From Methanomassiliicoccales archaeon (GTDB taxonomy: Archaea > Thermoplasmatota > Thermoplasmata > RBG-16-68-12 > SOIM01), in assembly GCA_004377185.1 (NCBI GenBank), contig SOIM01000020.1, forward strand, positions 94,931-158,930: a stretch of DNA of 64,000 nucleotides, given 5' to 3'. Position numbers and translations under genes: made by a program. Shown piece after piece: positions 1 through 64,000 of this stretch. Under the pieces are notes generated by a model that was not told the origin of the DNA, did no database searches, and saw only the letters and a list, made by a program, of their open reading frames with translations. Every line of letters starts with the position of its first letter. Positions within the stretch are counted from its first letter, which is position 1.

Positions 1-194
1 TTCTTGAGATGTAGGTCGATATCTAGTTCTTCCGAATATCCCTCAGCGGTCATCCTCTCAGAAGACATAAGGTTCTCAAACTTTAAGTTATTTTTCCCTG
101 AGTTGCGCGATTGGACCGAAATTTACAATCTCTGCCCAACCTATCGTCTTCAAAGGCTTTAAGTAGTCTTTACGATATTTCTCGTTGTGGTTCA

Positions 195-410
195 ATGATA
201 AAGCCACTTTCCGTTCTTAATCAAAGCATAAATAGGAATGTAATCGTGGAGCTTAAATTTGGGAAGGGGTACCGAGGTGTGCTTGACGGTTTCGACCCTC
301 ACATGAACCTTGTACTCAAGAACGCCCAAGAGCTGATAAACGATGAGGTCGTGAACAGGTACAGCCTAGCCATCGTTCGCGGAGATAATGTGATCTACAT
401 ATCGCCCTAG
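195..410 (+). CDS. LSm / archaeal Sm-like snRNP protein
   Basis: MIKPLSVLNQSINRNVIVELKFGKGYRGVLDGFDPHMNLVLKNAQE...VRGDNVIYISP has Sm1/Sm2 motifs. The internal Met at 195 is the better start. It sits directly upstream of L37e, a common archaeal pairing. Confidence 0.93.
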   Translation: MIKPLSVLNQSINRNVIVELKFGKGYRGVLDGFDPHMNLVLKNAQELINDEVVNRYSLAIVRGDNVIYISP

Positions 411-590
411 GTGAAGGAATTGACCAAGGGAACAGCCTCAAAAGGAAAGAAAAGCAGCAAAAAGACCCACATTACCTGTCGAAGGTGCGGCAGGCACTCC
501 TACCACGTTCGGAAGAAGGTGTGTGCCCACTGCGGATACGGTGCGAGCTCCAAGATAAGGAAGTACAGCTGGGCGAAGGAGCATGCTTGA
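411..590 (+). CDS. rpl37e: Ribosomal protein eL37 (L37e), 59 aa, GTG start
   Basis: Not in the ORF track. Translation [59 protein letters not shown] has the CxxC-x14-CxxC zinc finger. It starts right after the LSm stop and overlaps the purF start. Confidence 0.93.
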
Positions 591-2013
591 GGGGGACAAG
601 CCTAGGGAGAAGTGTGGCGTGGTAGGGATCGCCACGGACAATGCCTCGCTCGCGCCTTCTTATTTGTATTACAGCCTGAGAGCGCTACAGCACAGAGGCC
701 AGGAATCCGCCGGGATGGCCGTGGAAGGCAAGAAGATTAAGTGTATCAAGGATCTCGGACTGGTATCCGATGTTTTCGATCCCAAGACCATGAAGAAGCT
801 CAAAGGAAAGGCAGGCATAGGGCACGTATACTACTCCCAGAAGCTCTCCAAACCCGAGAACGCACAGCCACACGTCATCAGCACTTCGGTGGGGGAAATC
901 GCGCTTGGTCATAATGGCATAATCGTGAACGCTGAAGAGCTGAAAAGAGGACTCCGGATAAAGGGGCACGTTTTCCTGAAAGGTACCGAGGAGGAGGCGA
1001 TGGCCTACATCATCGCGGATGAGATGCAGCGTTCCAACGACATTCTCAAGGCGATTAAGGTGTTGATGAGGAACATGCTGGGTTCCTATACCTTGACAAT
1101 GTTGTATGAGGGTCGGGTTTTTGGAATCAGGGACCCCTATGGCATAAGGCCACTCTGCGTGGGGAAGATGAAGGATGGTCATGCAGTCGTCTCTGAGAGC
1201 GTCGCCCTGGACGTGCTGGAGGCCGAGCCCCTCGGAGATGTCCAACCCGGTGAGGTCGTTGAACTGACCCCCAACGGGGTGGAATCGCATCAGATGATCA
1301 CAAAGAACCGCAAGGCTCACTGCTTCTTTGAGTACGTATATTTCGCAAGGGCGGACTCGGTCATCGAGGGGAGGAACGTCTACGAGGTGAGGGAAAGGGC
1401 AGGCTCAAGGTGTGCGAAGGAGCACCCAGTGGATGCGGACGTGGTGATCCCAATCCCAGACTCTGGAAGGTCACATGCATATGGTTTCTCACATGAGGCG
1501 GATTTACCGATGATAGAAGGGCTGATGAAGAACAGATACATCGGCAGGACGTTCATAATGCCGGACCAGGAGTCTAGGGACATCAGTGTGAGGGAGAAGG
1601 TCAATCCGATTGTCAACGTCATCAAGGGGAAGAGGGTCGTCCTGGTGGATGACAGCATAGTTCGCGGTACGACCATGACGAGAATCGTGCAGGCCGTCAA
1701 GGGTGCCGGTGCAAAAGAGGTGCACGTGAGGATAGGATCTCCTCCCCTGATAACTCCCTGCTATCTGGGAATAGACATGACAACAAGGGAACGTTTTCTC
1801 GCGAACGCAAAGACGATGGACGATATCAGAGATACTCTGACGGCAGATTCGATAGGATACATAAGCGTGGATGGGGTTGTTGACGCCATCGGTCTTCCAA
1901 AAGGCGACCTCTGCTTAGGGTGCGTCACCGGAAAGTATCCCTTGGACATCCCTTCCGAGATGCATCGATTCCAGAAGCTGATTGATGATTACGAGGAAGA
2001 AGATGAGAGCTAG
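583..2013 (+). CDS. purF: Amidophosphoribosyltransferase paralog 1 with altered glutamine pocket
   Basis: N-terminal Ntn Cys after a short propeptide ([16 protein letters not shown]), PRPP motif [14 protein letters not shown] and Fe-S Cys (HCFFEY, TPCYLG, CLGC). GHVYYS replaces GHVRYS. Confidence 0.9.
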
Positions 2014-3409
2014 AGAGTGTTGCGGGATAGTAGCCATCAATTCCAAGTCCTCTATCGCAAAGAAGATCTTCTTCGGGCTCAAGGTCATACAGCACAGGGG
2101 GCAGGAAGCGGCCGGAATCGCGGTCGCCAAGGATATGAAGATAACATGTGTCAAGTCCTCAGGTCTGGTCCACGAGGTTTTTGATAAGGACACCCTGGAA
2201 AGGCTGGAGGGTAATGTCGGAATAGGTCACGTCAGGTACTCCACCACGGGCGTGAAGACGGCTGATGAAGCGCACCCAATCACTGCCACCACCTCCAATG
2301 GCGACATCGCGATATGTCATAACGGAGAGTTCGTGAACGCGGAGAGGGTAGCACTGGAGAAGAAGCTCTCAGGGTATGAAGGAGAAACGGATACCGAGAT
2401 ACTCGCCAGGATTCTGGTGAAAGAACTGGACACCACGTCAGACCCCACAAGGGCCATATCTCGAACACTGAGCAAGCTGAGAGGGGCATATTCTCTTGCG
2501 ATCTTGGTGGGAGACAGGCTTTTCGCGGCAAGGGATCCACATGGCATACGTCCCCTTTGCTTGGGAAGAATGAAAGAAGGTCATGTGGTCGCATCCGAAA
2601 CGCCGATTCTTGACCTGTTGGAAGCGGAGTTCATCAGGGATCTGAAGCCAGGAGAGATAGTTGAAGTTGGAAATGATCTGGCGAAGTCATTCGAGATGGC
2701 CAGGCCCGAACACACAGGGCATTGCATGTTTGAGTATGTGTATTTCTCAAGACCCGACAATCTCCTGGATGGTAGATTGGTGTATGATGTCCGAAAGCGG
2801 ATAGGACAAATTCTTGCGAGAGAGAATGAGACAAATGCAGATTTGGTGGTCCCGGTTCCGGATTCTGGCAGGGCTCATGCGGCCGGGTTCGCTGATGAGA
2901 GCGGTCTTCCCTTGGTCGAAGGCCTGATAAAGAACAGGTTCGTGGAAAGGACATTCATCCTTCCCGAGCAGAGGGAGAGGGAGATTGGCGTGCTTCTGAA
3001 ATTGAATCCAATCAGATCTCTGGTTGAGGACAAAAAGATCGTACTGGTAGATGACAGCATAATCCGCGGGACGACAATGAAGAAGATCGTAAACATTCTC
3101 AAGAAGGCTGGTACGGGCAAGGTTCACGTGAGGGTGGGTTGTCCTCCGATCAGGCATCCTTGCTATCTGGGCATAGACATGAAGACCAGAGATCAGTTTG
3201 TCGCGAATGATCGGTCCGTTGAGGAGATAAGGGAAGAAATCGGTGCGGATTCTCTCGCCTACGTGAGCTTGGAAGGTTTGGTCGAGGCCATTGATTATCC
3301 GAAAGAGGAATTGTGCTTGGGGTGCTTGACGGGTGAGTATCCCGTTGAGATTGACGGGGAGAAGCTCCGCCGTCGGGAGAGACTGGAAGATTTCACTGAG
3401 AAGGGCTAA
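2003..3409 (+). CDS. purF: Amidophosphoribosyltransferase paralog 2 (canonical)
   Basis: CCGIVAI, GIGHVRYSTTG, HNGEFVNAE, GETDTEILARIL, VLVDDSIIRGTTM and CLGC. The likely start at 2003 overlaps the paralog 1 stop; the track ORF starts at 1982. Confidence 0.92.
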   Translation: MRARECCGIVAINSKSSIAKKIFFGLKVIQHRGQEAAGIAVAKDMKITCVKSSGLVHEVFDKDTLERLEGNVGIGHVRYSTTGVKTADEAHPITATTSNGDIAICHNGEFVNAERVALEKKLSGYEGETDTEILARILVKELDTTSDPTRAISRTLSKLRGAYSLAILVGDRLFAARDPHGIRPLCLGRMKEGHVVASETPILDLLEAEFIRDLKPGEIVEVGNDLAKSFEMARPEHTGHCMFEYVYFSRPDNLLDGRLVYDVRKRIGQILARENETNADLVVPVPDSGRAHAAGFADESGLPLVEGLIKNRFVERTFILPEQREREIGVLLKLNPIRSLVEDKKIVLVDDSIIRGTTMKKIVNILKKAGTGKVHVRVGCPPIRHPCYLGIDMKTRDQFVANDRSVEEIREEIGADSLAYVSLEGLVEAIDYPKEELCLGCLTGEYPVEIDGEKLRRRERLEDFTEKG

Positions 3410-3444
3410 AGTTTTTATTCGGCTCCAACCATTGGCATTGATGA

Positions 3445-3517
3445 GGGCCGGTAGATCAGCTGGAAGATCGCCACCTTGGCATGGTGGAGGCCGTGGGTTC
3501 AAATCCCACCCGGTCCA
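3445..3517 (+). tRNA. tRNA-Ala(GGC)
   Basis: Cloverleaf: acceptor gggccgg/ccggtcc with G3:U70 (Ala identity element), D stem gatc/gatc, anticodon arm ccacc-ttGGCat-ggtgg, T arm gtggg-ttcaaat-cccac. CCA is not encoded. Confidence 0.96.
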
Positions 3518-3549
3518 TCCATCTGAGTTGAGGGACGCAACACAATGAC

Positions 3550-4245
3550 ATGAGGATGTTGATGATGTCACCCCGAGCAAAGAAAGCACTGCTGACATTG
3601 GCTCTTTGCCAACTCTTTCTGCTTGTTGTGGCTGCTTCAAGCGTGGCGGGCGATACCTATCCCTCTCCAACCTGGAGAAATGAGGAGAGTATACTTGTGG
3701 AAGGAACCTGGAATCTCTTCGCGAGTGTCGATGGATTTCTCAACTCCCCGAATGCTGAAGGAGGCGAAGACTCAGCCATTGGAATACAATGGGATGACTC
3801 AACTGGAAACTCCCATCTCGTTCTTCTAGAATCGATCAGGATTCCTGATTCTCAAGACTACAGCGTAAGAGTGACAATTGTCTACGCGAAGTATAATGTC
3901 ACTGGCATTGAATTGTTCAACAAGACAGTTAGCACAAATCACTTTGAATCTCGCGGATTGGACTACTATTTGACCGCCTTCGTCGATGAGAACGAAACCA
4001 CCCACATCTTCTGGGAAAGGAGCTACGCCATGGAGGACGTTCCGCAGAAGTACTGGCTCTTTCATGAGCACATAGACAGAGAAGGAGAAGTGAAAACAAG
4101 TGCTGAGCTTTTCTACTACGAGAAGAGAGGTTCCTACTTGGTCTTAGAACCCCCATTCCTGCTTTATGCACTGATTGTCGTAATACCGATTGTTGCAGTT
4201 GTGACTATCACAGTTCTCGTGCGGAGAAAACGTGAGGATCTCTAG
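3550..4245 (+). CDS. Secreted or membrane-anchored protein of unknown function
   Basis: N-terminal signal-like hydrophobic segment and C-terminal TM plus RRKRE tail. Confidence 0.6.
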   Translation: MRMLMMSPRAKKALLTLALCQLFLLVVAASSVAGDTYPSPTWRNEESILVEGTWNLFASVDGFLNSPNAEGGEDSAIGIQWDDSTGNSHLVLLESIRIPDSQDYSVRVTIVYAKYNVTGIELFNKTVSTNHFESRGLDYYLTAFVDENETTHIFWERSYAMEDVPQKYWLFHEHIDREGEVKTSAELFYYEKRGSYLVLEPPFLLYALIVVIPIVAVVTITVLVRRKREDL

Positions 4246-4832
4246 GCAGATGCCCGATGCTCCTCTTCCAAAAGCATCATCGCAATATCCGCAAGGTCCA
4301 GTATCTTCCCAAGGTAAGCCCCGTCCTCTGTGAGCTTGTACTTCTTGATCGTTCTCGGGAAACCCCTCTCCACTTCTCGATAGATCAGCCCCGACTCTGT
4401 GAGTGAACCCAGAGCCGAATATGCCGTATTACCGCACATCCCTGCTCCTGCTCTAAGATCTGAGATGGTAGTGTACCCCTCATTGTATATCCTTGCCACG
4501 ATTGCCAGGCTGCCCACCGGAAGTCTCGTGAGGGTCTTTGCACCGTTCTTCCTTTCCAATTCTTTCATCGCGGTGCATGCCAAGTCCAAATACATTGCAA
4601 GTTTCCCTGCTCTTTCACTTGGGAAGTACCTCTTTGTCATTCTCCCGTTATCCTTCTCCTTTGCGCAACGGATCAGACCCAGTTCAGTGAGCTTCCGCAG
4701 CGAAGAATATGCCGTCTTCTGTGGCATCCCAACGTTCCTGATGAGATCGGTTACCGTCACGCCGTTGTTCCTGTAAGCGCTGGCCAAGACCTCGATGCAG
4801 CCCACTGGCTTCTCCAGATTTTGAAGGTACAA
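4242..4832 (-). CDS. Transcriptional regulator with two tandem winged-helix domains
   Basis: Internal repeat: VTVTDLIRNVGMPQKTAYSSLRKLTELGLI and TTISDLRAGAGMCGNTAYSALGSLTESGLI. Confidence 0.7.
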   Translation of the reverse strand: MYLQNLEKPVGCIEVLASAYRNNGVTVTDLIRNVGMPQKTAYSSLRKLTELGLIRCAKEKDNGRMTKRYFPSERAGKLAMYLDLACTAMKELERKNGAKTLTRLPVGSLAIVARIYNEGYTTISDLRAGAGMCGNTAYSALGSLTESGLIYREVERGFPRTIKKYKLTEDGAYLGKILDLADIAMMLLEEEHRASA

Positions 4833-5382
4833 CTCCTACCCCCCTAACGGTAACATGCGATGCCTTCCACTCCCCGATTTTTTCCTCCGGATTATATAAA
4901 TTTGGACGTTTATAAGTGTTTTCGTTTGTTGCCCTCGGTCCTGCAATTATGTAGTGCGAGCCTGTGATGATAGAACATTTTCACAATTCGGAAGACTTCC
5001 AAGACACCTTTCGATATCACTTCTTAGACTTCCTAATTTGTGCTAATAAGCAATATAACCCTTGAGTTCTATCACTTCAAACGGGCGAGATAAGGCAGAG
5101 GGAACCCATCGTTGCTTCTCTAATCGGGAGCTCGGATGTGGGATTGGGACCAAGGAGCAAGTATGTCTCGATTTGTTCTGGGTCTCTCCCCCAGGCACTC
5201 AGAAACCCACCTCTGTTCATGCGAAAGGGACGGAAACGGTAACTTTTGATCTCGCCCAATCCAATATTTTTGCCTTTGTCGGAACTAGGCCGAGCGAAGA
5301 GTTTATAAGGAAACCTTTGCTATTCCGAGAAAGCTCATGGCCTGGATTGGCATGTGTCCTGGTCAGCGCTCGAGGACTGCGG

Positions 5383-5490
5383 ATGAAGCGAAGCTCACGA
5401 GTATGGAAGAAGAGAGGAAAGCAGCGGTGGAAATGGAGAAAGAAGAAGATGCGCCGCCGCAAGAGAGCGCAGAAGATGAGAAAACGATAG
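5383..5490 (+). CDS. Putative ribosomal protein eL41 (L41e)-like, 35 aa
   Basis: Lies in the frame of the 5062..5490 ORF. MKRSSRVWKKRGKQRWKWRKKKMRRRKRAQKMRKR resembles the KWRKK-x2-RR-x-KR pattern of eL41. A TATA-like tttataag lies near 5303 and the stop is 4 nt before tRNA-Trp. Confidence 0.55.
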   Translation: MKRSSRVWKKRGKQRWKWRKKKMRRRKRAQKMRKR

Positions 5491-5494
5491 TCGC

Positions 5495-5667
5495 GGGGGT
5501 ATGGGGTAACACGGGATCCTCGCGGGCTCCAGTTAAGGGCGTGATTGCCAACGGGTTTGCTGACTGGTGATGACTAACTGGAGCAATGACCCGTAATTCG
5601 AAACATGCGGAGTAGCTCTCCGCGTGGTGGAAACCCGCTGATCTGGGTTCAAATCCCAGTGCCCCCA
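5495..5667 (+). tRNA. tRNA-Trp(CCA) with 100-nt intron (about 5533..5632)
   Basis: Acceptor gggggta/tgccccc. Anticodon stem gcggg (5522-5526)/cccgc (5634-5638) with loop c-t-CCA-g then intron. T arm ctggg-ttcaaat-cccag. Confidence 0.9.
5533..5632 (+). ncRNA. tRNA-Trp intron containing a box C/D 2'-O-methylation guide RNA
   Basis: C'-like gtgatga (5567-5573), D' ctga (5560-5563), C-like gtgattg (5541-5547), D-like atga (5586-5589). Guides cgggttt and taactggagc are complementary to the anticodon-arm exons. Confidence 0.78.
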
Positions 5668-5810
5668 CTCTTTTTTGTTAGATTTTTCCCAACATTCATG
5701 GTTGCGTTGTCCGCCTGTTCGACTAGTTGGAGAGGAGGAGTCTAATGGGAACCTGAGACGCCGACAGATATTTATCCATCGAGCTCGTTTTTAATGTCTG
5801 GTGGCAGGGA

Positions 5811-6194
5811 ATGGATGATTGGGTCAAGGTCCAGCTTTACAAATTATTCCTGATTCTCTTTATGTTATGGATAGGCTTAGATGCCGTATACGGTTATTTT
5901 CTTGGACGATCCCCTCTGGCTTGGGGCGGTTTGACACTTATGTTCGTGGGTTTTGTTATGTTGGCATTTTCCGCGTGGAACATCACACAGTTCAAGTTTC
6001 CTGAGGTGAACCTCAAGATGGGGACCATCTCGGCGACACTATATTCTGCTGGTTTTGTGATGAATCTCGTTAGCAAGGAGTACCAAATGTGGTTCGTTTT
6101 TTCGTTTTCCCTAGTGTTCGTACTATTCGTTGTGGTCCTCATAATATTCTCGTGGAGACGGGAGGCTAAGAGGAAGAGCTACACGGCCCCATAG
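5811..6194 (+). CDS. Small multi-TM membrane protein of unknown function
   Basis: About four hydrophobic segments. TATA-like atatttatcc upstream. Confidence 0.55.
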   Translation: MDDWVKVQLYKLFLILFMLWIGLDAVYGYFLGRSPLAWGGLTLMFVGFVMLAFSAWNITQFKFPEVNLKMGTISATLYSAGFVMNLVSKEYQMWFVFSFSLVFVLFVVVLIIFSWRREAKRKSYTAP

Positions 6195-6348
6195 CCTCAC
6201 GTTGAAGGATGCCTCGAACGTTTTGAATCCAGTATCCCCTGTGGGATATTTTCTTTCGTGCATCTAGTTCCTGATAATCGACTCGGTCGCAGTCTATTCG
6301 ATTAGTTGGAGAGGGAGAGCTATACGGGTCCTTGAGCCTCGAATCCGA

Positions 6349-7104
6349 TTATTCGCGGCGTATAAATTTCTTGAATGGGAACAGAGGAGAGCTCACAGAA
6401 CGTCTTTTCAAAGGTAGGACTGATATGACCCTGAAGGCATTTCTGCGGAGAACCTGGTTCCCCACAAAGAAGTAGATCTGGTGCTTGTCAGAGAAGAGCT
6501 GCAGATTCTTCCAAACCTGGTCTTCCTTACCAGGATTCTTCCTCATCCACTCATAGACCCCCCATTCAAGCAATTGCTGGTTATGACTGCTGTCACATGG
6601 CCCCACACATTTGTATGTTATGCGAGGCTGAAGGATGTAGTCCTTCTTCGTCTTTCGGAGCTTTCGGCCCCAGAGGTCCAGTTGTTCTCCTTTCTGAGGA
6701 TGTTTTCGTTTCCCAAAGTAGTACTTCTCTATCCTCGGTTTGACGATTCCCAGGCTTCTCTTTTGGGCATTAATCTGTCTCACACAACCATCGACTAGCC
6801 CTGTCACGAAGTTCAATCTTTGTTTCGGTTTCAGCTCACCGACGACTTCAATCTTCTCGCTCAGTTTGTACCACTCACTCCTAGATCCTTCTATTTTCCA
6901 GGACTCCTCACGTGTGTCCATTCGGTTTCTCTCAACCGAAACCTTCACGATATTCCACCGTTTCATCGGAGAGTCTGACTTGGTCGGATAGATACGTACA
7001 AATCCGTGTTTCTCAGAGTAACCAGCTGCACAGACAGTTTCTCTGCCGTTATGTATCCTATCAGGACAGGCTCTGCCCAAAACTATCAAGTCATCGATGA
7101 TCAT
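6349..7104 (-). CDS. DuOB-like (dual OB-fold) uncharacterised protein, third gene of the ParB-DUF488 operon
   Basis: MIIDDLIVLGRACPDRIHNGRETVCAAGYSEKHGFVRIYPTK... resembles proteins I recall as encoded next to DUF488 genes. The family name is from memory. Confidence 0.5.
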   Translation of the reverse strand: MIIDDLIVLGRACPDRIHNGRETVCAAGYSEKHGFVRIYPTKSDSPMKRWNIVKVSVERNRMDTREESWKIEGSRSEWYKLSEKIEVVGELKPKQRLNFVTGLVDGCVRQINAQKRSLGIVKPRIEKYYFGKRKHPQKGEQLDLWGRKLRKTKKDYILQPRITYKCVGPCDSSHNQQLLEWGVYEWMRKNPGKEDQVWKNLQLFSDKHQIYFFVGNQVLRRNAFRVISVLPLKRRSVSSPLFPFKKFIRRE

Positions 7105-7146
7105 GTTCCTGATCCCTCTCGCGACTAGAGATCCCTCTACTGAGGA

Positions 7147-8214
7147 TCATAGGTCGATTCTTTTCGGAAACAGTAACGTCTCATTGAACATATTTGCCAG
7201 GATGTGTCTGTGGCAGTGATACTTCTGGTCCTTCCTGGCCTCAGCGTATCGCTCCATGCACATTATTGCTGTCTTTCCGGCATCCTTAACATGATCGATG
7301 ATCTTATCCAGATCCACTTCCTTCTTGATATGCCATCTATACCATTGTTCCAGGCATTTGAAAGACAGATCACCGTCCTTGTAGGGATTCTGAACGACAT
7401 AGGGGATTCCGAGGTCTGGGTGATGTTCATATTTTATGTTGGATTTCTTGAGTTCTCTCGCCAGAAGCTTCCCGCTGAACTCAGGTTTGTACTGGGACTC
7501 GGCTGAGTATCGGGCATCGAGCAAGACTTCGATTTCGTTCTCCTTCAGAACCTTGACAAAGTCATCAATCTCTCTTCCTTGATATCCAATCGTGAATAAG
7601 GTAGTGTTGAAAAATCTCTTCAGCTGGGTCCGGGTCTCATCTCTCGTCCACTCATTCTTCAGAATCAGATCCAGGAACTCTCTCTGTTTATCTTCCCAGT
7701 CATCAAATCTCTTACTGTTGATGGTTGAGATGAGTGTAACATGGTCCGCTGAGACCTTACCTGCGGCAAGTGCGTTCTGGACCTCCTCAACAACTTTCAG
7801 GACAAGACTCAAGCGACTACTTACCCATCTCTGAGACTTGTTGAGTTTCTTTCCCATTTCTTCTTGTGTCAGGTTATACTCCTCAACGATTCTCTTGATC
7901 ACTCGACCCTCCTCCATTTCCGAGAGATTGCTCCTCATCAGATTGGTTTTCAGAGACAGAAAGTCGGCCTCTTCGTCTGATAGATCTCTCACTTCCGCTT
8001 TGATTTCTTTCCAGCCAAGCTTCTTTGCTGCTTCGAGTCTACAATGACCTGCAACTACCTCATACTTCTTTCCATCTTCCTTGGGTCTAACAAGTATGGG
8101 ATTCCACTGGCCATCTGCTCTGAGACTGTCCTTGATTTCCTTGAAATATTCCTTGTCCAGTTCTTCCCGAATCGCGAATCTTCCTGCATCTATTTGGCTG
8201 ATTTTGATTTTCAT
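7147..8214 (-). CDS. Fusion protein: ParB/Srx-like N-domain + HTH + DUF488 C-domain
   Basis: ParB-like IKISQIDAGRFAIREELD...YEVVAGHCRLEAAKKLGW. HTH: LTQEEMGKKLNKSQRWVSSRL. DUF488: LFTIGYQGREIDDFVKVLKENEIEVLLDAR...AIMCMERYAEARKDQKYHCHRHILA. Confidence 0.85.
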   Translation of the reverse strand: MKIKISQIDAGRFAIREELDKEYFKEIKDSLRADGQWNPILVRPKEDGKKYEVVAGHCRLEAAKKLGWKEIKAEVRDLSDEEADFLSLKTNLMRSNLSEMEEGRVIKRIVEEYNLTQEEMGKKLNKSQRWVSSRLSLVLKVVEEVQNALAAGKVSADHVTLISTINSKRFDDWEDKQREFLDLILKNEWTRDETRTQLKRFFNTTLFTIGYQGREIDDFVKVLKENEIEVLLDARYSAESQYKPEFSGKLLARELKKSNIKYEHHPDLGIPYVVQNPYKDGDLSFKCLEQWYRWHIKKEVDLDKIIDHVKDAGKTAIMCMERYAEARKDQKYHCHRHILANMFNETLLFPKRIDL

Positions 8215-8423
8215 TTCCCGAGTCTCCAGATTGTCTGCCCCTTCACAACCTCACGAATTAGTCCGATATCCTCATCCATCCTTCTGACCCACTTGTTATT
8301 GGGCCATTTCTGTGACAATTTCGCATCTTTCCTGACCTGTGTCCAGGTCGTCCCCTCCGGGTAGTTCTTGAGCACCTTCTCCACTGCATCACAAAACGCC
8401 TCGTATGACATTTTTGCTTTCAT
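8211..8423 (-). CDS. Small winged-helix-like DNA-binding protein, first gene of the operon
   Basis: 70 aa; ends IREVVKGQTIWRLGK (wing-like). The stop overlaps the ParB-DUF488 start by 4 nt. Confidence 0.6.
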   Translation of the reverse strand: MKAKMSYEAFCDAVEKVLKNYPEGTTWTQVRKDAKLSQKWPNNKWVRRMDEDIGLIREVVKGQTIWRLGK

Positions 8424-8508
8424 GCTCTGGCCTCCCTCTCAACATTCATGTCAAGACTAGCTGACATTGAATGCCTTTCCTATATTTTTCACTTTTGGCA
8501 TACGCTCC

Positions 8509-8688
8509 TCAGAGTTCCAACTCTAACTCCAGCTTCTCCAGTTTCTTGTCCCTGATCCTTTCCTTCAACGTCTCGTACAGCTCACCCACCTTCTTCTTGC
8601 AAGCGACACAGAGACCGCCATTGTCGGCGAGCTTCTTCATGAAGAGATTCAAGAGACTCTCCGCGCCAGAGATGAATTCCTTCGACAT
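8509..8688 (-). CDS. 59-aa small protein with CxxC
   Basis: Not in the ORF track. MSKEFISGAESLLNLFMKKLADNGGLCVACKKKVGELYETLKERIRDKKLEKLELELEL; high lysine/glutamate content and a single CxxC. Confidence 0.5.
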   Translation of the reverse strand: MSKEFISGAESLLNLFMKKLADNGGLCVACKKKVGELYETLKERIRDKKLEKLELELEL

Positions 8689-8830
8689 CTTGGCTTATAC
8701 CTCCCCCCGCTCAGGTCTCCAGTCTGCTCTTCTGCGAGACAATGCGTCTTGCGGGCGAAAGGGTTATGAGAGCGAACGCATATAAATGTCCATAGGGGAG
8801 GACTGTGAAAGTAATCTGGAGGGTATCATT

Positions 8831-9361
8831 ATGGTGAAGTGCAAGAGCTGTGGTAGGGAGACTCAGGTCGTTTCTAACTTCTGCCCGCACTGCGGTGGCA
8901 AGGTCAGGCTCAAGGCGAGAATCAAGAAGTGGGATCCCACGCCCAGGAAGGCAGCATATCTTGCGAGGAAACTTGCTTCCTTGGATCTGCAGACAAGAGG
9001 AATCACGAAGGAGAAGGATATCGAAATGCAGATGCTCCAGTTGCTGAAGGACTATGAGGGATTCAGGCATCGGTGGGGCGGGAAGAGAGATGTTCGAAGT
9101 GTCGAGGTTCTCGGGTTCAAGCATGGCCCCGACGCCGAGATCCGAGGGATGGCCCTTGAGGTGAAGTACGCGAAACGCCCAGGGGACCTTCAACGAGCCA
9201 TTGGACAGGGGCTACTCTACCAGACCCAGTATCCTTTTGCTATACTGTTCATCGTCGATGGGACTCCTGGGAGGAAAATCAAATCAAGCGTAGGAACGAA
9301 GAATGCCAAACGCCTCGTCCAGAGGCTGAGGGAGATGGGACTATACCTGATCGTGAAGTGA
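8831..9361 (+). CDS. Zinc-ribbon protein with PD-(D/E)XK nuclease-like domain
   Basis: N-terminal CKSCGRETQVVSNFCPHCGGK. C-terminal GPDAEIRGMALEVKYAKRPGDLQRAIGQGLLYQTQYPFAILFIVD (D-ExK-Q pattern). TATA-like catataaat at about 8779 and ggagggt before ATG 8831 support this start. Confidence 0.65.
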   Translation: MVKCKSCGRETQVVSNFCPHCGGKVRLKARIKKWDPTPRKAAYLARKLASLDLQTRGITKEKDIEMQMLQLLKDYEGFRHRWGGKRDVRSVEVLGFKHGPDAEIRGMALEVKYAKRPGDLQRAIGQGLLYQTQYPFAILFIVDGTPGRKIKSSVGTKNAKRLVQRLREMGLYLIVK

Positions 9362-9434
9362 TTTGAATGATCAAGAAATGGAATGAACATCTCAACGCAC
9401 AAATAGTATCTTAACCGTCGGTTATTTCCTTTTC

Positions 9435-10028
9435 ATGACCCGAAGCAATCTTGTTAACGAAATAAAGGGACACTTGGATTTCCTTGTGTATGCAATAGTT
9501 GCGATCGTCATCCTGATAATCGGCATGGTCATGATCGGGGACCCAGAGGAAATCGGCATCTCGGTAACCACCCTATCGCCTGGTACATCATCACCGGCCG
9601 GATCGATTCTCACAGCAATCGGTGGTTGGCTGATGTTCACCTTCATAGTCTCCTTCATAATACACCGCCGGGGTGAGAAGGAAGCAAGATACGAGATAAG
9701 AGCAACAAGCGCACTTCTCGCCAAATTCCTGATCGAACTCTACAGAGCAGAGATTGAGACCACACAAGCATTCGCGGAGCTCAACAAGTCCACAACTCTC
9801 GCAATAGGAAGAGAGATGCTTGACGTTCAGGGAATCGAAGCCAAGGAAGTGGAAGAGAGGTTTGCTCACCTGAACGAAGCTCTTGACAAGGAAATCAAGG
9901 ATTTCTTTGCCAGAACGATGCAGATCAGGTCCGAGACTGAGGAGAGACTTAGGAAAGGTACTGATTTCGAGATGTCAGAGTACATACCCAGGGACATGTC
10001 TGTAGAACAGATCATCAAATCAGCATAG
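9435..10028 (+). CDS. Two-TM membrane protein with cytoplasmic helical domain
   Basis: Two hydrophobic segments then a charged helical C-terminus. Confidence 0.5.
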   Translation: MTRSNLVNEIKGHLDFLVYAIVAIVILIIGMVMIGDPEEIGISVTTLSPGTSSPAGSILTAIGGWLMFTFIVSFIIHRRGEKEARYEIRATSALLAKFLIELYRAEIETTQAFAELNKSTTLAIGREMLDVQGIEAKEVEERFAHLNEALDKEIKDFFARTMQIRSETEERLRKGTDFEMSEYIPRDMSVEQIIKSA

Positions 10029-10039
10029 AGCGTGGGTTC

Positions 10040-10306
10040 TTAGGGTTTGGATTTGGAATCTGGACTGGGCGGTTCTTTACGAGACCCGAACAACGCAATG
10101 GCTGCGCCCATCGCCAGAGAGAATATTCCCCAAATAACAATTCCGAGTCCAACGAAGTTCATCCAATAGTTATGGCAATCCCAAATGGGCGGTATACCAT
10201 TCAAGAGAATTAATGTTAGACCCGCAACAAGAGCGAGTATACCAGTCTTTGCGATTATGACTCCTGTGGTGACCATCTCTTTGTCCAGGTCTCGACCTCC
10301 ACGCAA
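10040..10306 (-). CDS. Small membrane protein (2 TM)
   Basis: Two hydrophobic segments. Confidence 0.45.
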   Translation of the reverse strand: MRGGRDLDKEMVTTGVIIAKTGILALVAGLTLILLNGIPPIWDCHNYWMNFVGLGIVIWGIFSLAMGAAIALFGSRKEPPSPDSKSKP

Positions 10307-10364
10307 GTGCGACTATTCAAATTGTCCCTCAACATATTTCTAGCTAACGCCTACCTTTGATTGC

Positions 10365-11996
10365 CTAGTCCTCCTCAAGAAACGGATATCTGTAGTCCTT
10401 CGGCGGATTGAGATTCTCCTTTATCGTCCTGGCCGAAACCCATCTTATCAGATTGAGAAGACTTCCTGCCTTATCATTCGTGCCCGAAGCCCTTGCTCCT
10501 CCGAACGGTTGTTGGCCTACGACCGCACCAGTTGGCTTGTCGTTGATGTAGAAGTTCCCAGCAGCATCTCGCAGTGCGTATTCCGCCAAAGATATTGCCT
10601 GCCTGTCCTCTGCGAATATCGATCCTGTGAGACCGTAGGGCGAAGTCTCGTCACAAATCCTCAGATATCTCTCATATTCCTTGTCTGGGTACACGAAGAC
10701 CGTCAGCACCGGTCCGAATATCTCCTCCTCCATCGTCTTGAACTTCGGTTTCTTCGCCAGTATTATCGTGGGTTCAATGAAGTAGCCGACCTTGTCACTG
10801 CAACCTCCTCCGCACACGATCTCGGCATCCTTCGACCTCTTGGCATATGTGATGTACTTTTTGATGCTCTGGTACGCCTCCTTGTCTATGACCGCGTTGA
10901 TGAAGTTGGTGAAGTCTGTTGGCGGACCCATCTTCATGGTCTTGATCTCCTTCAACAGCATTCTCTTCAGTCTTGGCCATTTGGATTTGGGTACGTAAGC
11001 TCTGGACGCGGCAGAACACTTCTGTCCCTGATACTCGAAAGCGCCTCTGAGCAAGGCTGTGCACAAGGCATCCAAATCAGCGCTCGGGTGAGCAAACACA
11101 AAATCCTTCCCGCCGGTCTCTCCCACCATCCTCGGATAGGTCTTGTACTTCTCAAGGTTCTCTCCAATCGTTTTCCAAAGGTAATGGAAGGTCGAAGTGC
11201 TCCCGGTGAAATGAATCCCTGCGAAATAGGGATGGTTCAGTATCGGAGGGCTTATGACAGAACCGGAACCGGGAAGCATCGTAATGACACCGTCCGGAAC
11301 CCCAGCATCCCGAAACAGCTCCACCAGGAAATGAGAGGTGTAGATCACAGACCTAGCTGGCTTCCAAAGCACCACGTTCCCCATCAATGCCGGAGAGGTC
11401 GGCAGGTTCCCAGCTATTGAGGTGAAATTGAAAGGTGTAACTGCGAACACAAAGCCTTCTAACGGTCTGTACTCAACCCTGTTCAAGCTCTCTCCCACTG
11501 AGATCGGTTGCATCTCGTACAGCTGCTGCATGAAATAGGGGTTGAACCTGTAGAAATCGATGAGCTCGCATGCCGAATCTATCTCTGTTTGATAGACGTT
11601 CTTGTCCTGGCACAACATCGTGGCCGCGTTCAATGTCATCCTATGAGGTCCCGCAAGCAGTTCCGCCATCTTGAGGAATATGGCAGCCCTTTGTTCGCAG
11701 TGGAGGCAGCACCACTCTTCTCTTGCTTTGAGGGCGGTATCAATTGCCTTCTCTACTAGTTCCTTCGTAACTCTGTGATAAGTCCCGAGCAGAAGCTTAT
11801 GGTCGTGAGGAGCCTGGCACTCTCCAAGGTCGTTCGTCTTGTACTTTCTTCCCCCGATTATGATCGGTATCTCGATTGTCTTGGACCGCAGTTCATCCAG
11901 CTTCTTCTTCAGCTCTTCCCTCTCAGGTGTCCCTGGAGCATAGCTCTGAATTGGCTCATTCAATGGCTCTGGAATTTCTGCTATACCGTATGACAT
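10365..11996 (-). CDS. pruA: 1-pyrroline-5-carboxylate dehydrogenase (ALDH superfamily)
   Basis: VTPFNFTSIAGNLPTSPALMGNVVLWKPA, FTGSTSTF, ETGGKDFVFAH, YQGQKCSAASRAYVPKS, GPVLTVFVYPD; resembles ALDH4-type P5CDH. Confidence 0.92.
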   Translation of the reverse strand: MSYGIAEIPEPLNEPIQSYAPGTPEREELKKKLDELRSKTIEIPIIIGGRKYKTNDLGECQAPHDHKLLLGTYHRVTKELVEKAIDTALKAREEWCCLHCEQRAAIFLKMAELLAGPHRMTLNAATMLCQDKNVYQTEIDSACELIDFYRFNPYFMQQLYEMQPISVGESLNRVEYRPLEGFVFAVTPFNFTSIAGNLPTSPALMGNVVLWKPARSVIYTSHFLVELFRDAGVPDGVITMLPGSGSVISPPILNHPYFAGIHFTGSTSTFHYLWKTIGENLEKYKTYPRMVGETGGKDFVFAHPSADLDALCTALLRGAFEYQGQKCSAASRAYVPKSKWPRLKRMLLKEIKTMKMGPPTDFTNFINAVIDKEAYQSIKKYITYAKRSKDAEIVCGGGCSDKVGYFIEPTIILAKKPKFKTMEEEIFGPVLTVFVYPDKEYERYLRICDETSPYGLTGSIFAEDRQAISLAEYALRDAAGNFYINDKPTGAVVGQQPFGGARASGTNDKAGSLLNLIRWVSARTIKENLNPPKDYRYPFLEED

Positions 11997-12118
11997 TTTC
12001 CTCCTCCCTTACCAAACAACTGTTCCGAAAATGAGGAATGCAAGCAGAGAGTTAATTGTTGTGGTTTTGTACATCCCCAAAGAAACTCTTTTTAACCTCG
12101 GTGAAGAATGTCCTCGCG

Positions 12119-13465
12119 ATGGGCATTGAAGATAGAGTGCTCGAGAAGATCGTCCCCAGTCGAGAGGAAGAGGAACGGCTCAGAGAAGTCGTAGCAATAC
12201 TGAAAAGAAGGTTGGAAGCAGAGATTGGTGACCTGGGCATTGACGCTCACCCTCTGCTCGTAGGTTCCGTGGCAAAAGGCACCCACCTGAAGAACCCAGA
12301 GATAGACATGTTCGTTTGTTTTACTCCTTCCACTTCCAGAAAGGACCTGGAGAAGTACGGCCTCATGCTGGGCGAGTCCGTGGTCGGTGGCGAGAAGCAC
12401 TATGCAGAGCATCCGTACATTATGGGCGAATTCGAAGGGTTCACGACCGAGATCGTCCCCTGTTACAAGGTGACCGACCCGCGGAAGAAAATGAGCGCCG
12501 TGGACAGGACACCGTTCCACACCGAATACGTACTGAAGAACCAGAAGGAAAAGCAGAAGAATGAAACGCGCCTGCTGAAACAGTTCGCAAAAGGCACCGG
12601 TGTTTATGGGGCGGAAGCAAAGGTCCAGGGGTTGTCCGGTTATCTCTGCGAGTTGCTGGTGTTGGAGTACGGTTCTTTCCGAAAGGTTCTGAAAGGCGCA
12701 TCCAAGTGGAGGAAAGGTGCCGTTCTCGAGTTGGAGAAGAAGGCCAGCAAGAAGTTCACCGAACCCTTGATCGTGGTGGACCCTGTGGATTCGGGAAGGA
12801 ACGTGGCATCCGCTCTATCTCTTAACCAGTTCGCGAGGTTCATTCAACTGAGCAGATTCTACCTGAAGAATCCGAAGATGAAGTTCTTCTTCCCACTCAG
12901 ACCGAAGAAACCGACAAAGGCGGGTATCCAGAAGAGGTTGAAAGCGCGGGGTACCGATTTCCTGACCGTTGCGATCAAGAAACCGGATATGGTGGATGAT
13001 GTCCTCTATCCTCAGATCAGGAAGGCAGTGAGGTCCATTGCGAACCTCTGTGAAAGGAATGAGTTCGTGGTCTATGATTCTGGTTTCCATGTGCTGGAGA
13101 ACGAGATACTGTTCTTGATCGAACTGAAATCGGCCAGACTTCCTGTTGTCCGGAAACACAAAGGCCCTACCGCGTGGGTGGGGAACGTGGACGACTTCTT
13201 GCAGAAATGGGAGAGGTCACGAAAGAAGGTCGCAGGACCCTACGTCGAGAATGGACATTTCTACTTCGACCTGAAGAGAGATCACGCAGAAGCGAAGACT
13301 CTGTTGAGAAGAGAGTTGAAGAATCTGGGGCTCGGAAAGAACCTGGATGAAGTGGTCTCGAAGAGATTCACGGTTCTGCAAAATGAAGAGATAATCTCCG
13401 AGGGATATCTAGTCCCTTTTTCGATGTTCCTGGAGAAGTCGATCCAAAACCCTATTCTCCCGTAA
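12119..13465 (+). CDS. cca: Archaeal CCA-adding enzyme (tRNA nucleotidyltransferase)
   Basis: LLVGSVAKGTHLKNPEIDMFVCF (NTase GS...D-x-D), VDRTPFHTEYV, GTGVYGAEAKVQGLSGYLCELLVL. Confidence 0.95.
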   Translation: MGIEDRVLEKIVPSREEEERLREVVAILKRRLEAEIGDLGIDAHPLLVGSVAKGTHLKNPEIDMFVCFTPSTSRKDLEKYGLMLGESVVGGEKHYAEHPYIMGEFEGFTTEIVPCYKVTDPRKKMSAVDRTPFHTEYVLKNQKEKQKNETRLLKQFAKGTGVYGAEAKVQGLSGYLCELLVLEYGSFRKVLKGASKWRKGAVLELEKKASKKFTEPLIVVDPVDSGRNVASALSLNQFARFIQLSRFYLKNPKMKFFFPLRPKKPTKAGIQKRLKARGTDFLTVAIKKPDMVDDVLYPQIRKAVRSIANLCERNEFVVYDSGFHVLENEILFLIELKSARLPVVRKHKGPTAWVGNVDDFLQKWERSRKKVAGPYVENGHFYFDLKRDHAEAKTLLRRELKNLGLGKNLDEVVSKRFTVLQNEEIISEGYLVPFSMFLEKSIQNPILP

Positions 13466-14138
13466 TGGTGTATTGAGGGGACTCGTTCCAGTGCCCGTTC
13501 ACATCTTCCGCTCTTATCCTGAAAGTGTAATCTTGGTCTAATGCCAATTGTATCGTATGCGTATACTTCCCTTTGTCTCCTACCTCGGTCAGATTAAACT
13601 CTTCGTTAAAGCCCACAGTGAAGATGATTCTCGCCCTTTGAATGCCGCTGTTGTCCGTTATCCTTGTGGCAATCATCACATTCCTCGTAACATTCTCAAT
13701 GGGAGTGCACATGTTCTGTTCCGTCCAATTCAGCACCGTAAGGTCTCTGCAGTCATCAGTGTAAACGACACCGATTGTCGGTTTCGTCAAGTCGGTGAAA
13801 GGCATGTTCAGTATCAGCACCCAGACAGCCAGCCAGGTGAAGAAGAACATCGCCCCGTTCCCCAGCCAATCCTTCTTCTCGAACTTCTCAATGTCCACGT
13901 GCAGGAACTCATAGATGTACTTCAGCAGGAAAATGAATGCTATACCAATGAGAAAACCGAAAACGGCTGACCCCGCAAGTGTCAGGGAGTAAGATGCAAT
14001 AGATGCAGGAATGGCGAAGAGAATAGTGATTATCGCGACCTTTGTGTTGGCCATCTCCTTCTTCATGTATTCTACTTCGTCGAATTCAGGTGCCTTGAAT
14101 ACGTACTTCTTGACCTCTTTCTTCCTCTTCTTGGCCAC
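13452..14138 (-). CDS. Membrane protein with C-terminal Ig/fibronectin-like extracytoplasmic domain
   Basis: Hydrophobic segments followed by a beta-rich C-terminus (ITDNSGIQRARIIFTVGF...). 3' end overlaps cca. Confidence 0.5.
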   Translation of the reverse strand: MAKKRKKEVKKYVFKAPEFDEVEYMKKEMANTKVAIITILFAIPASIASYSLTLAGSAVFGFLIGIAFIFLLKYIYEFLHVDIEKFEKKDWLGNGAMFFFTWLAVWVLILNMPFTDLTKPTIGVVYTDDCRDLTVLNWTEQNMCTPIENVTRNVMIATRITDNSGIQRARIIFTVGFNEEFNLTEVGDKGKYTHTIQLALDQDYTFRIRAEDVNGHWNESPQYTITGE

Positions 14139-14267
14139 GGCGGTCGATAGTGCGAATTCATTTTAAGTCTTTTCCACGTTGCTGGATGACGGGTGGGTGT
14201 GAATTCGCGTTGCGAAGGAACACTTCGATAGGATTAATTGGTGCTTGGTGTTTACTGGGATGATAGC

Positions 14268-14729
14268 ATGATCGTCGGTGTGATAGGCTCGGACGGAGAG
14301 ATCGATGAGGAGCAGAGGACGGACGCAGAACGGGTCGGGAGGATGATCGCGGAGAGAGGGGCCGTCCTGGTCTGCGGTGGTCGAGGAGGTGTGATGGAAG
14401 CTGCTTGCAAGGGAGCAAAGTCGGCCGGTGGACTCACAATCGGGGTGCTCCCCACCTTGGACAAGAGCGCTGCGAACAGCTATGTGGACGTCCCAGTCGT
14501 AACAGGCATGGACGTCGCCAGGAACGTCATAATAGTGAGAACGGCGGATGTTCTGATAGCGGTGGGCGGAAGGTTTGGTACCTTGTCAGAGATCGGCCAC
14601 GCGCTGAGCATGGGAAAAAGAGTTGTTTCCCTGCACAGCTGGGAACGCCTGCGATCGGAACAAGAGGGCAGTGGGCTGGTCTTCGCATCGACGCCAGAAG
14701 AAGCGGTGGAACTAGCCTTCAGCAACTAG
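14268..14729 (+). CDS. SLOG/TIGR00725-like Rossmann protein
   Basis: MIVGVIGSDGEIDEEQ...LVCGGRGGVMEAACKGAKSAGG...TADVLIAVGGRFGTLSEIGHALSMGKRVVSL. Confidence 0.85.
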   Translation: MIVGVIGSDGEIDEEQRTDAERVGRMIAERGAVLVCGGRGGVMEAACKGAKSAGGLTIGVLPTLDKSAANSYVDVPVVTGMDVARNVIIVRTADVLIAVGGRFGTLSEIGHALSMGKRVVSLHSWERLRSEQEGSGLVFASTPEEAVELAFSN

Positions 14730-14737
14730 GATATGAA

Positions 14738-15481
14738 TCATGATCCGGGCTGGGTGCTCATTTCCTCCTTGATTTTTTTGCTGTATTCCCTGGTGGCTTT
14801 CACCGATTTTATCATCACGGCCAGCAACAGTCCCACAATGAATCCTGCGGGCAGTCCAGTCAGAAACCTGACAACGTTGTTGCTCTCATACTCGGTGAAC
14901 AACTGAAGTCCCCCGTCCAATGCGAGAGGCACGAAGCACAGTAGTACAAAAAGTAACGCGAACCAATTGGCCCCGATCCTTCTATTGACAGATTCTCTGA
15001 ATCTCTTTGGAAAGATGCCCAGTAACCCTTTGGAGAGGAAGTAGCTCCGCCTAAGGAACATACCCACAAAGAGCCCGGCGGTCAGGAAGAGGAAAATGGA
15101 CACGTCCCTTGCACAAACCGGCATCTGGTTCCCGTTGAGGTATATCGTCCTTTCAGAGATTTGATGGCACTGGGCATCACCAATGTAGTAGATGGCCTTG
15201 GGAAAAAGGGGCATAGGGTCCCAGACTTCTCCAAAATCCACCTTGTTGGCACGACCCTCAAGGCCCGACACCGTTCCTGGGGGGATCATGAAAGGAACCG
15301 CGAAAAGGGACAATGTCCAAAGCAAAGAGATAGCGAAGAGCACAAACAGAACCTTGCTGCCAAAGATCCAGTCCACAATCGATTTCCGTTCACTTGCCTG
15401 TTGCGGTGCATTTCTGGATTCATCTGGTTCGCGATGATCATCCAGCTGATTGCTCTGTTCAAGTGAGTTATCAGTCCCCAT
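14738..15481 (-). CDS. DUF2085-like membrane protein
   Basis: CHQISERTIYLNGNQMPVCARDVSIFLFLTAGLF signature in a multi-TM protein. Confidence 0.65.
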   Translation of the reverse strand: MGTDNSLEQSNQLDDHREPDESRNAPQQASERKSIVDWIFGSKVLFVLFAISLLWTLSLFAVPFMIPPGTVSGLEGRANKVDFGEVWDPMPLFPKAIYYIGDAQCHQISERTIYLNGNQMPVCARDVSIFLFLTAGLFVGMFLRRSYFLSKGLLGIFPKRFRESVNRRIGANWFALLFVLLCFVPLALDGGLQLFTEYESNNVVRFLTGLPAGFIVGLLLAVMIKSVKATREYSKKIKEEMSTQPGS

Positions 15482-15587
15482 TTCAATCGCTCAACTATCT
15501 GGAAGACTATTTCTTCTTATCGCAACTGCTCCCATTGGTTATCTCGTATGAGATATCGTCATAATCCCGCAAGAGGGCAGTGTTGTC

Positions 15588-15731
15588 TTACTCAAGATAC
15601 TTCTCTGGGTCCTGCAGGAACGTCGTCTTACAGCCAGGAGCGCAGAAGTAGTACGTCTTACCCTTGTACTCCGCCGTTGCAGCCGGTGAGCTCTCATTCA
15701 CTTCCATTTTGCAGATAGGATCTATCGCCAT
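15588..15731 (-). CDS. YHS-domain mini-protein, 47 aa
   Basis: Not in the ORF track. MAIDPICKMEVNESSPAATAEYKGKTYYFCAPGCKTTFLQDPEKYLE is a complete YHS domain. Confidence 0.85.
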   Translation of the reverse strand: MAIDPICKMEVNESSPAATAEYKGKTYYFCAPGCKTTFLQDPEKYLE

Positions 15732-15809
15732 TTCCCCACATCCTTCTCTACAATGGACTAACGGTCATTTTCTATATCAACCCTTCTTGACTTGAAAAGG
15801 ATTTGATGG

Positions 15810-16652
15810 CTACCCAAAGATGTTTGCGATCTCCTCCGCGACGGATATCTTGCTCGCATCGCTCTCCACAGTATCAGTGGCCACGACCTCATTGCAATCG
15901 TACAGTTTGTCGAACACGTTACCTGCGAAAAGACCATGAGTGCAGGCAGCTCTGATCTCCACAGCGCCTTGCTCCTTGAGCTGTTTGGCTGCCAGAGCCA
16001 CAGTACCACCAGTTGAGATTATGTCATCAACGATCGCAACTCTTTTTCCTTCCACGGACAGGGTCTTTGGCTGCATCTCTACCGTCTCTGCGTTCAACCT
16101 CGTTTTCTCGAGATAGTCGAAGTCACAACCCAGGATTTCCGAAGCCTCTCTTGCCCTTTCCATCCCTCCCTTGTCCGGCGAGAGAATCACATCCACCTTC
16201 CCCCTGAAATACCTCGCAAACGCGGGAGCGGCACTGAGACTAGCGACAGGCTTGTCGAAGTAATCCAACACCTGCTTGTTGTGGATGTCAATGGTGATCA
16301 CCTCGTCGCTGAAAAGCTCCATTCTCTCAGCTATGGCCCTTGCGCTAATCGCCTCGCCCGGATTGAACGCCTTGTCCTGCCTTGCATAGCCGAAGTAGGG
16401 TGTGATCGTTACCAAACTGTCTATCTCATATTCGTTTATCGCATCCTGCCAAAGGAAGAGCTCCACGATGTTCTCGTCAGGATGGGTCGTCTGAACCAGA
16501 ATAACCTTCTCCCCGGTCAGATCCTCCAATATTCGAACGTACGCTTCTCCGTCAGGGAACCTTTGGAACTCGGTCTTCGTCAACTCCAGACCCAAGACCT
16601 TGGCAAGCTCACCCGCCAGCCTCCGCGAGGCAGACCCTCTTATGATCTTCAT
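15810..16652 (-). CDS. prs: Ribose-phosphate pyrophosphokinase
   Basis: MKIIRGSASRRLAGELAKVLG..., FPDGEAYVRI, YFGYARQDKAFNPGEAISARAIAE, VAIVDDIISTGGT. Confidence 0.95.
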   Translation of the reverse strand: MKIIRGSASRRLAGELAKVLGLELTKTEFQRFPDGEAYVRILEDLTGEKVILVQTTHPDENIVELFLWQDAINEYEIDSLVTITPYFGYARQDKAFNPGEAISARAIAERMELFSDEVITIDIHNKQVLDYFDKPVASLSAAPAFARYFRGKVDVILSPDKGGMERAREASEILGCDFDYLEKTRLNAETVEMQPKTLSVEGKRVAIVDDIISTGGTVALAAKQLKEQGAVEIRAACTHGLFAGNVFDKLYDCNEVVATDTVESDASKISVAEEIANIFG

Positions 16653-16755
16653 GTTATCGGTTCGGACATGCAATGAAATTAGTTAAGTTTTGCTTCACCG
16701 TGACAACGCCAAGAACTGCTCGGAAGGGTTTTTATATATGCGCCCTCGTATTCTA

Positions 16756-17964
16756 ATGGAGAGGCTAATGGCCAGACTGGACAAGCTAATAGGTTTTATG
16801 AGGAGACGTAAGTATCTCTGGCTTCTCGTTTCGTTTCTGCTGTTCTTCGCCGGGTTGGATCTGCTTTTGGTCCCTCCCAAGAATGCAGGTCTGGAATACG
16901 TTGTCCTTGGTCTTTTCTTCCTCATTATCGGTCTGCTCTTCGCATTGCTTATTCTGGTCCCAAAAGAAAAGCTGAGAATCGAGACAAAGGAGGGAAGTCT
17001 CGCGACAGCTCTGCTCAACTTCCTTACCGTCAGAGGCAGGTTGAAGCCTTACTTTCCGGTCTTTGGGATTGTGCTGCTTGTCGTAGACATTTTATACAAT
17101 GTGTACCTTTCCGCGACACCAGAACTGCTCACCCATGATACGGTGGTCATTCTCTTTGCCGTGGCGTTGATTGCGTACAACTTCGTTCCAGGCAGATTCG
17201 GCAGGGAGAAAGACTTCGTTTTCCTGTTCTTTGCTGCTCTCGTCATGATCCTCGTGGTTCCTCTAATGCTTGCGAGAGCCCTTGTCGGTAACTTCGACGA
17301 AGGTGTTGGCATATACTCTCAGTATCTTCTTGTCCCTGAAGTCACTGGCTTTCTCAACTTGGTCGGGGTCAATGCTTGGGTTCTGCCTGCTGAGGATCCT
17401 CTAACCATTCACTTCATCACTCAAAGCGGAACCGAGGTCTGGGTCTACATCAGTACGGCATGCTCGGGCATCTATTCCTTCGGTATCTTTACTTCCGCTT
17501 TTTTGGCATTCATCCTGACGGAGTACAACAGAATCGACAAGAAAGTCGGACTTCTAATGGGCCTAGGGATACTGACCGCATACGTAGCGAACATCCTGAG
17601 GATGGTGATCATAGTACTGGTGGGATTCTACACCTCTACGCCTGGGAATGAACTGGGATTCATGATGGAAGCTCACTCCAACGCCGGATGGATAATCTTC
17701 CTTGCATGGATTGCCCTTTTCTGGTTCCTCATGTACAGGTTCCTCATGAGAAGCAAGGAGCCCGTGGGAGAAGTGCCCGTTGAGAAGCCCGGGGTCAAGT
17801 GCGGCATCTGCGGAGACATCTTGAAAGTGGACATCCCGGGCATCAGATGTGAATGCGGACAATTCCTACACACCGAGTGTGCAATAGAGGCTGGCAAATG
17901 TCCCAGATGTAGCGCGGCCTTTATCACCCAACAGAATGTGGCTCCTGAAAAAGTAGGATTCTGA
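16756..17964 (+). CDS. Archaeosortase/exosortase-family transpeptidase with C-terminal RING-like zinc domain
   Basis: Multi-TM with STACSGIYSFG (Cys), ANILRMV (Arg), MEAHSNAGWIIF (His). C-terminus CGICGDILKVDIPGIRCECGQFLHTECAIEAGKCPRC has 8 zinc ligands. TATA tttttatata about 25 nt upstream. Confidence 0.88.
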   Translation: MERLMARLDKLIGFMRRRKYLWLLVSFLLFFAGLDLLLVPPKNAGLEYVVLGLFFLIIGLLFALLILVPKEKLRIETKEGSLATALLNFLTVRGRLKPYFPVFGIVLLVVDILYNVYLSATPELLTHDTVVILFAVALIAYNFVPGRFGREKDFVFLFFAALVMILVVPLMLARALVGNFDEGVGIYSQYLLVPEVTGFLNLVGVNAWVLPAEDPLTIHFITQSGTEVWVYISTACSGIYSFGIFTSAFLAFILTEYNRIDKKVGLLMGLGILTAYVANILRMVIIVLVGFYTSTPGNELGFMMEAHSNAGWIIFLAWIALFWFLMYRFLMRSKEPVGEVPVEKPGVKCGICGDILKVDIPGIRCECGQFLHTECAIEAGKCPRCSAAFITQQNVAPEKVGF

Positions 17965-18170
17965 GGGTTTGTCAGACTAGGTCAACTCCCCAAAACAAGT
18001 TGCCGGCCTAGCCCTCCTTATGAGACACCAGATAACGTTAAATATTCAGTAAGCGATAGCTTTTTCGACTCAATAGTTGTTGGGTTTGGAGAGAGGGGCA
18101 CATTGCCGACGCAATTGTCTGTGGAAACCTCTTGTTTCCATACCAACCGTAAATTGCGAGTGTAGGTCAG

Positions 18171-18713
18171 ATGAAAGGAAGAGAATGGTTCAGCCTTCAA
18201 TATTTTCGGGTTCAACAGATTCAGGTTTTGGTTTCCTCCTTCCTTGCAATAACTTCCTTTGCCGTTGTGATAGCACTGTACATGAAGTGGGAGGATCCCA
18301 ACCGCCTGCTGATCTTGGTTCTTGTGGTCGTCGTAGCAGTCTACTCGTTTGCGTGGATTTGGGATATGTTCTTCAAGGTCTGGATAGCCAGACAAGTCAT
18401 TAATGTAAGAAGGAACCCCTTCAGCATTTGGAGGATGACCCCGAGGGAACAGATGCAGTACAAAGAGACAATCATACCCATCATGAAATCCCAACGCGCA
18501 ACGGTGCTCATGCTCAACAAGTTCGCAAAGGAAATGGACCTCAACCCGGTCGCTTCTGTGAACCCTGACGAGCTGGGACTCTCCGAGGAACAGATACAGA
18601 AATGGGAAAGGATAGCGAAGGACGGGAAGTTCGCCAGAGAGGACTACCCATCTGAGCTCAGGGACGCAGTCTGGGACGAAGAGGTCACTTTCCACAAGAA
18701 CGGAAAACGGTGA
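18171..18713 (+). CDS. Two-TM membrane protein of unknown function
   Basis: Two hydrophobic segments and a charged C-terminus. The antisense ORF 18018..18740 is judged spurious. Confidence 0.5.
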   Translation: MKGREWFSLQYFRVQQIQVLVSSFLAITSFAVVIALYMKWEDPNRLLILVLVVVVAVYSFAWIWDMFFKVWIARQVINVRRNPFSIWRMTPREQMQYKETIIPIMKSQRATVLMLNKFAKEMDLNPVASVNPDELGLSEEQIQKWERIAKDGKFAREDYPSELRDAVWDEEVTFHKNGKR

Positions 18714-18814
18714 TGGTGAATCCGGACTAAGCAATTCCAAATAAATTCTTCCTGTTTTTCCCGTTGAAATCGAAAGTGGGAACAGTAGGTTAGATAGGAT
18801 TTCCCGGTTATTAA

Positions 18815-18901
18815 CAGCTCTTTCAGGTCAAGAATAGCAAAGAGTTTGTGAGATTAAAGAAATTATCCGAAGAAAATGCCAAACTGGTAGCTAGATTGTA
18901 G
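18815..18901 (+). pseudogene. Possible fragment of a transposase OrfA coiled-coil tail
   Basis: Open stretch QLFQVKNSKEFVRLKKLSEENAKLVARL* resembles IS3-type OrfA leucine-zipper ends; too short to be certain. Confidence 0.25.
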
Positions 18902-18935
18902 ACTGCTGATAGAGGATAATAACAATAATAGTAAT

Positions 18936-20468
18936 CTATCGTATTCTAAATTTATGTTCGATAATGTATATCCACATTTTCCACTCAAATGCATATTGAA
19001 AGAAATGATTCTTCCATCGGTAGTTGGCGGAAAATCTGAAAAACGGAAGAGACAAGCGATACAGAACCATTGTCAAGAATGTCCCAATCTTTTTATGTTT
19101 GTATCTCTCTGAGTAGAATTCTAACCTGTGCACAAAGTATCTAAACCGAGCTATAGTCGATATTATATCTAACTCATTTTTTTCTCTTGTCGTTAACCAT
19201 GGAGTATTGGCCACATCGCTATATTTCCATTGACCCCACTCTTCAAGAGATTCTTTGGGTTTGTATCCTTTTTGTATTGCGATTTCAAATATTGGTGTGC
19301 CAGGATATGGCGTGTACACAAAACATCCATTAATTTCTATCTTTTCACTTGTTTTCATTAACTTATCATAAAATCTAAGAGTCTTGAACATATCCTCTTT
19401 CGTTTCTCCAGGTATCCCAATTATGAAACTCATCACTGGCATGATATCACATTTAACACATTTTCGTACTGCATCCTCCACTTGTTCTACAGTGATATCT
19501 TTATTGATCTTCCTCAGCATTTCTGGCGAACCTGACTCCACGCCAATTGATAGGATTTCGCAACCACTATCTTTCAACAGCTTTATTTCTGAATCTGTAC
19601 GCCTACTTATGAAATCGGCTCTGCAAAATGCACTCCATTCAATCCCTAGATCTCTGCGACATATACCTTCGAAAATCTCTTTCGCTCTTGATCTATTTGC
19701 AAATAACTCATCCTCTACAAAATAGATCTTCTTCACTTTGTATCTTCTGACAATACTTTCTAGTTCATCCAGCACTTTCTTGCTATTCTTTCCTCTCCAT
19801 TTCCGCTTATGGAAATATAGATTATAGCAGAATTTGCATCTATGTGGACATCCCCTGCTAGATTCATAACTAAATCCATCTGTCAAATCCGCATATTTTT
19901 CCAGTTCTAGCAAATCATATGCAGGCAATTCTAGCTTATCTAACTCCATGAATCCCCTATCAGGATTGTCTACAACCTTTCCATCTTGGATGTAAGTAAT
20001 GCCCTTGACATTTTCAATACTTTCGTTTCTTTCAATTTTTTGAACTAGTTCAAGTAAGGTTTCTTCCCCCTCACCGCGAACGACTACATCTATATATCTA
20101 CTCTTGATTGCTTGGGCAGGGAAGAAAGAAGGATGTACACCACCCCAGATTATAGGTATCTCACTCTTTTCTTCTTTTATATATCTTGCAATCTTCACGG
20201 CGTGTTCCAGTTGTACACCTGACATCGAACTTATTCCGACGCATAGTACGCTACCTAGGTCCATATTTTCGTAATCTTCAATTCTTGTATCCAATATTCT
20301 TACATTATACCCATTTTTCCGTAGGTAGCTTCCCAAAACGATTACAGACATAGGAAATCTCGGCAACGATGTTTTCGGTCCAGGGTATATGAGTAATATA
20401 CTCTTTCTCCTTCTAGATGATGAGTTACCATTTTTTCTCTGCATACAACTCCACACTACAGCGAGCAA
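18936..20468 (-). CDS. B12-binding domain radical SAM protein
   Basis: Cobalamin-binding-like N-domain (ILLIYPGPKTSLPRFPMSVIVLGSYLRKNGYNVRILDTR) and SSRGCPHRCKFCYN radical SAM CxxxCxxC. Confidence 0.88.
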   Translation of the reverse strand: MLAVVWSCMQRKNGNSSSRRRKSILLIYPGPKTSLPRFPMSVIVLGSYLRKNGYNVRILDTRIEDYENMDLGSVLCVGISSMSGVQLEHAVKIARYIKEEKSEIPIIWGGVHPSFFPAQAIKSRYIDVVVRGEGEETLLELVQKIERNESIENVKGITYIQDGKVVDNPDRGFMELDKLELPAYDLLELEKYADLTDGFSYESSRGCPHRCKFCYNLYFHKRKWRGKNSKKVLDELESIVRRYKVKKIYFVEDELFANRSRAKEIFEGICRRDLGIEWSAFCRADFISRRTDSEIKLLKDSGCEILSIGVESGSPEMLRKINKDITVEQVEDAVRKCVKCDIMPVMSFIIGIPGETKEDMFKTLRFYDKLMKTSEKIEINGCFVYTPYPGTPIFEIAIQKGYKPKESLEEWGQWKYSDVANTPWLTTREKNELDIISTIARFRYFVHRLEFYSERYKHKKIGTFLTMVLYRLSLPFFRFSANYRWKNHFFQYAFEWKMWIYIIEHKFRIR

Positions 20469-20648
20469 GTTTCATAATTATTTGCAGCATCTGGCAGACT
20501 TCTCTCCAACAACTTCCTACCCATACTTCTCCACATCACATTTTGCTGCATAACTTCTTGAGCATACGTCTAATCCATTTGTTTTTTTCCTCCTTGTAGA
20601 GGAACGTTTCCATATAAACAGTTGCACCTACTTATTGTTATAGGTGTA

Positions 20649-20885
20649 ATGAGCGGGAAGACAAGGGAAGGACAGACTATCGTTGCCGGAGTCGTTCCTA
20701 TCGAGGTGAAAGATTTTCTCTTAGAACAGGTTGAAGCTGGTTGGTTCGAAACACTTTCGAAAGCTATCAAGCACTACCTCACACAGGCAATCCGGACCTC
20801 AGACTCTGAGTTTTCCAGTGAGATTGAGCCAGAAGGTGACAAACGGAAGAAATCTCGATTGAGGTCTTTGTGGAGAAGAGACTAG
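20649..20885 (+). CDS. Small CopG/ribbon-helix-helix-like protein
   Basis: TIVAGVVPIEVKDFLLEQVEAGWFETLSKAIKHYLTQAI fits RHH spacing. Confidence 0.4.
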   Translation: MSGKTREGQTIVAGVVPIEVKDFLLEQVEAGWFETLSKAIKHYLTQAIRTSDSEFSSEIEPEGDKRKKSRLRSLWRRD

Positions 20886-20929
20886 CGTGAAACCTGACTG
20901 AGCGCAGTCTAACAAGGAGACCTGGGGAG

Positions 20930-21223
20930 ATGGAAGACCCCGACCTCGCTCCTGAGGAGACTACTCACTCAAGCCGAGTGAAAGCTGGAATAACGAGAGC
21001 GAAAGCACGGGGCCGAAGGTGGGGACGACCCACTGTCACAGAGAAGAAAATGGATCCCGATTTAGCTGTCAAGGTTTTTGAAATGAGAGCCCAAGGGCTT
21101 CCTTGGTCGGAGGTAGCGATTCGCTTAGACGTGAGCGAAAGCACGGCACGAAGACTTCTGAGTACGTTCGAGGGAGATTGTGAAGGCCGGGATACGTACA
21201 GTGTCAAAAAGACTTGTTTCTGA
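20930..21223 (+). pseudogene. Serine-recombinase/resolvase C-terminal fragment (linker + HTH, catalytic domain absent)
   Basis: SSRVKAGITRAKARGRRWGRPTV...VFEMRAQGLPWSEVAIRLDVSESTARRLL matches the resolvase C-terminal pattern; no N-terminal catalytic domain. Confidence 0.6.
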
Positions 21224-21457
21224 CACATTTCAAAAAGACTATTCCGATGAGGAGATAGATTGGAGGATTCCTAACAAGTCTGCCAACGCCGATGACTTGG
21301 AAAGACCCGAAATCACTGAAGCCATAACAGAGGCGAGGGACGAATTCATCAGGGTTGCCATCTAGTTGGTTCTTGAGAACGAGCAACTCACAAGGCAAGT
21401 TCTGGAGAGAATCAAAGTACAGCAGAATGTCCAAAAACACTCATGAAATCATAAGAA

Positions 21458-22335
21458 TCATTGATTATCCCATTTCTGTGTGGGAAGGAATATCAATCTT
21501 ATCCTCTCTCCTATCTTCTGGAGGAGCTCGAGGACCTTCTGGGTCTTGTGGATCACATAGTTATCGAGAACAATGAGCATCTTCTTACCAGGATAGGCTC
21601 TCAGAAGCTGCCACAGAAATCCTATGAAATCAACACCTCTCTTCCTCCTGCAGTGGCGGTGATGAACCTCCTCCGTCTCATAGTTCACCACTCCAAAGAG
21701 GTTTATCTTTCTATCCTGACCTGCTGCTAATATCCTTTCCTGACAGGATTGCCATTTCCTTTCGATATTTGGATTCAAATGTAGCTCCGTCTCATCCTCG
21801 AAGAGAAGAACCGAGTCCTTGGGCACATTCTTCACGAGCTCCTCTATCCTTGCCTTCTTCTCATCATAATAGGGGTCGGGACTTACCAGGTGGAGCTTGG
21901 GCCGGGTGAATCGAATATCATGCTCTCTCAGCAGCTGTCTTACCCTCTCCTCGGATATTCGGATGCCTGTATCTTGTTAAGATGGTTCTTCAGCAATCCA
22001 AGTGTCCAATTGTTCCATAGACATCCCACTATCCTTGGACTCTTGGGAATGAGTTCAAGCATCGTTTCCACACAAAGGGAATTCACCAATGGAGGCCTAC
22101 CGGGACGGGGCTCATCCCTGAGCCCCTCTAGGTCTTTCTCATTGTACCTGTGAACCCACTCCCTGACCGTTTCGGAGTGGATGTCCAACAGGTCTGCTAT
22201 CTCCTGCACACTTCTCCCAAGATGGGAGAGCCAAACAATCTGGGCCCTCTTGAGAAGTCTTGCATCCTTTGCGCTCCTCATGAAGACCCTCAGGTCTTCC
22301 GTCTCTTCCTCACTCATCCGTTTTACAAATATCAT
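21458..22335 (-). mobile_element. Degraded IS630-family transposase (frameshifted and truncated)
   Basis: ORF 22335..21940 carries the HTH N-terminus (LKRAQIVWLSHLGRSVQEIADLLDIHSETVREWVHRY). ORF 21835..21458 carries DDE core parts (VLLFEDETELHLNP, MLIVLDNYVIHKTQKVLELL). They are out of frame, and the C-terminus ends LPTQKWDNQ*. Confidence 0.8.
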
Positions 22336-22417
22336 TCTATCCCACCCTGCTCTGACAAGAGCAGAAGGGATATGACATTCCTGGTTGGAAAAACAGGAAG
22401 GACTTTCTTGGAACTAC

Positions 22418-23491
22418 TTAGATCATCACTGACGAATTTTCTCCGATAATCAATCTATGACCAGCTGGCTTCTCATCTTCAGAAGACAGGATTTTGGAGT
22501 GTTTTCCGATGAGGCTGTGCACGATCCTCTTTCCGCAGTCTATTATACAATCGCCGACAACAATGGTATCCTCGATTTCTCCGCCCACGATTTTGGTGCT
22601 GTCCCCAATTGATGTGTACGGACCCACGTATGTGTCCGGACCAATCTCACAGTTCTTGCCAATTACGACCGGACCCTTGATGACAGAGCCCGACAGTATC
22701 CTGCTCCCCTTCTCGATTCTTACATTCCCGCTGGTCCTTGCACCTTCCTCAATATCACCATCGATTGATGTCTCAAGATCCTGAAGTATTAGCTGGTTCG
22801 CCTCCAGTATGTCCTCCGGTCTGCCGGTGTCTTTCCACCAGCCCGAGACGACATGTGCTCTCACCAGGTTCCCTGCCTTCCTGATGTTGTCAATGGCTTC
22901 TGTAATCTCCAGTTCGTTCCTCCAGGAAGGTTTCAGTTCATCTATGATGGGAAATACCGATTCACGAAAGAAATAGATTCCAACAAGTGCCAAGTCGCTT
23001 TTCGGCTCTTTTGGCTTCTCCACCAGACTAATGATGTTTCCGTCCTCGTCCAGCTCTGCCACACCAAATCTCTGGGGCTTTGGAACCCTGCAAAGTGCGA
23101 CCTGCGCTTCAGCATCTCCTTTTGAGAACTCCTCGGCCATCTCCCTTATTCCACCTTTGAGCAGATTGTCCCCAAGATAGACCACGAAGGGGTCGCTGCC
23201 CATGAACTCCCTTGCACACCCTACGGCATGAGCTATGCCCTTTGGAGCGCCTTGGACGATGTATGTGATACTGACACCAAAAGAGGATCCATCACCCAGC
23301 AATTCTCTGACCTTTTCAGGCATGTTCTCTCCCAGAATCACGCCAATCTCAGTTATGCCGGCATCCCGTACATCCTCGAGACAGTAGAGAATGTTAGGTT
23401 TGTTGGCAATGGGAATCAGCTGTTTAGGACCTGTGTGCGTTAATGGCCTTAAGCCGGTCCCAGCTCCACCAGCCAGTATCAGACCTTTCAT
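22418..23491 (-). CDS. rmlA: Glucose-1-phosphate thymidylyltransferase
   Basis: MKGLILAGGAGTGLRPLTHTGPKQLIPIANKPNILYCLEDV...YLGDNLL; beta-helix-type C-terminus. Confidence 0.9.
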   Translation of the reverse strand: MKGLILAGGAGTGLRPLTHTGPKQLIPIANKPNILYCLEDVRDAGITEIGVILGENMPEKVRELLGDGSSFGVSITYIVQGAPKGIAHAVGCAREFMGSDPFVVYLGDNLLKGGIREMAEEFSKGDAEAQVALCRVPKPQRFGVAELDEDGNIISLVEKPKEPKSDLALVGIYFFRESVFPIIDELKPSWRNELEITEAIDNIRKAGNLVRAHVVSGWWKDTGRPEDILEANQLILQDLETSIDGDIEEGARTSGNVRIEKGSRILSGSVIKGPVVIGKNCEIGPDTYVGPYTSIGDSTKIVGGEIEDTIVVGDCIIDCGKRIVHSLIGKHSKILSSEDEKPAGHRLIIGENSSVMI

Positions 23492-24387
23492 CTGCTTTCC
23501 CTCATATGTTTCAGAGAAAGGGGTAAGGGACGCATCTTGATATTTAATTCTTCCTCAATCTTCCGTACGATAAGTGAGGAATCTCTCGGTCTTTTCGCGG
23601 GTAAGCCGACCTTCTCCATCGAGACTGGGGCCAGTTTTCCCACATCTAGGTCAAAAACCTCCGCAACGTGCTTCCCAAATTGGTATCTAGAGACCTTTTG
23701 GCTACCAGAGGCATGATAGACCCCACTCACGTCCTCTTCCACCAACTTCAGAAGGACACTGGCCACTTCGTCGGCACAGGTCGGAGTCACGATTTGATTA
23801 TCGAACAGTTTCACCGCTTTTCCGCTTTCCAGATTGTCAAGCACCCAAGTCACGAAATTCCTTTTAGAGGTGATTCTATTCCAGCCATACAAGACGCAAA
23901 CCCTGGCCACGATTGAGTCATGAGTAGTATTCAACACGTTCTTCTCTCCGCCCAGTTTGGTGCGGCCATAAACGCTGATGGGGTTGGGTTCATCATCTTC
24001 CACGTAGTCACCCTTCTCCCCGTCAAAGACGTAGTCCGTGGATATGTAAACAAGCTTCGTTTCCAGCTCACTGCAAGCCCTGGCCACGTTGAGAGGACCG
24101 ACCTCGTTGAGCGCAACCGCCTCCTCCGGATGTTCCTCACAGTAATCGACTCCAGTGAGACCAGAAGTAAGGATTGCAAAATCGGGATGAGCTTTCTCGA
24201 AGAGGTCTGAGACGCTTCTCTCGGATACAACGTCCAACCTCTCGACTTTCACCCCCTGAATCTGGAACGGATTGCTGTGGTAGGTGCCAATGACCCTCTC
24301 AAAAGTCCCTTTTCCCTGATGGACAAGATGCTGCCCAAGCAGACCACTGGCTCCAATAACAAGAAGGGTTCTCACTTTTTGTATCAA
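23488..24387 (-). CDS. rmlD: dTDP-4-dehydrorhamnose reductase
   Basis: SDR: LVIGASGLLGQHLV, STDYVFDGEKGDYVEDDEPNPISVYGRTKLGGE. Confidence 0.88.
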   Translation of the reverse strand: MIQKVRTLLVIGASGLLGQHLVHQGKGTFERVIGTYHSNPFQIQGVKVERLDVVSERSVSDLFEKAHPDFAILTSGLTGVDYCEEHPEEAVALNEVGPLNVARACSELETKLVYISTDYVFDGEKGDYVEDDEPNPISVYGRTKLGGEKNVLNTTHDSIVARVCVLYGWNRITSKRNFVTWVLDNLESGKAVKLFDNQIVTPTCADEVASVLLKLVEEDVSGVYHASGSQKVSRYQFGKHVAEVFDLDVGKLAPVSMEKVGLPAKRPRDSSLIVRKIEEELNIKMRPLPLSLKHMRESR

Positions 24388-24426
24388 TAATTTAATACGA
24401 TAAAAACATTTTCAGCAGGGATTTCC

Positions 24427-24888
24427 ATGGATCTGATAGACGGTGTCAGCGTGAGGGTGCTAAGACAGATACACGACGAAAGAGGCTACCTCATGGAGTT
24501 GATGCGAAGTGATTGGGAAGAGTTTGAGAACTTCGGACAGGTCTACATGACCTCGGCATATCCGGGTATCGTGAAGGCCTGGCATTATCACAAGGAACAG
24601 ACGGACAATTTCATCTGCATCTTTGGCATGGCTAAGGTGGTTCTCTATGACCCACGTGAGGGCTCACCCACGAAAGGGATGATCAACGAATTCTTTGTTG
24701 GAGAAAAGAAGCCAACGCTCATCAAGATTCCACCTCTGGTCTATCACGGTTTCAAAGCGGTCGGGCATGAGAAGACCGTCATCGTGAACGTTCCCACGAA
24801 GCTGTACGACTATGAGAATCCGGACGAGCACAGGGTTCCCTATGACTCTGATGATGTGGACTATGACTGGGATGTGAAGATGGGGTAG
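24427..24888 (+). CDS. rmlC: dTDP-4-dehydrorhamnose 3,5-epimerase-like cupin
   Basis: DERGYLMELMRSDWEEF...YPGIVKAWHYHKEQTDNFICIFGMAKVVLYD...IPPLVYHGFKAV. Confidence 0.88.
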   Translation: MDLIDGVSVRVLRQIHDERGYLMELMRSDWEEFENFGQVYMTSAYPGIVKAWHYHKEQTDNFICIFGMAKVVLYDPREGSPTKGMINEFFVGEKKPTLIKIPPLVYHGFKAVGHEKTVIVNVPTKLYDYENPDEHRVPYDSDDVDYDWDVKMG

Positions 24889-24896
24889 GACTGCCC

Positions 24897-25598
24897 ATGA
24901 GGATTCTGGACATCGGTTGCGGACGCGGTGATTTCACCGTAGGGGTTCTTGGGAAAAGAGATGCAATGGTGGTGGGGATAGACTCTTCACCGGAATTCCT
25001 GAAAGAGGCCAAGAGAATCGCTCCACCGAACTGCGAGTTTGTGCTGACAAGTGCGTCCAACATGTGCTTCAAAGGCGGATCGTTCGATGAGATACACTGC
25101 AACCACGTTCTGGAACATGTGCCGAACTTGGACAATGCACTGGACGGAATCGCAAACGCACTTGCGCCAAAAGGTAGATTATTCTTGTCCATCCCGTATC
25201 CGTTCCTTGAGAAGATACTGGCAAACCTCATGGAGGGTTATATCGGAGAGAAGATGCATCGTAGAATCATACAGCCGAAGGAATTGGTTGAGGAACTACG
25301 GAAGAGAGGAATTGTTGTAACAAAGGTGGAAAAGAGGAAATTCTACACAGCACTCTTGCTCACCTACAGGTTCATTCGAGGGATGCCGTACGAACCACAG
25401 TCTGGACTGTTGGCGCAAGAAGATGCCATCTCTAGATTCCTGGAAAAGGTCTCACGATGGTCGTTGCAGGACCCAAATGAGGCTGACTTCGGGAAGAAAA
25501 GGTATATCAAAGCCGTTCTAATTCTTGCGAACATCAAGGAAAGAGTTATGAGGCATATCTATCCTCATGAGAACTACATGGAGGCTGTGAAAGCATGA
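24897..25598 (+). CDS. Class I SAM-dependent methyltransferase
   Basis: RILDIGCGRGDFTVGVLGKRDAMVVGID...FDEIHCNHVLEHVPNLDNAL. Confidence 0.85.
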   Translation: MRILDIGCGRGDFTVGVLGKRDAMVVGIDSSPEFLKEAKRIAPPNCEFVLTSASNMCFKGGSFDEIHCNHVLEHVPNLDNALDGIANALAPKGRLFLSIPYPFLEKILANLMEGYIGEKMHRRIIQPKELVEELRKRGIVVTKVEKRKFYTALLLTYRFIRGMPYEPQSGLLAQEDAISRFLEKVSRWSLQDPNEADFGKKRYIKAVLILANIKERVMRHIYPHENYMEAVKA

Positions 25599-26602
25599 AG
25601 TGTGTCATGGTCACGGGTGGAGCTGGATTCATAGGAAGTAACTTCGTTCATCATTTGCTTGAGAATCATGACTACTCAGTCATCGTTCTGGACAAGTTGA
25701 CGTACGCTGGCAATTTGGACAATCTGAAGGATGTGATTGAGGATGAGAGAGTGTCTTTTGTCAAGGGTGACATTTGCGATTCAAGGGCGGTAGGAGAATG
25801 CATGAAGGATGCAGACTGTGTTGTCCATTTCGCTGCAGAGACCCATGTGGACAGATCCATCATGGATGCTGGAGTTTTCGTGCAGACGGATGTTTTTGGA
25901 ACATTCATTCTGCTCGAAGCCGCACGGAAGCACGGCATTTCCAAGTTCCTCCACATATCCACGGACGAGGTGTATGGGGAAGCTTCTTCAGGTCCCTCCA
26001 AGGAAACGGACCCCCTTATGCCAAAGAGCCCCTACGCTGCCAGCAAGGCCGGTGCAGATCGATTGGCCTACTCATACCATGTAACACATAATCTTCCAGT
26101 TGTCATTACCCGTTGCACCAACAATTACGGTCCCTACCAGTACCCCGAGAAACTCATTCCTCTCTTTGTCACGAACGCAATGAAGGACAAGGAGCTACCA
26201 GTGTACGGGTCAGGAGAGAACACGAGAGACTGGATTCACGTACAGGACCACTGCGAGGTTCTCGATACGATAATGCATCAGGATGGTCTGGAGGGAGAGG
26301 TTCTTAACGTAGGTTCTGGTGTGGAAAAAAGCGTTCTGGAGATTGCGGACGTGATTTTGGAGGAACTGGACAAGGCCAAGTCCTTGCTGAAGCATGTTGA
26401 GGACAGAAAGGGGCACGTAGTGAGACATGCGGTCTCCACCTCGAAGATCAAAGAGAAGTTGGGTTGGGAACCACGTTTCAGTTTCGAGGATGGGATGAAG
26501 GCCACTATCCAATGGTATTCACAGAACGAGTGGTGGTGGAGCAAGCTCAAGAACAGGCAGTTCGAGGAATACTACCAAACGCTACATGAGAAGGCAAAAT
26601 GA
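25595..26602 (+). CDS. rmlB: dTDP-glucose 4,6-dehydratase
   Basis: VTGGAGFIGSNFVHHLL, FAAETHVDRSI, STDEVYGE, SPYAASKAGADRL, NNYGPYQYPEKLIPLF. Confidence 0.95.
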   Translation: MKCVMVTGGAGFIGSNFVHHLLENHDYSVIVLDKLTYAGNLDNLKDVIEDERVSFVKGDICDSRAVGECMKDADCVVHFAAETHVDRSIMDAGVFVQTDVFGTFILLEAARKHGISKFLHISTDEVYGEASSGPSKETDPLMPKSPYAASKAGADRLAYSYHVTHNLPVVITRCTNNYGPYQYPEKLIPLFVTNAMKDKELPVYGSGENTRDWIHVQDHCEVLDTIMHQDGLEGEVLNVGSGVEKSVLEIADVILEELDKAKSLLKHVEDRKGHVVRHAVSTSKIKEKLGWEPRFSFEDGMKATIQWYSQNEWWWSKLKNRQFEEYYQTLHEKAK

Positions 26603-27045
26603 TGAGCAAGGGTCCCCAGAAGAAAGTTAGAAGCAGAGTGAGAGCTGCCATTTTCAGTGTTCCCGCCATGCTGGGTCCGCTCTCAAAGATGAGAGTCTTT
26701 TTCCACAAACTGAGGGGAGTGAACATCGGAAATGACGTGGAGATTGGATATCACGTGATAATCGATAACGTCTATCCCGAAAGGGTGACCATAGAGGACG
26801 GGGCCACAATAGCAGCCAGGACAACGATACTGGCTCATGACGAGTCCGCGCTGTATACAGGCATTGGAGAAGAAATCGTGAGGAACACCCGTATTTGCGA
26901 GGGGGCTTTCGTAGGGGTGCACTCCGTCATTCTGGCTGGTGTGACCGTTGGAAGGAAGGCGATTGTCGGGGCCGGATCGGTGGTAATCAAAGATGTTCCA
27001 GATAACGCAAGAGTTGCGGGAGTTCCTGCAAAACAGATCAGCTGA
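26602..27045 (+). CDS. Left-handed beta-helix acyltransferase
   Basis: Hexapeptide repeats (GNDVEIGYHVIIDNVYPERVTIEDGATIAARTTILAHD...VTVGRKAIVGAGSVVIKDVPDNARVAGVPAKQI). Confidence 0.85.
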   Translation: MSKGPQKKVRSRVRAAIFSVPAMLGPLSKMRVFFHKLRGVNIGNDVEIGYHVIIDNVYPERVTIEDGATIAARTTILAHDESALYTGIGEEIVRNTRICEGAFVGVHSVILAGVTVGRKAIVGAGSVVIKDVPDNARVAGVPAKQIS

Positions 27046-27049
27046 ACAA

Positions 27050-28495
27050 TCATGCTCTCTGTCTAATCATTGACATAATCTCTCTCAGGTAGTACAGGAT
27101 CTTCTTGCGGGACAATGCGTAGATGAAAACCAGGTAGGTTATGAACCCGATCAGGATGGAAGCGGCAAACACGCCCAACGAGAAGCCGGCAAACGCTTTG
27201 AAAACAAGAACGACGATGAGCATTCCCAGGGACGCGATGAGCGGGTCCGCGAACGTGTTTGTTATGTCCACGAACCTGATGTTCAGGAGCTTTGTCGTCA
27301 GCCAGTAGATGATTATCGTGTGGAAGAAGTAGATCAGGAAAACCAGGAGAGCTACACCTTCGATTCCGCCCCAGAGAACGGCCGGATATAGGAAGACGAT
27401 CATTATCACAAGATTCACAGCGTTGGTTATCGAGAGCCATTTCGTTTTCCCTTTTGCCAGAAAGAGGTCCCCAGCGGGCTGCAGTATGACCCTTATGAAA
27501 CCGAAAAGACAGAGGATTTGAAGGGCGATTATCGCGGGAGTCCACTTGTCTCCCAGCACGAAAACCACGAACTCTGGTGCCACAATGAAGAAGCCGAAAT
27601 ACAACGGAGCACCTATGAAGGATATCACGTCAAGTGTCTGCAGATACCCTGTTCTCAACCTCCCCTCATCCTCCTGGATGCTGGAATACGTAGGGAACAT
27701 CACTCTGTTAACCATCTTGGTTAGGAAGTTCGCGAAAACAGAGGCCCACCTGTAAGCGATGAAATAGATGCCCAATGCTGCCACGCTGATGACTATGCCT
27801 ATTGCAGCGTTGTCGAGATTGAAGATGAGGAAAACGATTAGAACCATCAGGAAGACGTGAATGCCGTAGCGGAACAGCTCCTTGGCAATCTGTTTGTCCA
27901 CCTTCCACGTAAACTTCCAGGGAAAAATGACATACAGTGTGAGGAGGGTTGCGACCGAAGCAGCCACTGAACCATATACGATCGCCCAGTAGGAGAAACC
28001 AGCGAGGGCCAGTCCTATCGAAACCGATGATGTGACGATCATCCCCACAAAGGCTGCAATTGCCAGCCTTCCGAATTCCAGTCTCTTTGCCAGGGCGTTG
28101 TTGGGTATGAAGCCGAAGGAACCTATCAGGATGGTCACTGCCAGAATCCTCACGACGTCCGTGGCCTCCGGAGTTGAGAATATCATCGAGGCCAGTGGGG
28201 CGGAGAAGAACGCTACGAGGAAAACGATCAGACCTATGATGATCCTGAGCATGGCTCCCGTTTGGAGCGATTCCTCAACCCTGTCCTTTCTATGAATGAC
28301 GGCCGCACCCAGGCCAAAATCCCCGAACTGTCCGATGAAGCCCAGGAAGAAACCCGCTATGCCAATGATCCCGAAATCGAAAGGCGTAAGCAACCTGGCG
28401 AGGACTATCAGCGTGACCGCGTTCATCGCACTTATGAACAGCTGAAGGCCCGCGACGATACCAAGATTCCTCACAGTCGTAGTTTTTAGGGACAC
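27050..28495 (-). CDS. Oligosaccharide flippase (MOP superfamily)
   Basis: Multi-TM; LARLLTPFDFGIIGIAGFFLGFIGQFGDFGLGAAVIHRK. Confidence 0.88.
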   Translation of the reverse strand: MSLKTTTVRNLGIVAGLQLFISAMNAVTLIVLARLLTPFDFGIIGIAGFFLGFIGQFGDFGLGAAVIHRKDRVEESLQTGAMLRIIIGLIVFLVAFFSAPLASMIFSTPEATDVVRILAVTILIGSFGFIPNNALAKRLEFGRLAIAAFVGMIVTSSVSIGLALAGFSYWAIVYGSVAASVATLLTLYVIFPWKFTWKVDKQIAKELFRYGIHVFLMVLIVFLIFNLDNAAIGIVISVAALGIYFIAYRWASVFANFLTKMVNRVMFPTYSSIQEDEGRLRTGYLQTLDVISFIGAPLYFGFFIVAPEFVVFVLGDKWTPAIIALQILCLFGFIRVILQPAGDLFLAKGKTKWLSITNAVNLVIMIVFLYPAVLWGGIEGVALLVFLIYFFHTIIIYWLTTKLLNIRFVDITNTFADPLIASLGMLIVVLVFKAFAGFSLGVFAASILIGFITYLVFIYALSRKKILYYLREIMSMIRQRA

Positions 28496-28612
28496 CGTTG
28501 CGTGAATTTTGTGGTTCTATTTAAGCGAATCTATCATTTTCTCCACGAATCAGGCATCCAGAAGCCAGTTCGAAAGATAGTTATATCCCTTCTTTTCTCA
28601 GCGTGAACAACC

Positions 28613-29479
28613 ATGGAAACGCCAGAAGCACATCCAAAGGCCTCAATCGTAATCCTCACGAAGAATGGGTCAGAAACGATAAGAAGATGTCTAGAATCGC
28701 TTTTCGATCAGGAGACTGGATTCGAGTTTGAGGTCATAGCAATAGACTCGGGGTCAACTGACGGAACACTGAACATTCTGGCGGAGTACCCAGTCAAGAT
28801 AGAGAAGATACCTCCGGGCGATTTCAACTTCGGAGCCACTAAGAACCTTGGTTTTTCGGTGTCCGAGGGTGAGTTTGTGGTTTTTCTGTCGCAGGACGCA
28901 ACCCCTGTGGGCAATGACTGGCTCCAAAGAATGACCACCCCCTTCGAGGATCCAGGAGTCATGATGGTACAAGGCCTTGAGATGTCCGGAAAACAGGGAT
29001 TCTACTGGTGGAGGGAGGGACTCTTCTGGTACACATCTGAAATACGAAGGTGGATGGAAAGATACGACAATATAGGTCTCTCCTGTGTCACGCTTGCGGT
29101 GAGAAGAAAGGCTTGGGAGGAAGTCAAGTTCGATACTGTCCCATTTGGGGAGGACAAGCTCTTCCAGAAGAAAGCTGTTGAGGCTGGATTGAGAATTGTC
29201 TTGGCAAAGGATGCCTTTGTGGAACATACGCACAGTTTCACCTGCAGATCGCTGAGAAACAGGCTCACGAACGAAGGTCTGGGTGCGAGAATGTCCGGCG
29301 AGAGCTACTCTCTCCGAGACATGTTTGGAGACATTTTGAAGAAACAGCCCTACCGAAACCTCGTCCGAGGCTTGAGAGGAGGGGAAATCAAGAGCATCGC
29401 GGAATTCTTTTATCCTCTTACAAGGCCCTATTACATCTACAAAGGAATGCGTTTTGCCCGAGAGTTCCAGAGAGATTGA
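28613..29479 (+). CDS. Family 2 glycosyltransferase
   Basis: SIVILTKNGSETIRRCLESLFDQ...EVIAIDSGSTDGTLNIL. Confidence 0.88.
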   Translation: METPEAHPKASIVILTKNGSETIRRCLESLFDQETGFEFEVIAIDSGSTDGTLNILAEYPVKIEKIPPGDFNFGATKNLGFSVSEGEFVVFLSQDATPVGNDWLQRMTTPFEDPGVMMVQGLEMSGKQGFYWWREGLFWYTSEIRRWMERYDNIGLSCVTLAVRRKAWEEVKFDTVPFGEDKLFQKKAVEAGLRIVLAKDAFVEHTHSFTCRSLRNRLTNEGLGARMSGESYSLRDMFGDILKKQPYRNLVRGLRGGEIKSIAEFFYPLTRPYYIYKGMRFAREFQRD

Positions 29480-29482
29480 AAC

Positions 29483-30343
29483 TTACTGAGCAAGGACGTA
29501 TCCCAGATAACCTCTCAGCGCTCCAATGAACCCAATGAAGTAGAGATAGCCCATATCGGCGTCCCCTCTAAGCAGGTTGTTTCTGGAGTTTCTCAGATGA
29601 CTCCTCAGCACCTCCTTGAAGAAGTAAGTCCTAACATCCTTGGATGAGCGGTTCTTGGCGAAAAAGGCTCCCAGACCAATCCTGTAGCCAGACATCATTC
29701 TCTTGAGCTGATCATATGTGTCAAGCGGTTCGTGGTGAACAATGGCATTGGGCGTGTATACGACATGATAGCCAGCTTCGATCATTCGGTGGAAAACATC
29801 CATATCCTCCGCCCCCCGAAACCGTGTTCCTGGACCTAGGTTCTCGTCAAAAAGGCCGATTTTGACTACGGCTTCCTTGCGAAGACATATGTTATTGCCC
29901 GCTCCCATCAGCCAGGGGGGAGTGAACCCATCGCCCTTACCGAAGACCTTCCTCTTCGCCTCCCACCTGGTCGAGGCGTACCAGAGTCCCTCTCTTGTAG
30001 GAAGCGAACCTCCGGTCACGCACCCCACTCTCTCATCCTCAAACTCGGAGGTCAGGTTCTCAACCCAGTCCGGATCACATACACAGTCATCATCAGTCAA
30101 GGCAATCTTATCATGGACAGATTCCCGTATGCCGACGTTCTTGGCCAGCGATACTCCCTTCTCCTTCTCAACTATGACCCTGCACTTGTCAGCAACCTCT
30201 GCGGGCAGACCACTGACACTTGAGACGCAGATCACTTCTAGGTCTCGGTAAGTCTGCCTAGAGAGTGAATCAATGCACTTCCTGAGAAGGTCCGGTTTCC
30301 TTCCGTCCGTACATACGACAGCAGAACAACCCATCCGATTCAC
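29483..30343 (-). CDS. Family 2 glycosyltransferase
   Basis: SAVVCTDGRKPDLLRKCIDSLSRQTYRDLEVICV...IALTDDDCVCDPDWVE. Confidence 0.87.
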   Translation of the reverse strand: MNRMGCSAVVCTDGRKPDLLRKCIDSLSRQTYRDLEVICVSSVSGLPAEVADKCRVIVEKEKGVSLAKNVGIRESVHDKIALTDDDCVCDPDWVENLTSEFEDERVGCVTGGSLPTREGLWYASTRWEAKRKVFGKGDGFTPPWLMGAGNNICLRKEAVVKIGLFDENLGPGTRFRGAEDMDVFHRMIEAGYHVVYTPNAIVHHEPLDTYDQLKRMMSGYRIGLGAFFAKNRSSKDVRTYFFKEVLRSHLRNSRNNLLRGDADMGYLYFIGFIGALRGYLGYVLAQ

Positions 30344-30381
30344 TCCTCCTGGGTGATTTTCATCTCCACCATGTTGATAAC

Positions 30382-31152
30382 CTAGCCAGCTAGAATCTGC
30401 AATATAGATTTTGCGAAGTGTCTTGGAAGACTCAACAGCGGTGGCGACCTTCTGAGGCCGAAGTAGGTCTCATCTGGTCTTCCCAAGCCGAAATCCACCA
30501 TGTTCGATTTCCATACGTTCACAAGGTCCAGCTTCTCATACTTGCGGAGCCTCATGGTGTCGAATTCCCTCCTCAGGAACCGGGTGAATTTCTCAAACCT
30601 GGCGTAGCGTGTGGAGAGATAATCGTAGCTGTCCTTCGCACTGTCCTCCTTCACATTGGTGCCCATCAGAAGGGGGTACCATTTCATCTTCCCAATTTTC
30701 CAGATCTTCATCCACATCTCGAAGTCCTCGCCCGTGTTGAAGTCGCCCCTTCCCCCGATTCCCTCCCATATCTCCCTCGGGAAAATGCCGAAGAGCTTTG
30801 CCTGGACGGCCAAGTCGGGATATTGCTCCAGATACATGTCGACAAATTCCCTGGCGATTAGGAAATAGAGAGTGTCCGTATCGACCACAATTATGAACTT
30901 GCCCGTGCTCTCCAGAAACGCCAGTTGACGGCCGCGTCCCATGGTGCACTTCTTGGAAAGGACCTTCATGTTCCTGTGGTTCTGAGCGAAATCCTGCAGG
31001 ATGTGGTAGCTGCGATCCTGGGATTTGTTGTCCACCACGATGTACTCGAAGTTGTCCTCGTCAAAGATGGCGTAGATGGACTCAAGGTGTTCCTTCAGGA
31101 CGTGGGCGCAGTTGTAGTTGGTCGTGCAAAAGCTCAACAGTGGCTCCGCCAT
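30382..31152 (-). CDS. Family 2 glycosyltransferase
   Basis: LLSFCTTNYNCAHVLKEHLESIYAIFDEDNFEYIVVDNKSQDRS...IIVVDTDTLY. Confidence 0.85.
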   Translation of the reverse strand: MAEPLLSFCTTNYNCAHVLKEHLESIYAIFDEDNFEYIVVDNKSQDRSYHILQDFAQNHRNMKVLSKKCTMGRGRQLAFLESTGKFIIVVDTDTLYFLIAREFVDMYLEQYPDLAVQAKLFGIFPREIWEGIGGRGDFNTGEDFEMWMKIWKIGKMKWYPLLMGTNVKEDSAKDSYDYLSTRYARFEKFTRFLRREFDTMRLRKYEKLDLVNVWKSNMVDFGLGRPDETYFGLRRSPPLLSLPRHFAKSILQILAG

Positions 31153-31297
31153 ATCTTGTCGCCTGTCTGAGGTTAGAAAAGGGCTGGTATTTAACTTTTG
31201 AGAGAGAGGAATCAGGTTCTAGGAATCCATTATTCCCAATATCGAGTCAGATACCCACAATTCATTTATATCTCGGACATTCTCGGATGCTTGGACC

Positions 31298-32245
31298 TTG
31301 CTGGTCACCGGGGAATCCAGATTGAAGATAACTTTCAACCCCCACATTGTCGGCTACGGCCACCGGGTCAGGTGCAATCTCATCGGCAAGGAGATTCAGA
31401 GATTGAAGCCCAAGGCTAAGATCGTTTTCCTTGACCGGAAGGATGACTCCCTCTACAACGAGGACTGGACGCCCTTCAAGAGGGTTCATGGTGGCTTTCG
31501 AAGAACCCTGTCGCTTTTCACCTCTTCCTGTTTGGTTGAGGACTGTACTATGATCGAGGATTGGAGGCGGAAGTGGTTCTCTAGAATGGGCAAGATCGTC
31601 ACAATACTCAATCCAACCCTTGACTCCGACTTCCCGAATCACAAGCATAACTTGGAACACAACGAGCTAATCATATTATGTTATCCCGAGGATTTCTTCC
31701 CGTTCCCAGATGTGCTTGAGGATTTCAGAGAAAAGGTCGCTTGGTTCGGACCTGTTCTCAATCTTCCCAGCCAGGATTTCAAGCGCAGAATCGGCGGTGG
31801 AATAAGGGTGAACATCTTGCTCAGCCGTGGCAGGGAACAGGTGGTCCCCTTGGTCCAAAAGCTTTCGAAGGATCTGGGCTTTCAGATCATGCAGACCAAG
31901 TTCAAGTCCGACCGAGAGCATTTTTCCGCTCTTTCCGAGACTACGATCGCCATCACCCAGGGAACTACGGCGGTGTTCGAGTGCAGTCAGCTGGGCATAC
32001 CTCAGCTTTGTCTTCCCCTAAACGAGGAACAGCTGGTGGTTGCGAGGAGATTCGAGGAAGTTGGGGCGTTGGCACTCCTTCCAATGGTGGATGTCACTGA
32101 AGGAAGTCTCAGGCAAGCTCTGGGCAATCTGGTGTCAGATGAAGGTTTGAGAGGAGAGATGGTGAGGAAGGGAAAGGAGTTCTCCAGTCCTCCCGGGACA
32201 AAGGATATTGCCCGCGCCATAGTTGAGATAATCACACGAAAATGA
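31298..32245 (+). CDS. GT-B fold glycosyltransferase, MurG/PseG-like
   Basis: NPHIVGYGHRVRCNLIGKEI; C-terminal SETTIAITQGTTAVFECSQLGIPQLCLPLNEEQLVVARRFEEVGAL. Confidence 0.65.
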   Translation: MLVTGESRLKITFNPHIVGYGHRVRCNLIGKEIQRLKPKAKIVFLDRKDDSLYNEDWTPFKRVHGGFRRTLSLFTSSCLVEDCTMIEDWRRKWFSRMGKIVTILNPTLDSDFPNHKHNLEHNELIILCYPEDFFPFPDVLEDFREKVAWFGPVLNLPSQDFKRRIGGGIRVNILLSRGREQVVPLVQKLSKDLGFQIMQTKFKSDREHFSALSETTIAITQGTTAVFECSQLGIPQLCLPLNEEQLVVARRFEEVGALALLPMVDVTEGSLRQALGNLVSDEGLRGEMVRKGKEFSSPPGTKDIARAIVEIITRK

Positions 32246-32262
32246 AAATGCTGGGGCGCCCA

Positions 32263-33282
32263 CTAGGACAGGACTTCATTGATGACTTGTAATAGCTTCT
32301 TCTCCCTGATTTCGATACTGAAGTTCTCCTGAATCCTTTTCCTGCATTTCTCCCCGTTCGTTGCATCCAATGCTTTCCCAATTGCTTCCACGGTTCCGTC
32401 CACATCGCCATAGTCCGCGAAGTACCCAGTGTCCCCGGCAACCTCAGGAAGAGCGAACCTGTTGGTGACCACCGGAACACAGCCGCAAGACATTGCCTCC
32501 GCCAGGGCCACTCCGAAGGACTCATGGTAGGACAGCTGTCCGTACACTTTCGCTTCTTGGTAGTAGGATAGCAGTTGCTCATCCGATATCTTGCCAGTGA
32601 TCCTAGCGTTTTCTGGCGCCATCTCCTTCAGTTTCCTGTCCCACTCTTCTGAGTTCTTGCCTACAATTACGAATTCAACGTCAGGCATTTCGGCTGCTGT
32701 TCTCAGATAGGTCTCTATGCCCTTCTTCTTGTATCTGACTTCATTGTTGATTGCTGCCACAGTGATAACAAGGTCCCTTTTCTCACCCTCTGGATGATAT
32801 TCCTCGGTATCCACTCCGTTGTAGACCACGTCCACATCCCGATCCACCCACTGCAAGACCTCCTTCTTGGTGGACTCCGACACTGCCAGAACCCTATCTG
32901 CCTCGCTTAAGGCATACTTGGTCCTTTTGATTCGTTTTGGACTTTCCATTGCTCCATAACCGATCTCGGGGAGGTATATGACGTCCCATCCACCAGCGTT
33001 CACTATCGACTTCTTCTGAAAGGTCTTGGAGAACATCACGGATGAAGTGGCGTAGCCTAGTACGAACCAGGAGAAGTTCACGTCCGTTCGTGCAATAGTG
33101 GCTGAAAGCCTGGGTAGCGATTTCTTGCCGTGATACTCAAATTGAAATGTGTCAAAATGCTTCTTGAATATCTCAAGGTCCCTCGTTACGAATGGCAGTG
33201 GATTGTCGTAGCTGAGCAGTATTTTCGCCCTCTGTGTCTTTTTCTCCCTTTTCCGTCCAGCAGAACTCATATGAACCCTCAC
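32263..33282 (-). CDS. Family 4 glycosyltransferase
   Basis: VDVVYNGVDTEEYHPEG...SYHESFGVALAEAMSCGCVPVVTN. Confidence 0.88.
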   Translation of the reverse strand: MRVHMSSAGRKREKKTQRAKILLSYDNPLPFVTRDLEIFKKHFDTFQFEYHGKKSLPRLSATIARTDVNFSWFVLGYATSSVMFSKTFQKKSIVNAGGWDVIYLPEIGYGAMESPKRIKRTKYALSEADRVLAVSESTKKEVLQWVDRDVDVVYNGVDTEEYHPEGEKRDLVITVAAINNEVRYKKKGIETYLRTAAEMPDVEFVIVGKNSEEWDRKLKEMAPENARITGKISDEQLLSYYQEAKVYGQLSYHESFGVALAEAMSCGCVPVVTNRFALPEVAGDTGYFADYGDVDGTVEAIGKALDATNGEKCRKRIQENFSIEIREKKLLQVINEVLS

Positions 33283-34532
33283 TATCGTGCGACACCTTCC
33301 AGAATCTCAGTAGTTCTCTTAGCTACCGAAATCCAGCTATGCTCTTTCTCGGCAAGAGATCTCCCCCTCTTACCCATCTCCTTTGCTTTCTGACTGTTCC
33401 CAAGCAATTCTTCCAAGGCGGTTTCCAATTCCTTTGGACTGTCTGGCTCAACAACAAGACCAACATCTTTCTCTTCTATCTCTTCCTCTATGCCACAGAC
33501 GGAAGTGGTCACGAACGGCATTCCACATGCCATGTATTCATACAGCTTGATGGCGGAGAAGCCATACTTCACGTTTCTCAATATGGCATTGAACGGAGCC
33601 ACGCAAATCTCTGCAGAATTGATGTGGTATGGGACTTCTTCGTAGGGGACATACCCACAGAACTGAACAGCGTTCTGGATACCAAGCTCTTTCGATTTCA
33701 CTTTCAAGTCGTTCATGAGTTCTCCATCACCGACGACAAGTAGACGCACATTCTCCACTTCGGATCTGAGGTTGTTAAGGACTGGAATTAGGTCTTCAAC
33801 ACCTTGCCACGGGGCCAGGCTTCCGGAGAAACAGAGATAGCGCATTTTCTCGTCCAAACCCAACCTCTTCATGCATGTGCTTCTATCCATAGGTCTGAAC
33901 AGATCCGTATTCGCACCGTTGTGTACCACATGAATCTTCGAAGGATTGACATCGTATTCTTCCACCAGACCAGCTCCGATACCACTGGAGACCGCGACAA
34001 TGCCATCCGCAGACCTGAGGAAGTACCGCCGGATTCTTCTCTTGATCTTGTCCAGTCCGAGCACGCCCTTCTCTTCCTTGCCCAGAATCTTCAGTTCCTC
34101 CTCTATCATGGCATTGATCTCAACGACTGATGGAACGGAAAGCATCTTGCTCAGGGTTCCACTGATCTTGGGTGAGAATCTCCTTTCGTATATGACATCC
34201 GGCTTGAATTCCCTTGCCAGCTGGGAGCAGAATCTCAAGGTTGGAAGGTTACCGCTCTTCTGCGGTATGTGGACAGACACACCCATTCCCCCAAAAAGAG
34301 TGGATACATCTCTCAACGATTCTTCTGGAGCATAACTCACCAGGGCAACCTCGTTCCCGATTCTGGATAGGGACGTGACAAGCTCCCGGGTGTGAGTAGA
34401 GTCTCCAGTCCTGCTACTCAGGTCAACATCCAGAGCCAGAAAGAGTATTCGCACGGAGCGAGAATTGATTGGGTAGTTAATAATTTCTCCGTTCCTGCTC
34501 CTTTCCAAGCCAAAACCATTAGACCTTATCAC
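33282..34532 (-). CDS. Family 4 glycosyltransferase
   Basis: IHVVHNGANTDLFRPMD...LLVVGDGELMNDLK...KLYEYMACGMPFVTT. Adjacent to the next GT4 with 1-nt overlap. Confidence 0.9.
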   Translation of the reverse strand: MIRSNGFGLERSRNGEIINYPINSRSVRILFLALDVDLSSRTGDSTHTRELVTSLSRIGNEVALVSYAPEESLRDVSTLFGGMGVSVHIPQKSGNLPTLRFCSQLAREFKPDVIYERRFSPKISGTLSKMLSVPSVVEINAMIEEELKILGKEEKGVLGLDKIKRRIRRYFLRSADGIVAVSSGIGAGLVEEYDVNPSKIHVVHNGANTDLFRPMDRSTCMKRLGLDEKMRYLCFSGSLAPWQGVEDLIPVLNNLRSEVENVRLLVVGDGELMNDLKVKSKELGIQNAVQFCGYVPYEEVPYHINSAEICVAPFNAILRNVKYGFSAIKLYEYMACGMPFVTTSVCGIEEEIEEKDVGLVVEPDSPKELETALEELLGNSQKAKEMGKRGRSLAEKEHSWISVAKRTTEILEGVAR

Positions 34533-34620
34533 TGACGCGGATAGTCTGGCATCGTTTTTGGACAGAATGTCAGCGTGACATTTATTATGTAGGCGTAATT
34601 GCTACTGAAGACAAGAGGGT

Positions 34621-35541
34621 ATGGTGGCTATGAAGACTACCGGACTCTATGGTGCAATCCTTCGGCGGGTACTCAAGTTGTCCTTTCGGTTTTGGCAAAG
34701 ACTGGGTTTCCACATCACTCCCAATCATTTCTACCAGCCCATCCCAGACACGAGAACATTGAAGGATGATTTGTGGCAAAAGGAGTCCGAGCTTGTTGGA
34801 ATTGACATCAACGAGAAGGGCCAAATCGAACTCCTCTCCCTTTTCTCTTCCAGATTCAAAGAGGAATACGATAGATTCCCGAGGAGCAAGACTTCGGTAC
34901 CCTACCAGTACTATGTGAACAACGGTCTTTTCGACTCCGTGGACGGCGAGATTCTTCACTGCATGATCCGCCATTTCAGACCGAACAGGATTTTTGAGAT
35001 TGGGTCAGGTTATTCAACCTATCTATCCGCCCAAGCAGTTCTAAGAAATGAAGAAGATGATGGACATAAGTGCAAGCTGATCGCCTTTGAGCCATACCCG
35101 AACGACGTCTTGAAAGCTGGCTTCCCCGGCCTGCACCAGCTTGCAACTGCCAACATCCAGGACATCCCGTTGCAGAGGTTCGGTGAGCTAGAGGAGAACG
35201 ACATACTCTTCATTGACTCCAGCCACGTTCTGAGAATTGGAGGTGACGTCCAGTACGAATACCTAGAAATACTCCCGAGATTGAACAAGGGAGTCATCGT
35301 TCACGTTCATGACATATTCCTTCCGGCGGAGTATCCCAAGGATTGGGTCTTGGAGGATTGCAGATTCTGGACTGAGCAGTACTTGCTTCAGGCATTCTTG
35401 ACTTTCAATGACAGCTTCGAAGTTCTTTGGGCTGGAAACTACATGCGGTCAAAGCATCCTGCCAAGCTAGAAGCCGCCTTCAGTTCATACAGAAGTGAGG
35501 AAAGGTGGCCAGGAAGCTTTTGGATAAGGAAAAGAAGATGA
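34621..35541 (+). CDS. Class I SAM methyltransferase
   Basis: RPNRIFEIGSGYSTYLSAQAV...DILFIDSSHVLRIGGDVQYEYLEILPRLNKGVIVHVHDIFLP. Confidence 0.75.
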   Translation: MVAMKTTGLYGAILRRVLKLSFRFWQRLGFHITPNHFYQPIPDTRTLKDDLWQKESELVGIDINEKGQIELLSLFSSRFKEEYDRFPRSKTSVPYQYYVNNGLFDSVDGEILHCMIRHFRPNRIFEIGSGYSTYLSAQAVLRNEEDDGHKCKLIAFEPYPNDVLKAGFPGLHQLATANIQDIPLQRFGELEENDILFIDSSHVLRIGGDVQYEYLEILPRLNKGVIVHVHDIFLPAEYPKDWVLEDCRFWTEQYLLQAFLTFNDSFEVLWAGNYMRSKHPAKLEAAFSSYRSEERWPGSFWIRKRR

Positions 35542-36602
35542 AAGAAGAGACTACAACACCAAAGGTCGTAATCATTATCCTGAATTGGAACGGTTGGAAA
35601 GATACTGTCGAGTGCTTGGAATCGCTCTTTCGGGTTGCCTATCCCAACTACGACGTTGTCGTGGTGGATAATGGCTCGTCAGATGAGTCCGTCAACAAGA
35701 TCAAGGCCTACTGCAGAGGGGAGTTGCAGGTCAACTCCAAGTTCTTCAGGTTCGATTCAAGCAACAAACCGATTCGTGTTTTCGAATGCAAAAGGGAACA
35801 TACTGAGAAAGAGGCGAACTTCGTAGAAGAGAAAGACTCCGAGCTGGCATCCCGCAGAAAGCTGAGGTTGGTTCTGAACGAAAAGAATTTCGGATTCGCA
35901 GAGGGAAACAACATCGGAATAAGGTTTGCTCTAGGGTCTTTGAACCCTGACTATGTCCTGCTCCTGAACAACGACACGGTTGTGGATGAGAGCTTCTTGT
36001 CCGAGCTCGTAAGTGTTGCAGAGAGTGACGAGGGTATTGGGTTCGCGGGGCCCACCCTTTATTACTACGATTTCGACGGCAGGACGGACGTGATCAACTT
36101 CGCTGGCGGCAGACTCAATATGCTTACCGGTCGCTCGTCCCATATGGGCGCAAATGAGGTTGACGAAGGGCAGTATGACGAACCAAGAGAGGTTAACTTC
36201 GTAGAAGGGTCGTGCCTTTTGACAAGAAAATCAACACTGGACAGAATAGGACTTCTCGATTCGAGCTACTTCGCTTACTGGGAGGAGAACGATCTTTGCA
36301 TGAGAGGGCTCAAGGCTGGATACAAATGTGTGCATGTACCTACCGCCAAAATCTGGCACAAAGTTTCCTCAGCGGTCACTAGTACAACAAAGGCCTATTA
36401 CTTGACAAGAAACAAGTTCTGGTTCATGAGGAGATATGCCACCAAGTCACAATTTCTTTCTTTTCTGTCCTACTTCTTTGGCTACGAAGCCTGGTATAGA
36501 GGCGGGGCCTATCTTCTGTTTCATCGGGATAAGGGTGCGTTCGGTTCTTTTCTCAGAGGAATCATCGACGGGGCAGGAGGATCTCCCGAACTCACTCCTT
36601 GA
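35538..36602 (+). CDS. Family 2 glycosyltransferase (rhamnosyltransferase-like)
   Basis: VVIIILNWNGWKDTVECLESLFRVAYPNYDVVVVDNGSSDESVNKI...YVLLLNNDTVVDESFL. Confidence 0.88.
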   Translation: MKEETTTPKVVIIILNWNGWKDTVECLESLFRVAYPNYDVVVVDNGSSDESVNKIKAYCRGELQVNSKFFRFDSSNKPIRVFECKREHTEKEANFVEEKDSELASRRKLRLVLNEKNFGFAEGNNIGIRFALGSLNPDYVLLLNNDTVVDESFLSELVSVAESDEGIGFAGPTLYYYDFDGRTDVINFAGGRLNMLTGRSSHMGANEVDEGQYDEPREVNFVEGSCLLTRKSTLDRIGLLDSSYFAYWEENDLCMRGLKAGYKCVHVPTAKIWHKVSSAVTSTTKAYYLTRNKFWFMRRYATKSQFLSFLSYFFGYEAWYRGGAYLLFHRDKGAFGSFLRGIIDGAGGSPELTP

Positions 36603-39090
36603 TCTTGTCCACAATAATCCTCGTAGTCTCTCTTGATTCGTCCACCAATCGAGGGACTTCGTTTCTTAGTTGTTCCTTCACTTTCGCGTAGTTATTCTCA
36701 ATATACGTGAATTTGTCAATGATCGCTTGTGCGCTTATGTCCTTCACATTTATCATAAGGTCCTTGAGGCCCAGTCTCTCCATGAATCCTTCAATTTTGT
36801 GTTCATAGCTTATTGATATGAACGGTGTGTACCCTTTTGCCGCAAATATGCTAGGATGATATCTCATGCTTATCACGCAGTACAACTTGGAGAACAAGGC
36901 CTGTTGCGCGTAGGAATCAACGTGGGGCGGCAGAAGGAGGATCTTTTCCGTGTCGAGACTCTGGATGCCTCTCAGCAATGAATAGTCATCTTGCTCACCA
37001 AACAGTTGAGGCACCAAGAGTGGTGTGTATCCCCTATCAATCAAGTGCTCTATTACGGTCCGAATCGAGTCCAATATCCTCTGGCTCAACCCTTTCATTT
37101 CTCTGTAGACCGGATGCCAGCTCAGGGTCGTTGCAGTGATTCCTACCACTTTCTCCTTTGGGCTCTCGATCTTGGCCACTAGGTCGGAAATGTCTTCATA
37201 TCTCTCTAGGTAGTCGTCCTCTATCACATTCTGAAACGCAGAATCTATCGTCACTTTCGAATCAAAACCCAGCTGCTCCTTCAGGTACCTGGCAGAAAGA
37301 TCCTCCCTGAGTATTATGGCCTCTGCCTTCCTCAGCGCGGATTTTCTCAGAAAATTCCAGAACACTCCTGAGAACGGTCCCATCGAAGGGGCATAGAAAT
37401 ACAGTCGCTTGTTCTTGAATATCGTAGGCATTATCAGTCTGTACAAATACGAATAATCGGACAGCAAACCTCCGTACAAATCACCTATCATCGGTCCTCC
37501 GGGAGCATGGATTACAAAGTCTGCATCTTCAACCGCCTGAAGGAACTTCCTTCCTCGGCCAGTGACGGATATCTTCCCGAATGTGACTAGAGTCAGGAAC
37601 GTATCTATGTAGTCAACGAACGTCAAAGGATACATGCGCAAGACTTCCACATCGATATCGGAGAAATATACAGGTTCCTTGGACATCAACATGATCTTCA
37701 TCTTGCTATCTGGTAGCTCTGACCTGAGAGAGTCCACCATTGCCCTGACCGCGGCCTCGTCGCCTCGATTGCTCCAATGAGCATGAAGGATCAGTACATC
37801 TGAACGGAAGCCTCCTTCGTATCTAGCCCTGCTCAACAAGCTCAAATATATCGTGGAAAGAATCTTGATCATCAGTTTGGACTTGTTGGGCTTGCTCGGT
37901 TTCTTGGAGATTCTCCTCTGATGAAAGCGTATGAATCTTTCGAGAAGACGGGAATACGCGTTCTTCCCTTTCAGACCCCGATTCCTTTCCTTTTTCAGCC
38001 TCAACGGTCCGGGTTGAGATCCAATCGCAGCGTCTGGCCCCAATTCCTCAAATACATTCACACAGGCCTCATCTGCCATCCGTTTGGTGATTTCCTCTCC
38101 GCGTTTCGTTCTAACAATGACTGCAGATTTTCCAGCCTTCTCTCGTTTGATCTCTCCAGGATTCCAGAAATCAAAGGTGGATATGTCCGAGAACTCTGCG
38201 AAGTGGTCCTTACAGTTCCAGCATGCCTGATTGATGAAGACCCTTGACCAGTAGATTCTATTGAACAGCGAGGAAGGATAGGGGACTACCACTTTCTTCA
38301 GCTTTCCCTTCTTGTCAAATCCTTCTGCCTGGACCTCACCCGGCCATCCATTTCCTCGGTAGTACAGATTCTTGACCTCTTCAATCCCGTAGAACTTCAG
38401 AAGTTGTTTGGTAGCGTTGGCACTCGTTCCAGCTGAACAAGCAATGCCAATTATCGTGATATCCAGGTCCAGCTTCTCGGCTATCCTTCTCGCAGCGTAG
38501 CTCTGGCAGGGAGTTCCTACAAACAACAGTCTTGACCCCTTTTCAATCCCCTTCATTTTCGAAACGGTTGGCATGAGAACGTATCGAGAGGACACTTCTC
38601 TAGGGTTATTCATCACGAAGTCAGGCTTGGATACGGACACTACCTCGCCAAATGGTTCTCTGTGCAGGGACTTCACGATTATTGCCTGGTCGCACGCCTT
38701 CTTCTGCAGCAAGAAGCTTACCGCCGAATTGATGAATCCTCCTGAACTTGAATTCCTTCTCACACTGCCATCAGCCGAGGCAGCCAGGAAGATGCTTCTG
38801 AAATCCCCAATGTATTGGTTTTTCGAAGGATCGGTTCCTTCCCACAGTGCGGGACAGACTTCAACACATCTTCCGCAGTCCATGCACTCGTCCCTAATCA
38901 GTCGAAAATCATAGAACCCAGATTGACTGTTGTAGTCCATTCTCACCGCGCCGCTAGGACAGATTGCGAAACAGCCACCACATCTCGTACATCCTAGCTG
39001 GTTTATTACCTTCTCAACGTCGCTCACTATCACTCCTTGGTATCTGTACTCAACTCTCTCCTTCTGACCCTGATCTCCTGACTCCGCCAT
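36592..39090 (-). CDS. Fusion: 2x[4Fe-4S] ferredoxin/FrhB-like domain + polysaccharide pyruvyl transferase-like domain
   Basis: N-terminus CTRCGGCFAICP and CMDCGRCVEVCP, then an FrhB-like segment (LLFVGTPCQSYAARRIAEKL...). C-terminus SDVLILHAHWSNRGDEAAVRAMVDSL...MRYHPSIFAAKGYTPFISISYEHK. Confidence 0.85.
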   Translation of the reverse strand: MAESGDQGQKERVEYRYQGVIVSDVEKVINQLGCTRCGGCFAICPSGAVRMDYNSQSGFYDFRLIRDECMDCGRCVEVCPALWEGTDPSKNQYIGDFRSIFLAASADGSVRRNSSSGGFINSAVSFLLQKKACDQAIIVKSLHREPFGEVVSVSKPDFVMNNPREVSSRYVLMPTVSKMKGIEKGSRLLFVGTPCQSYAARRIAEKLDLDITIIGIACSAGTSANATKQLLKFYGIEEVKNLYYRGNGWPGEVQAEGFDKKGKLKKVVVPYPSSLFNRIYWSRVFINQACWNCKDHFAEFSDISTFDFWNPGEIKREKAGKSAVIVRTKRGEEITKRMADEACVNVFEELGPDAAIGSQPGPLRLKKERNRGLKGKNAYSRLLERFIRFHQRRISKKPSKPNKSKLMIKILSTIYLSLLSRARYEGGFRSDVLILHAHWSNRGDEAAVRAMVDSLRSELPDSKMKIMLMSKEPVYFSDIDVEVLRMYPLTFVDYIDTFLTLVTFGKISVTGRGRKFLQAVEDADFVIHAPGGPMIGDLYGGLLSDYSYLYRLIMPTIFKNKRLYFYAPSMGPFSGVFWNFLRKSALRKAEAIILREDLSARYLKEQLGFDSKVTIDSAFQNVIEDDYLERYEDISDLVAKIESPKEKVVGITATTLSWHPVYREMKGLSQRILDSIRTVIEHLIDRGYTPLLVPQLFGEQDDYSLLRGIQSLDTEKILLLPPHVDSYAQQALFSKLYCVISMRYHPSIFAAKGYTPFISISYEHKIEGFMERLGLKDLMINVKDISAQAIIDKFTYIENNYAKVKEQLRNEVPRLVDESRETTRIIVDKIKE

Positions 39091-39092
39091 TT

Positions 39093-40370
39093 CTATCTCT
39101 TCCCAGAACGTTCTCTCATCATTCCTAGGCCGACATATATACCGATTCCCACGGCTGTGATTCCCCGACCCAGGATCCAGGCAACCGCAACTCCGACCAA
39201 ACCCATGGACGGAATGAGCATAAAGCTGAACCCTATGATTATCGAAGCACTGAAAGCAGGGAGACCAACGATAGGCTTCATCCTTTTCAAGACCCTTCTT
39301 GTGGCCAAGAATATTCCACTGAATGCGATGAATATGCTTGAAAGAGCGAATATTCGAAGAAGGACAAGTCCTTCTGATGAGTAGCTGCTTCCGAACAAGA
39401 GCAGAACGTACTCACCGAACAACATCACTATGATGACCGCCGGGATGAGCAGAACAAGAACAAGCTTCAACGCCTTCCGAACTATGTTCCTCAGTTCCTT
39501 CTCGAAGTGAGAGCCTTCCGCGAAAAGCGACAAGCAAACCGCGTCCGTTATCGCAAAGAGAAGAGTGGCTATCGTGAATGCTATGTAGTAGAAGGCCACC
39601 TGCTCCACGTTAATGGTGTTCATTATGATCAGGGGGAGAAGTGAAGCCGGCATCATGCCGAATATGACTGCAGCATAGTTACCCGCGGAGAAATGAAGCA
39701 TTTTCTTCACAACATTCTTCTTCACCGTCGGGAAGGGTCTGTATCCAGCATTCACCATGGGGACGAATGCGAATATCCCGACCAGAAGGGCGATGAGTAG
39801 AGCCAGGCCCCACGAGACGAATATCCCAAAAGCACCCAAGAACGAGATGAGGAGAATTGGAAAGACAAGCTTCAATCCGGTGATGCACGTGCCTGCCAGT
39901 ACAAACTTAGTATTCCTCCTTGCCACGAAGATGTAGTTCACTAGCGGAGAAAGCGCAAATGCCACCGAAAAGACGATGAAGGACAGGAGGAAAACCCAGT
40001 CCTCTCGAATGAAGAGCAACGCTGGTGACCATATGTCCATTCCTACGAGAAAGACCAAAGAGATGAGGATTGCAGCCAGGGTTGTTATCGTGATGCAGGA
40101 GTTTATCATTGCCTTCGAATCCTTGCCGGAGGAAGGAAGGAATCTTACCAGACCCATTTCGAAGCCAAATCTTGAGAGAATGCCGAGCAGGGCCATAAGG
40201 GGTATCAGTGCGGCAGCGACGCCAACCTGACTGGGGTTGTAGTATCGAGCCACGATCATCCAGAAGAAGAAGGTCACCACACTTGCAAGGGCCGTATTGG
40301 ACATCAGGTAGAGCGCATTCTTGTAAAGCGGTGTTCTCAAATCCTTGAAGAACTGCTTGATGAAAGCCAT
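39093..40370 (-). CDS. Oligosaccharide flippase (MOP superfamily)
   Basis: Multi-TM; VARYYNPSQVGVAAALIPLMALLGILSRFGFEMGLVRFLP. Confidence 0.88.
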   Translation of the reverse strand: MAFIKQFFKDLRTPLYKNALYLMSNTALASVVTFFFWMIVARYYNPSQVGVAAALIPLMALLGILSRFGFEMGLVRFLPSSGKDSKAMINSCITITTLAAILISLVFLVGMDIWSPALLFIREDWVFLLSFIVFSVAFALSPLVNYIFVARRNTKFVLAGTCITGLKLVFPILLISFLGAFGIFVSWGLALLIALLVGIFAFVPMVNAGYRPFPTVKKNVVKKMLHFSAGNYAAVIFGMMPASLLPLIIMNTINVEQVAFYYIAFTIATLLFAITDAVCLSLFAEGSHFEKELRNIVRKALKLVLVLLIPAVIIVMLFGEYVLLLFGSSYSSEGLVLLRIFALSSIFIAFSGIFLATRRVLKRMKPIVGLPAFSASIIIGFSFMLIPSMGLVGVAVAWILGRGITAVGIGIYVGLGMMRERSGKR

Positions 40371-40624
40371 AAGCCCTCCATTCTCACGATTCTCTCATCC
40401 GCAAGCCCATTCCCAAAGTATGTCCTCTATCCGAGGCATGGTCCATCCCATCGTCTAAGCAGAGGAATATGCTCATGCTCTTTAAATGTGCCCTATTCGG
40501 TATCACCGCTCCAGCTTGAAACCGTGACTAGAATCAAGACCTCTGGACGTTTGACCCGATAAATAAATGGGGGTGAATGAGTTTAGGAAGTAAGATTTGG
40601 GATTTGGACTTGTCGTGGTGACCG

Positions 40625-41473
40625 ATGACTCAGAAGAGGATTGTGCTGTCAGTGGATGTTGAGAGGGACATATCTAGATACATAAGCGAAAGCTACTTCG
40701 GGGTGGAAGAAGGCATACCTCCGCTGTTGGACACGCTTTCCGACCTGGGTATCAAAGGCAATTTCTTCCTCACGGGGAACGTTTGCAGGAAGCATCCAAC
40801 CATTGTGAAGGATATCAGCCATCAGGGTCATGGCATAGGTTGCCACGGGTTCGAACACAAAGTCCAGTACTACTCCTCGAGAACAAAAGAATGGCAGAAG
40901 GAGGATATTTCGAAGGCCAAGAACGAGATCGAAGTTGTACTAGGCAGAGCTCCGAAGGTCTTCAGAGCCCCGAATTTCAGCGTGAACGCAGACACGATCC
41001 AGGTTCTTGAGTCTTTGGATTTTGAGTTGGATTCCTCGGTCCTTCCTGGGAGACTGGTGAAAAAATGGAGACTCTTCACAATTCTTGATTTCAGAAAAGC
41101 TCCCAGAGAACCCTACAGATTATCAGAGAGAGACGTTACAGTGCCGGGTGACTCGAGTATCATAGAGGTCCCTGTGACCGAGAATCCCTTGAACTCAGGA
41201 ATCCCTATTGGCAGTGGTTTCCTGAACTATTTCGGGAAGGAAGAATTCCTGAAGGCAGTCGATGTGGTCAAGCAATCTTATGTCGTGTTGCTGCTCCATC
41301 CGTGGGAGCTAGTTGATTTGGGGAAGCGCTATCCAAGACTTCCAGAATGGGTGATTAAGGCGTGCAGACTCAACTTCGAGATTCTCAAAGCCTGTCTTGA
41401 AGAATTCCGTTCGGAATATCAATTCTGTTTGCTTGAGGACATTCGGGCAGATTTCCTGGCTAAGGATTCGTAG
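40625..41473 (+). CDS. Polysaccharide deacetylase family protein
   Basis: VLSVDVERD...GIKGNFFLTGNVCRKHPTIVKDISHQGHGIGCHGFEHK...VFRAPNFSVN. Confidence 0.88.
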   Translation: MTQKRIVLSVDVERDISRYISESYFGVEEGIPPLLDTLSDLGIKGNFFLTGNVCRKHPTIVKDISHQGHGIGCHGFEHKVQYYSSRTKEWQKEDISKAKNEIEVVLGRAPKVFRAPNFSVNADTIQVLESLDFELDSSVLPGRLVKKWRLFTILDFRKAPREPYRLSERDVTVPGDSSIIEVPVTENPLNSGIPIGSGFLNYFGKEEFLKAVDVVKQSYVVLLLHPWELVDLGKRYPRLPEWVIKACRLNFEILKACLEEFRSEYQFCLLEDIRADFLAKDS

Positions 41474-42603
41474 ACGTCCACATATCGCTGGGTCATTATC
41501 TCTAGACTGAACTCACGTTTGACCTTGTCTCTAGCGGCCTTTGCAATCTTTGTCCTGAGGGCATCATCGCCTGACAATCTCTCAATCTGCCTGGACAAAT
41601 CCTCAATGTCTCCTGCTTTCACGAGAATCCCGTCAACGCCGTTCTCAATTGCTTCAGGATTCCCCCCAACCGCGCTTGCTATCGGAGGGAGTCCCGAGGC
41701 CATAGCTTCTATGAGTGCTATCGAAAACCCCTCGGAGTAGGAGGGCAGCAAGTAGACGTCCGATAGGTGGTAGTAACCAATGATCTCCTTGACCCTCCCG
41801 ACCGCTTTGACAGAATCTCCCAGATCCATCTCTTTGATGTCTGACTTCACCTTATCCTCGAACTCCTTTTCGCCACCACCAGTGAGTACGAGAGCCATGT
41901 TCGCTTTTGTCCCAGATTTGGCTTTCTGGAAAGCCCTCAAGGTCTCATCGATGCCCTTTATTTTCGCCCATCTGCTTCCAAAGAGAAGAACGATTTGCCC
42001 GTCAAGATTAAGCTGCTTTCTCATCTCTTCCCTTGACGAGGCATCGGGACGATATTTCTCAGTATCCACTCCGTTCCAAATGACCACTCCTTCCTCCAAT
42101 CCGAAATCCTTCTTCGCGTCATACGATACGAAAACGGCTTGGGAGCAGAATCGATGAAGGTTCTTCTCAGAAAAGAGAAGAAGCCACCTTCTCAGCCAGC
42201 CTCTTGGCCTGGGCACCTTGAGGTGATAGGTCGCGACGACCGGGATTCCCAACAGGTTCCCTGTTTTAGCTGCCACTATTGATTGGATGTGAGGCTGTTG
42301 CACGTGGATGACACCAATTGACTTTCTCTGTCTGATAAGGCGGAGCGCAGTTGAGACCGCGAGAAACAGGTCCCTGAAGATTGGAAACCTGCTAATTCTA
42401 ATCTGTTGAAGGCCCTCCTTCAAGCCAAGAAAATCTTGCTCTGCATAGGGAATATCAGTCTCAGGCGCCATGACCACGCATTCATGACCCACCTTCTTCA
42501 ACGCTCTCGCTAGCTCAACAATGAATGTTCCAATGCCAGTTACTGCAAGGGGTGAATAGGGACTAATGATACAGATTCTCATTTTGCTTTCCGACATTTT
42601 CAA
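41419..42603 (-). CDS. Family 4 glycosyltransferase
   Basis: ISPYSPLAVTGIGTFIVELARALKKVGHECVV...WNGVDTEKYRPD...PSYSEGFSIALIEAMASGLPPIASAVGGNPE. Confidence 0.9.
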   Translation of the reverse strand: MKMSESKMRICIISPYSPLAVTGIGTFIVELARALKKVGHECVVMAPETDIPYAEQDFLGLKEGLQQIRISRFPIFRDLFLAVSTALRLIRQRKSIGVIHVQQPHIQSIVAAKTGNLLGIPVVATYHLKVPRPRGWLRRWLLLFSEKNLHRFCSQAVFVSYDAKKDFGLEEGVVIWNGVDTEKYRPDASSREEMRKQLNLDGQIVLLFGSRWAKIKGIDETLRAFQKAKSGTKANMALVLTGGGEKEFEDKVKSDIKEMDLGDSVKAVGRVKEIIGYYHLSDVYLLPSYSEGFSIALIEAMASGLPPIASAVGGNPEAIENGVDGILVKAGDIEDLSRQIERLSGDDALRTKIAKAARDKVKREFSLEIMTQRYVDVYESLARKSARMSSSKQN

Positions 42604-42636
42604 CCTACTTAATACATTGTGCGTGCGATTTCACAA

Positions 42637-43683
42637 TCAGGTGGCGGCAAGGATTCTCTCGTACACCTCTCTCGTTCTTCGTGCCACTATTCCCCAGTCA
42701 TACTCTTGTCTGGCCTTATTGAATGCTTTAGAGGCCCGTTTTCTTCTTTCGTCCTGATCTTCGATCGCAAGTCGGAATGGTCCTTCGTACTTCCTGTCTT
42801 CCACAAGAAAAGCGGTCTCGTTGTCCAGATAGTCAACAACTCCCGGGATTCTGTCTGTGATGATTGGTTTCCCCATGGACATTGCTTCCAGCAGTGAGTT
42901 ATTCGCCGTGGCGAATTTCAAAGGTCTGAAGAAAATGTCACAAGAATTGTACGCCTCCAACATCTCTCTTTCCGACAGACGCGAAAGGATTCTGATGTTA
43001 CTTCGCCCGAGTTCCGTTGGCAGTTTTCCACCAACCACGACAAACAAGACATTCTGGAAAATGCTCGCCAGCCTTGCCGTCACTCGGATGTCTCCCCCAT
43101 GGAGACCTATGGAAAGACACACCAGGTCAAGACCCCCGCTCATCCTGTCGAAGTAGTCTCTGCTTACTCCCTTGGGGTTGAAATGTGCCGTATCGATCCC
43201 ATGAGGTATGAAACATAGTCCGTCGGGGGCGTATCTCTTCTGAACTGCCGCGCGAAGGTTCTCGGAAACGGCAATCACACCGGAACATCTGTTGAACAGA
43301 GCTCTCTGCCACAGACCCTTGTATCTCAGCCAGAGGTTGTCAGGAGACAACTCGGGAACGATATGAACTGTTGCTAAGGTCTTTGTCTTCATTGAGGGAA
43401 AGAATCCAAGAACTGAATACAGGGAATGGACGAGGTCAAAATCGTTCGCCCGAAGCATAGCTGACAAAGACAGCAGAAGCCTTCTCTCCAAAAACACATC
43501 AGTAAAGGGTATCCGAACCCAATGTGTTTGAACGTCCGTGTCCTGGGCAACTATTTCCTTACCCCATGTAAGGACGCTCACATCACACAATTCCTTCATG
43601 TAGTGGGCAATTCTATGATATCCAGAGAACGTGGAATGGTGCGTTCTTGGAGGCCAGTGATGAGTAACCATTAAGATTTTCAT
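42637..43683 (-). CDS. Family 4 glycosyltransferase
   Basis: FIPHGIDTAHFNPKG...NNSLLEAMSMGKPIITDRIPGVVDYLD. Confidence 0.87.
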   Translation of the reverse strand: MKILMVTHHWPPRTHHSTFSGYHRIAHYMKELCDVSVLTWGKEIVAQDTDVQTHWVRIPFTDVFLERRLLLSLSAMLRANDFDLVHSLYSVLGFFPSMKTKTLATVHIVPELSPDNLWLRYKGLWQRALFNRCSGVIAVSENLRAAVQKRYAPDGLCFIPHGIDTAHFNPKGVSRDYFDRMSGGLDLVCLSIGLHGGDIRVTARLASIFQNVLFVVVGGKLPTELGRSNIRILSRLSEREMLEAYNSCDIFFRPLKFATANNSLLEAMSMGKPIITDRIPGVVDYLDNETAFLVEDRKYEGPFRLAIEDQDERRKRASKAFNKARQEYDWGIVARRTREVYERILAAT

Positions 43684-44927
43684 ATCCTCTGTCCTTGAAC
43701 TATTTCTTTCATTATCCTGTCGAACTTCTCGGATATTACTGACCAGGAATACTGGGTCCTTGCCTTCTCTGCCGCGTTTCTCGCAACTGATTCACGGAAC
43801 TCTCTGTCTTCTCGAAATCTCCTCAACCCATTTTCGATTATCTCTGGAGACCGCTCTGGAATCAACAATCCAGTTCTCTCATCTTCGATTGCATCCGAGA
43901 TTCCACCAACGTCAGTAGCGATGATGGGTTTTCCCGCAGTCATTGCTTCCATCACAACTACGGGGAGTCCTTCCACATCTCCGTAGCTTGTGGTCACCGA
44001 GGGAACCACCACGACATCAGCAGCAAGGAATAGCTCGTTGAGTTGTTTGTCAGGGACACGACCAAAGAATCTGACATCTATTCCCTCGGAGGCTCGTTGT
44101 TTCAGGCTTTCGTAGAGAGGACCCGACCCAACAATCCAAAGCCTCGCTCTCTCTTCCTCTCGGGAGAAGGATTGGAAAGCGACCAGCAAGTCCTCGATAC
44201 CTTTTTTCTCTGAGAGTCTACCTACGAACAGTACCACATAATCGTCAGACTTCAAGCCGAGCGATGCTCTCTTCCGCGATCCATCTTCATTCTCGAATCT
44301 CTTGGGGTCCACACCCATCGGCACCACGTTCATCTTAGCAAGGGCTTCGGATCTCGTCTCGGGGTCGAGAATATCTAGGAAGTTATTCTTGATGTATTGG
44401 CTGACTGCAGAAATGGCGTCCGAGTTCTTCACTATAAACTTAGCAATTGATTTCTTGAAGGGCATTCTCTTCAACGCGACTAGTCCTCCAGCGTGTATTG
44501 TCGCGAGATGTGGCTTCCCAGACATCTTGGACACCAGAGCACCCACCAGTCCTTGTGGAAGAAGCCAGTGAGTGTGGATGACTTGAGTGTCCATCGACTT
44601 CGTGAGCCTCAGGCTTGAAATGAAGCTGGCAGCAACAAGGAAAGGAATCTGTACGGTGGCGAGAAGATTACCAGATAGTTTGGGCAGGATCGCACCATTT
44701 GTCAAGACCTCATGCTTCGAAGGAAACCAGTATCTGAACCTGTGGACTCTTAGGTCTCCTGAAGTCTCGACCAGTGATAGGCCGGGCGAGTGCGGAGCCA
44801 GGATTAGAACATCATTTCCCCTCTTGTGTAACTCTTGAGCCAGATCTCTGACGAACCTTCCTGATATGTCCTCTGCATCCTTCGGAAAGGAGCTTGTCAA
44901 AGTGAGTATCTTCATCTTTCCGTTCAT
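43680..44927 (-). CDS. Family 4 glycosyltransferase
   Basis: NVVPMGVDPKRFEN...LWIVGSGPLYESLKQRA...GLPVVVMEAMTAGKPIIATDVGGISDAIE. Overlaps neighbours by 4 nt. Confidence 0.9.
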   Translation of the reverse strand: MNGKMKILTLTSSFPKDAEDISGRFVRDLAQELHKRGNDVLILAPHSPGLSLVETSGDLRVHRFRYWFPSKHEVLTNGAILPKLSGNLLATVQIPFLVAASFISSLRLTKSMDTQVIHTHWLLPQGLVGALVSKMSGKPHLATIHAGGLVALKRMPFKKSIAKFIVKNSDAISAVSQYIKNNFLDILDPETRSEALAKMNVVPMGVDPKRFENEDGSRKRASLGLKSDDYVVLFVGRLSEKKGIEDLLVAFQSFSREEERARLWIVGSGPLYESLKQRASEGIDVRFFGRVPDKQLNELFLAADVVVVPSVTTSYGDVEGLPVVVMEAMTAGKPIIATDVGGISDAIEDERTGLLIPERSPEIIENGLRRFREDREFRESVARNAAEKARTQYSWSVISEKFDRIMKEIVQGQRI

Positions 44928-46231
44928 TCCAAAAACCTTTCCCTCTCGGCCTCAAAGAGCATGGCAAAGAAAAGGAACTGGGCTCCAACCACGACTATCA
45001 TGAGGTCCAGAGTCACCGTACCCAGGGAAAACCCTCCAGTGACGACTCTGCCGTACAGAATGGCAATTCCGAGGATGATACCCAGAATGAACAGCGCGAT
45101 TGCTACAAGATAGAACAGGCCCAAGGGATGGAAATTTATCCCCAGATACTGCCTCCTCAACCTACTGAGAAAGCCACCGGAGATTTCCGTTTCCCTCACA
45201 TGGTCCGTTTTCATGTGGTATCCTGATTTCATGGCATCGAAGAACGTGGCAAAGCACAGGCTCTGGGTTCCCAGAATAAGCAATAGGGCAGTGAGAAGGA
45301 CGGTTCCGATTGAATAGTAACCGGTCAGGACTCTGTCCAGAGAAACGACCAAGCCAAGGATCAAACCGGCAGGGATGAGGATGAAGCTTGTCAGGTAGAA
45401 GAGCAGAATTGGATGAACTCGTGGCTTCCTATACTTCGAAAAAATCCTGCGGAAGAACCCCTTGAAAAGCAACCAGGACAGCCTGGCCGTATACCTTCCC
45501 ATCTTGATGTACGACTTCTCGTCTCGATACCTAGGGGGCATTACGACATCCGCAACAGTGAGGTGGTTTCGGTTCAACTGGATCAATATGTCATTGCAGT
45601 ATCCATACCCTGGGTATACTCGATCAAGGTTCAGGGACTCCAACGCTTCCCTGGAGATGGCTGTGTATCCATTCTGAGGATCCATCACATCGTAGTACCC
45701 GGATGAGATTTTTGTGAAAAGAGTCAGCATCGCATTGCCTCTGATCCTCCTCTTTGGCATTTCCTTCGCTCTGCTGGATATGAGTCTGTTTCCCTTGGAG
45801 TAATCAGCTCTACCGTCCACAATTGGGTCAAGCAGCCTCGGGAGTTGATCAGGGTCCATCTGGCCATCACCCGCCATGACCGCTACGATGTCCATACCTT
45901 CGGACATTGATCTTCTGTATCCGGCCACGATTGAGGCGCCCACCCCAAGGCGGGTTTGATGCCTCATGAGTGTGACTTTTGAGCCTTCCTGTTTTGCATA
46001 ACCCTCCGCTATCTGTCCAGTTGTATCAGTGCTGCCATCATCCACGACATAAACACGGTCGACAAAGGCGGGCATGGTCTCTATGACGTTCCCAATGAAA
46101 CTTTCTTCATTGAGAGCTGGGATAACCACACCGACCTTCTTTTCGCGGTACACCCCATCACCGATTCTCCGGTAGCAGTACGTAGATACGGTAATTAATC
46201 TTTCTATGCAGTTCTGGGCTAATCGGTTCAA
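44924..46231 (-). CDS. Family 2 glycosyltransferase (dolichol-P-sugar synthase-like) with C-terminal TM segments
   Basis: KVGVVIPALNEESFIGNVIETMPAFVDRVYVVDDGSTDTTGQIAEGYA...MDIVAVMAGDGQMDPDQLPRLL. Confidence 0.88.
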   Translation of the reverse strand: MNRLAQNCIERLITVSTYCYRRIGDGVYREKKVGVVIPALNEESFIGNVIETMPAFVDRVYVVDDGSTDTTGQIAEGYAKQEGSKVTLMRHQTRLGVGASIVAGYRRSMSEGMDIVAVMAGDGQMDPDQLPRLLDPIVDGRADYSKGNRLISSRAKEMPKRRIRGNAMLTLFTKISSGYYDVMDPQNGYTAISREALESLNLDRVYPGYGYCNDILIQLNRNHLTVADVVMPPRYRDEKSYIKMGRYTARLSWLLFKGFFRRIFSKYRKPRVHPILLFYLTSFILIPAGLILGLVVSLDRVLTGYYSIGTVLLTALLLILGTQSLCFATFFDAMKSGYHMKTDHVRETEISGGFLSRLRRQYLGINFHPLGLFYLVAIALFILGIILGIAILYGRVVTGGFSLGTVTLDLMIVVVGAQFLFFAMLFEAERERFLE

Positions 46232-46257
46232 ACTTCTCTGGAATGAGTGCCGTGGAT

Positions 46258-47886
46258 TTAGGAGAGTCTCCAGAGGTATACGTTCTTCTCAGGGAATGAA
46301 GGGTCAACATCTCTTCCAAGAATCAGATCCTTCACCAAGCTCAGTAGAGTAGGTCTGGCTTCTCCATCGAATACCGCGACAAAGGTGTATCCCGGGTAGG
46401 TCCAGCTCATCTCTGACATTATGAAATCGGGAGTAGAGCCACTCTCGTAGATCACCAGGCCAATGTCTTGAACGGAAAAGAAAGGAAAGATCCTGTCAGG
46501 CGAGAGATAGTCGCTCCCGCTCTCTCTGTCCAGAGCGATCGTTTGTCCAGGTTGAAGTGCCCTATTGACATCCTCAGCAGCTTCGACATAAGCTGGTCTG
46601 TATACTGCCGTCACAGCATTCGCGCTCACGACAAAGAAAGCCACCAGCAGAATGATCACTCGTTTTCGGAATGTAGTGAACACGAAGCAGAAGGCTCCAA
46701 AGAAGAAAAGGACAGCCAACCAGTCATCCACGAAAATCATCAGTGTAGCTAAGCCCAGGCAAGCGACAAAGGCGAGCAATCTCTTCTTCCTTCTGAGTGT
46801 CTCTTTGATAGAAGCGAGTATTCCTCTTCTCTCACTAGGTTCATCAGGTCTCGCCAAGCTGAAGAACATCCATATTGCCGGAACGAAGATTATGGTGATG
46901 TATTCCCTGCTGACACCTGCCAGAATTCTGGGTGAGAAGGTTCGCCAACCCGTAGCGTTGAGAACCGCGAGGAGGGCAAGTGCTGTCATTAACAATAACA
47001 AGAAATTGATCGACTCCTCTCTGTAGCGACTCAAAGACCGCCTTAGCTCTGGATACCAGAAAACGAAGAATCCTCCCACAAGTAACAGGTGAAAAACGCA
47101 TTGTACGAGGAAAACTGATATGCTGAACGAACCCAGCATTGTCTTTGTCAATGATTGATATTGGTCCTGTCCTGAAGAGATTAACAGAGCTCTCCCAAGA
47201 ACCATGGCAATTACTATCAAGAATGCAAGCCAGTAGTACTTGTCCTTGAGCACATCCCATCGCAAGTAGAGAAATCTCCACACCGCGAATCCGCCCAAAC
47301 CAGCAAAAGCGATGTACAGGCCCACATCCGTCTTTGTGTAGTAGGTCAGACCTGCGAAGAAAGCAGCGATGGGAATGTACTTCGGTTCTCCAAAGCCCTT
47401 GATCATCGCCCAAATGGCTGGGATGAAGAAGATTAGCACAATATTCTCTACGTAGTTCTTGCCAGTGACCACTATCAGAGCACTGGTCAGAGACATCACC
47501 GCCGCAGCGGTCAGACCAGCCCTTCGGTCGAAAAGGTTCTTTGTAGCGAGATAAGCAATCAAAATGACGAGCAAGCCACAGATGAAGGAAGCAACCTTTG
47601 TGACTGGAATGGAGTATCCGAAAACAGCATAGAATGATGCCAAATAGGCCGGAAAGGTCAGAGAGAAATTATAGGTTTGGATCCCGGAGAGTGTGACATA
47701 GTCGCCCTGGCTGACGATGTTGTATCCTATCGTCGAATAGAAAGCTCCGTCAAATCTTGGTGTGTCCATCAGGACCGCAACGACTCTGAGGAGGACCCCC
47801 ACCACAATAGCAGCTACCATGGCTCTATCAAAAGTCAAGGTCTTGCCCAGCTTGTCCATCAGTGAAGGAGAATCCAGATCAGTCAT
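46258..47886 (-). CDS. GT-C type membrane glycosyltransferase (GT39/PMT-like)
   Basis: Many TM segments; PRFDGAFYSTIGYNIVSQGDY N-terminal loop typical of GT-C folds. Confidence 0.7.
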   Translation of the reverse strand: MTDLDSPSLMDKLGKTLTFDRAMVAAIVVGVLLRVVAVLMDTPRFDGAFYSTIGYNIVSQGDYVTLSGIQTYNFSLTFPAYLASFYAVFGYSIPVTKVASFICGLLVILIAYLATKNLFDRRAGLTAAAVMSLTSALIVVTGKNYVENIVLIFFIPAIWAMIKGFGEPKYIPIAAFFAGLTYYTKTDVGLYIAFAGLGGFAVWRFLYLRWDVLKDKYYWLAFLIVIAMVLGRALLISSGQDQYQSLTKTMLGSFSISVFLVQCVFHLLLVGGFFVFWYPELRRSLSRYREESINFLLLLMTALALLAVLNATGWRTFSPRILAGVSREYITIIFVPAIWMFFSLARPDEPSERRGILASIKETLRRKKRLLAFVACLGLATLMIFVDDWLAVLFFFGAFCFVFTTFRKRVIILLVAFFVVSANAVTAVYRPAYVEAAEDVNRALQPGQTIALDRESGSDYLSPDRIFPFFSVQDIGLVIYESGSTPDFIMSEMSWTYPGYTFVAVFDGEARPTLLSLVKDLILGRDVDPSFPEKNVYLWRLS

Positions 47887-47958
47887 CTAACACCGCCAAA
47901 GGCTACGCATACGAAGGGCATGGCATAATTAAGTTTTCGGTTTCTAACCATTTGCTCA

Positions 47959-49023
47959 CTAGCCAGCGTAGAGTTCCGAGAATTCTTCTGCGATTTCCTC
48001 CCAAGAGAATCTGGATTGCAGGAAATCCCTCGCCTGTTTACCAAGCTTGGATGACTTCTTAGTATTTTCGATAAGATCCAAAAGAGCGGTCGCCACGGCA
48101 TCCTTCTCGGGCTCAACCAGCAGTCCGGTTTCTCCGTCCTTCACCACCTCAGGTATTCCTCCGACATTGGACGCGACAACTGGCTTTCCCAGGAACATCG
48201 CCTCAAGGAGGGATTGCGGCATTCCTTCCTGCAGTGAGATGTGGACATAGATATCGCAAATCGTCAGCGGGACGAATACGTTGTCGACCAAACCTGTTAT
48301 AGTTGCTACGTCTGATAGGTTCTGATTGGCTATCGTATCTTCCACCCCTTTCCTTTTCGATCCATCGCCAACTATCAACATTCTGAGTTGCGGGTATTTC
48401 TCTCGAATTGCGGCTATGGCACCCAGCAGCACCTTGACACCTTGGATTTTTCTCTCCCATTCAAGCAACCCAACAAACACAAGTATCGGGGACCTTTTTC
48501 TCGTTCCGTATCTCTCAGCGAAGTCCTCTAAATCTTGTTCACTTACTGCCTTTCCTTCCACTCCTGGGTAGATTACGACCTGTTTTGACTTGATTCTAAT
48601 CTGACTTGCTATTGTGTCTTGCAGGGCCCTGCTCACGAACGTCACAGCATCGCATCTTGATAACAACCTTCCGAAAACATTGCTCTTCGTTCCCTTCCTC
48701 TGTTCTGGCGGTTCGGTGTGGAATGTGAACAGCACCCTCACCCTCCTGTGAAACCTCTTATACAGCACGGCTGGTGCAAGCATGTGCCAGTGGGAATGAC
48801 AGTGAATTACATCTGGATCCATTTTGCGCAGAAGCCCAAGCACCTTGATGATGAAGCGACCTTTTCCTACCGAAAGGACGGAAACCTCTCTTGAGGGCTC
48901 TCCTTCCTGGGAAATCACATGCACATCCTCGGTGGTTCTGGTGCGTTGCACCAAGCCAGAGACAAATCGGGCAATGCCACCCTTGCATGGAGGGAAGTAT
49001 GGCGTAACATGGACAACTTTCAT
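47959..49023 (-). CDS. Family 4 glycosyltransferase
   Basis: TPYFPPCKGGIARFVSGL...LRMLIVGDGSKRKGVE...QEGMPQSLLEAMFLGKPVVASNVGGIPEVVKDGETGLLV. Confidence 0.92.
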   Translation of the reverse strand: MKVVHVTPYFPPCKGGIARFVSGLVQRTRTTEDVHVISQEGEPSREVSVLSVGKGRFIIKVLGLLRKMDPDVIHCHSHWHMLAPAVLYKRFHRRVRVLFTFHTEPPEQRKGTKSNVFGRLLSRCDAVTFVSRALQDTIASQIRIKSKQVVIYPGVEGKAVSEQDLEDFAERYGTRKRSPILVFVGLLEWERKIQGVKVLLGAIAAIREKYPQLRMLIVGDGSKRKGVEDTIANQNLSDVATITGLVDNVFVPLTICDIYVHISLQEGMPQSLLEAMFLGKPVVASNVGGIPEVVKDGETGLLVEPEKDAVATALLDLIENTKKSSKLGKQARDFLQSRFSWEEIAEEFSELYAG

Positions 49024-49044
49024 GACCTTTCAACCTCTACGCGG

Positions 49045-50703
49045 TCAAAGAGACCAAATCTGGTTCCTCTCAGATTCATACATCTTGTATCTCACATTGT
49101 GAACCCCATAAAAAGGATCGCCCAGAAATCTTGAATATCTGATGGGGCCCGACCACATGAAGTGACTGGGCAGTTTACTGTCCTCCAAGGCGTAGTATAT
49201 GTTGTACTCACGAAGATACCTGTCCGTGTCAGGGTAGGTCTCGAGGTCGTCGATAAACCCATCGTGGATGGCCCTCCATTCTCGCTGAGCGTTCGGAACG
49301 CCATACGCTAAGAATGGATGATCTGAATTCAGGGTGAGCTCTTCCAGTGGTATCTGGGTCACATGGATGTCTTCCACATCAACGAAACCGAAGGCCAGCT
49401 GTTCAGGTCCACTTCTAGAGACCGTCGCTCCCCCTATTGGGAGGTAGGGCAAACCTGAGACCGCCGAGATTCTGGTGACGAGGAGCCCGTTGTTCGAGAA
49501 AATGGTTCCATTGACATACTGGCTCGCGTAAAGACCAGTGCCATATTGTTCCATTGACATGTATTTCGATGTTTCCGATTCATAATCAAGTAGCATCCCT
49601 GTGAGTCCGAGAGAACCAACCAGCATAGCTATGAACACGGCTGCAGTGGCTCTCTTTCTTTTTCTGGCAAGCATCATAATCCCAATCACACCCATTCCTG
49701 CCAGTAGAGATAGGAAAACGGGAACGTAGAATCCCGTATATCTCCGCAAGTACAGGGTCGGAATTATAGCCAGCACGACAAAGAGGATGAACGATTCCTT
49801 CAGAGTCTTGTTCCTCTGATAGGCCAGAACGACAGCCCCAACTAACAGGAACGGAGCCAGAACTCCCGAGCTTCTTGTAAGGCTGACACCAAGATTGAAC
49901 AGTTGCACCGGGATTTCATCGGATGTCATGACCCTCCCTGTCTCGTATGAGTCCAGCACGCCGCTTCCGAATACTAAGCCGGCCGCTAAAGCTAACAGCG
50001 CAATGACGCCGAACAACCGCATCCTTTTGCGTGCTTTGGGTTTCAAGAAGACTGCAGGCATTTTCATTTTCGCGATTTTGACCAGGACAAAGAAGAAGTA
50101 GGCGGAGATATAGGCGAGGATCACGATTAACATCAACAGTGCTAGACGGTGGAAGGTCGCGAGAATGAATAAGAAGAGGATGGGTAGAGCAATATTCTTC
50201 CTATTCGGATCCCGGTGCGCTCTGAGCAAGGACCATAAGAAGATCGGCGTGAATGCCATGAACCCCCCTCTGGTAGGAGTTTCCCATGTGGTGTTCAGAA
50301 TGAACTTCGGAGCAAGACAGAAGAGGAAGGCCACGATGAATGCAAAGAGGTCATCATCCCGGAACTCCCTTGCTAGCATGTAGGAACCCAGGACTCCTAT
50401 CAGGCCCATCATGAAGCTGAGAAGCATGATGGAAACCTCGGAGGAAGTGCCGGTAAGTACGATTACGTTAGCAGTGAGGAAGATCCCGCCGGAGGGGTAA
50501 GAGAGGGGATAGAGTCCCAAGAAGCTCAACGGATGCATTATCCATGCCGCAAAGCCGTTGTGGGCCATTGTGTTTGCAAGATTCTGCATGACAAAAGCAT
50601 CAATTCCCAGACTGTGAGGTGTGCTCGGGAACCTCAGAACAAAGCTGAGTGCGATGAGAAAAAGGATGAGCATCAAGTTCGTTTTCTTCGGAAATCTCAT
50701 CAA
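49045..50703 (-). CDS. GT-C/STT3-like multi-TM membrane protein
   Basis: N-terminal LGIDAFVMQNLANTM loop, many TM segments and an extracytoplasmic C-terminus. Confidence 0.6.
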   Translation of the reverse strand: MMRFPKKTNLMLILFLIALSFVLRFPSTPHSLGIDAFVMQNLANTMAHNGFAAWIMHPLSFLGLYPLSYPSGGIFLTANVIVLTGTSSEVSIMLLSFMMGLIGVLGSYMLAREFRDDDLFAFIVAFLFCLAPKFILNTTWETPTRGGFMAFTPIFLWSLLRAHRDPNRKNIALPILFLFILATFHRLALLMLIVILAYISAYFFFVLVKIAKMKMPAVFLKPKARKRMRLFGVIALLALAAGLVFGSGVLDSYETGRVMTSDEIPVQLFNLGVSLTRSSGVLAPFLLVGAVVLAYQRNKTLKESFILFVVLAIIPTLYLRRYTGFYVPVFLSLLAGMGVIGIMMLARKRKRATAAVFIAMLVGSLGLTGMLLDYESETSKYMSMEQYGTGLYASQYVNGTIFSNNGLLVTRISAVSGLPYLPIGGATVSRSGPEQLAFGFVDVEDIHVTQIPLEELTLNSDHPFLAYGVPNAQREWRAIHDGFIDDLETYPDTDRYLREYNIYYALEDSKLPSHFMWSGPIRYSRFLGDPFYGVHNVRYKMYESERNQIWSL

Positions 50704-50710
50704 TATTCTC

Positions 50711-51841
50711 CTATTTGCTCCTTCGACTTAAATTCTCGTACACTCTCACGGTCTCCTCGAATGTCTTCTGGAAGCTGAAATTTCTCACTCTCTCAATGCA
50801 TTTGGTGGACATCTCGTGTCTTTCGATTCGAAGCACCTCGACGACAGCGTTGGCAAAAGCCTCCGTATCTTGTGAGACAATTCTTCCAGTGGAGGAATTG
50901 GGCATGAATTCCCTCACTCTCCCGACATCGGTGGAAACGACCGGAGTACCCGATGCCAGAGATTCCAGAACGACCAGAGGTCCGGATTCGAAATCTGAGG
51001 CAAGACAGAAGACGTCCGAAGCCCCCATGAGCTCTCTCACAGCCTCGGTCGGTTGAAATCCCATGAATCGAACGCGCCCTGGGGCAGTTCTTTCGGACAA
51101 GGTTTCCAGATTTTTCCGCAACGTCCCGTCCCCAACAACCACCAGTGAACAGTTTTCCCTGCCGCTTATGGAAGGAATGCTCTCGATGAGCAGGTCGACT
51201 CTCTTCTCCTTTTCCAGCCTGCCAACATACAGTGCGATTCTTTCCTGGTCTGCAAACCCGAATCTCTTTCGCGAGGCAACTCTGTCCCTTGGTTTCCATG
51301 CGTCGATGTCTATCCCCACCGGAATGAGCGATGATTTCTCAGAGAGGAAAGGGTATTTTGTCACGAATTGATCTAGGGTTGTTTCGTCAACCGCAATGAC
51401 GTGATCCACCCTCTTGAGTGAATAGGACTCCAACTTGTCATAGGAATAGCCATAGAAGATCCCCCTTCTTTCTTTCACACTTCTTGACATTTGTCCGTGC
51501 AGGGTGCATAGCTTCTTGGCAGGATGATCTCGGAACTGGAAAGGAAAGAGATGGTCCGGCCTCTGAGCGTGGATTATTGTACTCTTTGGAAAGGCTATCT
51601 TCTTCGCGACTTTCATGAGGCCTCTGAGAAACTTCATGCTGGACACTCGGGAAGAAACCACTGCCGGAACGAACTCGAAGGATGGATTGCCGTCCGTTTT
51701 GTCAAAATCCACTCCCACGAGGGAAAAATCAATCTCGGATTCCTCAAGAGAATCGATGAGATTCATTACGTAGGTTCGTGTGCCCCCTGGTTTCTCCACA
51801 AGCGGATCGACAGGAGCGACGATCGCAACCTGCATTGTCAC
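50711..51841 (-). CDS. Family 4 glycosyltransferase
   Basis: IPVGIDIDAWKPRD...ALYVGRLEKEKRVDLLIE...SGPLVVLESLASGTPVVSTDVGRVREF. Confidence 0.92.
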   Translation of the reverse strand: MTMQVAIVAPVDPLVEKPGGTRTYVMNLIDSLEESEIDFSLVGVDFDKTDGNPSFEFVPAVVSSRVSSMKFLRGLMKVAKKIAFPKSTIIHAQRPDHLFPFQFRDHPAKKLCTLHGQMSRSVKERRGIFYGYSYDKLESYSLKRVDHVIAVDETTLDQFVTKYPFLSEKSSLIPVGIDIDAWKPRDRVASRKRFGFADQERIALYVGRLEKEKRVDLLIESIPSISGRENCSLVVVGDGTLRKNLETLSERTAPGRVRFMGFQPTEAVRELMGASDVFCLASDFESGPLVVLESLASGTPVVSTDVGRVREFMPNSSTGRIVSQDTEAFANAVVEVLRIERHEMSTKCIERVRNFSFQKTFEETVRVYENLSRRSK

Positions 51842-51906
51842 TTAAGAAAAAGTCTAGATAGTTATACTTTTCCGAGAGGTTATTTGTTGCAGTGCCTTGA
51901 CAAACA

Positions 51907-53064
51907 TCATCCATGGATTGCGTTGATGGTGTCCGTGCCAATGAAACGCATTCCATCCCAGAAGTTTCCCGTGACCGTCAAGACTATGTCAGTTCCACTG
52001 GTCAAGAGTTTCTCCAGCTCCGCCCTGTCGAACTTCACGTTGAGGGAGTGTCCCGTCAGAACAGGATTGTCGGCAGGTATGGTGCCTTCCAGCCTGACTG
52101 TGTAAGGGTCAATGTCGCTCGCATCCAAGTACTCCGGCAACTCGATTATGCATGTGACCCACTTGCCCTTGCTCTTGAGGTTGAGCGTTTCGGGATGGAT
52201 TTCGATGCTGGCCTCTATCATTCTCAGTCCTATCTTCTGTTCGACCATCTTCTCGACGGCTTGATCCTGGGCTTCGTCCGGGTCACTCACGTTCGACCAG
52301 ACCACTGCCAACTGGACACTCGCTTCCTCACCTGATGCCAAGTCGCCAAGGAGGAATGTGGCCACCGAAGGATCGAAAGTAGCATCGTAGTTGATTTCGA
52401 GCGAGTCCGGCACAGGGACGTAGACCATCCCCATCACCGGTCGGTCATGCAGGCCCGGGTGATCCACCCCGATAAGCTGACCGCCCTCGTACTTGTCCCC
52501 TTCAAAGATGAACTGACCATCGTCAAACTTGTGCTTCTCCGCGAAGGAAACGTCTTCAAGAGCCTCTGTTCCCAGGTTCTTGACGGTGAAGGTAATCAAG
52601 AGCCGTTCTTGGTCCAAGTCGGCCATTCGGGTCAGCCGTACATCGTTATCCTCCCAAACGGTGGAAAGAACTCCCCCAGTATCACTGATAAATATGGCTG
52701 AGTTGGAGTCCGATATCTCATAGTCGAGAAGGATGTTGGGAGTACCACCTGCATCCGAAGCTATCTCATAGCCCGGAGACTTGAGACCTACGTTGTCTCC
52801 GCTGAACTCTCCAGGGGTATCGTCGTACGGTATGGTTGGGGGAGTTCCCTCAAAAACAGAACCGAACATGAAATCGTCCCTGGTCAGGAAGTAGACCTTT
52901 TCCAGCAGACCATCACCGTCCACATCATCCATCACATACATCCAAAGGGAATCCTCAGGTTCCGGAATTGGGCCCGTTTCACTGGCAACCACAGTGAGAG
53001 CACTCATCATGAGAAAGCTCACAAGGAAGAAGACGGTAGCTGAACTGGACATTTTCTTAATCAT
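51907..53064 (-). CDS. Secreted protein of unknown function with archaeal beta-domain C-terminus
   Basis: Signal peptide (SSATVFFLVSFLMMSALTVVASE). C-terminal IEIHPETLNLKSKGKWVTCIIELPEYLDASDIDPYTVRLEGTIPADN...LTVTGNFWDG...GTDTI. Confidence 0.7.
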   Translation of the reverse strand: MIKKMSSSATVFFLVSFLMMSALTVVASETGPIPEPEDSLWMYVMDDVDGDGLLEKVYFLTRDDFMFGSVFEGTPPTIPYDDTPGEFSGDNVGLKSPGYEIASDAGGTPNILLDYEISDSNSAIFISDTGGVLSTVWEDNDVRLTRMADLDQERLLITFTVKNLGTEALEDVSFAEKHKFDDGQFIFEGDKYEGGQLIGVDHPGLHDRPVMGMVYVPVPDSLEINYDATFDPSVATFLLGDLASGEEASVQLAVVWSNVSDPDEAQDQAVEKMVEQKIGLRMIEASIEIHPETLNLKSKGKWVTCIIELPEYLDASDIDPYTVRLEGTIPADNPVLTGHSLNVKFDRAELEKLLTSGTDIVLTVTGNFWDGMRFIGTDTINAIHG

Positions 53065-53071
53065 CCTGTCT

Positions 53072-53080
53072 CCCCCCCCC
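53072..53080. repeat. 9-nt C/G homopolymer directly upstream of the secreted-protein start codon
   Basis: tccccccccc at 53071-53080; on the minus strand a G9 run precedes agacaggATG. Confidence 0.9.
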
Positions 53081-53195
53081 AGTAAGGGTATTTTCTACAT
53101 ATTCTATTGGTGCCGTGACTATTAAATCTTTGTTATCCAGTAGAGTAGTGAGTCTAGTGTTTGATCTGTTGATATTCAGTACAATTCTTGGTAGG

Positions 53196-54155
53196 TCAGA
53201 GGTTCTCGAGAAACTCCTTTATGATGTAGGCAGGCCCCTTCTCCTTTCTCGTCTCTCTCGGGGGCTTCATTTCCTTTGCTTTGGCAAGACCTGCTGGAAT
53301 GTCGAGAACATCCTCAACCAGGACGACCAAACCCTCGCTGGCTAGATGTCTTGCAAGGTTCTGCTTGCTCGCGTACTCCACCTCCCTGAACTCTCTCCGC
53401 CTCGGGACCACCACGACACGTTTGCCGAACGAGAGTGCCAGGCCAATAGAGCTTGCTCCATCATGGGTCAGGATGATGTCGTTAGCCCTAAGTTGTTCAA
53501 GGAATTCCTCGTAGGGTAGGAATCGGGACCACGGGAAGTTCTTCGGCTCATGTGTTGAGTGCCCGATCTGCGCTCCGCTGAGACCAGCTATCTCACCTTC
53601 TCCCACCAATTCGTCCACGCTCTTGACCAGCCTGTGGAAACTGGCGGTGTGTGTTCCGGTCACAACGAACACCTTCGGTTCGTCCGGAAGTTCCTGGGTC
53701 TCGGCAGCCTCGTATATGGGGCCAGAATACTGCGCGTTCTTGTAGTGTTGCAGCATGGGCTTCCACTGCACAAGCGTCAGATCGGCCAGCGGGTTCAACA
53801 GTCTACCCACCATTGATGGTTCGCTAACTCGCGCGAATGTCTCCAGGAAGACGATTCTACAGTCCTGCATCTTCCCCAGGAAGCATGTTGGGAATACATC
53901 CCCGGCCCCAGTGGTTATTATGACATCGGGCCTCTCCTTCCTCAAGATGCGATAGCTCTGCATGTCGTTTAGGAGAAGCTTGACCGGATCCCTCAGGATT
54001 TGGGTCACATAGTAGGCCCGTTCCTTATCCAGCACGCGTTCCGAGAAATCATCCCTGACAGTTACGAAGTAGCGGTCCAGGTCCTCATACACCTTCTTGA
54101 GCATGAGAATCTGCACCAGGTGCCCGCCAGTTGTGGAAACCAAGCAAACCTTCAA
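53196..54155 (-). CDS. Alg14-Alg13-like fused glycosyltransferase
   Basis: N-half KVCLVSTTGGHLVQILMLKKVYE...ERPDVIITTGAGDVFPTCFLGK (Alg14-like). C-half VFVVTGTHTASFHRL...LRANDIILTHDGASSIGLALSFGKRVVVVPR (Alg13-like). Confidence 0.85.
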   Translation of the reverse strand: MKVCLVSTTGGHLVQILMLKKVYEDLDRYFVTVRDDFSERVLDKERAYYVTQILRDPVKLLLNDMQSYRILRKERPDVIITTGAGDVFPTCFLGKMQDCRIVFLETFARVSEPSMVGRLLNPLADLTLVQWKPMLQHYKNAQYSGPIYEAAETQELPDEPKVFVVTGTHTASFHRLVKSVDELVGEGEIAGLSGAQIGHSTHEPKNFPWSRFLPYEEFLEQLRANDIILTHDGASSIGLALSFGKRVVVVPRRREFREVEYASKQNLARHLASEGLVVLVEDVLDIPAGLAKAKEMKPPRETRKEKGPAYIIKEFLENL

Positions 54156-54177
54156 AGTCTCACGCCCCTGGCCTCCA

Positions 54178-55173
54178 CTATCCGAGAGGTATGTACAGCG
54201 TGGCGAAGAGTATCACCAGAACACATATCAAGATCTCGACTCCCCAGAAGATATATACCAGCTTTTTTTCATTCACTCTCATTCTCCTCATGATCAGGTG
54301 GGCCAACGATTCTGTTCTGCCTTTGTAAGACAGTGTACCATCCTCTTGTATCTTCCCGTAGTTCTCTCCAGTGAAGTGTCCGCGAGCTTTCAAGAAGAAC
54401 TCCACAATCATCGGAATGAGAAGAATGGCTCCCAGGGTCTTCAGGTTGGATATGATTGCGGCGCAAGCGATTGTGGCTCCGACAAACAAAGTCATCGAAT
54501 CCCCAGGGAATATCCTCGCAGGATATCTGTTGAACCATAGGAAAGCGATCAAGGCTCCCAGGAGAGGGAAGAGAAGGAACAACCCCTCGGTGGCCCCAAC
54601 CGTGAAGGATATTATGATCATTGTAGTCGTGGTTATGATGCCCAGTCCAGTCCCCAGGCCGTTGAACCCTTCCAACATGTTTGTGGCGTTCGCGGCAGCC
54701 GTGATCCCGAATGGAGCTATGATAAGCATCAGGACCCCGAGGTCCATGCCGAGCAGGGTTGTGTTCCCCATGCTCACCATCGCGCTTCCAAGAGGAAGTG
54801 CAAAAAGGAAAGGCAGGACCGCCTTGACCCTTTGCCTCAGATTGAACAGATCATCCATTATTCCTGTTACGGCAGCACCAAGTACGGCCAGAAGTGAGAG
54901 GACGAAGATCGGAGAGGAGATCACTCTCTGCCAGGACGAGAAAAAGTTGCCGTTTCCCCCATTCACCAAAACGTATACAACAATCGTAAGAACATTCACA
55001 CCAACATAAAAGCCAATGACGACCGCCAGCCCCCCCATCTCGGGAATGAGGGGACGGTCTTTTTTGTTCAAGTCCCTTCCCACAGCACTAGTATTCTTGA
55101 GGTTCCTTATGAGCCAGGGGACTGTGAGAAAAGTGGTGACAGATGAGGCCAATGCAGCTATCACAAATACCAA
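54178..55173 (-). CDS. GlcNAc-1-phosphate transferase (GPT/Alg7/MraY superfamily)
   Basis: DLNKKDRPLIPEMGGLAV, GIMDDLFNLRQRVK, ANATNMLEGFNGLGTGLG, RIFPGDSMTLFVGA. Confidence 0.9.
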   Translation of the reverse strand: MVFVIAALASSVTTFLTVPWLIRNLKNTSAVGRDLNKKDRPLIPEMGGLAVVIGFYVGVNVLTIVVYVLVNGGNGNFFSSWQRVISSPIFVLSLLAVLGAAVTGIMDDLFNLRQRVKAVLPFLFALPLGSAMVSMGNTTLLGMDLGVLMLIIAPFGITAAANATNMLEGFNGLGTGLGIITTTTMIIISFTVGATEGLFLLFPLLGALIAFLWFNRYPARIFPGDSMTLFVGATIACAAIISNLKTLGAILLIPMIVEFFLKARGHFTGENYGKIQEDGTLSYKGRTESLAHLIMRRMRVNEKKLVYIFWGVEILICVLVILFATLYIPLG

Positions 55174-55254
55174 TAGATCCGTCCCATCACCGCCGGTTCA
55201 ACAACAACGCTCTTATATACAGTTTTTTGTCCTGATAGCAGAACAAGGTCCCAT

Positions 55255-56181
55255 TTGAGGGCGTTATCCCAGGAGGTCGATTCAACGGATCCGATGTCCA
55301 TAGCCGCTATCTTGGCCATACTGATCGGGCTGGTAGTCATATTCTTGTTGCGAATCCCGATTGTCCTGGGACTGGTCGTCCTGATCATCCTAGTGTACAT
55401 TTTGCAGATAATGTCAAGTCAGCACCAACATCCGATGTACTATTCGACCGTGGCCCTGAATCTCGCTTTCTTTCCCTATGATTTGATTACTGGCTCAAGA
55501 GCTTACACAGTCTTCACTTCGATGTTCCTTCATGCGAGCATGATACACCTCATTTTCAACGTCTTCGCTTTGATTTTCATTGGGATGATGCTGGAGAACA
55601 GAATTGGAAAGACAAGGTTCTTCCTAATCTTCCTCGTTGCTGGCATTATCGGGGGTCTCACTTGGGCGGCGATCCATTGGGGCGATCTCACCATTGCCGT
55701 CGGTGCTTCTGGAGGAATTATGGGTACATTGGGAGCATTTGCCAGGCTTTTCGGCAAGGAGAGGATTCGGATGCTGTTGCTGTTCATGCCACTGCCTCCC
55801 ATGCCCGCGTACCTGATTTTCGTGATGTTGTTGCTCATCGATTTGGTCATTGCGTTGACAAGCGTATTTCCAATTGCAGCGGAAGCCCATATCGGTGGTG
55901 CCATCGCAGGGTTCCTCATAGCGCCATTGATCATGAAAGTCCCCTCAAGGCTCAGACAGCCCGAGGCAAGAAGGATTCATCTGTCCACTCTCAGGGAGCT
56001 TGCTACGACCTCTGAGCTGAGGAAGACACTGGACAATATCGAGAGCGAAACAGTTCCCGAAATCCAATTGGTCTGGCTGGAGCATTTCATGAAAAAAGTG
56101 CGATGTCCGAGATGTGGGAGTGGACCCGGGATCAAAGGGAACACGTTGTTGTGTAAATGCGGTTGGAAGGTGAAACTTTGA
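55255..56181 (+). CDS. Rhomboid-family intramembrane serine protease with C-terminal zinc ribbon
   Basis: TSMFLHASMIHLIFNVFAL, VGASGGIMGTLGAFARL (GxSG), AEAHIGGAIAGFL. C-terminus VRCPRCGSGPGIKGNTLLCKCGW. Confidence 0.9.
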   Translation: MRALSQEVDSTDPMSIAAILAILIGLVVIFLLRIPIVLGLVVLIILVYILQIMSSQHQHPMYYSTVALNLAFFPYDLITGSRAYTVFTSMFLHASMIHLIFNVFALIFIGMMLENRIGKTRFFLIFLVAGIIGGLTWAAIHWGDLTIAVGASGGIMGTLGAFARLFGKERIRMLLLFMPLPPMPAYLIFVMLLLIDLVIALTSVFPIAAEAHIGGAIAGFLIAPLIMKVPSRLRQPEARRIHLSTLRELATTSELRKTLDNIESETVPEIQLVWLEHFMKKVRCPRCGSGPGIKGNTLLCKCGWKVKL

Positions 56182-56825
56182 AGGTGGGCGAAAACCAGGA
56201 GGAAGGAAGATCTTCCGCCAGCTCAACCAGAATCCCCAGCGGGACAGTTCTCGAATGTCCGAAATGCGGGGAGCAGAACCACAGAATCCTAAAGGGAAAG
56301 CTTGTTGGAAAGAAGGGGGAGACGGTCGAATGCATCGTCAAATGCTCCAAATGCGGTGGGGTCAGGAAGGAAACCCTCAAACAAGAGAAATCTGTTGTGG
56401 TGAGAGTCATAGTGAGCGTTGAGGACAGATCAGTGAGGAAGGAACTGGAGCTCTTGCAGAATGATGAGGTCGTGGTGGGGGACAGGCTGATAGTCAACGG
56501 TCTGGAGGTGGAGGTTTCTTCCATCGAATCCGAGGGCAAGAGGGTCCAAGCAGCACTCGCAAAAGACATCGATACGCTCTGGACGAAGAGAGCGGACAAG
56601 GTGAAAGTGAAGTTCTCGATAAGCAAGGGCCGAAAGACCGTTTCGAAGGAGATGTACGCACAGCCGGATGAGGAGTTCTTCGTGGGAGATATGGTGGAGA
56701 TCGGCAGGATGAAGGTCACGATTCACAAGATAATGTGCAAGGACAAGCTGCTCAGGAGAGGTAGTGCAGTTGCATCAAGAATCGTCAGAATCTACGCAAG
56801 AGCCATCAGGGAGACCTGGGCCTAA
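56157..56825 (+). CDS. HVO_0476-family zinc-finger protein
   Basis: LECPKCGEQNHRILKGKLVGKKGETVECIVKCSKCGGVRKETL...EVEVSSIESEGKRVQAALAKDIDTLWTKR. Confidence 0.75.
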   Translation: MRLEGETLKVGENQEEGRSSASSTRIPSGTVLECPKCGEQNHRILKGKLVGKKGETVECIVKCSKCGGVRKETLKQEKSVVVRVIVSVEDRSVRKELELLQNDEVVVGDRLIVNGLEVEVSSIESEGKRVQAALAKDIDTLWTKRADKVKVKFSISKGRKTVSKEMYAQPDEEFFVGDMVEIGRMKVTIHKIMCKDKLLRRGSAVASRIVRIYARAIRETWA

Positions 56826-57886
56826 TCATCCTTTCTCTTGAATAGGAAAACTGTTGCGGCAACAAGCAGAAGAAGCGATGCGACAGCTCCCAGAGCAATG
56901 TCTGGACCAGCTTCCTCAACCTCTCCAATCCCTGCTAGGACAATCGTTCTCTGAGAAAAGTGGGGGATGTTGATGAAAACCTGGGTCACACCGTTCCCTT
57001 CCAGAGCGTAGTAGGACTCATCAGAGGAGACGATGACCGCCCTCACATTCTCTGCCTTCTCAACCGAAATGCCATCCAGCTTAACGTCCAGCTCTTCCAG
57101 TGGGACGTCAAAGACCGCATCTTCCAGAGTCAGAATGATCGTCTTTCCGTCCGGGAAGGAAGCATCCACGGCAATCTCGATTTCTGAAGAGGAGGAAGAC
57201 TTGACTTCCATGTTTATCGGTTGGTACTCAACAACAGCCTGAGCCAAGGTGTCAATGGAGATGTCCAGATACAGTTCCCCAGCGATCCTCCCTTCCGCAA
57301 TGTCTCTGCCAATGCTGTTCTCGTACACGTAGGCCGTGCGGAAGTAGAAACTATCGTCCGGTTGCATATGTATTGAGATGTTCTGCCCCGCCTTGGTCAG
57401 ACTTCCAGAACCCAGAAGAACCAGATCTGCACAGAAATCATCTTTTCCTATGACAACGGACTTGTCGGAAGATATCGCTCCCATTTCATCTGAGATCTCA
57501 AAACTGATTGTGTTATCCACATACGTCTGGAAGCTCATAGTTCCCATTGGAATATCATGGGCTCGCGCGATTCCAGATGCTCCCTCGACATAGTAGACCA
57601 TTTCGTCATAAACTGGAACGCTGGTCGTATAGAAACTCTCAATCTCAATGAGTTTGAAGACGGAATAGGTAACCGTCTGGCCATCCCTCTCGACATAGAC
57701 CTCGAAATCGCTAATGCTTGCACTGGTCTCCCCTGAAAAGAAGAAATTGATGAACTTCTCACCCAGCTCAAAACCTCCATCACGAGGTTCGATATGGCCC
57801 CCATCCGTTCCAGCGATACCCGTTCCCAGACTCATAACTAGTAGGGTTGCAGAAACTGCCAGTGCCGCGCCGAGTGCCTTTTTCAT
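56822..57886 (-). CDS. Secreted or membrane-anchored protein of unknown function
   Basis: Signal peptide and C-terminal TM with FKRKDD tail. Confidence 0.6.
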   Translation of the reverse strand: MKKALGAALAVSATLLVMSLGTGIAGTDGGHIEPRDGGFELGEKFINFFFSGETSASISDFEVYVERDGQTVTYSVFKLIEIESFYTTSVPVYDEMVYYVEGASGIARAHDIPMGTMSFQTYVDNTISFEISDEMGAISSDKSVVIGKDDFCADLVLLGSGSLTKAGQNISIHMQPDDSFYFRTAYVYENSIGRDIAEGRIAGELYLDISIDTLAQAVVEYQPINMEVKSSSSSEIEIAVDASFPDGKTIILTLEDAVFDVPLEELDVKLDGISVEKAENVRAVIVSSDESYYALEGNGVTQVFINIPHFSQRTIVLAGIGEVEEAGPDIALGAVASLLLLVAATVFLFKRKDD

Positions 57887-57978
57887 TTGCTCCCTCTTTC
57901 TAAAAAGAATGGAGGAGGCTTCCTCCCTCAGCGGAGGGAGGCTCTATTATGTGGGCAGAATAATAGAAAAGCCTCAAA

Positions 57979-58353
57979 TTGGACATGCTGTTGGGCTTTT
58001 ATATTGGATTTGGTACAAGCGTCGAACAGTACAGCGGCTTTTCCGATGCAAAAACCTTTTACCCAACATATGATTTTCCCACGACCATCATGACCATAGA
58101 GGCATTTCTAGTGATACTCCTTGCAGGGCTTTCCGTGCTCTTGTTTGTCGTATCCCTGGTGAGCTACCGTAGGGTTGGAAGCAAGAGGTTTCTCCTCGTT
58201 TCACTGGCCTTCCTGCTGTTCTTCATAAAGGCCCTCGTCCTGATCGCAAGCTTACTGATGAACAGATGGGAAGAAATGGGCGTGAAGGCAGAGTTCCTCG
58301 TGCTGGACGTGATAATCGTCGTGATGTTCTACTTGTCGATTGCAACAAAATAG
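57979..58353 (+). CDS. 3-TM membrane protein upstream of a coupled wHTH regulator
   Basis: Hydrophobic segments. Overlaps the start of the following regulator ORF by 14 nt. Confidence 0.55.
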   Translation: MDMLLGFYIGFGTSVEQYSGFSDAKTFYPTYDFPTTIMTIEAFLVILLAGLSVLLFVVSLVSYRRVGSKRFLLVSLAFLLFFIKALVLIASLLMNRWEEMGVKAEFLVLDVIIVVMFYLSIATK

Positions 58354-58888
58354 GGGCAGATGGATGGAGGAGGCCTTAGAGCTAGAGAACAGACGAATGA
58401 TATTCAGACATGTCTCTCGATATCCAGGATCCTATTTCAGGGAGATTCAAAAGAAGGTGGGCCTGGCCACGGGCGTGCTGGAATATCACCTCAACTATCT
58501 GGTGAAGAAGGGGCTCCTGTCCACCGAGACGGAGCGAAAGAAAAAGCGGTACTTCGTCTCGCAGGAGATACCGCACCTTGACAAAAGAACGATCGGCCTG
58601 ATGAGGCAGAGGATCCCAAGAAGGATTACTGTCCACACTTTGCTGAATCCAGACTGCTCCTTTCAAGACCTGAGAAAGGAGTTCGAGGTCGCAAAATCAA
58701 CGCTTTCCTTTCACCTGAGAAAACTGGAAGATGCCGCGATTCTCGTGTCCCTCAAGAAGGGAAGGAAGAAATTCTACCGGGTCGCAGACCCCGAGGAAAC
58801 GGCAAGAATCTTGATAAGCTACAAATCCTCTTTCCTTGATGCCGTGTTGGACAGCTTTGCGGAAGTATGGCTAGAGGTAGGCAAATGA
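58340..58888 (+). CDS. Transcriptional regulator with two winged-helix domains
   Basis: RHVSRYPGSYFREIQKKVGLATGVLEYHLNYLVKKGLLSTE and NPDCSFQDLRKEFEVAKSTLSFHLRKLEDAAILV. Confidence 0.8.
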   Translation: MQQNRGRWMEEALELENRRMIFRHVSRYPGSYFREIQKKVGLATGVLEYHLNYLVKKGLLSTETERKKKRYFVSQEIPHLDKRTIGLMRQRIPRRITVHTLLNPDCSFQDLRKEFEVAKSTLSFHLRKLEDAAILVSLKKGRKKFYRVADPEETARILISYKSSFLDAVLDSFAEVWLEVGK

Positions 58889-59535
58889 GCTACGAGGAAG
58901 AAAGGGAGCGAATGGTCATTAATCTTCGGAGACGGGGGCATATCAAAAGCAAGGAGGTGGTGGAGGCTATGAAGGCCATTCCAAGACATCTGTTCGTTCC
59001 TGAAGCGGCGCGGCCCTCCGCGTACCACGACACGCCTCTTCCAATAGGCGAGGGTCAGACGATATCTGCACCCCACATGGTCGGCATAATGCTGGAGAAG
59101 CTGGACTTGAGCAGGGGGCAGAACGTCTTTGAGGTTGGTGGCGGGTCCGGATATCACGCCGCTTTGGTCGCCCACATAATAGGAGAAAATGGACGAGTCA
59201 TCTCTATGGAGAGGATAGAGTCCTTGGCAGAGCGGGCACGGGAGGCGATAAAGAGATGCGGGCTGGAGGGACGGGTGGTGGTGATCGTCGGGGACGGCTC
59301 CCTCGGTTGGGAGCAGCTGGCACCCTACGACCGGATATTCATCACATGCGCATCGCCAGAGATTCCTCCGCCGCTGGTTGATCAATTGGAGGAAGGCGGA
59401 AAACTCCTCATACCCCTTGGAAGCAGGTATCTCCAGACACTAGTTCAGGTCGAGAAGAAGGGTAAGAAGCTCAAAAGGAAATCCTACGGAGGGTGCGTAT
59501 TCGTTCCTTTGGTTGGCGAGTACGGTTTTTCTTGA
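58867..59535 (+). CDS. pcm: Protein-L-isoaspartate O-methyltransferase
   Basis: AIPRHLFVPEAARPSAYHDTPLPIGEGQTISAPHMVGIM...VFEVGGGSGYHAAL. Confidence 0.94.
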   Translation: MARGRQMSYEEERERMVINLRRRGHIKSKEVVEAMKAIPRHLFVPEAARPSAYHDTPLPIGEGQTISAPHMVGIMLEKLDLSRGQNVFEVGGGSGYHAALVAHIIGENGRVISMERIESLAERAREAIKRCGLEGRVVVIVGDGSLGWEQLAPYDRIFITCASPEIPPPLVDQLEEGGKLLIPLGSRYLQTLVQVEKKGKKLKRKSYGGCVFVPLVGEYGFS

Positions 59536-59574
59536 AGCAAGAAATAAATATGAAGATTGGGCTATTTCCAGTGG

Positions 59575-60267
59575 ATGATTACGATCGTGGGCGTTGGACA
59601 CGTTTTCGATATCGGCGACCAGGTTAGGAATGTGATACTGCAGAGGAACCCCTCGGTCGTGGGCGTCGAGCTCGACAGGGCGAGGTTTGAGGCCCTGATG
59701 ACCAGACAGGTCAGAGGAAAAGCCCCTCCGCTCTACAGGGCGATGGCCTTCTTTCAGAGATGGATAGCCAAGAAGTACGGGCAGGACGTGGGGCAGGAGA
59801 TGGTCGCTGCGATCGAGTCCGCAAAGGAAGTGGGAGCCAGGATCGCTTTCATAGACCTTGATTCGCTACTCATCTTTCAGAGGTTCTGGGGGATGATGAG
59901 CTTCAAGGAGAGACTGAAACTCATGATTGCGCTGATGACAAGCGTCTTCGTCCCCAAGAAAAGGGTGGACCAGGAGATCAGGAAGTTCGAGGAGAACGAA
60001 CAGATGTACATCGAGCAGTTTGGGAAGGAGTTCCCGGCTGCCAAGAGAATCCTCATCGATGAGAGGAACGTCTACATGGCTAACGCGATAAGAAAGCTGA
60101 GCGAGGAGTTTGACAGTCTCGTTGCAGTGGTGGGGGACGGACATGTCGATGGTCTGAGCCAACTTCTGGAGGACAAAGATCTGGAAGTCATTAGGCTGAA
60201 GGATTTGCGTTCCATGGATGTCGACGGCTCCTCCATTTCGTTCAGCTATGATGTACGGAGTGAGTGA
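59575..60267 (+). CDS. TraB/PrgY-like family protein
   Basis: ITIVGVGHVFDIGDQVRNVILQRNPSVVGVELDRARFEAL...LVAVVGDGHVDGL. Confidence 0.8.
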   Translation: MITIVGVGHVFDIGDQVRNVILQRNPSVVGVELDRARFEALMTRQVRGKAPPLYRAMAFFQRWIAKKYGQDVGQEMVAAIESAKEVGARIAFIDLDSLLIFQRFWGMMSFKERLKLMIALMTSVFVPKKRVDQEIRKFEENEQMYIEQFGKEFPAAKRILIDERNVYMANAIRKLSEEFDSLVAVVGDGHVDGLSQLLEDKDLEVIRLKDLRSMDVDGSSISFSYDVRSE

Positions 60268-60510
60268 GTTTCTCTGAAACCTCAATAGGAATATCTTCAC
60301 ACTCTTTTTTTGTGGTTGCGAATCGTCAGCAGAACTGTTTCGCTGTTTATGACCCAATAGGCAAAAAAGGTTGACAATAGGTCATCGATTGTCTCACCAC
60401 CAGAAGGAAAGCGGCGTGGAACACAGCCATGGTGTGGTGCGCGACAGTCGCTTCAACAGGTCAGCTTCTGGATTCCTGGAAGGCAGGAGGTGTTCTTGAA
60501 GCGGAGAGCG

Positions 60511-61323
60511 CTAGGCTATTGCAAATGAATAAACCTCTGAAACTGCCGTGTTTTCGGTTTCGTCCATTGCCGCAACTCGGTAGAGATGAACGGTTCCCCT
60601 TTCGCTAATTCCCCCTGGCCGAGTAGACATAATCTCGGCAGTGTAATTGTCGCCACTTACCAAGTCCATGAAACCGCTTCCACCTCCACTCCCGTGACGG
60701 GTGAAACTCATGCAGACTAATTCGACGTCTGTTATGTTAGACGCGCTCACGATTCTTGCCGTCACGATGACTGTGTCCAAGGAGGTAGGTTCTTGTGGGG
60801 ATTGAGTGACATGTTCGATCATCAGGCCAGAAGCACCATCTCTGATAACCTCTCCCACCTGGAAGGTGTAGTTTTCGGAGAGCACCGGACCCTCACTATC
60901 GGTGGCAGCAGAAACTACGAACCACACCTCCGCACCATCAGGGAAGGAACTCCGTATCTGGAGCTGATAACGGTTGTCCCCCATAGGCCTCATAGTACCG
61001 CCTCCGCCTCCACCATCACTCAAGTAGGTTCCAAAGCAAAGGCGTACAGAAAGTGAGGAGAGAAAGGATCCTCCTTCGACATGTGCGGTCACAGTAACCT
61101 TTTCGCCAGGACTTGGATTCTCAGGCGAAAAAGAAACGGACAGTATTCGGGGAGGGGATGCAGTTATTATCAGATATGCCGCAAAGGCGAGCACGATAAG
61201 GACAACTAAGACAATGCTTCCGATAACAAGCCAAAGTCTTCTCGACCTTTTTTTCTCAAAATGCGCATCTTGAGCTGAGATTTCGTTCAACCACTCACCT
61301 CCAGCAATCATAGGACTGTCCAA
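60511..61323 (-). CDS. Membrane-anchored protein with Ig-like repeats
   Basis: N-terminal TM and two repeats (PPRILSVSFSPENPSPGEKVTVTAHVEGGSFL... and IEHVTQSPQEPTSLDTVIVTARIVSAS...). Confidence 0.6.
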   Translation of the reverse strand: MDSPMIAGGEWLNEISAQDAHFEKKRSRRLWLVIGSIVLVVLIVLAFAAYLIITASPPRILSVSFSPENPSPGEKVTVTAHVEGGSFLSSLSVRLCFGTYLSDGGGGGGTMRPMGDNRYQLQIRSSFPDGAEVWFVVSAATDSEGPVLSENYTFQVGEVIRDGASGLMIEHVTQSPQEPTSLDTVIVTARIVSASNITDVELVCMSFTRHGSGGGSGFMDLVSGDNYTAEIMSTRPGGISERGTVHLYRVAAMDETENTAVSEVYSFAIA

Positions 61324-61640
61324 GAAGTTCGGCTATTTCGGATTTTCTTCTCAGACTAAGTTCAACTGGCATAGCATCTCTCCACTGTTCGATGGAATCA
61401 CGGGAACTCTCTTAAACATGCCGATGCCTCTGAGAGAACGCTTGGTGGGGAATCGGGGTCTATCCTCTCACTGTTAGGGTAGGGCTTCAATGCCACTGGA
61501 GGAGAATGTCCTGTTGAAAACTTCAACTGCTCGGCGCTTAGAAGGTTGTCGATGTTCTGCATACCGTTTTGGCGTAAGCGTTGTACAAAAGGACTTAGTC
61601 TTGGCCAAATAAACTATTTAGCGTTCATTCACTATTACAG

Positions 61641-62255
61641 GTGGGTGCGAATTTGAAGGTAGAGCTTACGAATTATACTGACAGTCCTGTGGAATCGGCG
61701 GGAAGAGCGGCGGGTATCTGCTACGACAAAGAGGAGAAGGAGGACTACGCTTCCTTCATCAAAGGCATTGTCGGGAGGGGGCATGAGAGCGTCATTGAGC
61801 ATGTTGTGTTCACTTTCAGGGTCGAGGATGTCAGCAGGGCGTTGACACATCAGTTGGTCCGCCACAGGTTGGCATCGTATTCCCAAAGAAGCCAGAGGTA
61901 TGTCGATGAGGGTGAGTTTGGATACGTGGTTCCACCCAGCATTCAGGAATCTCAGGAAGCCGAAGCCAAGTTCAAGGAGGCGATGGACTACGCCCTGGAC
62001 CGATACGATGAACTGAAAGCGATGAATGTCCCCAAGGAGGATGCCCGCTTTGTGCTTCCCAACGCTTGCCATACACGAATCGTGGTGACAATGAACGCTC
62101 GGTCCCTACGTAACTTCCTGAAGGTCAGAATGGAAAAACACGCTCAATGGGAGATTCGACAGTTGGCCCAGAGGATGTACGACCTGGTATATGCGGTGGC
62201 ACCTCCGCTGTTCGAAGACCTGCGGACGTTGAGAGATAGCGGTAGCGAATCCTAG
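61641..62255 (+). CDS. thyX: FAD-dependent thymidylate synthase
   Basis: RHRLASYSQRSQRY (ThyX motif), HESVIEHVVFTF, LPNACHTRIVVTMNARSLRNFLKVRMEKHAQWEIR. Confidence 0.96.
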   Translation: MGANLKVELTNYTDSPVESAGRAAGICYDKEEKEDYASFIKGIVGRGHESVIEHVVFTFRVEDVSRALTHQLVRHRLASYSQRSQRYVDEGEFGYVVPPSIQESQEAEAKFKEAMDYALDRYDELKAMNVPKEDARFVLPNACHTRIVVTMNARSLRNFLKVRMEKHAQWEIRQLAQRMYDLVYAVAPPLFEDLRTLRDSGSES

Positions 62256-62308
62256 ACTTTTGTTCCGACAGACGAAGTCTTAATACTCATCAACCCGATT
62301 TCCGTCTG

Positions 62309-63517
62309 ATGAAGGTTGGTGAGGCTCCTAGAAAGACCGTTGATTTCATCAAGAAAAGGTTCAGGGATTACTACAAGAGCTGTGAGCTGTATCTCCCAGA
62401 CCGTTTTGGCCGAAGGGAGTTCGGATTCATGTTCTTGGACAGCGATTTTGTGCAGAGACACCTGAATTTCGCCACCAAGAATGAAATCAGGCAGTTCCTG
62501 GTGGACAGGGTTCCCGCTCACGTGTACCATTCCGCCGCATATTACGAGAAACCTGGAGCTCCCACCATGGCACAGAAGATCTGGCTGGGTTCTGACCTGA
62601 TATTCGACCTTGATGCGGATCACATCGTCCACGCAAAGAAGATGAGCTACGAGCAGATGCTGGCGGAGGTCAAGATTGAGGTGGAAAGGCTCATGGACGA
62701 TTTCCTTGTGAAGGCCTTTGGTTTCGAGGAGAAGGACTTGATTGTCGCATTCTCAGGAGGACGGGGATATCATGTTCATATCCGCGACCCGAGGATATGG
62801 ACTCTCTTAAGCCACGAAAGAAGAGAAATAGTGGACTATATCCTTGGAACTGGCATAGATGAGGACGCGGTTTTTCCCAAGAAGCCCTACGACACCACAC
62901 CTTACGGAACCAAATACCGATTTGAGAAGCTCTCGCTGGAAGAGGAGGGTTGGAGGGGAAAGATAGCTCGTGGTATGATCGAGGAGGTCAAACGGCTCAA
63001 GAAGATGGAAAGGAGGGAAGCGATATCCAGGCTGAAAAGCTTCGAAGGGGTCGGTGATTCCATCGCGAAAGAGATCTATTCCATTCTGTTCAAAGGGGAA
63101 GAAGGAAAGACGGGATACGACAGTCTACTGGAGGGCAATTTCGACATATTTCCAAAAGACCGTTATCTCAACCGCTTCAAGAAGGGGTTTCTGGAGGTGG
63201 CTAGGGAATCCATGAGCGGAAAGACGGACGAACCAGTCACTTCGGACATCAAGAGATTGATACGATTGCCATCCTCCTTGCACGGCAAGACAGGATTCAG
63301 TGTGGTTCTGTTGACCAGGTCACAATTGGACGATTTCGATCCTTTGGTGGATGCAGTTACGTCGACATGGTCCGACGATCTCGTCGTATTGAGAGGAAAG
63401 GCAAAGGCAGAGATTCGGCTGAAGGGGGAAACTTTTAATCTGAAAAAAGACATAGTACGCCTTCCCGAATATGTGGCAATATTCTTCATGTGCCGAGGCA
63501 TGGCAACTTTAGCCTAG
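62309..63517 (+). CDS. priS: DNA primase small (catalytic) subunit
   Basis: DLIFDLDADHI, VAFSGGRGYHVHI, IKRLIRLPSSLHGKTGF. Confidence 0.95.
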   Translation: MKVGEAPRKTVDFIKKRFRDYYKSCELYLPDRFGRREFGFMFLDSDFVQRHLNFATKNEIRQFLVDRVPAHVYHSAAYYEKPGAPTMAQKIWLGSDLIFDLDADHIVHAKKMSYEQMLAEVKIEVERLMDDFLVKAFGFEEKDLIVAFSGGRGYHVHIRDPRIWTLLSHERREIVDYILGTGIDEDAVFPKKPYDTTPYGTKYRFEKLSLEEEGWRGKIARGMIEEVKRLKKMERREAISRLKSFEGVGDSIAKEIYSILFKGEEGKTGYDSLLEGNFDIFPKDRYLNRFKKGFLEVARESMSGKTDEPVTSDIKRLIRLPSSLHGKTGFSVVLLTRSQLDDFDPLVDAVTSTWSDDLVVLRGKAKAEIRLKGETFNLKKDIVRLPEYVAIFFMCRGMATLA

Positions 63518-63527
63518 GAGAGATGGG

Positions 63528-64000
63528 ATGAGAAGGTTCCGAGACAGGCTGGAAGGCGGCTACCGAGTAATCCGCATTCGAAGAATGAAGCGGATAATGT
63601 TCCTTCTCTTCGGGATTTTCATTATCGTTGTTGGTGCCTTGATGATGGTCTTGGGCGGGGCAAGTCTTTCGCCGTTCTTCCTACCGCTTGATGTATTCGT
63701 TGTTGTCACCCTCTACCTCCTCATCGTTCTGAGCATCTTGAACTTCTTCTTCAGAGATCTCGAAGTCAGGTACAATGTGAGGGATAGCCAGAAGTATCTC
63801 ATGGCCAAGAATTCCCAGCGTACCGCCCTGGTGATAATAATCATCTGCGTCTTCGTGGGCGTCATCGTTGCCGCTCCCTTCACGGAGGTGAGCGCCAACA
63901 AGATTCTCTCAAAGACTGGGTCTGAGACACTTGACCAAGTGGTTACTCGCAATGTCACCCTGTCCTTCGAGAACCAGGACAGACTCGCACTTTTCAAATC
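63528..64000 (+). CDS. Membrane protein, truncated by window end
   Basis: Open frame MRRFRDRLEGGYRVIRIRRMKRIMFLLFGIFIIVVGALMM... with no stop before 64000; absent from the track. Confidence 0.6.
   Translation, partial: MRRFRDRLEGGYRVIRIRRMKRIMFLLFGIFIIVVGALMMVLGGASLSPFFLPLDVFVVVTLYLLIVLSILNFFFRDLEVRYNVRDSQKYLMAKNSQRTALVIIIICVFVGVIVAAPFTEVSANKILSKTGSETLDQVVTRNVTLSFENQDRLALFK

Follow-up and report, generated by a model that had tools for sequence, protein, structure and literature searches.

Known roles of ParB clamps are the segregation of chromosomes and plasmids and the regulation of genes. The DUF488 family is said to have been placed by Burroughs and Aravind, in 2023, in the rhodanese-phosphatase superfamily, within the RapZ-C/DUF488/DUF4326 clade, and the DUF488 clade was reportedly predicted to act in DNA-end processing. 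An archaeal ParB-HTH-DUF488 fusion appears among the CTP-binding proteins in passages of a 2025 PNAS survey of ParB-CTPases (PMC12704722); for the proteins tested there, CTP binding was abolished when the GxxR arginine was changed. A second relevant description is the PADLOC entry PDC-M19, a DUF488 plus dual-OB candidate conflict module. A recent article attributes the PDC systems to Payne et al. 2024 (bioRxiv 2024.01.29.577857) and treats them as putative, most of them lacking validation (PMC12988326). In the literature searched we found no report of a functional or antiviral test of the PDC-M19 pair.

We examined a 64,000-nt stretch (the window) of contig SOIM01000020.1 of a Methanomassiliicoccales archaeon (Thermoplasmatota). 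The original prediction had placed three tight same-strand genes at 6349–8423, and three minus-strand ORFs lie exactly there. By ORF positions the wHTH gene overlaps the fusion gene by 4 nt, and a gap of 42 nt separates the fusion gene from the dual-OB gene; the three form one operon. The features referred to below are:

8211–8423, minus strand: wHTH-like protein, 70 aa, first gene of the operon (ORF)
7147–8214, minus strand: ParB_N-HTH_ParB-DUF488 fusion, 355 aa (Pfam; PADLOC PDC-M19A on the C-terminal half; AF2)
7939–8211, minus strand: ParB_N domain of the fusion, ParB/Srx, CTP-binding-type (Pfam)
7621–7929, minus strand: HTH_ParB DNA-binding domain of the fusion (Pfam)
7189–7569, minus strand: DUF488 domain of the fusion, alpha/beta, with invariant GY, DxR, CxE and CHR (Pfam, alignment, AF2)
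6349–7104, minus strand: dual-OB protein, 251 aa (PADLOC PDC-M19B, phrog_25907, AF2 with Foldseek)
5495–5668, plus strand: pre-tRNA-Trp(CCA) with an intron of ~100 nt, the integration point (ARAGORN, introns allowed)
5669–9396, no strand: operon-bearing segment of ~3.7 kb, missing from same-family genome G002 (synteny)

PDC-M19A matches fusion residues 169–345 (1.4e-23), and the adjacent gene encodes a PDC-M19B-type protein. We read the operon as an archaeal, ParB-fused version of PDC-M19, carried on a small island at tRNA-Trp and having a mobile conflict role, whether in defence or between elements; our confidence in this reading is middling. Three other explanations are possible, which we rank as toxin-antitoxin, then plasmid maintenance, then repair.

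The domains originally predicted for the second protein, ParB/Srx-like, HTH and DUF488, all exceed their Pfam cut-offs (ParB_N 8.5e-18, HTH_ParB 3.4e-12, DUF488 2.9e-14), including the DUF488 segment, for which an HMM check had been proposed; the NCBIfam parB_part domain is likewise over its cut-off. The Cys/His motifs that had been picked out in DUF488 are conserved as well: CxE and CHR do not vary when linked DUF488 domains are aligned. The AF2 model of the fusion has a mean pLDDT of 90.7, and its top PDB matches are Noc, ParB and KorB, with sulfiredoxin and SerK also listed; among the 50 matches listed there is no separate match for the DUF488 fold. In the model the DUF488 domain alternates between alpha and beta elements; DxR follows strand 2 and Cys-x-Glu follows strand 4. 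Profile comparison of DUF488 with archaeal rhodaneses gave a weak match (probability 25.6%, with unrelated controls at 0.8% or below), a suggestive likeness that agrees with the reported placement of DUF488 in the rhodanese-phosphatase superfamily. Searches of solved-structure profiles with the DUF488 and dual-OB alignments returned chance-level matches only.

In alignment, the phosphate-binding GxxR arginine is kept in 10 of 10 fusions, while none of the 10 retains the Glu of GERR. The window fusion has A and H, by alignment only, at the positions of Myxococcus ParB Q52 and E93, which we take to be hydrolysis residues (Q52A, CTP-analogue structure 7bnr; E93A, CDP structure 7o0n). Because the GxxR arginine is kept but the Q52 and E93 equivalents are replaced, the fusion may bind nucleotide without canonical turnover. 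By analogy with its archaeal relative in the survey passages (PMC12704722), the window fusion is probably CTP-dependent.

The ParA-binding motif (L/F/I)G(K/R)G(L/F/I) is absent from the N-terminus of the fusion, and no ParA-like gene was found among the scanned window neighbours or is annotated near the plasmid copies described below. This bears on the proposal that an orphan ParB maintains its element, whether by partition, copy control or transfer; DUF488 and the dual-OB protein would then be accessory factors in replication, and the chromosomal copy a remnant. The clear ParB_N and HTH_ParB domains, the three plasmid-borne copies and the work of tandem-OB proteins in replication all speak for it. 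We nevertheless find it improbable, since besides the missing ParA-like gene the catalytic CTPase residues are not kept in the alignment, many copies are chromosomal, and the dual-OB partner also stays with DUF488 proteins that have no ParB part. That crenarchaeal and plasmid-borne copies might act for the plasmid itself counts against the conflict reading.

The third protein matches PDC-M19B (6.5e-13) and phrog_25907 (3.6e-39). It had been called DuOB-like, which stands for its fold and not for its family: the protein models as two OB folds, and in Pfam it matches no family and does not reach the DuOB (PF22557) cut-off, although two homologues, from pSOG1 and a Gordonia phage, give sub-threshold DuOB matches (~0.002). 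The best Foldseek matches of its AlphaFold model (pLDDT 87, pTM 0.85) are telomere end-binding protein alpha, Teb1 and LEF-3 (E 1.6e-3, probability 0.94), all of them tandem-OB ssDNA-binding proteins. On the strength of the model, the dual-OB protein resembles telomere end-binding ssDNA-binding proteins and is likely to bind ssDNA itself.

Some copies have further small genes alongside. Directly downstream of the module in Heimdallarchaeota, L060:9022–9621 encodes another, short protein that matches the dual-OB profile (2.4e-8). Just downstream of crenarchaeal dual-OB genes is a protein of about 164–173 aa (L062:9664–10185, L063:6262–6783, L037:25173–25679, L036:9908–10399); it appears nuclease-like by eye, has no Pfam match in L062 and L037, the two examined, and is a possible fourth member of the crenarchaeal module.

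The surroundings of the operon were compared among related genomes. G002 (locus L118), from the same family, shares the order two PurF, tRNA-Ala, double wHTH, tRNA-Trp, membrane protein, ALDH and CCA enzyme, and is without everything from tRNA-Trp up to window position 9397, where homology resumes; this is an empty site, and the operon lies within the insert of ~3.7 kb at the 3′ end of the tRNA-Trp gene. No att-type repeat of at least 12 nt joining the two insert ends was found, and there is no integrase within the window's insert. In the same neighbourhood, G003 has a tyrosine integrase together with a Schlafen AlbA_2 protein, and G004 has one accompanied by an Eco57I-type restriction-modification enzyme and an Mrr-type nuclease. 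The tRNA-Trp neighbourhood is an accessory hotspot, and the operon is therefore not core.

Several other features of this region were recorded. The integrases of the G003 and G004 neighbourhoods (L117 and L119) sit at tRNA-Ala, with differing cargo. Inside the window's insert, 43-nt direct repeats that are 72% identical (5715–5757 and 6294–6336) flank a small membrane-protein gene at 5811–6194. The intron-bearing tRNA-Trp(CCA) is overlooked by a standard ARAGORN run; its intron resembles box C/D RNA sR3 (E 0.0019, below the gathering score). The PurF-like amidophosphoribosyltransferase genes (583–2013 and 1982–3409) are in tandem, as they also are in the same-family genomes G002–G004, and GHVRYST in the second corresponds to GHVYYSQ in the first. 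Two neighbours were considered as extra module parts and ruled out, both being present in relative G003, which has no operon: ORF 8509–8688 and the Zn-ribbon nuclease-like gene 8786–9361. The C-terminal part of the Zn-ribbon protein is PD-(D/E)xK nuclease-like by eye, and its copies are 87% identical in G003 and 63% identical in G005, both without the operon.

A scan of 390 genomes of the phylum found the dual-OB gene in 13. A partner adjoins it in 12/12 loci with a readable neighbour, DUF488 in 10 and ParB-ASCH in 2; these 12 include 2 loci with a fragment only of the dual-OB gene and 1 more in which a stop cuts it short. The module is present as a single copy on the chromosome and is decaying in some genomes (L052, L054, L055), and the fusion is absent from the one same-genus and three same-family genomes searched. 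Plasmid-borne copies, with ParB-HTH-DUF488 beside the dual-OB gene, were found in Haloquadratum walsbyi PL100, Saccharolobus shibatae pBEU9E1 and Sulfolobus islandicus pSOG1; in pSOG2 the dual-OB gene is kept and the fusion is gone. Profile search with the fusion-type DUF488 alignment led to the Bathy-, Loki- and Heimdallarchaeota and crenarchaeal fusion loci, full fusions beside the dual-OB gene being found in Bathyarchaeota, Lokiarchaeota, Heimdallarchaeota, Desulfurococcales, Acidilobaceae and another crenarchaeon. In the Gordonia phage Nymphadora, convergent dual-OB and DUF488 genes stand between the immunity repressor and the integrase.

In a maximum-likelihood tree of 27 DUF488 domains, the ParB-fused domains form one group (99/98; all 200 bootstrap trees), which spans Thermoplasmatota, Haloarchaea, Bathyarchaea, Asgard and Crenarchaea and is partly on plasmids. 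The window domain groups with those of Bathyarchaeota and Lokiarchaeota (100/99) and not with the DUF488s of its own phylum. Since the ParB-fused domains form one group and the window copy falls outside those of its own phylum, the tree fits a single fusion event followed by transfer between archaeal phyla. The mobile, accessory nature of the operon, raised in the original prediction together with the converse that it might be core, is thus evident from its patchy spread, the empty site at a tRNA gene, the plasmid copies and inter-phylum transfer.

The same distribution weighs against housekeeping repair, in which a ParB-targeted DUF488 would mend damaged DNA ends bound by the dual-OB protein. 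The resemblance of the dual-OB fold to end-binding proteins would suit such a role, as would the reported prediction of DNA-end processing for the DUF488 clade; with the dual-OB gene in so few of the phylum's genomes, the fusion missing from close relatives, an empty site in G002 and transfer between phyla, we rate repair the least probable of all the readings.

Among 120 loci, a five-sequence wHTH profile matched module loci only: L058, L060, L064, L065, L046, L050 and the window. The wHTH is a separate small gene in the window, where the genome has a single copy, and in L058 and L060, and the Bathyarchaeota and Heimdallarchaeota loci carry it in this form. It sits between an AbrB-like part and DUF488 in the fused proteins of L064 and L065 (Woesearchaeota, BMS3Abin17), and lies within the gene immediately upstream of ParB-ASCH and dual-OB in L046 and L050. 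The wHTH is missing from the Sulfolobus plasmid copies of the module, and the Haloquadratum copy has a different wHTH protein in its place; the view from plasmid copies alone, that the wHTH is not conserved, is overturned by the Bathy, Heimdall, Woese and ParB-ASCH loci. That wHTH and DUF488 are fused in L064/L065 shows directly that the two are functionally linked. The proposal that the joined domains work together is upheld, and the neighbourhood survey agrees with the proposed co-conservation, the wHTH, fusion and dual-OB genes being co-located across archaeal loci. The arrangement is far above chance, since Bathyarchaeota, Heimdallarchaeota, Lokiarchaeota, crenarchaea and archaeal plasmids show it again.

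The N-terminal modules of DUF488 proteins in the phylum differ, being ParB-HTH, MazE/AbrB-type (a MazE_antitoxin-type domain over the Pfam cut-off in L045 and sub-threshold in L044) or SocA_Panacea-like (sub-threshold segments), and this DNA-binding module is interchangeable. MazE_antitoxin and SocA_Panacea are typical antitoxin domains, and their attachment to DUF488 points to a toxin-antitoxin or addiction system, in which the wHTH, MazE/AbrB, Panacea or ParB-HTH part would repress the operon and restrain a toxic DUF488 or dual-OB protein, stabilising the element. The position of the regulator gene in front, the tight overlaps and carriage on plasmids and prophage are in keeping with it. In such a system, however, the regulator would here be covalently joined to the likely enzyme instead of separate, ParB_N would be a nucleotide switch beyond the need of a simple antitoxin, and the single chromosomal copy is decaying in some genomes. 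We therefore consider toxin-antitoxin unlikely, though it is the foremost of the three alternatives.

Defence genes adjoin several copies: type IIG restriction enzymes in L046 and L065, an AbiE and type I restriction island in L068, and methyltransferase and restriction genes in PL100. A pooled PADLOC scan found many defence families among the module neighbours, and some were found in same-genome control regions too; because the control regions also held defence genes, we claim no defence-island enrichment. The nucleic-acid-directed conflict role first proposed for the operon stands as the most likely reading, and is putative.

For the ParB-fused conflict module, the following mechanism can be proposed. 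The ParB_N-HTH part would bind a DNA site and, when CTP-bound, sit on or slide along the DNA; a role for the fusion as a CTP-dependent loader or sensor, and not as a cycling partition protein, is proposed because the residues normally used for hydrolysis are not retained. The dual-OB protein would hold single-stranded DNA or DNA ends, and the tethered DUF488, as a predicted rhodanese/phosphatase-like cysteine enzyme, would act chemically on the ends or nucleotides of the DNA held in this way, hindering an invading or competing element. The wHTH protein would be a DNA-binding subunit, an operon repressor, or both. Both the DUF488 chemistry and the antiviral or inter-element role are presumed from the domains and their company. 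More tentatively, and in our judgement rather unlikely, the loci could represent a distinct archaeal immune or conflict system of the form wHTH / ParB-clamp-X / dual-OB, in which a CTP-binding clamp brings to invading DNA an exchangeable enzyme, DUF488 or ASCH, that modifies bases or ends. Should the proposed mechanism hold, archaeal mobile elements would direct chemistry to DNA in a novel way, through an enzyme-fused clamp paired with a protein of the ssDNA-binding type. The proposal also gives the PDC-M19 candidate a concrete testable mechanism and a natural test plasmid, pSOG1.

The operon had been put forward as undescribed, which does not hold: its pair matches PDC-M19A/B and an archaeal ParB-HTH-DUF488 fusion is reported to bind CTP in the survey passages (PMC12704722), so both the pair and the fusion were already present in databases or literature. 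Our analysis adds the pair adjacency in 12/12 loci, the single ParB-fusion clade across archaeal phyla, the wHTH recurrence and the tRNA-Trp insert. Compared with PDC-M19 in PADLOC, both proteins match and stand side by side in the window, but the window M19A is extended N-terminally by ParB_N-HTH_ParB and follows a separate wHTH gene. The survey fusion has the identical domain combination, while the survey passages on it mention neither a dual-OB partner nor a wHTH gene (PMC12704722). Features of the fusion that fit the rhodanese-phosphatase superfamily are the DUF488 Pfam match, the order of strands and helices, DxR after strand 2, Cys after strand 4 and weak rhodanese profile likeness; it differs in its CxE...CHR motif as against the rhodanese CxxGxR loop; within the RapZ-C/DUF488/DUF4326 clade, module relatives give sub-threshold DUF4326 and partly over-threshold DUF488-N3a matches. 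Canonical ParB, Noc and KorB have ParB_N and HTH in common with the fusion by sequence and fold, whereas the fusion has no ParA neighbour seen, replaced CTPase catalytic residues, and DUF488 where the C-terminal dimerisation domain would stand. The ParB-ASCH/dual-OB loci L046 and L050 have a wHTH-containing gene, a ParB fusion and a dual-OB gene in like order, and differ in that the C-terminal domain is ASCH instead of DUF488.
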